Of a DNA stretch of 41,869 nucleotides, positions 1-41,869 are shown in pieces. The position numbers and the translations under genes were made by a program. Location: NCBI GenBank assembly GCA_013001285.1, contig JABDMU010000023.1, positions 1 to 41,869 on the forward strand, read 5' to 3'. Every line of letters starts with the position of its first letter. Positions within the stretch are counted from its first letter, which is position 1. Under the pieces are notes generated by a model. The model did no database searches. It was given only the letters and a program-made list of their open reading frames with translations, and had not been told where the DNA came from. Origin of the DNA: Flavobacteriaceae bacterium. GTDB taxonomy: Bacteria > Bacteroidota > Bacteroidia > Flavobacteriales > Flavobacteriaceae.

Positions 1-209
1 CGTTTTTCTGCGAGTTCGAAAGATAATTTTGTTCGGGTTGAATTTTCAAAAAATAAATTGGCTATAGTAATATCACGAAGGGAAGGCACCTTTTTTATTG
101 GTCTGTTGATCACTTCTTTAAAATGATCGGCGGTATTAAAAATAAGTTCAATATCCTTGGCGTTCAGATATTTAATTCCCAATAAGTGGTTGACACTTAA
201 TTCGCTCAT
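1..209 (-). CDS. pyrB: Aspartate carbamoyltransferase, N-terminal part (cut by window edge)
   Basis: Catalytic chain of aspartate transcarbamylase, which joins carbamoyl phosphate and aspartate in the second step of pyrimidine synthesis in the cytoplasm. Only the first 69 residues are present (MSELSVNHLLGIKYL at the start); the gene runs off the left edge. The carbamoyl-phosphate-binding motif is visible near the edge as FFENSTRTKLSFELAEK, matching the family's STRTRxSFE signature. The ATG at 209-207 lies 4 nt after the pyrR stop codon, so the two genes are almost certainly co-transcribed from the pyrR promoter. Identification is firm from motif and neighbour; nothing can be said of the C-terminal aspartate-binding domain. 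Confidence 0.93.
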   Translation of the reverse strand, partial: MSELSVNHLLGIKYLNAKDIELIFNTADHFKEVINRPIKKVPSLRDITIANLFFENSTRTKLSFELAEK

Positions 210-213
210 ATTT

Positions 214-753
214 TTAATTATTTATTAAGTAAACCGAATCTTCCTTTTCGTTCTCTTTCCAATTTACTTTTACTTTTTCTTTATTTATAGCATCTACTTG
301 TCGGCCGCGATAATCAGGTTGAATTGGCAAATGTCTACTAAAGCGCCTATCAATAAGCACCAACAATTCTATTTCATTTGGTCTTCCAAACGATTGAATA
401 GCCGTCAATGCAGCTCTGATGCTTCTTCCTGTAAAGAGTACATCATCTACAAAAACCACATTTTTATTTTCAACTATGAAACTAATTTCCGTTGTATTGG
501 CCTCTAATGTCTTGTCGCCACGTCTAAAATCATCCCGATAAAAGGTAATATCAAGATAACCAAGTTGCACTTCTTTGATCTTATACTCTTCGCGAAGCAT
601 TTTAGCCAAACGGTCAACCAAGAATTTTCCTCTAGGTTGAATTCCTATTAAAACAGTATTACTAAAATCGTCGTGATTTTCAATAAGTTGACAAGCCAAT
701 CGATGAAGAATGATGTTTACCTCTTTAGCATTAAGTAAAACTTTTTGACTCAT
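214..753 (-). CDS. pyrR: PyrR bifunctional regulator / uracil phosphoribosyltransferase
   Basis: 179-residue type I phosphoribosyltransferase fold protein. In Bacillus PyrR binds pyr mRNA and has uracil phosphoribosyltransferase activity; the role in flavobacteria is inferred from family membership. The PRPP-binding loop is clear at residues 99-111 (VVFVDDVLFTGRS), and IQPRGKFLVDRLA at about 38-50 is also typical. I start it at the ATG at 753-751 (MSQKVLL), because a longer reading frame beginning at 780 would start inside the predicted -7 promoter box. It is directly followed by pyrB, 4 nt away. No antiterminator/terminator leader is visible upstream: the predicted transcript leader is only about 18 nt, so Bacillus-type attenuation could not act in front of this gene. 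Confidence 0.93.
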   Translation of the reverse strand: MSQKVLLNAKEVNIILHRLACQLIENHDDFSNTVLIGIQPRGKFLVDRLAKMLREEYKIKEVQLGYLDITFYRDDFRRGDKTLEANTTEISFIVENKNVVFVDDVLFTGRSIRAALTAIQSFGRPNEIELLVLIDRRFSRHLPIQPDYRGRQVDAINKEKVKVNWKENEKEDSVYLINN

Positions 754-777
754 AAACGTCCAAACGTATTTGGATTG

Positions 778-809
778 CAAAGTTAATGCAAATAATTAAC
801 ATGAAACAA
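778..809 (-). promoter_or_regulatory. Promoter of pyrR-pyrB
   Basis: On the minus strand TTG (809-807), a 21-nt spacer, then TAACTTTG (785-778). This fits the flavobacterial housekeeping pattern TTG-N17-23-TAnnTTTG exactly in the -7 box. The expected start of transcription near 771 leaves a leader of about 18 nt before the ATG at 753. Confidence 0.65.
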
Positions 810-824
810 GTGGATCTTGGAAAT

Positions 825-851
825 AAAAAAGCCTTTCAAAAATTGAAAGGC
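825..851 (-). terminator. Rho-independent terminator after rpsA
   Basis: Perfect 9-bp hairpin: GCCTTTCAA at 831-839 pairs with TTGAAAGGC at 843-851 around a 3-nt loop. Read on the minus strand it is followed by a run of six T (830-825). It lies 27 nt beyond the rpsA stop codon and separates rpsA from pyrR. Confidence 0.88.
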
Positions 852-877
852 TTTGTATGAATTGAAATGGTTCGAAT

Positions 878-2719
878 TTATTTCCCGTCCATTTTATCCT
901 TCAGTGCTTGTAATGCATCATTAGCGTCCCCAAGCGTTGGCTTCGCTTCTGCTGCTGCAGCTTTTTGCTTTTTAGCAGCTGCTTTTACATTCTTAGCTTC
1001 TTCTTCTCTAAAGATTGCTGTATGAGAAGCGACCACTCTTTTGAATTCTTTATTGAACTCAATGATCTTAAAGTCTGCTTCTTCACCTTTTTTAAGCTTC
1101 TTTCCATCTTCTTTTTCAAGATGACGTGAAGGAATAAAGGCTGTAATATCGTCGTTGAAAACAACGGTTGCACCTTTATCAACGATCTCAAAGATTTCAG
1201 CTTTATGCGTTGTATCCAAAGCGAATTCTTTTTCGTATTTATCCCATGGATTGTCCTTGGTTTGTTTATGCCCTAAACTTAGCTTACGTCCTTCAACGTC
1301 TAATTCTAAAACAAGAACTTCAAGTTCATCCCCAACAGCACAAAACTCACTTGGATGCTTGATCTTTTTAGTCCAAGATAGATCAGAAATATAAATAAGT
1401 CCGTCAATACCTTCTTCTAATTCAACAAATACACCAAAATTGGTAAAGTTTCTTACGATACCTTTATGCTTTGAACCAACTGGATATTTAGTTGTTATGT
1501 CTGTCCATGGATCTGGCGTTAATTGCTTGATACCAAGTGACATTTTACGATCTTCTCTATCTAAGGTTAGAATTTGAGCTTCAACAACATCTCCTACTGA
1601 TACAAAGTCCTGAGCTGAACGCAAGTGCGTTGACCATGACATTTCTGAAACGTGGATCAATCCTTCAACACCTTCGGCAACTTCAATAAATGCACCATAA
1701 TCAGCAATGACAACAACTTTTCCTTTAACATGATCACCAACTTTAAGTTCTTCACCTAAGGCTTCCCAAGGATGCTTGCTTAACTGCTTTAATCCTAATT
1801 GGATTCTTGATTTATTTTCATCAAAATCAAGGATAACCACATTTAATTTTTCATCAAGTTCAACGATCTCATTTGGATGATTGATACGTGACCAAGAAAG
1901 ATCTGTAATATGGATCAATCCGTCAACTCCACCAAGATCCATAAAGACACCATAAGATGTAATGTTCTTCACAGTACCTTCTAAGACTTGTCCTTTTTCT
2001 AATTGACCAATGATCTCTTTCTTTTGTTCTTCGATATCAGCTTCAATAAGCGCTTTATGAGAAACAACCACATTTTTAAATTCATGATTGATCTTAACCA
2101 CTTTGAATTCCATGGTCTTATTCACATACTGATCGTAATCTCTAATTGGTTTTACATCAATTTGAGATCCAGGTAAGAAGGCTTCGATTCCAAAAACGTC
2201 AACGATCATACCACCTTTGGTACGACATTTAACGAATCCGTTAACGATCTCACCAGAATCATGAGCTGCATTGACACGATCCCAAGCTTTGATCACTCTC
2301 GCTTTTCTGTGAGACAAGACAAGTTGACCTGTAGCGTCTTCACGAACATCGATAAGTACTTCTACTTTATCGCCAACTTTAAGGCCTGGATTGTAACGAA
2401 ACTCATTGAGCGAAATAACACCTTCAGATTTCGCATTGATATCAATAATAGCATCGCGATCTGAAATATGTATAACTTCACCTTCTACCACTTCATTATT
2501 AAGGGTGTCTACGAAGTTTTCGTTTACTAATTTTTCAAATTCTTCTAATTTCTTATCTTCAACTTGCTCAATACCTTCTTCGTAGTTGTGCCAATCGAAT
2601 TCTTTAAGAAATTTTTCTGGATTTACTTTTTCTACTGTCTTTTTAGTTTCAACAGTTGCAACATCGGTTGCTTGTACGTCACCTGAAGTTTCAGGTGTTT
2701 TTTCTTTTTTTTCAGCCAT
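878..2719 (-). CDS. rpsA: 30S ribosomal protein S1
   Basis: 613-residue protein with six S1 (OB-fold) RNA-binding domains, roughly residues 74-140, 157-225, 243-312, 328-397, 415-484 and 500-570. Typical strand signatures are SYGVFMDLGGVDGLIHITDLSW in domain 3 (given here in part: VDGLIHITDLSW) and VEGLIHVSEMSW in domain 4. The N-terminal ~70 residues are acidic and lysine-rich, and the C-terminal tail after domain 6 is rich in Ala and Lys. S1 binds mRNA leaders and helps recruit them to the 30S subunit, which matters in Bacteroidota because Shine-Dalgarno pairing is little used. It is monocistronic: own upstream region of about 200 nt and a strong terminator after it. Six domains and full length are as expected; confidence is high. 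Confidence 0.97.
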   Translation of the reverse strand: MAEKKEKTPETSGDVQATDVATVETKKTVEKVNPEKFLKEFDWHNYEEGIEQVEDKKLEEFEKLVNENFVDTLNNEVVEGEVIHISDRDAIIDINAKSEGVISLNEFRYNPGLKVGDKVEVLIDVREDATGQLVLSHRKARVIKAWDRVNAAHDSGEIVNGFVKCRTKGGMIVDVFGIEAFLPGSQIDVKPIRDYDQYVNKTMEFKVVKINHEFKNVVVSHKALIEADIEEQKKEIIGQLEKGQVLEGTVKNITSYGVFMDLGGVDGLIHITDLSWSRINHPNEIVELDEKLNVVILDFDENKSRIQLGLKQLSKHPWEALGEELKVGDHVKGKVVVIADYGAFIEVAEGVEGLIHVSEMSWSTHLRSAQDFVSVGDVVEAQILTLDREDRKMSLGIKQLTPDPWTDITTKYPVGSKHKGIVRNFTNFGVFVELEEGIDGLIYISDLSWTKKIKHPSEFCAVGDELEVLVLELDVEGRKLSLGHKQTKDNPWDKYEKEFALDTTHKAEIFEIVDKGATVVFNDDITAFIPSRHLEKEDGKKLKKGEEADFKIIEFNKEFKRVVASHTAIFREEEAKNVKAAAKKQKAAAAEAKPTLGDANDALQALKDKMDGK

Positions 2720-2837
2720 TGCTGATTAATAATTTGTATTCTGTCTGTTTACGGATGAATTAAGCGAGCAACATACAGAAGCATTAATATCATTTTATGT
2801 ATCCTTTTATCATTCCGAGTATTCGCTAAAAGGAGCG

Positions 2838-2845
2838 CAAAAATA
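2838..2845 (-). promoter_or_regulatory. Probable -7 box of the rpsA promoter
   Basis: Minus-strand TATTTTTG matches TAnnTTTG. No TTG lies at the expected 17-23 nt upstream, so only half of the promoter is supported. It would give an rpsA leader of about 110 nt, long for this window and possibly a place for control by S1 itself (inference). Confidence 0.35.
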
Positions 2846-2950
2846 CGTATATTCTATGAAATTGCCTAACTAGAAGCAAATTTATTTAATCCTCTGATTT
2901 TTAAGATTCTAAATTTATTAACAATATGCAGGTCTTGACCTCATATTCCT

Positions 2951-2958
2951 TATCTTTA
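2951..2958 (+). promoter_or_regulatory. Possible -7 box upstream of the LysM gene
   Basis: TATCTTTA matches TAnnTTTG except for the last base. It would start transcription near 2964, downstream of the first possible ATG at 2926, and so supports the ATG at 2989 or 2995 as the real start. No -33 TTG at good spacing. Confidence 0.3.
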
Positions 2959-2988
2959 AAAACTTTAACAATTAAACATTTAGCACTT

Positions 2989-3369
2989 ATGACTATGAAA
3001 GCAAAATACCAAGGCGTATTAGATCTTGGTAAGAAACTAAACATTCAAAACGGTGATGTACAGGAAGATGGCGGACAATTGAAAGTTTGGGGAACTGCGA
3101 AAACCCCTTATGAAAAAAATCTGATCTGGGACAAGATCAAAGAAATTGGAGGCGAAAATCCTTCAGATATCATGGCCGATATAAAAGTAGCGGATGACAG
3201 TGTTTATCATAGACATGTAGTGAGCCGTGGCGAAACCTTAGGTAAAATTGCTAAACATTATTATGGTGATGCCATGAAATACAAAACTATTTTTGCAGCG
3301 AACTCTGATATTCTTAAGAATCCTGATCTTATTCATCCAGATCAAGAATTGATCATCCCGAAAGTATAA
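2989..3369 (+). CDS. BON/LysM-domain protein resembling E. coli Kbp (YgaU)
   Basis: 126-residue protein with no signal peptide. The C-terminal ~50 residues are a LysM domain (HVVSRGETLGKIAKHYYGD ... NPDLIHPDQELIIPKV) in the same arrangement as E. coli Kbp, a cytosolic potassium-binding BON-LysM protein. The N-terminal ~70 residues contain a short BON-like alpha/beta stretch (QLKVWGTAKTPYEKNLIWDK). Function here is inferred: K+ sensing is possible but not shown by the sequence. I chose the ATG at 2989 (another lies at 2995); the reading frame opens at 2926, but that part is low-complexity Leu/Thr/Ser coding and precedes the likely transcription start. The gene stands alone between divergent rpsA and convergent cmk, sharing a terminator with cmk. 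Confidence 0.8.
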   Translation: MTMKAKYQGVLDLGKKLNIQNGDVQEDGGQLKVWGTAKTPYEKNLIWDKIKEIGGENPSDIMADIKVADDSVYHRHVVSRGETLGKIAKHYYGDAMKYKTIFAANSDILKNPDLIHPDQELIIPKV

Positions 3370-3384
3370 ATCACTTCACTATAT

Positions 3385-3415
3385 AAAAAAAGCGATCTAT
3401 TTTGATCGCTTTTTT
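3385..3415. terminator. Bidirectional terminator between the LysM gene and cmk
   Basis: AGCGATC (3391-3397) pairs with GATCGCT (3404-3410) around a 6-nt loop; A6 on the left and T5-6 on the right give a U-run in both directions. The cmk stop codon (3416-3414) sits inside the right flank. Confidence 0.87.
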
Positions 3416-4109
3416 ATTCGTAATCCTCGAGGGTCATTTTCACCAGTCCCATTATTTTATCAAACTGCTCTTCAAGGGTCAGATCAGAATTATCGATTTC
3501 AATAGCATCTTCAGCCTTTATTAACGGCGAATCTTTTCGGTGAGAATCAATGTAGTCACGTTCGCGAACATTTCTCAAAACCTCTTCAAAATTAACTTCA
3601 TCTCCTCTAGCAATCAGTTCGTCATAGCGACGCTTTGCTTTTATTTCAGGAGAGGCATTCATGAAAATTTTTAATTCGGCATCTGGAAAAACAACCGTAC
3701 CTATATCGCGTCCATCCATTACTACGCCTCTATCCTCACCTAATTTTCTTTGAATTTTTACTAATTGATAACGCACTTCGGGAATCGCAGAAACTTGACT
3801 CACAAAATTAGAGACTTCAAGCGTGCGAATTTCCTTTTCAACATTTACGCCATTCAGTACGATTTCGGAATACCCAAGATCAGGATTAAATTCAAATTTT
3901 AAATGAACTTTATGAAGATCATGCACGAACTCGTCAATTTGAAATTCGTCATCGTTTATAAATCCGTTTTGAAGCGCATATAAGGTGACTGCACGATACA
4001 TGGCTCCTGAATCAACATAAATATATTCTAATGTTTGAGCAAGTTGCTTTGCAATAGTGCTTTTTCCAGTGGAAGAATAACCGTCTATGGCAATAATGAT
4101 CTTTTGCAC
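3414..4109 (-). CDS. cmk: Cytidylate kinase
   Basis: 231 residues, normal length for bacterial CMP/dCMP kinase, which makes CDP/dCDP from CMP/dCMP with ATP in the cytoplasm. The P-loop is at residues 10-17 (GYSSTGKS), followed by YVDSGAMYRAVTLYALQ and the nucleotide-binding DGRDIGTVVFPDAELKIFM segment typical of Cmk. The start codon is GTG (4109-4107), placed directly after the porQ stop codon with no gap (TAA GTG), so translation is probably coupled. Gene order lon-porQ-cmk is a familiar flavobacterial arrangement (recollection). No anomaly apart from the GTG start. Confidence 0.95.
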   Translation of the reverse strand: MQKIIIAIDGYSSTGKSTIAKQLAQTLEYIYVDSGAMYRAVTLYALQNGFINDDEFQIDEFVHDLHKVHLKFEFNPDLGYSEIVLNGVNVEKEIRTLEVSNFVSQVSAIPEVRYQLVKIQRKLGEDRGVVMDGRDIGTVVFPDAELKIFMNASPEIKAKRRYDELIARGDEVNFEEVLRNVRERDYIDSHRKDSPLIKAEDAIEIDNSDLTLEEQFDKIMGLVKMTLEDYE

Positions 4110-5129
4110 TTATTGTAAATCTATTTGTAAGCCGAAAAAGCTTGTGTTAGCAGCACTTGAATAGCGTGCATGTGTATAGCTAAATCGCATTTTATTAAGT
4201 TTTAATCCAATTCCGAAGGACAAGCCTGAGAAATTGCGCTGCTCTAAAATACGTAATTCTTCCGCTCTTCTGAAATTATATCCAATTCGTATGTTAAATC
4301 CTCGATCTGGAAAAAGTTCAGCACCAAAAATAGCATGTCGCATAAGGTTGTTCAAAAAACCCACTTTTTCGGAAGTCGAATTCCCTTCCAGATCAGTAAT
4401 ATCTCGTGCTGGATTAGGCCTTCCAATAGGCCATTGCTGAAGATTTTCAAGTGTAATATGCCATCTTAAAGGCACATGTTCAAGTGTTTGGGACATTCCA
4501 AAATCAACTTCAAATGGTAATGGCTCATTTAAACCTGCATAGGTCGTTATTTGAGAACCCAAATTTCGAATGACGATAGCAGCATTAAAATCTAAATATT
4601 CATTGATATAAATAATTCCCGCATCAACAGCCGCCCCTAGTGAGGTGTATTGTTCGAGTTTAGAAGTAATCAGTTTTAAGGCACCTCCAGCATAGAAATC
4701 GGAATACCCAATTTGTCGAGCATAAGCAAAAGATAAGGCGGCTTCATTACCTGTAAAGGTTCCGGTTGCGTTACCATCTTCATCATAGCCATCAAAATTC
4801 CCGTAATTTATATAGGTTATTCCTGCATGCAAGGTCTGCGTTCTGCGATCCCAAGTATAGGCATAGGCCGCAGTACCATAACTAATACCACCTAAATAAC
4901 TGGAATAGTTCAGCGCCAATTGATTATCCATTTCAACATTGATGGTTGCGGGATTATAAAGTCCCTGAGTGACATCGTAATCGACATTGGTTAAGATTTT
5001 TCCACCAAGGGCAGCCTGACGTGGTGAAGATACAAGATTAAGAAATTGATAGGTAGCCTCACCACCAAGTTGAGGGAATGCTAAGGCAACATGAAGCAAC
5101 ACAAATAATGTGGTAATTTTCCTAATCAT
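4110..5129 (-). CDS. porQ: Type IX secretion system protein PorQ
   Basis: 339-residue outer-membrane beta-barrel of the PorV/PorQ type. An N-terminal signal peptide (MIRKITTLFVLLHVALAFP) is followed by the family's start LGGEATYQFLNLVSSPRQAALGG and by YNPATINVEMDNQLALNY. The rest is alternating beta-strand sequence ending in aromatic-rich strands (SFFGLQIDLQ). PorQ belongs to the T9SS/PorSS, which exports gliding and virulence proteins with C-terminal sorting domains across the outer membrane; in Porphyromonas it is linked to the attachment complex with PorU, PorV and PorZ. It sits between lon and cmk, abutting cmk. A weak -7 box (TTACTTTG at 5145-5138) lies just upstream, so it may be transcribed separately from lon. 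Confidence 0.88.
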   Translation of the reverse strand: MIRKITTLFVLLHVALAFPQLGGEATYQFLNLVSSPRQAALGGKILTNVDYDVTQGLYNPATINVEMDNQLALNYSSYLGGISYGTAAYAYTWDRRTQTLHAGITYINYGNFDGYDEDGNATGTFTGNEAALSFAYARQIGYSDFYAGGALKLITSKLEQYTSLGAAVDAGIIYINEYLDFNAAIVIRNLGSQITTYAGLNEPLPFEVDFGMSQTLEHVPLRWHITLENLQQWPIGRPNPARDITDLEGNSTSEKVGFLNNLMRHAIFGAELFPDRGFNIRIGYNFRRAEELRILEQRNFSGLSFGIGLKLNKMRFSYTHARYSSAANTSFFGLQIDLQ

Positions 5130-5191
5130 AAAGCTGCAAAGTAACTAAATCTATTTTAAAACGAATACAGTGAATATTTATTTTCAAATCA

Positions 5192-5220
5192 ATAAAAAAC
5201 CTCGACTAAATCGAGGCTTT
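5192..5220 (-). terminator. Terminator after lon
   Basis: CCTCGA (5200-5205) pairs with TCGAGG (5211-5216), loop of 5 nt, with A/T flanks that lengthen the stem; minus-strand U-run from the A6 at 5194-5199. It directly follows the lon stop codon at 5225-5223, so porQ probably depends on its own promoter or on read-through. Confidence 0.8.
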
Positions 5221-5222
5221 TG

Positions 5223-7673
5223 TTAAAGTTTCTTTGCGTTCTTAACCTTTTGATCCGTTATGGCGATATCTATGACCTCACTCATTTCTTTGACGAAATG
5301 AAAGGTTAGTCCTTCAAGATATTCAGCTTTGATCTGATCAATATCACGCTTATTATCTTCACAAAGTAATATCTCTTTTATTCGTGCTCGCTTTGCGGCC
5401 AATATCTTCTCCTTGATCCCTCCAACCGGAAGTACCTTACCACGTAGAGTGATTTCTCCTGTCATGGCTATACTCCTTTTAACCTTGCGTTGTGTGTACA
5501 AGGACACCAAGGAGGTGAGCATAGTGATGCCTGCACTCGGACCGTCTTTAGGTGTTGCGCCTTCCGGTACGTGAATATGAACATTATAATTGTCGAAAAC
5601 CTCAGGGTTTATTTCAAATTTAGCAGCATTTGCTTTTATGTATTCCATGGCAATGGTTGCCGACTCCTTCATCACTTTTCCTAAATTTCCAGTTATAGAA
5701 AGTGTCCCTTTTCCTTTAGAAAGAATCGATTCGATAAATAAAATATCTCCACCAACACGCGTCCAAGCCAATCCAGTAACCACACCTGCTACATTGTTGT
5801 TTTCATATTTATCACGCTCAAGCTTAGGGCTTCCAAGTATTTCAACGACATCATCATTGGTCACCTTAATATTGTAAGGCTCTTCCATTGCTATGTTTTT
5901 GGCAGCATATCTAACCATTTTGGCGATCTGCTTCTCTAAGCCACGAACGCCAGATTCTCGTGTATAACCTTCTACGATCTTCTCAAGTTGCGGTTTCCCT
6001 ATTTTTAGATTCTTGGCCGTTAAACCATGTTCTTTCAATTGTTTCGGCAGTAAATGTTTTTTTGCAATAATTACTTTCTCTTCGATGGTATATCCAGTCA
6101 CATTAATAATTTCCATCCTATCTAATAGGGCTGGCTGAATAGAAGATAAACTATTGGCTGTAGCGATAAACATGACCTTCGATAAATCATATCCCATTTC
6201 TAGGAAATTATCATAGAATTCCGAATTCTGTTCTGGATCCAATACTTCTAACATAGCTGAAGACGGGTCCCCTTGGTGTGAAATTGATAATTTATCGATC
6301 TCATCCAAAACAAAAACTGGATTCGAAGTCCCTGCTTTTTTAATATTTTGAACGATTCGCCCTGGCATTGCTCCGATATAGGTTTTCCGATGTCCTCTAA
6401 TTTCCGCTTCGTCTCTTAAGCCTCCTAAGGACATTCTAATATATTCTCTGCCTAAGGCTTCGGCTATTGATTTCCCCAAGGAAGTCTTACCTACTCCAGG
6501 TGGCCCATATAGACAAAGTATTGGCGATTTCATATCATTTCGAAGCTTCAAAACGGCTAAATATTCAATGATTCGGCGTTTCACATCGTCAAGTCCATGA
6601 TGATCACGATCTAAAATTTTCTTAGCCCTATTGAGATCAAATTTATCCTGACTGAACTCATTCCATGGTAAATCAAGAAAAAGTTCAAGGTAGTTTCTCT
6701 GAATAGAAAACTCAGCAACCTGGGGATTTAAACGTTGTAGTTTAGCGATTTCCTTCTCAAAATGCTTCGCCACTTTTTCATCCCAAACCTTAAGACTTGC
6801 GCGCTCACGCATGGCTTCAATTTCCTCTTCATTACTGCCACCACCTAGCTCTTCCTGTATGGTTTTTAATTGCTGATGTAGGAAATATTCACGCTGCTGT
6901 TGGTTGAGATCACTATGAACTTTCGATTGGATGTCATTTTTAAGCTCAAGTTTTTGAACTTCAATACTCATATGTTTCAACGTTGCCAATGCCCGTTCTT
7001 CAAGATCATTGGTTTCTAATAATTTCTGCTTATCCTTTACAGATAAGTTCATATTAGAGGACACGAAATTAACTAGGAAGGAATTGCTTTCAATATTTTT
7101 TATGGCAAAGGAGGCTTCACTTGGAATATTCGGACTTTCCTTTATGATCTTTAGGGCAAGGTCCTTTATTGATTCTATAACAGCTGCAAACTCTTTGGTA
7201 TTGGCTGCAGGTTTGGTTTCAGGAACTTCCCGAATGGTAGCATTCATATAAGGTTCTTCGGTAATAACTTGAGCGACCTTAAAGCGTTTCTTGCCTTGAA
7301 TGATCACAGTTGTATTCCCGTCTGGCATTTTTAAAACCTTCAAAATACGTGCTACTGTTCCGGTTGGATGAATATCTCTAGCTGTTGGATCTTCAATGAC
7401 TTCATCTTTTTGTGAAACTACACCAATGACCTTACTGCCCTTATTGGCATCATTAATGAGTTTAATAGATTTGTCTCTACCAGCAGTAATTGGGATGACA
7501 ACGCCTGGAAACAATACTGTATTTCTTAAGGGTAAAATAGGTAATGTTTCAGGGAGCATCTCATCATTGATCTCTTTTTCATCTTCAGTGGTCATTAACG
7601 GAATTAACTCTGAATTTTCATCAAAATCTGAAAATGACAAACTGTCAAGATTTATATATTTAGACTTGGCCAT
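5223..7673 (-). CDS. lon: ATP-dependent endopeptidase La (Lon)
   Basis: 816 residues, the usual LonA architecture: N-terminal substrate domain from about residue 44 ([20 protein letters not shown]), a coiled-coil middle, an AAA+ module with Walker [10 protein letters not shown], and a C-terminal protease domain. The catalytic dyad is Ser713 (DGPSAG) and Lys756 (GGIKEK), with the 43-residue spacing known from E. coli Lon. It degrades damaged and regulatory proteins in the cytoplasm. An acidic, Ser-rich ~40-residue N-terminal extension precedes the Lon domain, common in Bacteroidota (recollection). It is transcribed divergently from the sigma-factor operon across a 238-nt spacer, so shared control is possible. 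No heat-shock operator could be recognised. Confidence 0.97.
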
Positions 7674-7689
7674 ATTATTTATTAGGTCA

Positions 7690-7708
7690 TTCTGTCATTA
7701 AAACAGAA
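7690..7708. repeat. Inverted repeat in the lon / sigma-factor spacer
   Basis: TTCTGT (7690-7695) and ACAGAA (7703-7708) form a perfect 6-bp inverted repeat with a 7-nt spacer, 17 nt upstream of the lon start codon. Possible operator; no family of regulator can be named. Its right arm is also part of the direct repeat described separately. Confidence 0.4.
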
Positions 7709-7734
7709 CATATTATTTTTTATCTTTAGTTTAA
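7702..7734 (+). repeat. Promoter-like direct repeat, copy 1
   Basis: AACAGAACA at 7702-7710, then after an AT-rich stretch TATCTTTA at 7721-7728 (one base off TAnnTTTG). The 33-nt block recurs 165 nt downstream (7867-7899) with 25 of 33 positions identical, on the strand of the sigma-factor gene. The first nine bases and the ATCTTTA core are identical in both copies. Confidence 0.45.
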
Positions 7735-7866
7735 TTGTAATATTTATTACTGATTTTCAGCTACTTATGAGTTTGTTGTAACGAATATCATTCTCTTAAG
7801 TCCAATTGTTATGCCATTGTAAAATTCGTTTTGCTAAATAAAACGTAAAATATTTTAAAAAACTGT

Positions 7867-7899
7867 AACAGAACACTTATTATTTCATCTTTAATGTAA
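7867..7899 (+). repeat. Promoter-like direct repeat, copy 2, upstream of the sigma gene
   Basis: Second copy of the element: AACAGAACA at 7867-7875, preceded by CTGT and followed by CATCTTTA at 7885-7892. It ends 12 nt before the TTG start codon at 7912. Likely the proximal promoter of the operon, perhaps read by the ECF factor itself (inference); it does not contain a standard -33 TTG. Confidence 0.4.
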
Positions 7900-7911
7900 A
7901 CAATTCGGTTT

Positions 7912-8472
7912 TTGACTCTAACCAACAAAAATATCGAGCAGCTTATCGAGCTTTGTAAATCAGGTGACCAACGTGCGCAATTGGAAATCTATAACAGATA
8001 TTACGCAGCAATGTTTAACACTGCATACAGAATTGTAAAAGATAGATTTGAAGCCGAAGATATCATGCAGGAGGCCTTTTTAACAGCCTTTACAAAGTTA
8101 AACACTTTGAATGATACAGTGACCTTTGGAGCTTGGTTAAAACGAATTGTAATTAATAAAAGTATTTACACCTATAATAAAAGTAGTAAATATGACGACG
8201 TTCCTTTAAATAATGTCCTTTACAAGGTTGAAGCTCAAGACGGCATTTCTGAAGACTATGAATTCACAAACCTTAAAGCAAAACAGGTTTTGGAAACCAT
8301 GAGTACATTAAAAGATAACTACCGGATTGCCTTAACACTTCACTTGATTGAAGGCTATGATTATGAGGAAATGAGTAGCATTATGAACTTGTCTTATGCC
8401 AATTGCCGAACAACGGTTTCAAGAGCAAAAGACAGTTTAAGACAAAAATTACAGCCTATGGCTGAGTATTAA
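7912..8472 (+). CDS. RNA polymerase sigma factor, ECF-like sigma-70 family
   Basis: 186 residues with sigma region 2 at about 22-90 (YNRYYAAMFNTAYRIVKDRFEAEDIMQEAFLTAF; key run AEDIMQEAFLTAF) and region 4 at about 127-180 (LKDNYRIALTLHLIEGYDYEEMSSIMNLSYANCRTTVSRAK; key run ANCRTTVSRAKDSLRQ). It directs RNA polymerase to a special promoter set. The start is TTG at 7912-7914: an in-frame TAA lies 15 nt upstream and the next ATG would delete part of region 2, so TTG is the best choice. The next gene starts 8 nt after the stop and encodes a one-TM protein placed where an anti-sigma factor is expected. Stimulus and regulon are unknown; the two secreted repeat proteins downstream are the obvious first targets. 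Confidence 0.9.
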   Translation: MTLTNKNIEQLIELCKSGDQRAQLEIYNRYYAAMFNTAYRIVKDRFEAEDIMQEAFLTAFTKLNTLNDTVTFGAWLKRIVINKSIYTYNKSSKYDDVPLNNVLYKVEAQDGISEDYEFTNLKAKQVLETMSTLKDNYRIALTLHLIEGYDYEEMSSIMNLSYANCRTTVSRAKDSLRQKLQPMAEY

Positions 8473-8480
8473 AACATGAT

Positions 8481-9044
8481 ATGATGAATACAGATAATTT
8501 AAACGCTTTATTTGAAGATCTAAAAGACGATTTTGATATTGAAACTCCTTCAAAAGGACATCAACAACGTTTTCTTCAAAAATTAAACGAAGCACAAAAA
8601 GTTGAACAACTTTCGCAAAGAAGACTGTCACTTTGGAAACCATTTATAGGGATTGCGGCTTCATTACTTTTAATTGTCACATTAACGTTTGGATGGCAAT
8701 CTAATTCCGAGGCCAACGAACTGGCTAGTGTTTCTCCAGAAATGGAAACCACTCAGGATTTCTTTATGAATACCATCTCAACAGAATTAGCAAAACTTTC
8801 AAGTGAAAACGATCCTGAATTTCAAGAACTTGTTGTAGATGCAATTTTTCAACTAAAAATTCTTGAACAGGATTATGAATCCCTTAAATTAAATCTTGAA
8901 GAAAGCGGTGCCGATAAACGAGTTATTCATGCCATGATCGTGAACTTTCAAAACAGAATAGAAATATTGCAAAATGTTTCAGAACAAATAGAAGAAATAA
9001 AACAACAAAAAGACTTTACAAATGAAAACAGTTCTACTTTATAA
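8481..9044 (+). CDS. Single-TM membrane protein, probable anti-sigma factor
   Basis: 187 residues. A hydrophilic ~50-residue N-terminus (FEDLKDDFDIETPSKGHQQRF) precedes one transmembrane segment at about 53-72 (PFIGIAASLLLIVTLTFGW), followed by a ~115-residue acidic, helical extracytoplasmic part likely to form coiled coil (ILEQDYESLKLNLEESGADK, EILQNVSEQIEEIKQQ). Two start codons are adjacent (8481 and 8484). It follows the sigma gene by 8 nt and overlaps the next gene by 23 nt. The topology and position argue for an anti-sigma factor that holds the sigma factor at the membrane. There is no HxxxCxxC zinc motif, so it is not a ZAS-type anti-sigma factor; the assignment is inference from context. 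Confidence 0.65.
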   Translation: MMNTDNLNALFEDLKDDFDIETPSKGHQQRFLQKLNEAQKVEQLSQRRLSLWKPFIGIAASLLLIVTLTFGWQSNSEANELASVSPEMETTQDFFMNTISTELAKLSSENDPEFQELVVDAIFQLKILEQDYESLKLNLEESGADKRVIHAMIVNFQNRIEILQNVSEQIEEIKQQKDFTNENSSTL

Positions 9045-10110
9045 ATTAGTTTTTGCTTTATTCTTAATGCCAATTACAACAATGGCGCATGAGAAGGATT
9101 GGAAAGGTAAACATACTAAAGAAAAGAAAATCAGCAAGGAATTCAAGGTTAACGCAAACGCCAATTTAAAGGTTGATAACAGCTATGGTGATATTGATAT
9201 TACCACCTGGAACGAAAACAGAATCGTGATTGATGTCATCATTACTACTAATGGTAATGACGAAGAAAAAGTACAGAAAAAATTAAACGAGATCGATGTC
9301 GAATTCTCTGCATCGTCATCAGAGGTCTCGGCTAGAACCAGATTTAACAAAGGGAAATCAAAATCCTGGTGGAATTGGGGTAATAATAATGTGAACATGA
9401 AAATTGAATATATTATTAAAATGCCAATGACCAATAGTGTAGATCTAGACAATGATTATGGTAGCATTAACCTGGATAAATTAGAAGGTCGCGCAGTCAT
9501 AAATTGTGATTACGGAAAAATCACCACAAAGGAATTAATGGCTGATAATAACTATATTAATTTTGACTATACCAACAATTCCTATTTTGAGTATATCAAA
9601 AGCGGAAAGATCGATGCCGATTACTCGGGCTATACTGTTGGTAAAACCAATGATCTCGATATCAATGCAGATTATACAAAATCGAATATTGAAATAGCCG
9701 AAGATGTGACCTATAATTGTGATTATGGCTCATTAACTATTGATAAAGCAAATAATGTGTCTGGTGATGGTGATTATTTATCAGTACGATTGGGAGATAT
9801 TTATAAAAATGTTCGTGTTGAAGCCGATTATGGATCTTTAAAGATCAATAATATGACTGCTAATGCGGGAAATATTACTGTTAATTCAGATTATATGAAA
9901 ATTACAATCGGCTATGATCCTGCTTATAGTTTTGATTATGCTATCGATTTGCAGTACGCTTCCCTTCGTGGCGATGATGATTTTGAAAATACCAAAAAGA
10001 ATATTAAATCAAGTAGCAAATATTATTCTGGTCATTATGGTTCGAAAAATTCTGGAAATCTGATAAAAATAAACTCAGATTATGGCAGTGTTACTTTTCA
10101 TAAAAATTAA
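9022..10110 (+). CDS. Exported DUF4097-like beta-repeat protein
   Basis: 362 residues with a signal peptide (MKTVLLYKLVFALFLMPITTMA). From about residue 53 to the end it carries repeats built on a DY(G) turn followed by a beta strand: NSYGDIDI, NDYGSINL, CDYGKITT, FDYTNNSY, ADYTKSNI, CDYGSLTI, ADYGSLKI, SDYGSVTF. The DY pairs fall at about 145, 163, 182, 200, 217, 234, 251, 269 and 290, a period of 17-19 residues fitting a beta-solenoid. A non-repeat insert (about 70-130) contains SWWNWG. It resembles DUF4097 'adhesin' proteins whose function is not established. It overlaps the anti-sigma gene by 23 nt and precedes a DUF2807-like gene, so all four genes form one operon. Probably periplasmic or cell-surface; no sorting domain seen. 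Confidence 0.75.
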   Translation: MKTVLLYKLVFALFLMPITTMAHEKDWKGKHTKEKKISKEFKVNANANLKVDNSYGDIDITTWNENRIVIDVIITTNGNDEEKVQKKLNEIDVEFSASSSEVSARTRFNKGKSKSWWNWGNNNVNMKIEYIIKMPMTNSVDLDNDYGSINLDKLEGRAVINCDYGKITTKELMADNNYINFDYTNNSYFEYIKSGKIDADYSGYTVGKTNDLDINADYTKSNIEIAEDVTYNCDYGSLTIDKANNVSGDGDYLSVRLGDIYKNVRVEADYGSLKINNMTANAGNITVNSDYMKITIGYDPAYSFDYAIDLQYASLRGDDDFENTKKNIKSSSKYYSGHYGSKNSGNLIKINSDYGSVTFHKN

Positions 10111-10138
10111 AATATTAACAATCAAAAAAATAGAACAG

Positions 10139-10864
10139 ATGAAAAAATTAATAATATTCGGATTTGCATTGCTCATGACCACCGCAACTCATGCTCAATG
10201 GTGGGGAGACAAAGGTGTTAAAGGCAATGGTAAAATGACCACCATTACGCGAACAACTGGCGACTATGATGCCATAAAATGTGCTGGTTCAATGGACTTC
10301 ATCCTTGTAGCTGGTGAGGAAGGAAAAATAAAGATAGAAGGTGAAGAGAACTTATTAGAGCATATTGTCACTGAAGTCAAAGGTGATAAGCTTGTTGTTA
10401 AAGTAGAAAAAGGTATCAATCTTAAACCAAGTTGGGGAAAAACAATAAAGATCACAATACCGTTTAAGGACATTAATGAAGTCTCCTTGGCTGGTTCTGG
10501 TGACCTTTGGAATGAAGACAAGATTACTGCAACAAATTTTAAGGTGTCTTTAGCAGGCTCAGGGGATATCATTGTTAATGTTGAAGCGTCTTCGGTTAAA
10601 GGAAGTATTGCTGGTTCGGGAGATCTCACCGTCAAAGGGACTACAAATGACCTTGAAGCCAAAGTTGCAGGTTCAGGTGATTTTCACGGTTTTGGATTAG
10701 AAGCGAATAATACTATTGTTTCGGTTGCCGGTTCTGGAGATGCCGAAGTGGTAAGTAAAAAAAGCTTAAAAGCACGAGTTGCAGGATCGGGTGATATCGA
10801 ATATAAAGGAAACCCTTCACAAGAAGACACAAAAGTGTCAGGTTCTGGAAGTATTAGCAACTAA
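10139..10864 (+). CDS. Exported DUF2807-like (GIN domain) repeat protein
   Basis: 241 residues with a signal peptide (MKKLIIFGFALLMTTATHAQ). After an N-terminal beta region (DYDAIKCAGSMDFILVAGEE) it carries AGSGD repeats at residues 118, 139, 158, 177, 197 and 215, with a final SGSGS near 234. The 18-21 residue period predicts a right-handed parallel beta-helix, as in the DUF2807 family. The start is the ATG at 10139, which gives a clean signal peptide; the reading frame opens further upstream at 10082, inside the previous gene, and that extension is rejected. It is the last gene of the sigma-factor operon, 28 nt after the DUF4097-like gene, followed by a strong terminator. Function unknown; likely periplasmic or on the outer membrane. 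Confidence 0.8.
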   Translation: MKKLIIFGFALLMTTATHAQWWGDKGVKGNGKMTTITRTTGDYDAIKCAGSMDFILVAGEEGKIKIEGEENLLEHIVTEVKGDKLVVKVEKGINLKPSWGKTIKITIPFKDINEVSLAGSGDLWNEDKITATNFKVSLAGSGDIIVNVEASSVKGSIAGSGDLTVKGTTNDLEAKVAGSGDFHGFGLEANNTIVSVAGSGDAEVVSKKSLKARVAGSGDIEYKGNPSQEDTKVSGSGSISN

Positions 10865-10886
10865 TCAATTATATATTCAATAATTG

Positions 10887-10928
10887 AAAAGCCGCTCATT
10901 CTAAATTTTTAGAGGAGCGGCTTTTTTT
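10887..10928. terminator. Bidirectional terminator after the sigma-factor operon
   Basis: GCCGCTC (10891-10897) pairs with GAGCGGC (10915-10921); an inner helix TCTAAA/TTTAGA (10900-10905 / 10908-10913) caps it. A4 on the left and T7 on the right. Ends the plus-strand operon and, in the other direction, the lipoprotein gene at 10943. Confidence 0.88.
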
Positions 10929-10942
10929 AAAATAATTAGGTT

Positions 10943-11674
10943 TTACTGTTTTGTATATATAAAGGTCAGATCTTGAGTTACTGTAACTTCAGCATCTTCA
11001 GCATTGATCACCGAAAAGCCCTCCGGTATCGTAATAGATAATGTATTACCAACAAGTGTCCAATCCGAAACAGAGAATCCGTCATCTATTGAGACAATAT
11101 TTCCGTCTTGAGTCCAAGTTACATTTGTATTTTCTATTTCTTCGATACAATTGATCGTAAAATCAAAAGAATTTTCTGTACCGGCTTCAATAAAAATATC
11201 AAATTCAGCATAAGACGTGCTCATTGCTGTTCCCGTGTTATCACCATTTAAGACTAAGGTTTCGTTTGTATAACAATCCATTTCATCTAGCAAATTAGTG
11301 TTTTCGGTTCCATCATTATTTAGATCTAAAGGTTCAACAACATTCCAAGCGGTCAAAAGCCATGTTCCGGCAACACCTAAAGGTTGATTGTTATCACAAT
11401 TTCCTAAATCATTAACTGCCAACTGCAAAGAACCATCAGGATCGCCACAGGCGTCAATTTGTGCTTCTAATGCATTTCGATATGCAACACATAAGGTCGT
11501 ATAATTGTCATCATTAACACCAATAAAATCTAAGGCAGCTTGAGTTGTGACTGCAATGGCATCCTCACAGGATGAAGGGTTTTCTGAGACGAAGTCACCT
11601 TCCAATGGTTCGTTCTCACATGTAAAAGCCGTTAATAAGACAAAGATTGAAAGTAATACGCCGAATTTTCTCAT
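10943..11674 (-). CDS. Lipoprotein with C-terminal lipocalin-like domain
   Basis: 243 residues. Lipoprotein signal peptide with Cys at residue 19 (MRKFGVLLSIFVLLTAFTCE). A Cys-containing helical segment follows (about 30-95; SSCEDAI, TTLCVAYRN, IDACGD, LGNCDN), then a beta-rich domain opening with GTWLLTAWNVVEPLDLNNDG and ending in DLTFIYTKQ, the pattern of flavobacterial lipocalin-like lipoproteins. I use the ATG at 11674 because it places the signal peptide correctly and because the upstream alternative at 11704 lies in the -7 box. The substrate is not known. Likely anchored in the outer membrane; acidic residues right after the Cys (ENEPLEGD) may serve as a surface-export signal (inference). 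Confidence 0.75.
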   Translation of the reverse strand: MRKFGVLLSIFVLLTAFTCENEPLEGDFVSENPSSCEDAIAVTTQAALDFIGVNDDNYTTLCVAYRNALEAQIDACGDPDGSLQLAVNDLGNCDNNQPLGVAGTWLLTAWNVVEPLDLNNDGTENTNLLDEMDCYTNETLVLNGDNTGTAMSTSYAEFDIFIEAGTENSFDFTINCIEEIENTNVTWTQDGNIVSIDDGFSVSDWTLVGNTLSITIPEGFSVINAEDAEVTVTQDLTFIYTKQ

Positions 11675-11697
11675 GGAATCTATCAATTTAATTTCCA

Positions 11698-11705
11698 CAA
11701 ACATA
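11698..11705 (-). promoter_or_regulatory. -7 box upstream of the lipocalin-like lipoprotein
   Basis: Minus-strand TATGTTTG fits TAnnTTTG; a start near 11691 leaves about 17 nt to the ATG. At the -33 position only CTTT is found, so half of the promoter is supported. Confidence 0.4.
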
Positions 11706-11767
11706 CATATTAATTATTAGATTATAAAGCTTGAATTCCTCCAGTAAAAACCAATTAAAAAAGTTCT

Positions 11768-13096
11768 TTAAGTTAAGATTTCTGTCTTAGGAACCCGATA
11801 TAAAAGAATGACTCCAATAATGAAGAACGTGATCAAAAACAAAATGGAATAGCGCATACTTCCAGTGATCTCAGCTACAAATCCATACATGAACATCCCA
11901 ATGACGATTCCAATTTTTTCTGAAACATCAAAAAAACTAAAATAGGAAGCTGTATCTTCAGATTGCTCTGGAATTAACTTGCTATATGTTGAACGCGACA
12001 GCGATTGGATCCCTCCCATTACCAAGCCAACACAAGCGGCAGTAATATAAAATTGTAATGGCGTATATACAAAAAAGGCATAGGCACAAATGGCGATCCA
12101 AGCAAAGATGATGATGATCAACGTTTTAATATTACCTATTTTTTCAGACATTTTCGCCGTAAAATTAGCGCCAACAATGGCAATTAATTGTATTAATAGA
12201 ATACTTATTATCAAACCGGTGGTTGAATCTTGTTTTCCCCAATCCAGTTCCTCCACGGCAAAATACGTGGCTGCGATCATTATGGTTTGCACCGCCATAC
12301 TATATACGAAGAACGCACTTAAATAGCGTCGTAATACTTTATTGCTTTTTAGAGCCTTCCAAATTTTTTTTAATTCATTATAACCATGTACTAATACTGA
12401 ACGGGTGACCTTTTGCCCTTCATTTGTGCCTGTAGGGAGATATTTAAAGGTATACTGTGCAAACAAAATCCACCATATTCCTACCATTATAAAAGCAATT
12501 CTTGTTGGTTCACCTGCATCTTCAAATCCGAACCAATCGTATTTAAGGATCATCACAAGATTTACAATGAGTAAAAGCACACTACCTATATAGCCTAATG
12601 AAAATCCTTTGGCGCTTATTTTGTCTTGTTGCTCAGGAAAAGCAATATCTGGTAAATACGAATTATAAAATACCAGACTTCCCCAAAATCCTATAAGTGC
12701 TGTCATATAACAAAGCAATCCAAAAAACAGATTATCCATGCTAAACCAATACAAGCCAATACATGAAATGGCTCCCATATAACAGAAAAATTTCATAAAA
12801 TTCTCCTTATTTCCGACGTAGTCTGAGATACCTGAAAGGATAGGTGACAAAATTGATACGACTAGAAAACTGATGGCAGTGACATAACTGATAAGTGAGT
12901 CGTTGTTAAAGTCATAACCAAGAAAGGCAACAGTATCACTTATCTTATTGCCATCTGCATCTTTTATGATGGTAAGTGCGCCATAAAATATTGGAAAAAC
13001 CGCAGAGGTAATAACTAAAGGATAAACAGAATTGGCCCAATCATAAAAAGCCCATGCATTGAGCAGTTTCTTATCTCCTTTTTGTAATTCGACCAT
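11768..13096 (-). CDS. MFS transporter, UMF1/Atg22-like
   Basis: 442-residue integral membrane protein with about 12 hydrophobic segments. The N-terminal AFYDWANSVYPLVITSAVFP is the hallmark of the UMF1 / Atg22-like branch of the major facilitator superfamily, and GGIQSLSRSTYSKLIPE is its conserved second-half motif. Substrate unknown; eukaryotic Atg22 exports amino acids from the vacuole, but transfer of that role to bacteria is not justified by the sequence. Same strand as the M48 peptidase 58 nt upstream. The ATG directly follows the T-run of a terminator-like hairpin (13097-13122) and no clear promoter is seen between them, so expression may need read-through. Confidence 0.85.
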   Translation of the reverse strand: MVELQKGDKKLLNAWAFYDWANSVYPLVITSAVFPIFYGALTIIKDADGNKISDTVAFLGYDFNNDSLISYVTAISFLVVSILSPILSGISDYVGNKENFMKFFCYMGAISCIGLYWFSMDNLFFGLLCYMTALIGFWGSLVFYNSYLPDIAFPEQQDKISAKGFSLGYIGSVLLLIVNLVMILKYDWFGFEDAGEPTRIAFIMVGIWWILFAQYTFKYLPTGTNEGQKVTRSVLVHGYNELKKIWKALKSNKVLRRYLSAFFVYSMAVQTIMIAATYFAVEELDWGKQDSTTGLIISILLIQLIAIVGANFTAKMSEKIGNIKTLIIIIFAWIAICAYAFFVYTPLQFYITAACVGLVMGGIQSLSRSTYSKLIPEQSEDTASYFSFFDVSEKIGIVIGMFMYGFVAEITGSMRYSILFLITFFIIGVILLYRVPKTEILT

Positions 13097-13122
13097 AAAA
13101 AAACCGTTCCTTAATAGAACGG
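13097..13122 (-). terminator. Terminator-like hairpin touching the MFS start codon
   Basis: CCGTTC (13104-13109) pairs with GAACGG (13117-13122), loop of 7 nt, then on the minus strand a run of seven T (13103-13097) that ends exactly at the MFS ATG (13096). Acts as terminator of the M48 gene, or as a structured leader/attenuator of the transporter gene. Confidence 0.7.
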
Positions 13123-13154
13123 CTTCTAAAATACTTAAATATTTTTATATGCTT

Positions 13155-13979
13155 TTAGTTAATCGGTCTAAATGATGTTACCCCAAATTTTGCGGCCTCC
13201 TTTTTAGCTTGAGGCGCTAATTTTTGAAGATTAGCTATTCGTGTATCATTTGATGGATGCGTACTTAGAAACTCAGGTGGCGCTTGACCGCCGCTGTTTG
13301 CCTTCATTCGTTTCCATAATTCGGCAGCTTCGGTTGGATTATAACCTGCTATCGCCATTAAATAGAGTCCGATCTTATCAGATTCGGTTTCATGTGCTCT
13401 ACTAAATGGTAACATTACACCCACAGTACTTCCAATTCCATAAGCCTGATTAAATATGTTTCTTGATTGCTCGTCTTTTATGGCAATATTTCCAGCAACT
13501 GCTCCTAATTGTTGGAGCATACCAGCACTCATGCGTTGCTGACCGTGATTGGCCAAAGCGTGAGCAACTTCATGACCCATAATAGCTGCAACACCTGTTT
13601 CATTTTGCGCAATTGGTAATATTCCTGTATAGAATACTATTTTTCCTCCAGGCATACACCAGGCATTCACTGTTGCGTCATCAACAAGCGTATATTCCCA
13701 TTGATAGTCTTTTAGATAGCCTTGATAATTATTTGCATTCAACCAGCGTTCGGCGGCAACGGCAATGCGCTGACCTACTCTAGTGATCATTTCAGAATCT
13801 GAAGTTCCGGTCACCACCTTGTTTTCATTAAGAAATTGATCATACTGTGCAAACGCAGTTGGAAACAATTGTGAATTCGGAACTAAAGCCATTGTTTTCT
13901 TTCCTGTAAATGGATTGACAGCACAGGATAGGAATAATAAAATAGTGCCAAAAGCCACTATTGTATTTTTAAATTTCAT
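13155..13979 (-). CDS. M48-family metallopeptidase lipoprotein
   Basis: 274 residues with a lipoprotein signal peptide (Cys19 in LLFLSCAVNPFTGKK). The zinc motif HEVAH is at 136-140 (IMGHEVAHALANHGQQR) and the third ligand Glu199 lies in ETESDKIGLYLM. The family resembles LoiP/BepA-like and Oma1-type peptidases that handle misfolded envelope proteins; here it should face the periplasm from a lipid anchor. Ser-Asn-Gln-rich middle; GGQAPPEFLSTHPSNDTRIANLQ is the conserved C-terminal block with the second histidine motif (STHPS). Lies 64 nt after the GH31 gene on the same strand; functional connection to glucan metabolism is unlikely. Confidence 0.9.
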   Translation of the reverse strand: MKFKNTIVAFGTILLFLSCAVNPFTGKKTMALVPNSQLFPTAFAQYDQFLNENKVVTGTSDSEMITRVGQRIAVAAERWLNANNYQGYLKDYQWEYTLVDDATVNAWCMPGGKIVFYTGILPIAQNETGVAAIMGHEVAHALANHGQQRMSAGMLQQLGAVAGNIAIKDEQSRNIFNQAYGIGSTVGVMLPFSRAHETESDKIGLYLMAIAGYNPTEAAELWKRMKANSGGQAPPEFLSTHPSNDTRIANLQKLAPQAKKEAAKFGVTSFRPIN

Positions 13980-14043
13980 TTGTTTAAGGTTTAAATTAAT
14001 ACAATCCTAAAAATACAAAAACCATTCCTAACTATTAATTATT

Positions 14044-16455
14044 TCAATCAATTTTACCTTTAATATGTAATTGAGAGAAATTTTTATCAACTATCATGGA
14101 ATGGGTACCATTTAATTTTAAATGTTCTAATGAAATGATCTCGTTATCAACTTCTATTTCAACTATATCAAAAGGTAGTCCATGAATTCTTACTTTAAAA
14201 TTTTTATAGGTTGTGATATATTTTCCTTCCTTGTGTTGTTGAATAATTATTTCATTTTCTTTACCCATAAATTTAAAGGTTCGTAAGCTAAAACGGCCTT
14301 TTGTATAATCATAGCCATCATGAGCATCATCAAATAACTGCGATTTTTCCTTACCTTTTTTATAGTAAACCTCGAGGGTAACCTCATCAAAATCCTTCTC
14401 TCCTACATATTGTTGAATCGGATATTTTGGTATAATCGCACCTTCCTTGATAAAAATTGGAATGGTTTCAATATCGGAGTCCACCCATAGCTCTCGTCCT
14501 CCTCTTATGACCTTATCAGTCCAGAAATTGTACCATTTCCCTTTAGGGATGTACATGCGTCTGCCCTTGGCGTTAGGTTCAATGATTGGACATACGAGGA
14601 TTTTCTCGCCAAAAATAAACTCATCGGTTCTGAAATGTGTATGTACATCGGCTTGATCAAACAGCACTAGCGATTTCAAAATTGGTGTTCCATGATCGAT
14701 ATAATTCCAAAATGCAGTATATAAATAGGGTAACAATTGGTAACGCAGCTCAATGAATTTCCTTACAATAGCAGTAACATCTTCATCAAAGGCCCATGGT
14801 TCTTGATCACCATGGTCACCAGACGAATGCACTCGACAGAAAGGATGAAAAATACCTAGTTGTATCCATCGGGTAAAAAGTTCGCCATGCGGTTGCTCTG
14901 CAAATCCACCAATATCACTTCCTGCAAATGAAAATCCAGACATTGCCATGCGTTGCGCCTGAATGTTAGCTATCCATAGATGTTCCCAATTTGCCACGTT
15001 GTCGCCCGTCCAAGTAGACGTATAACGCTGTGTTCCAGAATAAGCCGATCTTGTTATGACGAATGGTCTTTTTGGATAAGCAAACTTCTTTAAACCGTGA
15101 TAGGTTGCACGCGCCATTTGCATACCATAGATGTTATGCGCTTTTCGATGACTACAAGGGTTACCGTCATAATCATGACGCACATCGTCTGGAAACGTTT
15201 TATTTGGAACTTCCATAACCGCAGGTTCGTTCATATCATTCCAAACGCCTTTAATACCAACATCTTCAATAAGTTCTTTAAATAATCCAGACCACCAATC
15301 ACGCACTTCAGGTTTTGTAAAATCTGGAAAATAACAGTCTCCTGGCCATACCTTTCCTTTCATATGTGGACCATCAGCACGTTTACAGAAATAATCTTTT
15401 TCCAGAGCTTCTGTGAAGGTAGGGTCATTATTGTCTACTTTTATTCCTGGATCGATGATGGCAACAACTTTAAATCCATCATCTCCCAATTCCTTCACCA
15501 TGCGTTTCGGATCAGGGAAATACTCTTTATTCCAAGTAAAACAGCGAAACCCATCCATGTAATCTATATCTAGATAAATGGCATCACAGGGTATTTTTAA
15601 TTCTCTAAATGTATTTGCGATTTCTTTGACATTGCTCTCCGGATAATAACTCCATTTGCACTGGTGAAATCCTAATGCCCAAAGCGGTGGTAACTGGTGT
15701 GGCTTTCCCGTAAGGTCGGTATAACTTTCAACCACATCATTCATTTCTGGTCCGTAGATAAAATAATAGTTCATTTCGCCACCTTGTGCCCAGAAACTAG
15801 TGACATTTCTTCGTTCATGGGCAAAATCGAAATAAGACCGGAATGTATTATCAAAGAAAATCCCATAAGCTTTTGAATGCTGTAATGCCGTATAAAAAGG
15901 AATGGCCTTATAAATGGGATCTGTATCCTTTCCAAAGGCATAAGAATCTGTCGCCCAATTCTGGTAACGCTTGCCTTTCATATTCAAATGATTGGGTTTA
16001 TCCCCTAAACCGAAAAAACTTTCTCCAGCTTGGGAAACTTTGCTCATTTTTACAATATTTCCGCCATACTCATAGCTTTCCTCCCAATGAAAGCCCAATT
16101 CATCCTGATTGATCAAGGCATTGTCTTTGGCGTCATAAATAGCAATCTTTAAATCGCTCTTATTAATTTTACAAATGAGTTTTGCAGTTGAAACCACATA
16201 TTCATTTTTCCCTTCTTCTATTTCTAATTTATTATAACCTGTACTTGCGTATTTGGTTATGGCATAGGAAAAATCTTTTGTAAAAGTTCCCGTTGTAGAA
16301 TACCTAAATCTTAGGACACTATCTCGAAGTACTTTAAGTTGAAGGACCACATTATTTTCAGTAGTGAAAAAAAGTGTGTCAACATCTTTTTTGAAATTTA
16401 TTATATGATTTGGGAATAAATTTCCCTTTTGTTCTAATTCTGTATTTACTATCAT
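14044..16455 (-). CDS. Glycoside hydrolase family 31, alpha-glucosidase-like
   Basis: 803 residues without a signal peptide, so cytosolic. An N-terminal beta-sandwich is followed by a GH31 (beta/alpha)8 barrel and C-terminal beta domains. The nucleophile is Asp407 in GVWNDMNEPAVM, and the acid/base Asp485 is in STWTGDNVANW; PLWALGFHQCKWSYYPES is the typical barrel start. It probably removes terminal alpha-linked glucose from oligosaccharides. It is the last glucan gene on this strand, 133 nt after glgB, with a weak promoter of its own (TTG 16573-16571, 23 nt, TGCATTTG 16547-16540). Its position suggests turnover or trimming of the glucan made by the upstream genes. Specificity (alpha-1,4 versus alpha-1,6) cannot be read from sequence alone. 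Confidence 0.9.
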   Translation of the reverse strand: MIVNTELEQKGNLFPNHIINFKKDVDTLFFTTENNVVLQLKVLRDSVLRFRYSTTGTFTKDFSYAITKYASTGYNKLEIEEGKNEYVVSTAKLICKINKSDLKIAIYDAKDNALINQDELGFHWEESYEYGGNIVKMSKVSQAGESFFGLGDKPNHLNMKGKRYQNWATDSYAFGKDTDPIYKAIPFYTALQHSKAYGIFFDNTFRSYFDFAHERRNVTSFWAQGGEMNYYFIYGPEMNDVVESYTDLTGKPHQLPPLWALGFHQCKWSYYPESNVKEIANTFRELKIPCDAIYLDIDYMDGFRCFTWNKEYFPDPKRMVKELGDDGFKVVAIIDPGIKVDNNDPTFTEALEKDYFCKRADGPHMKGKVWPGDCYFPDFTKPEVRDWWSGLFKELIEDVGIKGVWNDMNEPAVMEVPNKTFPDDVRHDYDGNPCSHRKAHNIYGMQMARATYHGLKKFAYPKRPFVITRSAYSGTQRYTSTWTGDNVANWEHLWIANIQAQRMAMSGFSFAGSDIGGFAEQPHGELFTRWIQLGIFHPFCRVHSSGDHGDQEPWAFDEDVTAIVRKFIELRYQLLPYLYTAFWNYIDHGTPILKSLVLFDQADVHTHFRTDEFIFGEKILVCPIIEPNAKGRRMYIPKGKWYNFWTDKVIRGGRELWVDSDIETIPIFIKEGAIIPKYPIQQYVGEKDFDEVTLEVYYKKGKEKSQLFDDAHDGYDYTKGRFSLRTFKFMGKENEIIIQQHKEGKYITTYKNFKVRIHGLPFDIVEIEVDNEIISLEHLKLNGTHSMIVDKNFSQLHIKGKID

Positions 16456-16588
16456 TCAATGATATTTAGGCTTGTAAAAAAAAGTAATCCGTGTGACATT
16501 AAAAAGAATAATCGAAAAGTTTTTAAAGGATTTATTAACCAAATGCATTTTCGAAAAAAATACATGATGTCAATCCTAGGATTCACCT

Positions 16589-18505
16589 CTATTTTTTGAT
16601 TTGATATTTTAAAGCTACCATTCCCAATGGTGGGATCGTAATTTCAACCGAATGGCTTCTAAACTGCCAGTCTATAGCTTCAGAAGCTGATAATTTATTT
16701 TTGTAAGCACCAGATCCAGCATATTTTTTAAGATCGCTATTAAATATCTCTTTTATCTTTCCAGATCTTGGAAGTCCGATGCGATAATTTTCTTTTGGCA
16801 CTGGCGTCATATTGCAAGCTATGATAACATCCTGCAGAGGATCATTACCTTTTCGAATATATACCAACACCGAATTTTCGGCATCGTTATAATCGATCCA
16901 CTCGAAGCCATCAGCGCTAAACTGTTTTTCATGAAGCGCTTTTTCTTTTCTATAGAGACCATTGAGATCTTTGACCAAAGCCTGAATGCCTTTATGAACA
17001 TCATATTTTAGCAGGTGCCAGTCTAAGCTTTGCTGGAAATTCCATTCTTCACTTTGACCGAATTCAGCACCTTGAAATAATAATTTGGTACCAGGATGCG
17101 TAAACATATAACTATACAATAACCTTAGATTTGCGAACCGCTGCCATTCATCTCCTGGCATTCGGCCTAAAAGAGAATGTTTGCCATAAACGACTTCGTC
17201 ATGCGATAATGGAAGCATAAAATTTTCGGTAAACGCATAGGTCATGCTAAATGTTAGATCATTTTGGTGGTGCTTTCTATATATAGGTTCTTTTGAAAAG
17301 TACACCAAGGTATCATGCATCCACCCCATCATCCATTTCATACCAAATCCTAATCCGCCAAGAAATGTTGGCTTAGATACCATGGGAAAGGAGGTCGATT
17401 CTTCGGCAATAGTCTGTACATCGGGAAAACTCGAGTAAACAGCCTCATTCATTTCCTTTATAAAAGCAATAGCATCAAGGTTTTCCCTGCCACCAAACTG
17501 ATTCGGTTCCCATTCGCCTTCATCTCGAGAATAGTCTAAAAATAGCATGGAAGCAACCGCATCTACGCGCAATCCATCAGCATGATACTGATCGAGCCAA
17601 AAAATAGCATTACTGATAAGAAATGATTTCACTTCATTTCTACCGTAGTTAAAGATCAAGCTTTTCCAATCGGGATGATAGCCTTTGCGTTTGTCGGGAT
17701 GCTCATATAAACTTGAGCCATCAAAGAACCCTAAACCATGAGCATCTTCTGGAAAATGCGAAGGCACCCAATCAAGTATCACACCAATATTATTTTGATG
17801 GAATGTATCGACGAGTAATTTAAACTCTTCTGGGTAACCAAAACGAGATGTTGGTGCAAAGTACCCTGTGAGCTGATAACCCCAGGATGGATCATATGGA
17901 AACTCCATAATTGGCATGAATTCAACATGGGTGAATTTCATGTCTTTAACATAAGAAACAAGGTCTTCAGCTAGTTCGACATAAGATAAAAAACGGCCTT
18001 CTTCTAGCTGTTTTTTCCAGGAACCAAGATGAATTTCATAAACCGAATAAGGTGCATCAAGAGCGTTGTGCTTCTTGCGTTTTTTCATCCAGTTAGTATC
18101 CTTCCACTTATAAGGTTCATCCCATACAATTGAAGCTGTATTTGGTGGATGTTCGCAGCGTCGAGCAAAAGGATCTGCCTTTTCTGTTTTGATGTCATTA
18201 TGATGACTTTGGATCTTATATTTATAGGTAGTTCCCTTACCCACTCCTGTAATAAATCCTTCCCAAATACCGCTTTCATCCCATCTTACGGTCAACTGAT
18301 GATCTCCTTCCAGCCAATAATTAAAATCACCAACAACTGAAACTTGTTTTGCTGATGGTGCCCAAACGGCAAAATAGGTGCCTTCTACTCCATCTTTGGT
18401 CATTGGATGTGCCCCAAATTTTTCATAAAGCTTATAATGCTTACCAGCTTTGAACAGATCTATGTCAAATTCGGTAAATAAACTATGTGAGATTACTTCT
18501 GCCAT
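16589..18505 (-). CDS. glgB: 1,4-alpha-glucan branching enzyme
   Basis: 638-residue GH13 enzyme that moves alpha-1,4 chain segments to alpha-1,6 positions. One CBM48-type beta-sandwich at about 40-110 (GTYFAVWAPSAKQVSVVGDF) precedes the barrel. Catalytic residues: Asp315 in DGLRVDAVASM and Glu368 in TIAEESTSFP, with the 53-residue spacing seen in E. coli GlgB; LPLSHDEVVYGKHSLLGRMPGD is also present (key part SHDEVVYGK). It is shorter than E. coli GlgB (728) because it lacks the extra N-terminal module. Starts 3 nt after the maltokinase stop codon, so it is co-translated with mak and glgE. Acts on the linear glucan made by GlgE. Confidence 0.96.
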   Translation of the reverse strand: MAEVISHSLFTEFDIDLFKAGKHYKLYEKFGAHPMTKDGVEGTYFAVWAPSAKQVSVVGDFNYWLEGDHQLTVRWDESGIWEGFITGVGKGTTYKYKIQSHHNDIKTEKADPFARRCEHPPNTASIVWDEPYKWKDTNWMKKRKKHNALDAPYSVYEIHLGSWKKQLEEGRFLSYVELAEDLVSYVKDMKFTHVEFMPIMEFPYDPSWGYQLTGYFAPTSRFGYPEEFKLLVDTFHQNNIGVILDWVPSHFPEDAHGLGFFDGSSLYEHPDKRKGYHPDWKSLIFNYGRNEVKSFLISNAIFWLDQYHADGLRVDAVASMLFLDYSRDEGEWEPNQFGGRENLDAIAFIKEMNEAVYSSFPDVQTIAEESTSFPMVSKPTFLGGLGFGMKWMMGWMHDTLVYFSKEPIYRKHHQNDLTFSMTYAFTENFMLPLSHDEVVYGKHSLLGRMPGDEWQRFANLRLLYSYMFTHPGTKLLFQGAEFGQSEEWNFQQSLDWHLLKYDVHKGIQALVKDLNGLYRKEKALHEKQFSADGFEWIDYNDAENSVLVYIRKGNDPLQDVIIACNMTPVPKENYRIGLPRSGKIKEIFNSDLKKYAGSGAYKNKLSASEAIDWQFRSHSVEITIPPLGMVALKYQIKK

Positions 18506-18508
18506 AAA

Positions 18509-20137
18509 TTAATTATTGATAATGTTAGAAATTCCTTTTAATGGAATCACAGCCCAACGAGGTCTTGAATTTAACTCATAGCCTAATTCATAGACGGCCT
18601 TTTCAAGCAATGAATATTTTAATAAAAAAATGCGTTCTTGATGATAACCAATATTGATATTGGCCTTTTGAATTTCAATAATGTACGTCCCTAAGAATAC
18701 GCTTTTCAAATATTGATATAAGATCTCGCCAGCTAAAAATAAATCATCTTGATCCTGTTTATAGTGGTTTAAATTATTAAAAATTGTTGCATAAATGGCG
18801 TAATGAAATGATCTGAATAGTCCAGCCACATCCTTTAATGGAGGTTGCTTTACCTTTCGATCCCTAATAGTACTTTCAGGTTCACCTTCGAAATCTAAAA
18901 TATAAAAATCGTCACCTTTAACAAGAATCTGACCTAAATGATAATCACCGTGTACACGAATGCGTTCACCTTTTAATTTGGTCCAGTCGAAATTGACAAA
19001 TCGTTTACGGATCTCATTCTTTCGTTCTAAAAATTCCTGAGCAAGTTCTAAGGCCAATCCGTCCAGCTTATGTAGGTTGTTCTCAATGGTATTTAATCTA
19101 TTCTGAAATTGATATAGCAATCGGTTTTTTAACCATACAGTATAATCACCATTAAATCGCGTAGGAGTAAATGCCGTGTCTTCAAATTCACTTCCAAGTG
19201 CGATGTGCATTTCGGCCGTACGCAATGCCAATTTCTGAATTTTGGTAAACACATTTAAGCCTACCCAATCAATTATCTGTGGCGGCACATCATGAATGTC
19301 TAATCTGCCAAAATCCTCACCTTCGGGTAATTGATCAATGTTAATATTTTTATATTCTAAATTTGAAAATACCTTGTGAAATTCGGTAAGCATATAGTGC
19401 CATGCATCCCCTTCATTTTCAACTAGCTCTTGCATTAATGCAATAGTGATGTTGGTCTCTTCCTGATCTTTAATTTGAACACTTCCCAAGTACATAGGTG
19501 TGTTTTTAAATTCTTTTTTTTCCGAAAGAAAGCGACTCATTTCATAATCAGGGTTTCTGTCAGCATAAATGCGTCTAAAAAATTTTAAAACGTATTTTTC
19601 GTTATAAATAATCGAAGTATTGCTTTGCTCAAGGCCCATATAGCGAGACGATTCATAAGCATCGGTAAATGCGTCTTTTTTATGATAACTTACCTTAGTT
19701 CTGTCAATTGGAACAGCTGTGATGATGCGTTCAAAAACCACTTTCCTGAAAGCCTCAAGATTGATAGCATCAATAATAAACCCTTTTTTATCCTGAATAC
19801 TGATCGGTAAAATACGATCATCTTTTGCAAAATTTTCGTCAGAAACAAATGCAATTGGTAAAAAATAATGCTGGTAAAACGCTTCCTTAAAATTGACCTC
19901 CAAAATTAGCCCATAATAGACTTCACCATGTTGTTGAATACGAAAATATTCAGCCAGTTCAATATATTTTAATTTGCTGGCCTTTCCAGCATACCAGCGT
20001 TGTTTAATAATATATGCTTCTAAAACATCCGATAAAAAAATCTTTACAAAGTCTTCATTATCAAAAATTTGCTCCCACCTATCTTTAATGTTATAAGGTG
20101 TCTGCATAAGTGTAGCATTATTTGATTTCTTCGTCAT
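18509..20137 (-). CDS. mak: Maltokinase
   Basis: 542-residue protein kinase-like-fold sugar kinase that makes maltose 1-phosphate from maltose and ATP. The catalytic segment VHGDYHLGQILV (HGD at about 396-398) and the DFEGEPE motif (about 415-420) are the maltokinase/aminoglycoside phosphotransferase signature. The N-terminal ~100 residues form the 'cap' with QRWYAGK. The start is the ATG at 20137, one nucleotide after the glgE stop; a longer frame from 20206 would overlap glgE by 68 nt and is rejected. Placed between glgE and glgB, so its product feeds directly to GlgE. TreS, often fused to or next to maltokinase, is absent from the window. Confidence 0.88.
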   Translation of the reverse strand: MTKKSNNATLMQTPYNIKDRWEQIFDNEDFVKIFLSDVLEAYIIKQRWYAGKASKLKYIELAEYFRIQQHGEVYYGLILEVNFKEAFYQHYFLPIAFVSDENFAKDDRILPISIQDKKGFIIDAINLEAFRKVVFERIITAVPIDRTKVSYHKKDAFTDAYESSRYMGLEQSNTSIIYNEKYVLKFFRRIYADRNPDYEMSRFLSEKKEFKNTPMYLGSVQIKDQEETNITIALMQELVENEGDAWHYMLTEFHKVFSNLEYKNINIDQLPEGEDFGRLDIHDVPPQIIDWVGLNVFTKIQKLALRTAEMHIALGSEFEDTAFTPTRFNGDYTVWLKNRLLYQFQNRLNTIENNLHKLDGLALELAQEFLERKNEIRKRFVNFDWTKLKGERIRVHGDYHLGQILVKGDDFYILDFEGEPESTIRDRKVKQPPLKDVAGLFRSFHYAIYATIFNNLNHYKQDQDDLFLAGEILYQYLKSVFLGTYIIEIQKANINIGYHQERIFLLKYSLLEKAVYELGYELNSRPRWAVIPLKGISNIINN

Positions 20138-20138
20138 T

Positions 20139-22076
20139 TTACTTACTGATTTTAAAAATATGGAATGGCAATGCCGGGTGTAATTCCACGAAATTCCATT
20201 CGTCATACCAATTATAACTGCTTCCCGTAATCAGGTCATGAACCTCAACTTTGTGACCAGCATTTATATTGAGTTCCTCTAAGGGCAGTTTCACATTTCC
20301 TTGTTGTGCATAATAAGGATCCAAACTAACAATAACCAAGATCTGATTGCTGTGATCCTGATCCCATTTATAATAGGCTATGAGATTATCATTTTCGATA
20401 TCACAAAATTTTATATTATTGGTTTGTTGCAATGCAGCCTCTTGCTTACGAACGTGATTTATTTTTTCAATAATGGTTGCCACTTTATTTTCTTTTGACC
20501 AATCGTAATGACAAATTTGAAATTTCTCCGAATTGAGATACTCTTCCTTACCTGGTATGGCGTCACTAATCATGTGTTCATAAACGGGGCCATAAATACC
20601 AACATTCGAACTTAAGGTCGCAGCTAGGGCATAGCGCTGCATAAAAGTAGATTCGTTAGCCCCTTGTAAATGATACGGATTAATGTCAGGTGTGTTCGGC
20701 CAAAAATTCGGTCTCATATATTCACGTTGATCGGTCTGTGTGAGCTCTTGCATGTAGGCCATAAGTTCATGCTTACTCGTTCGCCATGTAAAATAGGTAT
20801 ACGATTGTGTAAAGCCTTGTTTAGCCAATTGTTCCATGATCTTCGGGCGTGTAAAGGCTTCGGCAAGGAAAATGACATCAGGATGTTTTTTTTTCACTTC
20901 GGAAATGATCCAATTCCAAAAATAAAATGGTTTGGTATGCGGATTATCAACACGAAATATGGCAATCCCAGCAGCGATCCAATATTCAAGAATTGACAGA
21001 CATTCGTTCCAAAGGTTCTTATAATCTTTACTTTCCCAATAAATTGGCAATATATCCTGATATTTTTTAGGCGGATTTTCGGCATATTGAACCGTACCAT
21101 CAGGTCGCCATTTAAACCAATCTGGATGATCCTTTACCCATGGATGATCTGGAGCGGCTTGTAATGCATAATCCATAGCGATCTCAAGATTCAAGGACTT
21201 TGCCTTTTTAACGAGTTTTTTAAAATCGCTCAGAGTTCCTAATTCAGGATGAATGTCTTTATGTCCACCGTGCTTAGAGCCAATACCCCATGTTGAACCC
21301 ACATCATCTTGAAAAGCCTCAGTTGTGTTATTTTTACCCTTCCTATTAACCTCGCCTATAGGATGAATTGGCGGAAGATATACGGTGTCAAAACCCATCT
21401 TGGCAACACGTGGCAACAGGCGTTCACAATCTTTAAAAGTACCATGCTTTCCTTCCGTTTCTGATGCAGAGCGTGGAAAAAACTCATACCAGGTACTAAA
21501 TCGCGCTTTTTTGCGATCGACATAAATTTGTAAGGGCTCAGAGGTATTCGCCAGATGTTTTTCAGGATACTTCTTAAATATTTTTGTCAGCTTATCAGCC
21601 TGTGCTGACTTAATAGCCTTTTCATAGTCCTTTTTATTTTTAAAATAGCCAATACACGTTGAGAGGAATTTTTTTTCAGTAGCATTTGCTTTTTTTAAGA
21701 GTGGCTTTAAATAAAGAACACCTTCAAGCAATTCGGACGTAACATGCTGTCCATCAGCAATTTTTCGACCAATTCCATATTGCCAATTCAAGGCATAATC
21801 AACCCAAGCTTCAACCTTGTAGGCATAAAGGCCTTGCTTTGAAACTACAAATGCATTTTCCCATTCATCGTTTGTACCCAGTTCCAAACGCAGTTCTCGC
21901 CATTTCTTTTCAGATTCATGTTTAAACAATACAGAAGCACCGAGGACATCATGACCATCGGCCAATATATGAGCTTTAATATTTACGATTTCATCAACAA
22001 CCCGCTTGATATAGAATTCACTATTATTTAATTGCGGATAAACATGATCTATGACAACTCTTTTCTGGTTCTGCAT
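20139..22076 (-). CDS. glgE: Alpha-1,4-glucan:maltose-1-phosphate maltosyltransferase
   Basis: 645-residue GH13_3 enzyme that transfers maltosyl units from maltose 1-phosphate to alpha-1,4-glucan. The N-terminal domain (HVYPQLNNSEFYIKRVVDE, with ADGHDVLGASVL) precedes the barrel. The nucleophile is Asp377 in FRVDNPHTKP, and the acid/base Glu406 is in FLAEAFTRP; the 29-residue spacing equals that in Streptomyces GlgE. VYLPPIHPIGEVNRKGKNN is another GlgE marker that separates it from trehalose synthase and alpha-amylase. Length is typical. It is 118 nt downstream of glgC and 1 nt before mak. It is the polymerising enzyme of the cluster and replaces a classical GlgA. Confidence 0.95.
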   Translation of the reverse strand: MQNQKRVVIDHVYPQLNNSEFYIKRVVDEIVNIKAHILADGHDVLGASVLFKHESEKKWRELRLELGTNDEWENAFVVSKQGLYAYKVEAWVDYALNWQYGIGRKIADGQHVTSELLEGVLYLKPLLKKANATEKKFLSTCIGYFKNKKDYEKAIKSAQADKLTKIFKKYPEKHLANTSEPLQIYVDRKKARFSTWYEFFPRSASETEGKHGTFKDCERLLPRVAKMGFDTVYLPPIHPIGEVNRKGKNNTTEAFQDDVGSTWGIGSKHGGHKDIHPELGTLSDFKKLVKKAKSLNLEIAMDYALQAAPDHPWVKDHPDWFKWRPDGTVQYAENPPKKYQDILPIYWESKDYKNLWNECLSILEYWIAAGIAIFRVDNPHTKPFYFWNWIISEVKKKHPDVIFLAEAFTRPKIMEQLAKQGFTQSYTYFTWRTSKHELMAYMQELTQTDQREYMRPNFWPNTPDINPYHLQGANESTFMQRYALAATLSSNVGIYGPVYEHMISDAIPGKEEYLNSEKFQICHYDWSKENKVATIIEKINHVRKQEAALQQTNNIKFCDIENDNLIAYYKWDQDHSNQILVIVSLDPYYAQQGNVKLPLEELNINAGHKVEVHDLITGSSYNWYDEWNFVELHPALPFHIFKISK

Positions 22077-22194
22077 TATTCCTTAAAATTTTGAACAGGT
22101 TAAAAATATAAAATAATGCAGAAGGATGGTAAGTATTCCTGACCTAATCATTACGACAACGTTTGAATGTGAATAATTTTAAATAATAATTGTA

Positions 22195-23460
22195 CTAAAT
22201 GGAATAGCCAGGAGGAATAGTTGCCCCTTTTTTTAAGACTACTATACCATCTTTTATGAAATACATATCGGTCTCCTTATCCTCCAAATGTGTACCTCCC
22301 TTAATAGTGACATCATCACCTATTCGTACATTTTTATCGATAATGGTGTTTTCAATGTGACAGCGTTCACCAATTCCCAATAAAATTTTGATCTTTTTAT
22401 TTTCGATATCTTCAAGCGACTCATAATAATCACTTCCCATCATATAGGTATTGATGACATTTGACTTATCACCAATTCTAGATCTGATTCCAATGACGGA
22501 GCGTTCAATTTTCATAGCATGTATCAAACAACCGTCGGCGATGACTGCATTATTCAATTGAGTACCCGCAATTTTCGATGTGGGCAAGATCCGTGCTCTG
22601 GTATAGATGCGCTGATTTCGGTCATAAAGGTTAAATTTTGGAATGTCATCAGTTAAACCCAAATTGGCCTCAAAAAAGGAATCAATATTTCCAATATCAG
22701 TCCAATACCCTTCGTATTGATAACTTACAGTTTTATGTTTATTTATGTTTTGAGGAATAATTTCTTTTCCGAAATCGATCGTATCAGGATTGGCCATGAG
22801 CTCTATTAAAAGATCACGATTAAAAATATAAATACCCATAGAAGCTAAATACTCGCGACCTTGAGCTTTCATGTCATCACCTACATCTGAAGTCCAATCC
22901 GGTAATAAATCGGATGATGGTTTTTCTACAAATGATGTAATGACATCGTCATCATTCGTTTTTAAAATTCCAAATGAGGTGGCATCGCTGGCATCTACGG
23001 GATAGGTTGCTATAGATATTTCAGCATTACTCGTCATATGTTTGTTCAGCATGTCATTAAAATCCATTTGATACAATTGATCACCGGAAAGTATGAGCGC
23101 ATATTCAAAATCATGGTTTAAAAAATGATGCATGCTTTGCCTAACGGCATCTGCTGTGCCTTGAAACCAATCTCTACTTGACATGGTTTGTTCTGCCGCT
23201 AATACATCAACGAACGCACTACTAAAAAAACTAAAGTGATAGGTATTTTTAATATGTCTATTTAAGGATGCCGAATTGAATTGGGTTAGGACAAACATTC
23301 GTTTGATATCTGAATTGATGCAATTGGATATCGGAATATCTACAAGTCGATATTTACCTGCAATGGGAACCGCTGGTTTCGACCTCGCTTCCGTTAATGG
23401 ATAAAGCCTAGATCCTTGTCCACCGCCTAAAATAATGCTCAGTACTTTATTATTGATCAT
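22195..23460 (-). CDS. glgC: Glucose-1-phosphate adenylyltransferase
   Basis: 421 residues, normal for bacterial ADP-glucose pyrophosphorylase. The N-terminal nucleotidyltransferase domain begins with VLSIILGGGQGSRLYPLTEA and has the regulatory/substrate stretch SKPAVPIAGKYRLVDIPISN. The C-terminal ~120 residues form a left-handed beta-helix (VIADGCLIHAMKIERSVIG; VRIGDDVTIKGGT). It makes ADP-glucose from ATP and glucose 1-phosphate, the glucosyl donor for the adjacent GlgM-like enzyme. The start codon is 4 nt after the glgM-like stop, indicating one transcript. Allosteric control by glycolytic metabolites is typical for the family but not deducible here. Confidence 0.96.
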   Translation of the reverse strand: MINNKVLSIILGGGQGSRLYPLTEARSKPAVPIAGKYRLVDIPISNCINSDIKRMFVLTQFNSASLNRHIKNTYHFSFFSSAFVDVLAAEQTMSSRDWFQGTADAVRQSMHHFLNHDFEYALILSGDQLYQMDFNDMLNKHMTSNAEISIATYPVDASDATSFGILKTNDDDVITSFVEKPSSDLLPDWTSDVGDDMKAQGREYLASMGIYIFNRDLLIELMANPDTIDFGKEIIPQNINKHKTVSYQYEGYWTDIGNIDSFFEANLGLTDDIPKFNLYDRNQRIYTRARILPTSKIAGTQLNNAVIADGCLIHAMKIERSVIGIRSRIGDKSNVINTYMMGSDYYESLEDIENKKIKILLGIGERCHIENTIIDKNVRIGDDVTIKGGTHLEDKETDMYFIKDGIVVLKKGATIPPGYSI

Positions 23461-23464
23461 AGTT

Positions 23465-24667
23465 TTATTTTAAAGTTTCGTATAAGTCTTTTACCTGCTT
23501 CGCAATGGCGATCCAGTCAAAGGTCTCTTCTACTCTTTTCCGACCCTTAATTGCCATTGCTCTACTCAATTCTTTGTCACCGATTAATTTGTTGATACCA
23601 TCAGCAAGATCTTTAGAAAATTTGTCAGGATCAATTGGTTCGAAGGGTGCTTTATCTTGCTGTTCTAAAGGAATTAAAATTCCAGTTTCACCATCCACAA
23701 CCACTTCTTTTATTCCGCCAACTGCACTAGCAACAACGGCAGTTTGACAAGCCATGGCTTCGATATTAATAATTCCAAAGGGTTCATAAATCGATGGGCA
23801 ACAAAACACATCAGCATGTGAATATAATTGGATCACCTCATTCTTTTGCAACATTTTATCAATCCAAATAACATTGTGTCGTGTTTGTTTAACGGCATTG
23901 ACACTATCTTCCATTTCCTTTCCTATTTCTGGCGTATCTGGAGCACCAGCACACAATACAATTTGGGTTTCCGGATCGATATATTTTATGGCGTTCACTA
24001 AATGAATGATCCCCTTTTGCCTTGTTATTCTTCCAACGAACAACACAAAGGGTTTGTTTTTGTCAATACCATATTCATTAAGGATGGACACCTCGTTGGT
24101 GACCACATATTCTTGAAGATTGATACCATTATAAATCACCTTTATCTTTTGTTCTTCAACATTAAAATATTGCAACACATCATCTTTGGTTTCATTAGAA
24201 ACCGCAATAATAGCATCTGCCATTTCAATGGCCGTTTTCTCAATCCATGACGAAGCATCATAGCCTTTCCCTAGTTGTTCTCTTTTCCAAGGTCGTAACG
24301 GTTCTAAAGAGTGGGTTGTTATGACCAATGGAATTCCGTAGCATAGTTTTGCTAAAATCCCAGCAAAATGTGCATACCAGGTATGGCAATGAATGATATC
24401 GGCATCTATGGCATCAACATTCATCTGAACATTGGTGCTTAACGTTTTTAAAACCGCCTTTAATTTTTCATTAGAATTATTAAAAACCGGATTCTCAAAT
24501 GCGAAGCCTTTAACTTTTAATCGATCAGTCTCCTCATTTTGATCACCAAAACTTCTGACTTCAACAGTCATAATTTTTGCTAATTCTGCTGCCAGATATT
24601 CAACATGAACTCCTGCTCCTCCATAGACGTAGGGCGGAAACTCCCTGGTAAAAAAAAGTACTTTCAT
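23465..24667 (-). CDS. glgM: GT4 glucosyltransferase, GlgM-like (maltose-1-phosphate synthase)
   Basis: 400-residue GT-B glycosyltransferase. The start MKVLFFTREFPPYVYGGAGV, the block THSLEPLRPWKREQLGKGYD and the donor-site motif EPFGIINIEAMACQTAVVAS closely match what I remember of mycobacterial GlgM (Rv1212c), which makes maltose 1-phosphate from ADP-glucose and glucose 1-phosphate. The KTGGL motif of classical GT5 glycogen synthases is missing and the protein is about 80 residues shorter than GT5 GlgA. Automated annotation would probably call it 'glycogen synthase'. First gene of the cluster; no clear promoter could be assigned in the 207-nt region upstream. The GlgM role is inferred from similarity and from glgE and mak nearby; a plain alpha-1,4-glucan synthase role is the alternative. 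Confidence 0.8.
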   Translation of the reverse strand: MKVLFFTREFPPYVYGGAGVHVEYLAAELAKIMTVEVRSFGDQNEETDRLKVKGFAFENPVFNNSNEKLKAVLKTLSTNVQMNVDAIDADIIHCHTWYAHFAGILAKLCYGIPLVITTHSLEPLRPWKREQLGKGYDASSWIEKTAIEMADAIIAVSNETKDDVLQYFNVEEQKIKVIYNGINLQEYVVTNEVSILNEYGIDKNKPFVLFVGRITRQKGIIHLVNAIKYIDPETQIVLCAGAPDTPEIGKEMEDSVNAVKQTRHNVIWIDKMLQKNEVIQLYSHADVFCCPSIYEPFGIINIEAMACQTAVVASAVGGIKEVVVDGETGILIPLEQQDKAPFEPIDPDKFSKDLADGINKLIGDKELSRAMAIKGRKRVEETFDWIAIAKQVKDLYETLK

Positions 24668-24795
24668 TAAAACTATTAGTATTAGTTGATTTATCGAAAT
24701 CCAGCTATCTATTAAATTTTTGAAATAAATTCAGGTGCTTTGGTAGAACTAAAAATTATCAATAAATTAATCAGATAGAAATTTAATGATTAAAA

Positions 24796-24825
24796 TTGAA
24801 AAATACATATCATTATGTAATTTTA
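24796..24825 (+). promoter_or_regulatory. Probable promoter of msrB
   Basis: TTG at 24796-24798, a 19-nt spacer, then TAATTTTA at 24818-24825 (one base off TAnnTTTG). A start near 24832 leaves a leader of about 43 nt to the ATG at 24875. Confidence 0.45.
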
Positions 24826-24874
24826 TAAGTCGAAAAACGACAAGTAAATTATTAGATGCCATAAACACATACCA

Positions 24875-25351
24875 ATGAAAAAAGTAATAGTACTTAGTAT
24901 TTTAGTTCTTATAATGAGCTGCAAATCGAATGCGCAAACCGACGACACGAAAACCTATGATGTTGTAAAAACCGAAGCCGAATGGAAGGCCCAGTTGAGT
25001 GATCTTGAGTATTACGTACTTCGTGAAGCTGGTACTGAACGTGCTTTTACAAGTGACTTAAATAAACTATATAAGGACGGCACCTATATTTGCAGAGGCT
25101 GTGACACACCTTTATTTAAAAGTGAACATAAATTTAATTCGGGTACAGGTTGGCCCAGTTTTGATCGTGAAATTGAAGGAAATGTTGAATTTTCTACAGA
25201 TTATGACATTGGTTATGCCAGAACTGAAGAACATTGCGCCACCTGTGGCGGACATCTTGGCCATGTGTTTAATGATGGCCCAAGAGATACCACCGGAAAA
25301 AGACATTGTATCAATGGCGCTGCTTTAAAATTTATTCCCGATAATGAGTAG
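24875..25351 (+). CDS. msrB: Peptide-methionine (R)-S-oxide reductase, lipoprotein form
   Basis: 158 residues. MsrB reduces methionine R-sulfoxide in oxidised proteins. A lipoprotein signal peptide ends at Cys16 (VLIMSCKSNAQ), so the enzyme works in the envelope. Zinc cysteines are C73, C76 (CRGC) and C121, C124 (CATC); the catalytic Cys145 is in KRHCINGAALKF, with SGTGWPSFD and GGHLGHVFNDGP around the site. Full length for a stand-alone MsrB. Its stop codon overlaps the start of the DinB-like gene by 8 nt. No MsrA is nearby. Confidence 0.95.
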   Translation: MKKVIVLSILVLIMSCKSNAQTDDTKTYDVVKTEAEWKAQLSDLEYYVLREAGTERAFTSDLNKLYKDGTYICRGCDTPLFKSEHKFNSGTGWPSFDREIEGNVEFSTDYDIGYARTEEHCATCGGHLGHVFNDGPRDTTGKRHCINGAALKFIPDNE

Positions 25352-25871
25352 TTACCTTAAAAGTGTCATCAAGCAATTTGAATATTATAAAAGCTTAGGA
25401 GATCGGTCTTTTGAGTTTCTAAATGACGAAACTATTCACAGCAATTTTAACCAACAATCTAATAATATTGCCATAATAGTGAAACATATGGTTGGTAATA
25501 TGCTGTCACGTTGGACCAATTTTTTTGAAGAAGATGGCGAAAAAGAATGGCGACATCGTGATCGAGAATTTGAGGATAGTTATAGGTCAAAACACGAAAT
25601 GATTTCAGCATGGCAAAAAGGATGGGATTGCTTATTTAATGCAATAACACCATTAACAGTTGAAGACCTCGACCGTATAATTTATATCAGGCGTGAAGGT
25701 CATACCGTTACTGAAGCCATCAACCGACAAATGATGCATTATGCCTACCATGTTGGACAAATTGTATATGCTACTAAAATAATAGCAGGTGATCACTGGA
25801 AATCTTTATCAATTCCGAAGGGAAAATCTCAAGCCTTTAATCAGGATAAATTCAATAAAAAGAAAAGCTAA
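25344..25871 (+). CDS. DinB-superfamily protein (DUF1572-like)
   Basis: 175 residues, all-helical four-helix-bundle type. The three metal-binding histidines expected for the DinB/YfiT superfamily are at H48 (IIVKHMVGNML), H132 and H136 (MMHYAYHVGQIVYATKI). DUF1572 proteins have this layout; some superfamily members are thiol-dependent transferases, but the role here is unknown. The ATG at 25344 lies within the last codons of msrB (8-nt overlap), so the two are translationally coupled and may share an oxidative-stress role (inference). The C-terminal tail is basic (FNQDKFNKKKS). No signal peptide; cytosolic. Confidence 0.85.
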   Translation: MSSYLKSVIKQFEYYKSLGDRSFEFLNDETIHSNFNQQSNNIAIIVKHMVGNMLSRWTNFFEEDGEKEWRHRDREFEDSYRSKHEMISAWQKGWDCLFNAITPLTVEDLDRIIYIRREGHTVTEAINRQMMHYAYHVGQIVYATKIIAGDHWKSLSIPKGKSQAFNQDKFNKKKS

Positions 25872-25951
25872 AGACATTTTACCTTAGGCCTTTAATATTA
25901 CATTTTGGTTTTGTAAATTCGTAGCGTCTTAAACCGACTAAAAAAATTCAT

Positions 25952-27328
25952 ATGAGTAAATACGATATTATTGTTCTAGGAAGTGGTCCTGGTGGTTACG
26001 TGACTGCCATTCGCGCATCACAATTAGGTTTCAAAACAGCCATTATTGAAAAGGAAAATTTAGGCGGCGTCTGTTTGAATTGGGGATGTATTCCAACTAA
26101 GGCATTGTTGAAATCAGCTCAGGTATTCGAATATTTAAAACATGCCGAAGACTATGGCTTGTCTGTAAAGGATGCCGATAAAGATTTTGGTGCTGTCGTA
26201 AAACGAAGTCGTGGTGTGGCTGATGGTATGAGTAAGGGTGTTCAGTTTCTAATGAAGAAAAATAAGATCGATGTCATTGAAGGATTTGGAAAGATCAAGC
26301 CTGGGAAAAAGGTTGATGTTGATGGAAAAGAATATAGCGCTGACCATATTATTATTGCAACTGGAGCGCGATCAAGAGAATTACCGAGTTTACCACAGGA
26401 TGGTAAAAAAGTAATCGGCTATCGTGAGGCCATGTCATTAGATAAACAACCTAGTAAAATGATCGTTGTAGGTTCTGGTGCTATTGGTGTCGAATTTGCA
26501 TATTTCTATAAAGCTATGGGAACCGAGGTGACCATAGTAGAATATTTGCCAAAGATTGTTCCAGTAGAGGACGATGATGTTTCAAAACAACTAGAACGAA
26601 GCTTTAAGAAAAGTGGCATTAAGATTATGACCTCAGCCGAAGTAACTAGTGTAGATACATCAGGAAAAGGTGTTAAGGCTACCGTAAAAACGAAAAAAGG
26701 CGAAGAAGTTCTGGAAGCCGATGTTGTACTTTCAGCAGTAGGTATTAAAACAAATATAGAGAACATTGGCTTAGAAGATGTAGGGATTGTTGTCGATAAA
26801 GATAAGATCATTGTTAATGATTATTACCAAACTAACATTCCTGGCTATTATGCAATTGGAGATGTTACTCCAGGGCAAGCGTTGGCGCACGTAGCTTCTG
26901 CCGAAGGCATTCTATGTGTCGAAAAAATTGCTGGTCAGCATGTTGAAGCTTTAGATTATGGTAATATTCCAGGCTGTACCTATTGTTCTCCTGAAATTGC
27001 CAGTGTAGGATTAACCGAAGCGCAAGCCAAAGAACAAGGCTATGATATTAAAGTTGGAAATTTTCCATTTTCAGCCTCCGGAAAAGCATCTGCTTCAGGA
27101 GCGAAAGAAGGCTTTGTAAAGGTGATCTTTGATGCTAAATACGGCGAATGGTTAGGTTGCCATATGATTGGTGCAGGTGTCACCGATATGATCGCTGAAG
27201 CGGTTCTTGGACGAAAACTAGAGACCACAGGACATGAAGTACTAAAGGCTGTACATCCACATCCTACAATGAGTGAAGCGGTTATGGAGGCAGTTGCCGC
27301 AGCTTATGACGAAGTCATTCACTTATAG
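25952..27328 (+). CDS. lpdA: Dihydrolipoyl dehydrogenase
   Basis: 458-residue FAD/NAD disulfide oxidoreductase, the E3 part of 2-oxoacid dehydrogenase and glycine cleavage complexes. FAD motif GSGPGGYVTAIRASQLG at the N-terminus, redox-active disulfide C41/C46 in GGVCLNWGCIPTK, NAD motif VVGSGAIGVEFAY, and the His437-Glu442 pair in HPHPTMSEAV at the dimer interface. All key residues are present. It stands alone; E1 and E2 genes are not in the window. Terminated by a bidirectional hairpin shared with aroQ. Upstream 80 nt contains AT-rich TAAATTCG at 25913-25920, too weak to call a promoter. Confidence 0.97.
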   Translation: MSKYDIIVLGSGPGGYVTAIRASQLGFKTAIIEKENLGGVCLNWGCIPTKALLKSAQVFEYLKHAEDYGLSVKDADKDFGAVVKRSRGVADGMSKGVQFLMKKNKIDVIEGFGKIKPGKKVDVDGKEYSADHIIIATGARSRELPSLPQDGKKVIGYREAMSLDKQPSKMIVVGSGAIGVEFAYFYKAMGTEVTIVEYLPKIVPVEDDDVSKQLERSFKKSGIKIMTSAEVTSVDTSGKGVKATVKTKKGEEVLEADVVLSAVGIKTNIENIGLEDVGIVVDKDKIIVNDYYQTNIPGYYAIGDVTPGQALAHVASAEGILCVEKIAGQHVEALDYGNIPGCTYCSPEIASVGLTEAQAKEQGYDIKVGNFPFSASGKASASGAKEGFVKVIFDAKYGEWLGCHMIGAGVTDMIAEAVLGRKLETTGHEVLKAVHPHPTMSEAVMEAVAAAYDEVIHL

Positions 27329-27345
27329 AAAATATATGGTGTAAT

Positions 27346-27377
27346 TAAAAAGGCGATCGATTTGATCGTCTTTTTTT
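27346..27377. terminator. Bidirectional terminator between lpdA and aroQ
   Basis: GGCGATC (27352-27358) pairs with GATCGTC (27364-27370, one G-U pair), 5-nt loop, A5 on the left (27347-27351) and T7 on the right (27371-27377). Serves both converging genes. Confidence 0.83.
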
Positions 27378-27792
27378 ATATAAAACTTTGAATGGCCAAT
27401 TCGTAGCTCTGAAGTCCAAAGCCTAAGATCACACCCTTGGCATTAGGTGAAATAAAAGATTGATGTCTGAAATCTTCTCTGGCAAATGTATTAGAGATGT
27501 GCACTTCAATAACAGGTGATTCTACAGCTTTAACAGCATCACCAATACCCACAGAGGTATGCGTGTAAGCAGCTGCATTTAAAATAATACCATCATAAGA
27601 AAAGCCAGCTTCTTGAATTTTATCAATGAGTTCTCCTTCAATATTAGATTGAAAATAGTCAATAGACATATCAAAATACTTAGCCCGAAGTTCATCTAAG
27701 AATTCAGTAAAGGATAAGCTTCCGTAAATTTCAGGCTCTCGAGTTCCTAGAAGATTAAGGTTTGGACCATTTATGATGATCAATTTTTTCAT
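27376..27792 (-). CDS. aroQ: 3-dehydroquinate dehydratase, type II
   Basis: 138 residues, typical of dodecameric type II dehydroquinase, third step of the shikimate pathway (3-dehydroquinate to 3-dehydroshikimate). The conserved start is IINGPNLNLLGTREPEIYG with catalytic Tyr23 on the flexible lid; LNAAAYTHTSVGIGDA holds Asn72 and His78, and EVHISN holds the catalytic His98. Cytosolic. It lies 25 nt downstream of a beta-barrel gene on the same strand, and opposite xerD a little further on; aroQ next to xerD is common in flavobacteria (recollection). No irregularities. Confidence 0.96.
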   Translation of the reverse strand: MKKLIIINGPNLNLLGTREPEIYGSLSFTEFLDELRAKYFDMSIDYFQSNIEGELIDKIQEAGFSYDGIILNAAAYTHTSVGIGDAVKAVESPVIEVHISNTFAREDFRHQSFISPNAKGVILGFGLQSYELAIQSFI

Positions 27793-27817
27793 GAGGCAAA
27801 TGTAAGATTTTTAATGA

Positions 27818-28408
27818 TTAGTCCATTTCTTCATAATTCTCTTCATCTATCGGACTATCCAGCATCACACCTAGAGACAAACTTATGACGAGGTTTTTAT
27901 AACCTGAATTGGTTAGAACTTCGGTTAAACCAAAAGTTCCTCTTAATTGAGTAAAAACATAATCATCGAAAAAATATTTTATTCCAAAGGCGGCACTCGC
28001 ATCGATATCGTTAACAAAAATGGATCCCCCTTCTTGCTCATCAACTTCTAATTCCTTTCTTATGTTTATCCCTATTTGTGGACCAAACTGTAGTTCAAGG
28101 CCTTCCGTTATTTGATAACTTCCAAGAATTGGAATATTAAAATAATCGACTTTAGCTCTTACTTTTTGTCCATTGAAATTCTGTCTGTAGCCTTGTGCGG
28201 AATACAAAAGTTCGGGCTGAAGCGAAAAAGCATCTGATAACTGAATATTTGCAACACCACCAAAATGCATTCCGAATTTGAATTCAAAATCGCTGTTATC
28301 TGTGAATTTTGCAAGGTTCCCTCCTGCTTTAAAACCATAGGTAACCTGAGCTTGAGTAACTGCAACCGTTCCTATTATAAGTGATAATACATAGATTATT
28401 TTTTTCAT
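27818..28408 (-). CDS. Outer-membrane beta-barrel protein (porin family)
   Basis: 196 residues with a signal peptide (MKKIIYVLSLIIGTVAVTQA). The mature part has alternating beta strands: VTYGFKAGGNLAKF, LQPELLYSAQGYRQNF, LELQFGPQIGINIRKELEVD, FAIKYFFDDYVF-like strand (AAFGIKYFFDDYVFTQLRG). This is the OMP beta-barrel family 2 pattern (PorT/OmpX-like 8-strand barrels), very common in flavobacteria and mostly of unknown function. It is the third of three barrel genes on this strand and lies just upstream of aroQ. Acidic C-terminus (DEENYEEMD) rather than the usual aromatic end, which is a little unusual for a barrel. Confidence 0.8.
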   Translation of the reverse strand: MKKIIYVLSLIIGTVAVTQAQVTYGFKAGGNLAKFTDNSDFEFKFGMHFGGVANIQLSDAFSLQPELLYSAQGYRQNFNGQKVRAKVDYFNIPILGSYQITEGLELQFGPQIGINIRKELEVDEQEGGSIFVNDIDASAAFGIKYFFDDYVFTQLRGTFGLTEVLTNSGYKNLVISLSLGVMLDSPIDEENYEEMD

Positions 28409-28478
28409 TGTAAAGCGTATTTTATAGTATTTGCTAGAGTGAATATAGGAAGAAAATTGATTTCGGTCGAATTTTTAC

Positions 28479-28510
28479 AAAAAAAAGGGAAGCATTAAAT
28501 GCTTCCCTTT
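28479..28510 (-). terminator. Terminator after the barrel gene at 28514
   Basis: GGGAAGCAT (28487-28495) pairs perfectly with ATGCTTCCC (28499-28507) around a 3-nt loop. On the minus strand a run of eight T follows (28486-28479). Closely similar to the terminator at 29342-29370. Confidence 0.88.
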
Positions 28511-28513
28511 TCA

Positions 28514-29113
28514 TTATTCTTTTTTGGTGAGATCGAATAAATATCCAATCGATATTTGAATAACACTATTTTTCCATTTGACACCTTCATCTGATAAATC
28601 AGGATCATCATTGAGATCACTTAACCCCAAATTATAACGCGCGCCAAAATTAAGGCCATTGGCTAGTTCATATCCAACCCCAATGTTCACACCAAAATCG
28701 GTGCTTTTAACAAAATCTTTGACATCCACATCCGGCTCACCATCTTCTTTGTCTTTTGCTGATAGAAGGAATCCGACCTGAGGACCGACTTGTACATTAA
28801 AGCCTTCAGCGACTTCAAATTTTCCCATAATGGGAATGTTAAGGTAGTCGAGATTTACCGTCCCCGAAAATGCGCTTTCACTATAATCTGCACCTTGCGA
28901 TGAATAAATAAGACCCGGTTGAATTGAGATTTTGTCATCAACCGGCAAATCAGCAACAACACCACCATGAATTGAAGTTTTAGTTTTCCATGAATCGGCT
29001 TGATCGCCGACAACATTAGAAAAATTTGGACCCACTACAACTCCCATACGGGTTCCAGCACAACTCATAAAAATGAGTGTTACAATTAGAATTAAAAAGA
29101 TTGGTTTTTTCAT
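28514..29113 (-). CDS. Outer-membrane beta-barrel-like protein with lipobox-like signal
   Basis: 199 residues. Similar in layout to the neighbouring gene at 27818-28408: MGVVVGPNFSNVVGD, IQPGLIYSSQGADYSESAF, LNIPIMGKFEVAEGFNVQVG, VGYELANGLNFGARYNLG and a final ISIGYLFDLTKKE, hence an 8-strand type barrel. The signal peptide ends FMSCAGT with Cys18, a lipobox-like motif that is unexpected for a barrel; it may be a lipidated barrel or simply an SPI signal cleaved nearby. I chose the ATG at 29113, since the upstream start at 29155 adds residues before the signal peptide. Followed by a strong terminator, so it is a separate unit from the gene at 27818. Confidence 0.75.
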   Translation of the reverse strand: MKKPIFLILIVTLIFMSCAGTRMGVVVGPNFSNVVGDQADSWKTKTSIHGGVVADLPVDDKISIQPGLIYSSQGADYSESAFSGTVNLDYLNIPIMGKFEVAEGFNVQVGPQVGFLLSAKDKEDGEPDVDVKDFVKSTDFGVNIGVGYELANGLNFGARYNLGLSDLNDDPDLSDEGVKWKNSVIQISIGYLFDLTKKE

Positions 29114-29341
29114 AATTATATAATTTAAAATATTAATATTCTCAATTAATAACATGAAAGGCCAAGTTCTCCTAAAAAAAAAATAAAGTGTGTATAAGTA
29201 AAAGCTAAGGTGGAAAATAAAGGGCTAGTGAGCCATGACTGTCAATGCAAGGTATTGAAGGTCAAATATGTAGTATAGTATAAAGTTAAGAAATATTTTT
29301 TTAATCAAATTGCATAATAATTATATCTCTCATATTTTTAA

Positions 29342-29370
29342 TAAAAAAAGGGAAGCATTTCGGCCTCCCT
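29342..29370 (-). terminator. Terminator after the barrel gene at 29399
   Basis: GGGAAGC (29350-29356) pairs with GCCTCCC (29363-29369; one G-U pair) with a 6-nt loop; seven T follow on the minus strand (29349-29343). Shares the A-run plus GGGAAGCATT with the terminator at 28479-28510. The rest of the 285-nt gap between 29114 and 29398 shows no gene or clear promoter. Confidence 0.75.
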
Positions 29371-29398
29371 CTTCTAATTAATTATATTCTTGGGTGAA

Positions 29399-29869
29399 TT
29401 AAAATCTAAATGCCGCACCTAGATTAAAACTAGATAATGTAACGCCATCACCACTTACATTGCTATAAGATGCTTGGATATCTGTCGTTTCATTGAGTGC
29501 GTAAGCAACAACTGGTCTCCAGTAGAAGTCACTTCCACCACCAGATTCTAAAGAAACGGCCATACCAATATCGGCACCGAGTTCAAATTCGTCTGATACA
29601 TTAACTCTTGCTAAGGCAGCAATTGGAGCATACTTTAGTGCATCAATACCGTCTTTTCCAAAATTGTAAGTAATACCTGAAATAAGACCTGCATTAAAAC
29701 CTTCAGAAACTGCCCAATCATAAGAAAGGTCCAAACTCGCTGTAAATGAAAGGAAGTCGCTAAAATCACCAACTGGAATACCAGCGTTGACCCCAACTTT
29801 AAAACCCTCTTGAGCATTTGAGTTAATTGTGAATAACGCGATTACTGCTAGTACTAATAATTTTTTCAT
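29399..29869 (-). CDS. Small outer-membrane beta-barrel protein
   Basis: 156 residues with a signal peptide (MKKLLVLAVIALFTINSNAQ) and a barrel-like mature part: EGFKVGVNAGIPVGDFSDF, LDLSYDWAVSEGFNAGLISG, FELGADIGMAVSLESG, DIQASYSNVSGDG, ending in FNLGAAFRF with C-terminal aromatic Phe, as expected for BAM substrates. The start ATG at 29869 is chosen because it begins the signal peptide and because a possible promoter (29904-29935) would start transcription downstream of the alternative start at 29935. Function unknown. First of three tandem barrel genes. Confidence 0.78.
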   Translation of the reverse strand: MKKLLVLAVIALFTINSNAQEGFKVGVNAGIPVGDFSDFLSFTASLDLSYDWAVSEGFNAGLISGITYNFGKDGIDALKYAPIAALARVNVSDEFELGADIGMAVSLESGGGSDFYWRPVVAYALNETTDIQASYSNVSGDGVTLSSFNLGAAFRF

Positions 29870-29903
29870 AATTTGTAAATTTAGATTTTGATTAATTTCA
29901 ATC

Positions 29904-29935
29904 CAAATTAAATAAAAATTATTAACAATAACCAA
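29904..29935 (-). promoter_or_regulatory. Probable promoter of the barrel gene at 29399-29869
   Basis: Minus strand TTG (29935-29933), 21-nt spacer, TTAATTTG (29911-29904; one base off TAnnTTTG). Predicted start near 29897 leaves a leader of about 28 nt. Confidence 0.45.
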
Positions 29936-29984
29936 ATTTTTATGTTTAAAACTTTATAATATCCTTAATATTAAGAGTTTATAC

Positions 29985-30000
29985 GCGTAATTTTTTACGC
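29985..30000. repeat. Short palindrome upstream of xerD
   Basis: GCGTAA (29985-29990) and TTACGC (29995-30000) are perfect inverted arms around TTTT, 31 nt before the xerD start codon. No U-run follows, so it is not a terminator; possible operator or leader hairpin. Confidence 0.4.
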
Positions 30001-30030
30001 ACAAAATGTTAATAAGTGAAATTTTCAACC

Positions 30031-30927
30031 ATGAATTGGACCAGTGCCATACAGGATTATAGTCGTTTTTTAAAAATAGAACGCGGACTTTCAATCAATA
30101 CAATTGAGAATTATCTTTTTGATGTTCAGAAACTCGTTACTTATTTAGAATTACATGAAATAAAAGCAAGTCCCTTAAATATTGACAACGAAACGATTCA
30201 ATCTTTTATTTACCATATCGCTAAATCGGTGAACGCACGCAGTCAGTCCAGGATCATTTCTGGATTACGAAGCTTTTTCGATTTCCTAGTCTTTGAAGAT
30301 TATCGGAAGACCAATCCACTGGCACTCATCGAATCGCCAAAAATTGGACGTAAATTACCAGACACATTAGCCATCGAGGAAATTGACAAGCTCATCAAGA
30401 GCATTGACCTTTCCCATCCACAAGGTGAGCGCAATCGCGCCATTCTAGAAACCTTATATAGTTGTGGTCTTCGGGTTAGTGAATTGACCAACTTAAAAAT
30501 ATCAGATCTGTTTTTTGATGAGGGCTTTATAAAAGTTACTGGAAAAGGAAATAAACAACGGTTCGTTCCTATTGCAACTAGCACTTATAAATACATAAAT
30601 ATGTATAAGAATGAAGTTCGTATACATATTCCAGTCCAAAAGGATCACGAAGATACCTTGTTCCTTAACAGAAGAGGTAAACAATTAACTCGTGCCATGA
30701 TCTTTACTATTGTGAAACAACAGGCTGAAAAGGCTGGTATCAAAAAAACGATATCGCCTCATACCTTCAGACATTCCTTTGCGACGCATTTATTAGAAAA
30801 TGGTGCCGACCTACGCTCCATTCAGCTCATGCTTGGCCATGAAAGTATCACAACAACTGAGATCTATATGCATGTTGATAATCGGCATTTAAAAGATGTC
30901 ATCCACAAATATCATCCGAGGAAATAA
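30031..30927 (+). CDS. xerD: Site-specific tyrosine recombinase XerD
   Basis: 298 residues, the same length as E. coli XerD. N-terminal SAM-like core-binding domain (about 1-95; DYSRFLKIERGLSINTIENY) and C-terminal catalytic domain. Catalytic residues Arg148 (CGLRVSE), Lys172 (GKGNKQR), His244 and Arg247 (HTFRHSFATH), His270 (LGHESI) and the nucleophile Tyr279 (TEIYMHV) fall at the same numbers as in E. coli XerD. That supports the ATG at 30031 over a GTG at 30016. It resolves chromosome dimers at dif with a XerC partner and FtsK. Not part of a mobile element: neighbours are core genes and no attachment repeats are seen. Confidence 0.95.
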   Translation: MNWTSAIQDYSRFLKIERGLSINTIENYLFDVQKLVTYLELHEIKASPLNIDNETIQSFIYHIAKSVNARSQSRIISGLRSFFDFLVFEDYRKTNPLALIESPKIGRKLPDTLAIEEIDKLIKSIDLSHPQGERNRAILETLYSCGLRVSELTNLKISDLFFDEGFIKVTGKGNKQRFVPIATSTYKYINMYKNEVRIHIPVQKDHEDTLFLNRRGKQLTRAMIFTIVKQQAEKAGIKKTISPHTFRHSFATHLLENGADLRSIQLMLGHESITTTEIYMHVDNRHLKDVIHKYHPRK

Positions 30928-30954
30928 AAAAAAGGCATCCCATTGGAATGCCTT
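30925..30954. terminator. Terminator between xerD and rny
   Basis: AAGGCAT (30932-30938) pairs with ATGCCTT (30948-30954); extra CC/GG pairing is possible with one bulge. Eight A/T on the left give a strong U-run for the minus-strand rny transcript; the plus-strand side (TTAAATATT) is weaker. Confidence 0.8.
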
Positions 30955-30976
30955 AAATATTAAATGGAAGTACTAT

Positions 30977-32560
30977 TTACTTCGCTATATTTACAGCTCT
31001 AGTTTCTCTGATCACAGTAACTTTCACCTGACCCGGATAGGTCATATCTGTTTGGATCTTTTGCGAGATCTCAAAAGATAATTGTCCTGCTTTTTCATCA
31101 GAAACCTTTTCGCTTTCAACAATAACACGAAGCTCGCGTCCTGCTTGAATTGCATAAGCCTTTTTAACTCCTGAGAATCCGAAGGCAATATCTTCTAAGT
31201 CTTTTAAACGTTGTATATATGAGTCTAATACTTGACGACGTGCTCCTGGCCTTGCCCCTGAAATAGCATCGCAGACTTGAACAATTGGAGATAATAATGA
31301 GGTCATTTCAATTTCATCATGGTGAGCCCCAATTGCATTACATACTTCAGGTTTTTCACCATGTTTTTCAGCCCATTTCATACCAAGAATCGCATGTGGT
31401 GTTTCCATGTCAGATTCAGCATCTGGTACTTTTCCAATATCATGTAAAAGACCTGCTCTTTTGGCTAATTTCGGATTGATGCCTAATTCGGCAGCCATGA
31501 CGCCACATAATTTGGCAACTTCCCTTGAGTGTTGTAATAAATTCTGCCCATAAGACGATCTGTATTTCATACGGCCAATCACTTTTATTAATTCAGGATT
31601 AAGTCCGTGAATTCCTAAATCAATTACAGTACGTTTACCTACCTCAATGATCTCTTGATCGATCTGCTTGGTGGTTTTCTTAACGATCTCTTCGATACGT
31701 GCGGGATGAATACGGCCATCGGTTACCAATTTGTGAAGTGATAATCTTGCGATCTCTCTTCTTACAGGATCGAAACATGACAATATAATGGCTTCAGGCG
31801 TGTCATCAACAATGATCTCTACCCCTGTTGCAGATTCGATAGCCCGAATATTACGGCCTTCTCTACCAATAATTCGACCCTTGATATCGTCTGATTCTAT
31901 ATTGAATACTGACACACAATTATCAATGGCTTCTTCGGTTCCAACACGTTGAATGGTGTTTATGATTATTTTTTTTGCTTCTTGCTGAGCCGTCATTTTG
32001 GCCTCCTCCATTTTATCTTGAACATATGCCATGGCATCATTTTTAGCTTCTCCTTTTAAGGATTCAACTAATTGCTCTTTCGCATCTTCAGCCGAAAGTT
32101 GAGAAATTACCTCTAATTGCTGTACTTGACTTTTATGCAACTTATCAAGCTCCTGCTTTCGTTTATCAATAAATTCTAGTCGGTGATTATAGTCCTTGAC
32201 TTTTTCTTCAAGTTCTTGATTTGCCTTTTTATTTTTGGCGAGTTCCGAAGATATTTGAGATTCCTTGTCGCGCGCTCGTTTCTCAGATTCTGCTATTTTT
32301 TTGTCGCGACTCAGGATCACTTTCTCATGCTCCGATTTTAATTCAATAAATTTTTCTTTGGCTTGAAGAATTTTATCTTTTTTTATCGATTCGCCTTCAT
32401 GTTTGGCTTCTTTCAAAATTGAATTCGCCTCCTTTTTTGCAGATTTTATGAGCTTTGAAGCATTGTTCTTTTCAAGCATTTTAGCTATGATAAAGCCAAT
32501 GATCAATCCGAGAATTATTGCGCCAACACCAATTAAAATTGTGTTTGTATCCATGTTCAT
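30977..32560 (-). CDS. rny: Ribonuclease Y
   Basis: 527 residues, the usual RNase Y length. Order: N-terminal TM anchor at about 7-26 ([19 protein letters not shown]), long charged coiled coil (about 35-210), KH domain ([21 protein letters not shown]; core [13 protein letters not shown]), and HD domain with [13 protein letters not shown] and LLHDIGK metal motif. A membrane-bound endonuclease starting mRNA decay. Two close ATG codons (32560 and 32554); I keep the first. The 3' end of the 6S RNA is only about 18 nt upstream, leaving no room for a promoter between, so rny must be transcribed through the 6S gene or from a promoter inside it. Confidence 0.96.
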
Positions 32561-32577
32561 TTAGTTAATTATTGAAT

Positions 32578-32746
32578 AAAAAAAAGCCTACACTAGTTTT
32601 GGATTCTGTATAAACTCCTGAAAAACAGGTTTAGGGCTAACAAACTGGTCAAGGATCTGCTCAAAGGCAGCTTGCTTTTACAATCTAAACTCACCCTTTT
32701 TAAAGAAATAATGTTGAGTTTATCAAAAAAAATAACTAATGTAGGC
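32578..32746 (-). ncRNA. ssrS: 6S RNA (flavobacterial type)
   Basis: About 169 nt, transcribed from 32746 to 32578. The ends form a 13-bp closing stem (GCCTACATTAGTT at 32746-32734 with AACTAGTGTAGGC at 32598-32586, one G-U pair) followed by eight U. Inside is a large AU-rich bubble, an apical arm with CAAGCTGC / GCAG-(ATC)-CTTG around CTTTGA, and a 3'-side hairpin CCTG-TTTTT-CAGG, the layout of 6S RNA, which mimics an open promoter and sequesters housekeeping RNA polymerase. A promoter predicted independently places the start at about 32746, exactly the first base of the stem. It lies just after zapA, as ssrS does in proteobacteria. Rfam has a 6S-Flavo family; I could not run the search. Confidence 0.8.
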
Positions 32747-32752
32747 AGTAAC

Positions 32753-32783
32753 CTAATATATTTTAAAGAACTTAAGCACTCAA
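32753..32783 (-). promoter_or_regulatory. Promoter of the 6S RNA
   Basis: Minus-strand TTG (32783-32781, in the last codons of zapA), 20-nt spacer, TATATTAG (32760-32753; one base off TAnnTTTG). Seven nucleotides further is 32746, the first base of the closing stem. Confidence 0.55.
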
Positions 32784-33065
32784 GTGCTCTTTTAAAAGTT
32801 GATCTAAAGCCCGAAGCTTTTGATCGACCTCTTCATTCATATTATCTTTATCTATCACATTTTGCTCCGTTTGAGAGGCAAATTGTAAAGCACACATGGC
32901 CAGTACATCTTGTTTATCTCTAACGGAATAACTCTGCTCAAATTGTTTGATCATAGTGTCAATCTTTTGAGCTGCCTTACGTAATCCTTCTTCCTGACTT
33001 GGTTCTATCGTCAATGGATATACTCGGTTTGCTATAGATAGCTTTATTTTAAGCTTTTCTGACAT
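32772..33065 (-). CDS. zapA: Cell division protein ZapA
   Basis: 97-residue ZapA-family protein, which bundles FtsZ filaments at midcell. The N-terminal beta-beta-alpha head (LKIKLSIANRVYPLTIEPSQEEGLRKAAQKID, key part IANRVYPLTIEPSQEEGLRKA) and the C-terminal coiled coil (NEEVDQKLRALDQLLKEHL) match the family, and length is normal. It starts 15 nt after the coiled-coil protein gene at 33081, so they form one transcript. The 6S RNA promoter begins inside its last codons. Cytosolic. Confidence 0.92.
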   Translation of the reverse strand: MSEKLKIKLSIANRVYPLTIEPSQEEGLRKAAQKIDTMIKQFEQSYSVRDKQDVLAMCALQFASQTEQNVIDKDNMNEEVDQKLRALDQLLKEHLSA

Positions 33066-33080
33066 CTAATTTACAAAACA

Positions 33081-33371
33081 TTATTCAGATAATTGTCCAA
33101 TACAATGGTCAATGTCCCTAATTAATGCATTTATTTTAAGCTTCGTTTCCTTTTTGTTTTCGTCACTGCCAAGTAATGAATTTGCCATTTTGAGCGTGTT
33201 ATATTTTTCTTCCCATGATGAAATTATTTCATCTTGTTGAAGTAACCGTTCTTGAGTTCGTGCCAATTCATCACTTAGATTGGTGTTTGTTTGCTTCAAA
33301 ACTTCCAATTTATGCAGAACTTTACTTATTCTATTCTCTAAAGAATCTACAACAAACTCAATATTACTCAT
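33081..33371 (-). CDS. Small coiled-coil protein, ZapB-like
   Basis: 96 residues, nearly all helical with heptad-like spacing: VVDSLENRISKVLHKLEVLKQTNTNLSDELARTQERLLQQDEI (key part LENRISKVLHKLEVLKQTN). Size, coiled-coil character and direct coupling to zapA suggest a partner of ZapA analogous to ZapB of E. coli; homology is not provable from such sequence. Own strong promoter at 33396-33426 with a leader of about 18 nt. The C-terminal half (NSLLGSDENKKETKLKINALIRDIDHCIGQL) is probably a second helix pair. No signal or TM segment. Confidence 0.7.
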   Translation of the reverse strand: MSNIEFVVDSLENRISKVLHKLEVLKQTNTNLSDELARTQERLLQQDEIISSWEEKYNTLKMANSLLGSDENKKETKLKINALIRDIDHCIGQLSE

Positions 33372-33395
33372 CTATAAAATTCAATACTTATCTCA

Positions 33396-33426
33396 CAAAG
33401 TTAACATACCTAAAAGAGAATTACAA
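33396..33426 (-). promoter_or_regulatory. Promoter of the ZapB-like - zapA operon
   Basis: Minus strand TTG (33426-33424), 20-nt spacer, TAACTTTG (33403-33396), a full match to the flavobacterial consensus. Start near 33389, leader about 18 nt. Confidence 0.65.
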
Positions 33427-33502
33427 TTGTTTTGTGATTTATTTAAAATCAAGTTTCTTTTCTTATAAAAACAATAATGTTTATAACTGTTTGTTATAGT
33501 CT

Positions 33503-33532
33503 TTGGATATTAAAATCAATTTAATACTTTAG
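33503..33532 (+). promoter_or_regulatory. Probable promoter of the M23 peptidase gene
   Basis: TTG at 33503-33505, 19-nt spacer, TACTTTAG at 33525-33532 (one base off TAnnTTTG). Predicted start about 33539, only 10 nt before the ATG. Confidence 0.45.
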
Positions 33533-33548
33533 CAGTAATATAGAAAAT

Positions 33549-35234
33549 ATGCGATACATTTATTTAGCCATAATTTTTTGCTCAACCTTTCTACAGGCTC
33601 AAAACCCCTATCCTCAGGATTACTTTCAATCGCCTTTAGATATTACCTTAGTGCTCTCTGGCACCTTTGCAGAATTACGATCAAATCACTTTCATTCAGG
33701 ATTAGATATCAAGACACAGGGCCGACAAGGTTTAAAAGTTTATGCGTCAGCAGAAGGCTATGTGAGCCGGATAAAAATTTCACATTACGGCTATGGTAAA
33801 GCGCTCTATATCACACACCCTAATGGCTATGTGACGGTTTATGCGCATCTTCAAAAATTTGCGCCTAAGATCGAAGAATGTATCAAACAGAAGCAATATG
33901 AAAATGAATCTTACGAAATCGAGATTTTTCCAAATCCCGATGAACTTAAAATAGAGACTCAGGAACTCATTGCTTTTAGCGGAAATACAGGAGGTTCCGG
34001 TGGACCTCATTTGCATTTCGAAATTCGGGATAAACAGGAACGTCCTATCAATCCCATGCTATTCGGATTCGATATTAAAGATACGCGAGCGCCAATGGTA
34101 TTAAGAGCTTTTGCATACCCAATTGATGGTGATGCTCATATTGATAGCTCAAACGAAATGAAAGAATTGAAGGTCAATAAAAAGGCTAACGGTGATTATT
34201 CAACTGAAAAAATCGTAGCATCTGGTCGTATTGGTTTTGGCGTGGTTTCATATGATCGACAAGATTTCGCCAGCAATAAAAACGGACTCTGGAACATTCA
34301 ATCCTTTTTTAATGGCAACAAAAGCATTGAAATCGATTTTAAACGGTTCTCATTTGATGAGACCAAGCATCTTAACAGACTTATAGATTACGCGTTCTGG
34401 AAAAAGAATACGTCCAGAATCCAGAAATTATTCATACAACCAAACAATCCTTTAAGCATGTACAAGTATGCTAACGACAATGGATATGTCATTATTGAAG
34501 ACAGCACAGCTTCGGTATATAAAGTGCGATTAATGGATTATAAAGGGAATGAATCCTGGCTCACAATTCCTATTACTGGTAAAAAAGTCGACACCATTGA
34601 ACCGAAAAAAATTAAGGCCACAGAACATTTTATATTTGCTGATCAGGCGATCACCCTTGAACAGGATCATATTTCGGTGAACTTTCCAAAGAATACCTTT
34701 TACGACGATTTCTTTATGGATTTCAGTGTCAATAGCGATACCTTAAAATTGCACAACAATACAGTACCTGCTCAAAAATATTTTTACATCAATTTTGACG
34801 TTTCAAAATATGACCCAAAGGATAGAAACAAATTGTACATCGCTTCTGTATCTGATTGGGGAAAATTGTATTATGCTAATACGCGAAAAAAAGGTGATGT
34901 GTTGACGTGTCGTACGAAAAACTTAGGCACCTATACCCTAGCCATGGATCTGGACGACCCTACGATCTCTGCCATGAACTTCCAAGATGGAAAATGGTTA
35001 AGCAAATACAGATATCTGAAATTGAAAATTGATGATGAAACCACAGGTGTAAATAATTATCGAGCAACCATAAATGGAAAATGGATATTGATGGAATATG
35101 ATTATAAGAAAAATACTTTGGTTTACGATTTTAATGATAATATTATTTCTGATACAAAGAACATTTTAAAGGTGATTGTTACAGATAATGTTGGAAATAG
35201 TTCTACATTTGAAGCAACGTTTTACAGAAAATAG
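33549..35234 (+). CDS. Exported M23-family metallopeptidase
   Basis: 561 residues with a signal peptide (MRYIYLAIIFCSTFLQAQ). The LytM domain lies at about 45-165: zinc ligands H49 and D53 in NHFHSGLDIK, H100 in VTVYAHLQKF and HLH (H154, H156) in GGPHLHFEIRD. The ~390-residue C-terminal part is beta-rich and reads as immunoglobulin-like domains, a typical flavobacterial layout. The enzyme probably cleaves peptidoglycan cross-links or binds the wall as an activator; all zinc ligands are present, so activity is expected. Followed 9 nt later, in the same reading frame, by a TonB-dependent receptor gene. Confidence 0.92.
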   Translation: MRYIYLAIIFCSTFLQAQNPYPQDYFQSPLDITLVLSGTFAELRSNHFHSGLDIKTQGRQGLKVYASAEGYVSRIKISHYGYGKALYITHPNGYVTVYAHLQKFAPKIEECIKQKQYENESYEIEIFPNPDELKIETQELIAFSGNTGGSGGPHLHFEIRDKQERPINPMLFGFDIKDTRAPMVLRAFAYPIDGDAHIDSSNEMKELKVNKKANGDYSTEKIVASGRIGFGVVSYDRQDFASNKNGLWNIQSFFNGNKSIEIDFKRFSFDETKHLNRLIDYAFWKKNTSRIQKLFIQPNNPLSMYKYANDNGYVIIEDSTASVYKVRLMDYKGNESWLTIPITGKKVDTIEPKKIKATEHFIFADQAITLEQDHISVNFPKNTFYDDFFMDFSVNSDTLKLHNNTVPAQKYFYINFDVSKYDPKDRNKLYIASVSDWGKLYYANTRKKGDVLTCRTKNLGTYTLAMDLDDPTISAMNFQDGKWLSKYRYLKLKIDDETTGVNNYRATINGKWILMEYDYKKNTLVYDFNDNIISDTKNILKVIVTDNVGNSSTFEATFYRK

Positions 35235-35243
35235 ATCACAACC

Positions 35244-37706
35244 TTGAAATTTAAGCAACTTTTTCTTCCATTTTTTTTCATCGTCCTTCCTATTTTAAGT
35301 CTTGCACAAAATGCGACACTTCGCGGTATCATTCTTGACGATATGAACCAACCTATTGAAGGTGTCAACATTAAGGCCAACGCTTTAGGAACAACTACAA
35401 ATGAAAATGGCTTCTATATTTTAAAAATTCCTGCGAATCAAGATATAACTGTTCGGTTTTCCCATGTCAATCATAAAAATGTGACGGTGACTTTTAACTT
35501 GAAAAATGGCGAGGAGTTTGAATTCAACCCAGTTATGAATCTTGAGGTCGAACAAATTGCTACCGTAATTGTTCGTGGCAATCAACGCAAACGTGTTGAA
35601 GGGATCACAACCATCGATCCTGAAATTGTGCGTACTATAAAAGGTGCACAACCAGGAGTAGAAAATTTATTAAAGACCTTACCTGGAGTTAATATTACCA
35701 ACGAATTGAGTACGCAATATTCTGTACGCGGTGGCAACTTTGATGAGAATTTAGTTTATGTCAACGACATTGAAGTATACAGACCATTTCTCGTGCGATC
35801 AGGTCAACAAGAAGGGCTGAGTTTTGTAAATACCGATCTTGTTAGAAATGTTGAATTTTCAGCTGGCGGTTTTCAGGCGAAATATGGAGATAAACTATCT
35901 TCCGTTCTTGATATTACCTATCGCAATCCTATACAATTTGGAATCAGTACAGACCTCAGTTTATTAGGCGGGAGTCTTACTGCCGAAGCTATTTCTAAAG
36001 ATTCGAAGTTGTCAGGCATAGTTGGCCTACGCTATCGGGACAATAGTTTATTGGTAAAAGCCAAGCAAACCGAAACGAATTACGATCCTAAATTTGCTGA
36101 TGCACAAGCGTATTTGACCTATAAATTTACCGATAAATTTCATTTGAGTTTTTTAGGGAATGCGTCCATAAATAAATACAATTACGAGCCAGAAACTCGG
36201 CAAACGAATTTTGGCACACTAGATAATCCCTTGGCTTTACTTGTTTTTTATGACGGACAAGAAAAAGATCAATACCAAACCTATTTCGGAGCTTTTAAAG
36301 GCAGTTTCTTTGCTAGCGAAGACCTGACTCTTAAGTTGATCGCTTCGGCTTATCATACTACTGAAGAGGAATATTTCGATATTCTTGCACAATACCGTTT
36401 AGGCGAAGTTAACAGCAATATAGGCGATGAAGATCTTGGTGAAGTCGAATTTAGCGAAGGCATTGGTGCTCAATTAAATCATGCCAGAAATGATCTAGAT
36501 GCTTTAATTACCAATGTTGAGCACAAAGGTTATTACGATGTCGATGATCATAATTTTGAATGGTCAGTGAAGTATACTCATGAAGATATTAGAGACCGCA
36601 TTGTAGAATGGGAAGTGATCGATTCGGCTGGGTTTTCTATCAATCCACCAAATATTGATGCCTTCAATGAACAACCCTATTCACCGTATGTAGGTCCATT
36701 GGTGCCTTTTCAAAACATAAGAGCTACCAATAATACCAAGATCGATAGAATTCAGGCTTATGGTCAATGGAGCCAGCGTTCTACTCTAGGTGAGCACGAT
36801 GTGTTTTATAATGCTGGAGTACGTGTACATAATTGGACCGTAAATGGCGATAGCATTGCCTCCAGTTCTCAAACCGTTTTTAGTCCGAGAGCACAGTTTG
36901 CTATTAAACCCAATTGGGAAAGTGATATGTTATTCCGTTTAGGTACTGGCTTGTATTATCAACCACCATTTTATAGGGAGTTAAGAGATTCTTCAGGTGT
37001 TGTCAATCCGAATACTAAGGCTCAAAAATCGTTTCATATTGTCCTTGGAAATGAATATAGTTTTGACATGTGGGAACGTCCTTTTAAATTGGTAACAGAA
37101 GCCTATTATAAGAAATTAACAGATGTGAATCCGTATACCGTTGAAAACGTCAGGATTCGTTATCGCGCTAAGAACAACGCCGAAGCTTATGCTTATGGCA
37201 TCGATTTCAGATTGAATGGTGAGTTCGTTCCAGGTACAGAGTCATGGTTTAGTTTCGGTTATTTAAAAACAGAGGAAAATATAGATGATCGCGGTTATAT
37301 ATCAAGACCAACCGATCAACGTTTAAAATTTGGAATACTTTTTCAGGATTATGTGCCCAACATTCCTGACCTAAAAATGTATCTGAATTTGGTCTATAAT
37401 ACAGGTGTTCCCGGAGGTTCGCCCAGTTATGCTGATCCGTATGATTTTCAAAACAGATTACCTGATTACAAACGGGCTGATCTCGGCATATCCTATGTGC
37501 TTGTGGATGCCAAAAAGACCTATGACTCAGGTTGGAAACGTCATTTTAAAGCATTTGATGTGGGTATAGAGATCTTCAATATGTTTGATGTTCAGAATTC
37601 CATTACCAATACTTGGGTGCGTGATGTTTACAGTAAAAGACAATATGCCATTCCAAATTACTTAACACCTCGCGTCTTTAATGTGAGGCTGGGTATGCAG
37701 TTCTAA
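35244..37706 (+). CDS. TonB-dependent outer-membrane receptor
   Basis: 820 residues. Signal peptide (FLPFFFIVLPILSLAQ), then a carboxypeptidase-regulatory-like domain at about 25-105 (LRGIILDDMNQPIEGVNIKA), plug domain at about 115-230 (GVENLLKTLPGVNITNELST, YSVRGGNFDENLVYVNDIEV, GGFQAKYGDKLSSVLDI) and a 22-strand barrel to the C-terminal Phe (FNVRLGMQF). The start codon is TTG; no ATG exists before the signal peptide, and translation probably depends on the M23 gene, 9 nt upstream in the same frame. It imports an unknown substrate; no SusD partner lies next to it, so a glycan (SusCD) role is unlikely. The stop codon overlaps that of the convergent cysteine desulfurase gene. Confidence 0.92.
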   Translation: MKFKQLFLPFFFIVLPILSLAQNATLRGIILDDMNQPIEGVNIKANALGTTTNENGFYILKIPANQDITVRFSHVNHKNVTVTFNLKNGEEFEFNPVMNLEVEQIATVIVRGNQRKRVEGITTIDPEIVRTIKGAQPGVENLLKTLPGVNITNELSTQYSVRGGNFDENLVYVNDIEVYRPFLVRSGQQEGLSFVNTDLVRNVEFSAGGFQAKYGDKLSSVLDITYRNPIQFGISTDLSLLGGSLTAEAISKDSKLSGIVGLRYRDNSLLVKAKQTETNYDPKFADAQAYLTYKFTDKFHLSFLGNASINKYNYEPETRQTNFGTLDNPLALLVFYDGQEKDQYQTYFGAFKGSFFASEDLTLKLIASAYHTTEEEYFDILAQYRLGEVNSNIGDEDLGEVEFSEGIGAQLNHARNDLDALITNVEHKGYYDVDDHNFEWSVKYTHEDIRDRIVEWEVIDSAGFSINPPNIDAFNEQPYSPYVGPLVPFQNIRATNNTKIDRIQAYGQWSQRSTLGEHDVFYNAGVRVHNWTVNGDSIASSSQTVFSPRAQFAIKPNWESDMLFRLGTGLYYQPPFYRELRDSSGVVNPNTKAQKSFHIVLGNEYSFDMWERPFKLVTEAYYKKLTDVNPYTVENVRIRYRAKNNAEAYAYGIDFRLNGEFVPGTESWFSFGYLKTEENIDDRGYISRPTDQRLKFGILFQDYVPNIPDLKMYLNLVYNTGVPGGSPSYADPYDFQNRLPDYKRADLGISYVLVDAKKTYDSGWKRHFKAFDVGIEIFNMFDVQNSITNTWVRDVYSKRQYAIPNYLTPRVFNVRLGMQF

Positions 37707-38848
37707 TTGTTGAGTAGTTCCTTTAAAACAGAAATAACATAATCCACTTCCGCTTTGGTATTATAAATACTGAACGAAAAACGAATCGACGGGAAATTCA
37801 AGTCAGTATCCTTCTGAAGCTCGGCAAGAACGTGAGATCCCTGAGAACTTCCACTCTGACAAGCACTTCCTTTTGAACAGGCTATGCCTTTTAAATCAAG
37901 CTGAAATAATAGCATGGCGGCCTTATCAGCAGAAATCGGTAATTGCACATTCACTAAGGTATAGGTGCTTCTTTTCTTGTCACCCGAAAAACCATTGAAT
38001 TTGATATCGGGAATAATGCTCTTTAATTGTTGTATGAAATAGGTCTTGATATCTTCAATAAACCGACTTTCCTTGTCAAGGTTTTTGTAAGCCAGATCTA
38101 ATGCTCTTTCCAAGCCAATGATATTATGAATACTTTCTGTTCCTGCACGATAACCTCGCTCCTGTTCACCTCCAAAAATAAGTGGCTTTAGTCCAGAATT
38201 TTTACGGATATAACAAAAGCCTACACCTTTAGGTCCATGGAATTTATGAGCACTTGCAGCAAAAAAATCGATGGGAGTTTTCTCAACATCAATTGAAAAA
38301 TGCCCAACCGACTGTACGCAATCGCTATGAAACAAAGCGTCATGTGCTTTGCATAGTTCGGCAACCTCTTGCAAGTCTAATAAATTTCCAATTTCATTAT
38401 TAACATGCATTAAGGTTACTAAAGTTTTTTCACTTGATTCCAGCAAGGTTTTTAAATGTTTAAGATCGAGGTCACCTTGATCATCAACATTCACAAAAGA
38501 AACTTCAAGTTTGTATTCGTTTTGCAATTGATCTAAAGTATGGAGGATGGCATGATGCTCTATTCTTGAAGTGATCACGTGAGTAACTTGCAGATCTCTT
38601 ACGGCACTTCTTAAGGCTAAATTATCGGCTTCGGTGCCTCCAGAAGTAAAAATGATCTCACCTGCACTGGCATTGAAATGGCTTGCAATGGATTTTCGAG
38701 CACTTTCAACAATAGATTTTGATGATCTACCATAACTATGTGATGATGAAGCATTTCCGAAATTATTTTTTAATGAATTAGTCATAGCTTCTACCACCTC
38801 AGGTCTTATGGGTGTCGTGGCAGCATTATCAAAATAAACGGACTTCAT
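37703..38848 (-). CDS. Cysteine desulfurase (NifS/IscS-like)
   Basis: 381 residues. A PLP enzyme that takes sulfur from cysteine for Fe-S clusters or tRNA thiolation. It begins KSVYFDNAATTPIRPEV; the PLP lysine is K202 in SAHKFHGPKGVGF, and the persulfide Cys330 lies in GIACSKGSACQSGS (an extra Cys324 is in the same loop). FTSGGTEADNLAL is the cofactor-binding stretch. The ATG at 38848 (another at 38851) is preferred to one at 38869, which falls inside the -7 box. No suf or isc genes adjoin. Cytosolic. Confidence 0.93.
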   Translation of the reverse strand: MKSVYFDNAATTPIRPEVVEAMTNSLKNNFGNASSSHSYGRSSKSIVESARKSIASHFNASAGEIIFTSGGTEADNLALRSAVRDLQVTHVITSRIEHHAILHTLDQLQNEYKLEVSFVNVDDQGDLDLKHLKTLLESSEKTLVTLMHVNNEIGNLLDLQEVAELCKAHDALFHSDCVQSVGHFSIDVEKTPIDFFAASAHKFHGPKGVGFCYIRKNSGLKPLIFGGEQERGYRAGTESIHNIIGLERALDLAYKNLDKESRFIEDIKTYFIQQLKSIIPDIKFNGFSGDKKRSTYTLVNVQLPISADKAAMLLFQLDLKGIACSKGSACQSGSSQGSHVLAELQKDTDLNFPSIRFSFSIYNTKAEVDYVISVLKELLNN

Positions 38849-38866
38849 CATGCGTATAATAAGCAG

Positions 38867-38874
38867 CAAAAATA
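38867..38874 (-). promoter_or_regulatory. -7 box of the cysteine desulfurase gene
   Basis: Minus-strand TATTTTTG fits TAnnTTTG; start near 38860, about 10 nt before the ATG. No TTG at the -33 position. Confidence 0.45.
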
Positions 38875-38924
38875 ACTGAAATAAAATTATTATCCATTCC
38901 CTGCGTTATAAAAATCAATTGCAT

Positions 38925-38932
38925 TATTTTTG
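38925..38932 (+). promoter_or_regulatory. -7 box of the acidic-repeat lipoprotein gene
   Basis: TATTTTTG on the plus strand, start near 38939, about 10 nt before the ATG at 38949. Divergent from the desulfurase promoter 51 nt away. Confidence 0.45.
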
Positions 38933-38948
38933 TTCAAATTTCATTTCT

Positions 38949-39836
38949 ATGTGTCGATCCATAAGTTTGCTATTTTGTTTGATTATTGTGTTAAGTTCTT
39001 GTGACGATGGCGATGTGCTTTCAGTGAATTTAGATTTTGATAAGGAACTGTCTCGCTGTGGTGATGAAAACAGTGACAATTATGTGATCTATGACACTAA
39101 AACTGATCCTTTTGAATCACTAACCCTACTGTTTCCATCAAATTCAACAAACGATAATATTTTTAATCCGAGTACCACACCCTTTGAAGGATCCTTTGTA
39201 ATAAACGGAAGTTCGGTTCGATTTAATTACAGAAAATATGATGGCGATCCATCTGGATTGATTTGTGAAGAGATCCCTTCATCAACAGTTTCAATTACCG
39301 AAGATTACGAAGCCTCTACAGGCACGGTGAATTACTTAACTACCTTTGTTGATGATGACAATGACGACATACCTTCCGAATTAGAAGACATCAACAATAA
39401 TGGCGACTTGGAAGATGATGACACTGATGGTGATGGCATTCCGAATTATATTGATGAGGATGATGATGGAGATAATGTACCTACCAAAGATGAAAATCCT
39501 GATCCAGATGGTGATGGCGACCTATCTGATGCACAAAACACCGATGGATCAGATGAGCCGGATTACCTGGATACAGACGATGACAATGATGGTATTTTAA
39601 CGAGAAATGAGGACGAAAACTTAAATGGAAATTTATTCGACGACTTTGCAGATGCAGCAATTGCTCCTAGATTTCTTGATGTTGATGCCACCGAAGAGTT
39701 TATCAATACTAATAATAATTCCAATTCGTTCACACGAACAGTTAGCGTATTGTTTACAATATTAAATGTAGATATTGATCTGTTAAGTGCTGATGTTATT
39801 GACTTAGGCACATTTGAAATCGATATTGATAATTAG
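38949..39836 (+). CDS. Lipoprotein with thrombospondin type 3-like calcium repeats
   Basis: 295 residues. Lipoprotein signal peptide with Cys18 (LIIVLSSCDDGD); the acidic DDGD right after the Cys resembles the surface-export signal of Bacteroidota lipoproteins. The ~115-residue N-terminal domain is unassigned. Residues of about 135-230 form Asp/Asn-rich repeats: DDDNDDIPSELEDINNNGD, DTDGDGIPNYIDEDDDGDN, DPDGDGDLSDAQNTDGSDEP, DTDDDNDGILTRNEDENLNG, the DxDxDGxx loops of thrombospondin type 3 domains that bind Ca2+. The start is the ATG at 38949; a TTG at 38919 precedes the promoter box. The stop codon overlaps that of the convergent Smr gene. Likely surface-exposed; role unknown. Confidence 0.75.
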   Translation: MCRSISLLFCLIIVLSSCDDGDVLSVNLDFDKELSRCGDENSDNYVIYDTKTDPFESLTLLFPSNSTNDNIFNPSTTPFEGSFVINGSSVRFNYRKYDGDPSGLICEEIPSSTVSITEDYEASTGTVNYLTTFVDDDNDDIPSELEDINNNGDLEDDDTDGDGIPNYIDEDDDGDNVPTKDENPDPDGDGDLSDAQNTDGSDEPDYLDTDDDNDGILTRNEDENLNGNLFDDFADAAIAPRFLDVDATEEFINTNNNSNSFTRTVSVLFTILNVDIDLLSADVIDLGTFEIDIDN

Positions 39837-40384
39837 TTGCGCTGTGCGTTTTGCTGAATGTAAATTTGGGTGGCACCTTGACCATACTTTTGATAACTGG
39901 CCTCTTCAAAAGAAATCCCATCATAGCGTTTGAACAGATATTCTAATTCTGTTCGTAAAACACCATCGCCAACACCATGAATAAAAACCACATGTTGAAT
40001 CCGTTTTCGAATGGCAAATTCTAATTGACGTTGTGCTGTTTCTAATTGATATGTTAGAATTTCATGGTTGTTCATTTGTCGATATTTAGGCAACAATTTT
40101 TCAATATGAAGATCCACTTCAAATACAGGTTGAGACTTGTTTTTTGAAGGTTTTAAGAGTTTGTTGTGCTTAGGCTTCGTTTCAATATCTTTATTAGGCA
40201 CATGACTAATTGAAGTTAATATGTCTGATTTATAGCTTTCCATTTTGATCAACTGATCTAACGGAAACTCCAATAGAAACCCATCCTCAGTTTCGATGGT
40301 AGCGACCTGCTTAATTAACGAAATTATTTCACCAGAATAATTCTCATCCATCACCATGACCTTATCACCTACTTTAAATTTCAT
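39833..40384 (-). CDS. Smr-domain protein (MutS2 C-terminal-like)
   Basis: 183 residues. The C-terminal Smr domain spans about 88-178: DLH (91-93), HGVGDGVLRTEL with the His136-Gly-x-Gly motif, and a Tyr/Gln-rich end (GQGATQIYIQQ). The N-terminal ~50 residues (FKVGDKVMVMDENYSGEIIS) look like an SH3-like barrel, and a basic linker joins them (KHNKLLKPSKNKSQPVFE). Smr domains are nucleic-acid endonucleases, recently linked to collided-ribosome mRNA cleavage for MutS2/SmrB in other bacteria; the function here is inference. The ATG overlaps the stop of the small membrane gene (ATGA). Confidence 0.85.
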   Translation of the reverse strand: MKFKVGDKVMVMDENYSGEIISLIKQVATIETEDGFLLEFPLDQLIKMESYKSDILTSISHVPNKDIETKPKHNKLLKPSKNKSQPVFEVDLHIEKLLPKYRQMNNHEILTYQLETAQRQLEFAIRKRIQHVVFIHGVGDGVLRTELEYLFKRYDGISFEEASYQKYGQGATQIYIQQNAQRN

Positions 40385-40584
40385 TCTTCTTCTTCAGATT
40401 TGATGTACTCATCTTCAATCTTTTTTGATGAGATCCCAGAATTGATCCGGAACAAGCCAAACATTAAAAACACAATTCCGAGTAACACCAATACTAATTC
40501 GTTTTTTATATCACCCTGTGAATAAATGACTAGAATTGAGCCTATTACTATGAACGCTATTGTGTAAATTCTGTTGTTTTTCAT
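40381..40584 (-). CDS. Small two-TM membrane protein, unknown
   Basis: 67 residues. Two hydrophobic helices at about 6-22 (YTIAFIVIGSILVIYS) and 30-47 (LVLVLLGIVFLMFGLFRI) and an acidic tail (KKIEDEYIKSEEEE). I do not recognise the family. It overlaps the Smr gene by 4 nt, so the pair is translationally coupled. Codon use looks like its neighbours. The 124 nt upstream, between 40585 and 40708, hold the divergent start regions of this gene and the S74 gene; no clear consensus promoter was found there. Confidence 0.7.
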   Translation of the reverse strand: MKNNRIYTIAFIVIGSILVIYSQGDIKNELVLVLLGIVFLMFGLFRINSGISSKKIEDEYIKSEEEE

Positions 40585-40708
40585 ATTAATTTTACCAAAT
40601 AACCTGTTAAATCGACATTTAATCGATTTTAGTTGATAACTAATTCAGCCCAACGAAGTTACTCAAATTAAATTTTTTAAATTGTAAAATCCTTAAGACT
40701 GCAAAATT

Positions 40709-41743
40709 ATGAGAAAAATTACTAAATCGTTGCAGCTTCAAATCTTTACTTTTTGCCTATTATTTTTTACTTCGATCTTAATTGCACAAGTTGGTGTAGG
40801 AATTGGAACAACCAATCCATCAGCCCAACTTACGGTAACTGAAGATGCCACATTTAATGAATCTGAAGGCGCTCATGATTTTAGAGTTGCCACGGATAAT
40901 CGAACCAACATGTTTTTTATTGACGGAACTAACAATAGGTTGGGAATAAATACCAACACACCCGCAGGTCAATTTCAATTTGTATCAGACGGCTTCACAG
41001 GCTGGGTAGCCCAATGGGATAATAACTCGGCGGGAGGTGGACTCGCAAGATTTCAACATTCAAATGCCACCAATGGCAGTAGGGTTCTGATGGGTACAAC
41101 AAATTATTCTGGAAACACGAATCAAACCCAAGGCGTTATTGGATTGGCATTAAATGGTACTGGAGGTGCACTTGCTACCAGTGGTGTAGAAGGCCATAAT
41201 AATAATGAAGATGGCATTGGCGTATATGGATCATTAACACTCACTCCTCCGCCTGCATATGCAGGATTCGCAGGATATTTTAATGCCGATGTTTATGTAG
41301 GAGGAACAATCTTTACTGCTTCTGACCAAAAATTAAAAAGAGACATCCAACCTATGTCTAACATATTGGAAAAAATCAATGCAATTAATCCAGTTACTTA
41401 TTATTTTGATACCGATAAGTACCCAGGAGCTCTTCCTGAGAACCAATTGACTTACGGTTATATTGCTCAGGAAATTGAAGCGATAATCCCTGAAATGGTC
41501 AAGGATAAATTCATCCTTTTAAATTCTACGAATACTAGAAAGTCAGATGACATGTCATCGGAAACCATGGAAAAAGTAGATATAAAAATGGTGAACTACA
41601 TGGGCATGATTCCAATATTAACTCAAGCCATTAAGGAGCAACAGGTCTTAATAGAGAATCAAAATGACGAAATTTCGGCGTTGAAAGAACGGTTAAGTAA
41701 TCTAGAATCTAAAGTTGTCAAATTATTAGACACTAAAGACTGA
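40709..41743 (+). CDS. Exported protein with C-terminal S74 chaperone domain (tail-fibre type)
   Basis: 344 residues. Signal peptide (about 1-27; FTFCLLFFTSILIAQ). The mature start GVGIGTTNPSAQLTV and the Asn/Gly-rich stem resemble trimeric fibre proteins. The C-terminal domain from about 208 has the S74 intramolecular chaperone signature TASDQKLKRDIQPM (Ser-Asp is the self-cleavage site in endosialidase-type members), then YGYIAQEIEAIIPEMV, and ends in a coiled coil (NDEISALKERLSNLESKVVKL). Such proteins occur in flavobacterial genomes outside prophages. It is followed 4 nt later by another exported protein gene. Function unknown; likely a surface or secreted trimer. Confidence 0.85.
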   Translation: MRKITKSLQLQIFTFCLLFFTSILIAQVGVGIGTTNPSAQLTVTEDATFNESEGAHDFRVATDNRTNMFFIDGTNNRLGINTNTPAGQFQFVSDGFTGWVAQWDNNSAGGGLARFQHSNATNGSRVLMGTTNYSGNTNQTQGVIGLALNGTGGALATSGVEGHNNNEDGIGVYGSLTLTPPPAYAGFAGYFNADVYVGGTIFTASDQKLKRDIQPMSNILEKINAINPVTYYFDTDKYPGALPENQLTYGYIAQEIEAIIPEMVKDKFILLNSTNTRKSDDMSSETMEKVDIKMVNYMGMIPILTQAIKEQQVLIENQNDEISALKERLSNLESKVVKLLDTKD

Positions 41744-41747
41744 GATT

Positions 41748-41869
41748 ATGAAAAAATATCTAATACTCTTTAGCCTATTTTTTTGGGGCTGGTCCTCGGC
41801 TCAAACCGATCTTTATGTAGGTCCAAATTCTTATGTGTACTCAAATGACGTTGTACTTTATGTAGAAGA
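41748..41869 (+). CDS. Exported protein, N-terminal fragment (cut by window edge)
   Basis: Only 40 residues are in the window. A signal peptide (MKKYLILFSLFFWGWSSAQ) is followed by TDLYVGPNSYVYSNDVVLYV, beta-strand-like sequence often seen at the start of secreted flavobacterial proteins. It begins 4 nt after the S74 gene stop, so the two are co-transcribed. Family not recognisable from this length. Confidence 0.7.
   Translation, partial: MKKYLILFSLFFWGWSSAQTDLYVGPNSYVYSNDVVLYVE

Follow-up and report, generated by a model that had tools for sequence, protein, structure and literature searches.

RESULTS

Identity and fold of the RNA between zapA and rny

The window (the whole stretch of DNA that was analyzed, 41,869 nucleotides [nt] of a Flavobacteriaceae contig) carried, on its minus strand, a 96-amino-acid (aa) open reading frame (ORF; positions 33081 to 33371), zapA (32772 to 33065; Pfam PF05164, E value of 2.5e-20), a 6S RNA gene (32578 to 32746) and, downstream of it, the RNase Y gene rny (30977 to 32560; TIGR03319, 643 bits). 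The 96-aa ORF ahead of zapA was zapB-like by position only and matched no Pfam family. An M23 peptidase gene (Pfam PF01551; 33549 to 35234 of the window) was divergent from the zapA unit, and its start was about 145 nt from the promoter box that we propose below.

The element between zapA and rny is a 6S RNA of the Flavo type. It spans 169 nt including the terminator U run, as judged by its fold, Rfam, and an extended model that we call R1. When the whole window was scanned with Rfam, the single family above threshold was 6S-Flavo (RF01685), whose core match at 32719 to 32612 scored 110.3 bits against a gathering score of 85 bits and spanned 108 of the 108 model positions (1 to 108). The 2.88-Mb assembly had one such match, so the gene is single copy. 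The canonical 6S model, RF00013 (gathering score, 46.4 bits), had no match in 32500 to 32850 up to an E value of 10. Thus, of the two covariance models named as a check in a preliminary description of this DNA, which had assigned the RNA to 6S from structure and place, 6S-Flavo found the gene and RF00013 did not.

The minus strand from 32746 to 32578 folded with a minimum free energy of -49.6 kcal/mol (z score of -5.3), and none of 200 dinucleotide shuffles was as stable. The fold consisted of a 13-bp closing stem, an inner stem, a central bubble, an apical arm, a small 3'-side hairpin, and a run of eight T residues, just as the preliminary description had drawn it for an RNA of about 169 nt ending in eight U. 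Specifically, the strands of closing stem P1 were GCCTACATTAGTT (5' strand, 32734 to 32746; placed by alignment covariation and a coordinate check) and AACTAGTGTAGGC (3' strand, 32586 to 32598), and the latter, together with the T8 run (32578 to 32585; coordinate check), reads as an intrinsic terminator. Inner stem P2 was assigned to 32716 to 32728 (5' strand) and 32604 to 32617 (3' strand) from the fold and the alignment. In the fold, the central bubble had its 5' strand at 32698 to 32715 and its 3' strand, with the small hairpin, at 32618 to 32632; by eye, conservation of this hairpin in the alignment looked weak. The preliminary description also stated that no protein gene fits the gap; in a program-made list, the only ORF of at least 40 aa that overlapped the 6S gene ran antisense to it, was 83 aa long, and began with TTG.

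By analogy with general 6S biology (as set out in the accessible part of PMC8876501), the mature RNA would act like other 6S RNAs: the bubble would mimic an open promoter and hold the housekeeping polymerase until pRNA synthesis frees it. We also looked at one candidate helix for the refolding that accompanies pRNA synthesis, ACUCA in the 5' bubble strand with UGAGU in the apical arm, which is not a defining sequence of the 6S family. It was rejected; 76.9% of its pairs were formed, as in shuffles, many pairs were broken, and there were no changes on both sides.

Distribution and covariation among relatives

Of 60 genomes from the family, 59 carried 6S-Flavo; the one without it was 80% complete. 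In a draw of 395 genomes from the phylum, 50 had a match, 9 of them outside the family. We fetched 105 loci, and nearly all of them had zapA before and rny after the 6S gene. The exceptions were L050 (contig end), L058 and L084 (small genomes in which no rny was matched), and L067 (6S elsewhere in the genome). In addition, 80 named rny relatives were kept, many of them marine Flavobacteriaceae (Psychroserpens and Winogradskyella are examples); the named loci counted below partly overlap the set of 96 Flavobacteriaceae loci used below and number 79 (without L275, which was cut) or 78 (also without L208, which was short).

Alignment A1 contained 102 of the 105 loci; L065, L067, and L099 were left out because the end pattern was not found or zapA was not adjoining. 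The complete rod had 45 pairs, with 92.7% of cells paired and a covariation score of 0.372 versus 0.191 for shuffled alignments, none of 500 of which reached it. Compensatory changes were seen in all six helices counted, and they, along with the Rfam score, bore out the proposed 6S identity. In the closing stem, for which compensatory changes had been suggested as a check, 11 of the 13 pairs showed changes on both sides over 100 distinct relatives.

The Rfam 6S-Flavo model pairs the apical arm only and is without the closing stem, terminator, and leader. Model R1, in which the closing stem is included, matched 50 of 295 genomes in a draw from the class, 39 of them outside the window's order, and in the draws used it found 6S in genomes of families where Rfam 6S-Flavo gave no match. 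In other classes of the phylum, RF00013 matched the gap after zapA at full length and below threshold in 5 of 18 loci (26 to 38 bits); the best match had 38.3 bits and an E value of 2e-4, and none was above threshold. Because these sub-threshold matches lay right after zapA, they tied 6S-Flavo to canonical 6S by position and supported the name. They also agreed with the parallel to proteobacterial ssrS that had been drawn earlier from the zapA-adjacent position, as did the preserved order of zapA, 6S, and rny.

Two further observations were made in these searches. By eye, many of loci L127 to L145, which are from other classes, had a 6S-like stretch after zapA with GGGAGC, GGAAG, and CCCAC motifs. 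Four loci of family f3 (L108 and L112 to L114) had the order zapA, boxA core (see below), a 6S-looking RNA (by eye), and rny; the RNA ended in a stem with GCGG followed by a T run. No Rfam match was obtained in these four loci at an E value of 1 or below, and R1 matched the sense strand weakly in two of them (L113, 31.3 bits; L114, 21.4 bits). The f3 RNA is possibly an undescribed branch of 6S.

Promoters at the locus

Flavobacterial σA promoters carry TAnnTTTG at -7, as reported in the accessible parts of PMC9723704 and PMC7366714. The preliminary description had proposed a promoter, TTG-N20-TATATTAG, that would make the first base of the closing stem the transcription start site. The sequence was present, with its -7 box at 32753 to 32760 on the minus strand, and it fit 5 of the 6 fixed -7 positions. 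However, the box was nearly absent in relatives. Among 96 Flavobacteriaceae loci (a set that omits the eight loci of sister family f2 and L067), a -7 box matching at least 5 of 6 positions was in register with the closing stem in 4, the window counted. Anywhere from -45 to -5 of the 6S gene, an exact box was found in 2 of the 96 and a box with at least 5 of 6 positions in 12, and the counts for a local box in the named loci were 0 of 79 (exact) and 3 of 79 (at least 5 of 6). In the same family, every SRP RNA gene had its own exact -7 box (26 of 26) and 20 of 25 RNase P RNA genes had their own; these counts omit one second SRP match and a second RNase P match. Since the SRP and RNase P RNA genes showed the expected box, the promoter test had power, and we did not accept the sequence at the stem as a promoter. 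What was conserved at that place was the boxA-like element described below.

The second RNase P RNA match, a partial one of 110.9 bits, came from the window's own assembly (L387; G000:C19:14394-14609). It may be contamination or a duplicated fragment.

A perfect box with the same spacing, TTG-N20-TAACTTTG, was located at 33426 to 33396, ahead of the 96-aa ORF (TTG at 33424 to 33426; -7 box at 33396 to 33403, minus strand). An exact box was present before the ORF preceding zapA, 600 to 760 nt (about 650 nt) upstream of 6S, in all 95 Flavobacteriaceae loci of the set used for distal-box and core positions, which omits L050 as well. The same was true of all 78 named loci (560 to 740 nt upstream) and of all 8 loci of sister family f2 (at about -640 to -690), and the background of exact -7 boxes was 0.022 per 100 nt. 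No conserved internal promoter was detected within zapA, exact boxes being rare between -600 and 0. Inside the 6S gene, an exact box was found in 12 of the 96 loci and was unconserved. As for a promoter of rny itself, an exact box between 6S and rny was present in 1 locus (95 loci with a 6S end, 92 with the rny start found). Because the only conserved exact box lies in the distal position and none is conserved before rny, the simplest reading would be one unit with one putative σA promoter, comprising the 96-aa ORF, zapA, boxA, 6S, and rny.

A boxA-like element at the zapA stop codon

The zapA stop codon was followed directly, at 32759 to 32771 on the minus strand, by the boxA-like element GTTCTTTAAAATA, whose first 11 bases fit GYTCTTTAANA with 0 mismatches. 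This is the boxA consensus published for gamma-proteobacteria, as given in the accessible part of PMC5725501. When the 96 leaders were compared with it, 27, 66, and 91 fit at up to 0, 1, and 2 mismatches, respectively, versus 0.1, 2.3, and 17.8 for shuffles and 0, 6, and 24 for the antisense strand. Of 1,425 control windows, taken from these loci and matched in length, 1% fit boxA at up to 1 mismatch. The box was also present in 71 of 79 named loci. The core of the element, which we defined as GTTCNTT or GTTCTTA after seeing the data (GYTCTTTAANA was not chosen in that way), lay within -12 to +13 of the zapA stop codon in 86 of 95 Flavobacteriaceae loci and at the stop codon of the preceding ORF in 6 of 95. 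The window's own genome had the 13-mer at up to 1 mismatch in 45 places compared to 22 for the reversed pattern, which is weak evidence by itself. The NusB gene was present.

In sister family f2, boxA was found in 0 of 8 loci at up to 2 mismatches, though the zapA-6S-rny order and the distal promoter box were kept. All eight f2 loci had a -7 box with 5 of 6 positions (TAGATTTT or TAATTTTT) 21 to 26 nt before the stem, and a local 6S promoter is possible in this family. Several f2 loci (L059 to L066) also had an inverted repeat resembling GGGAAA...TTTCCC over the zapA stop codon. Of 19 loci from other classes of the phylum, only 7 had the core.

Linked and relocated 6S genes in the rest of the class

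Forty further loci of the class were examined; 6S followed zapA in 32 and was elsewhere, with neither zapA nor rny nearby, in 8. This gave a natural comparison set. The core was within -12 to +13 of the zapA stop codon in 31 of the 32 linked loci and within 130 nt of the relocated 6S gene in 0 of 8 (Fisher's exact test, 1.2e-7; 9 versus 5 when counted by family), statistics that are computed on kin loci, which are not phylogenetically independent, with the relocated cases coming from five families and four of the eight from one. At up to 1 mismatch, the published consensus was matched in 16 of 32 linked and 0 of 8 relocated loci (P = 0.013). At up to 2 mismatches, the counts were 30 of 32 and 4 of 8 (shuffles, 6.5 and 1.7), and the matches of the relocated loci were in scattered places. 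The distribution of the promoter box was the reverse. An exact -7 box was found in 4 of 8 relocated genes versus 0 of 32 linked genes (P = 7.7e-4), and a box with at least 5 of 6 positions within -45 to -5 in 7 of 8 versus 9 of 32. In relocated locus L320, GTTCATCGACATATC came after an exact box at -80, which resembles the layout at rRNA genes; relocated locus L067 had neither boxA nor a promoter box.

We also compared zapA-rny gaps that lack 6S. The core was at the zapA stop codon in 0 of 13 such gaps, which were those of 16 class loci without 6S where zapA adjoins rny (L117, L118, and L119 were left out) and which were judged to be 6S free by Rfam and R1, with L111, L116, and L122 absent from one Rfam scan. 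Two of the 13 had a core farther off, at +18 and +58.

The distance from the box to the start of the 6S model varied from 14 to 117 nt across the class. In 30 of the 31 boxed linked loci, a spacer of 23 to 106 nt parted boxA from 6S. The 30 spacers (L321, with no box, and L326, with too short a spacer, were left out) folded better than shuffles, with a mean z score of -3.2 and 23 of 30 below -2. In family f64, the spacer hairpin had changes on both sides in 5 of 7 pairs, based on the 6 of 9 sequences in alignment A2 (the spacers of L301, L323, and L327 were not alignable). These findings suggest that the leader between boxA and 6S is itself present as RNA. A constant boxA-6S spacing after folding was considered and rejected, because the median of 16 unpaired nt was close to the mean of 14.9 nt for shuffled spacers.

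Other stable RNAs

Since no 16S rRNA match was found in the window's own assembly, rRNA leaders were taken from relatives. Of the 16 leaders listed, 14 had a GTTC-type box, which in most cases came some 50 nt after a -7 box. The rRNA boxA of Flavobacteriaceae mostly resembled GTTCAT(T/A)(A/G)ACATA and was 1 to 3 mismatches off the consensus; thus, the 6S box is a closer match to the general consensus than is the local rRNA box.

With a 9-base boxA pattern that was chosen after the data had been seen, 11 of 25 tmRNA loci had a match within 60 nt upstream versus 0.2 expected (L336, L337, L339, L341, L342, L343, L344, L346, L352, L355, and L359). The leader of one more tmRNA gene, L353, reads GTTCTTTACATA, which is outside the pattern. 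The same pattern was found in 0 of 26 SRP leaders and 0 of 25 RNase P leaders. rRNA and tmRNA are cut from precursors. The RNAs that start at their own promoter (SRP and RNase P) were without boxA, and rRNA, 6S, and part of the tmRNAs had it.

DISCUSSION

How do bacteria set the level of 6S RNA when no separate promoter is seen for the 6S gene? In the Flavobacteriaceae locus described here, we think it probable, on the basis of conservation across relatives, that 6S is the third product of the zapA unit, processed from a zapA transcript that a boxA-modified polymerase has made. Transcription would start at the putative σA promoter before the 96-aa ORF, a start site placed by conservation rather than by mapping. 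Ribosomes would leave the transcript at the zapA stop codon, and the nascent RNA would expose boxA exactly there. In Escherichia coli, boxA binds NusB and ribosomal protein S10 and turns RNA polymerase into its rRNA antitermination form. NusB-S10 bound to boxA in the zapA transcript may likewise shield the polymerase from Rho over the untranslated 6S stretch. In addition, boxA may keep hold of the 5' strand of the closing stem while the 3' strand has yet to emerge, similar to the tethering model for the 16S leader outlined in the part of PMC10250234 available to us. The closing stem and the U run would then terminate the RNA, with read-through feeding rny, and the 5' end of 6S would be cut out of the precursor.

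A wider version of this idea is more tentative, and we consider it somewhat less likely true than false. Here, the stable RNAs that Bacteroidota process from precursors (rRNA, 6S, and some of the tmRNAs) would share boxA-driven transcription. The boxA at the zapA stop codon would hand the polymerase from the trailing ribosome (via S10) to NusB-S10 and would tether the 6S 5' strand, and 6S output would track rRNA-type antitermination capacity and zapA expression.

An alternative is that the box serves the maturation of 6S (and tmRNA and rRNA) precursors, as a site of processing or of binding by, for example, an RNase, and has no role in antitermination. The precursor-cut rRNA and tmRNA carry the box fully or in part, it is missing from the two RNAs whose 5' end is at a promoter, and the gene that follows 6S encodes RNase Y, all of which is compatible with a processing site. 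However, the box fits the boxA consensus and resembles the rRNA leader box, and it is anchored to the zapA stop codon, with no constant spacing to the mature 5' end. We consider this alternative unlikely, and the two roles could coexist.

It is considerably more doubtful that this is an ordinary 6S gene with its own σA promoter at the closing stem, as the preliminary description had it. TTG-N20-TATATTAG does have the usual spacing, TATATTAGG occupies this position in locus L044, and f2 has its nearby box with 5 of 6 positions throughout. Against this, the in-register box is kept in so few relatives and is never exact in the named loci, whereas the SRP and RNase P RNA genes do have theirs. Moreover, the spacers that part boxA from 6S in the 30 linked class loci fold better than shuffles, with compensatory changes in one family, and a 6S promoter hardly agrees with this. 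Least probable of all is that the box belongs to an alternative-sigma or activator-dependent 6S promoter, since, even though no conserved σA box lies at 6S and flavobacteria have alternative-sigma motifs (SM4-6, in the accessible part of PMC9723704), a promoter would hardly tolerate a box-to-6S distance that ranges so widely across the class and a folded spacer with compensatory changes in one family.

If 6S does come from a boxA-modified zapA transcript, there are several consequences. 6S RNA brakes the housekeeping polymerase, and a boxA in the leader would couple that braking to the machinery of rRNA synthesis. The targets of Nus factors would extend to a regulatory RNA, and boxA would help to explain why zapA and 6S stay together. 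As a gene, it is a new addition to a family that has been described before. Its 6S identity is not new, and a Bacteroides 6S with pRNAs has already been published. The novelty is in the boxA-led arrangement without a local promoter, of which we found no description in the literature searched, a scope that left most subscription journals outside.

Several known systems can be set beside this locus. Compared to Rfam 6S-Flavo (RF01685; Weinberg et al. 2010, PMC2864571, accessible part), the sequence and apical structure are alike, and the RNA described here also has a closing stem, a terminator, and a leader. The Bacteroides thetaiotaomicron 6S, which, according to the available text of PMC7366714, was found by dRNA-seq and has evidence for pRNAs, is a 6S of the same phylum, and the likeness is drawn on the RNA alone, not on the locus or leader. 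In E. coli K-12 (NC_000913), ssrS likewise comes directly after zapA, but the gene downstream of ssrS is fau rather than rny, and there is no boxA between zapA and ssrS (the best window had 5 mismatches). With the boxA elements of rRNA and suhB (PMC5725501 and PMC10250234, accessible parts), the element shares the fit to GYTCTTTAANA and a position upstream of a structured RNA. The boxA targets named in those parts are rRNA, suhB, and other protein genes, and the genome search in PMC5725501, as described there, took in no non-coding RNAs; in the locus analyzed here, the box is at a stop codon ahead of 6S.
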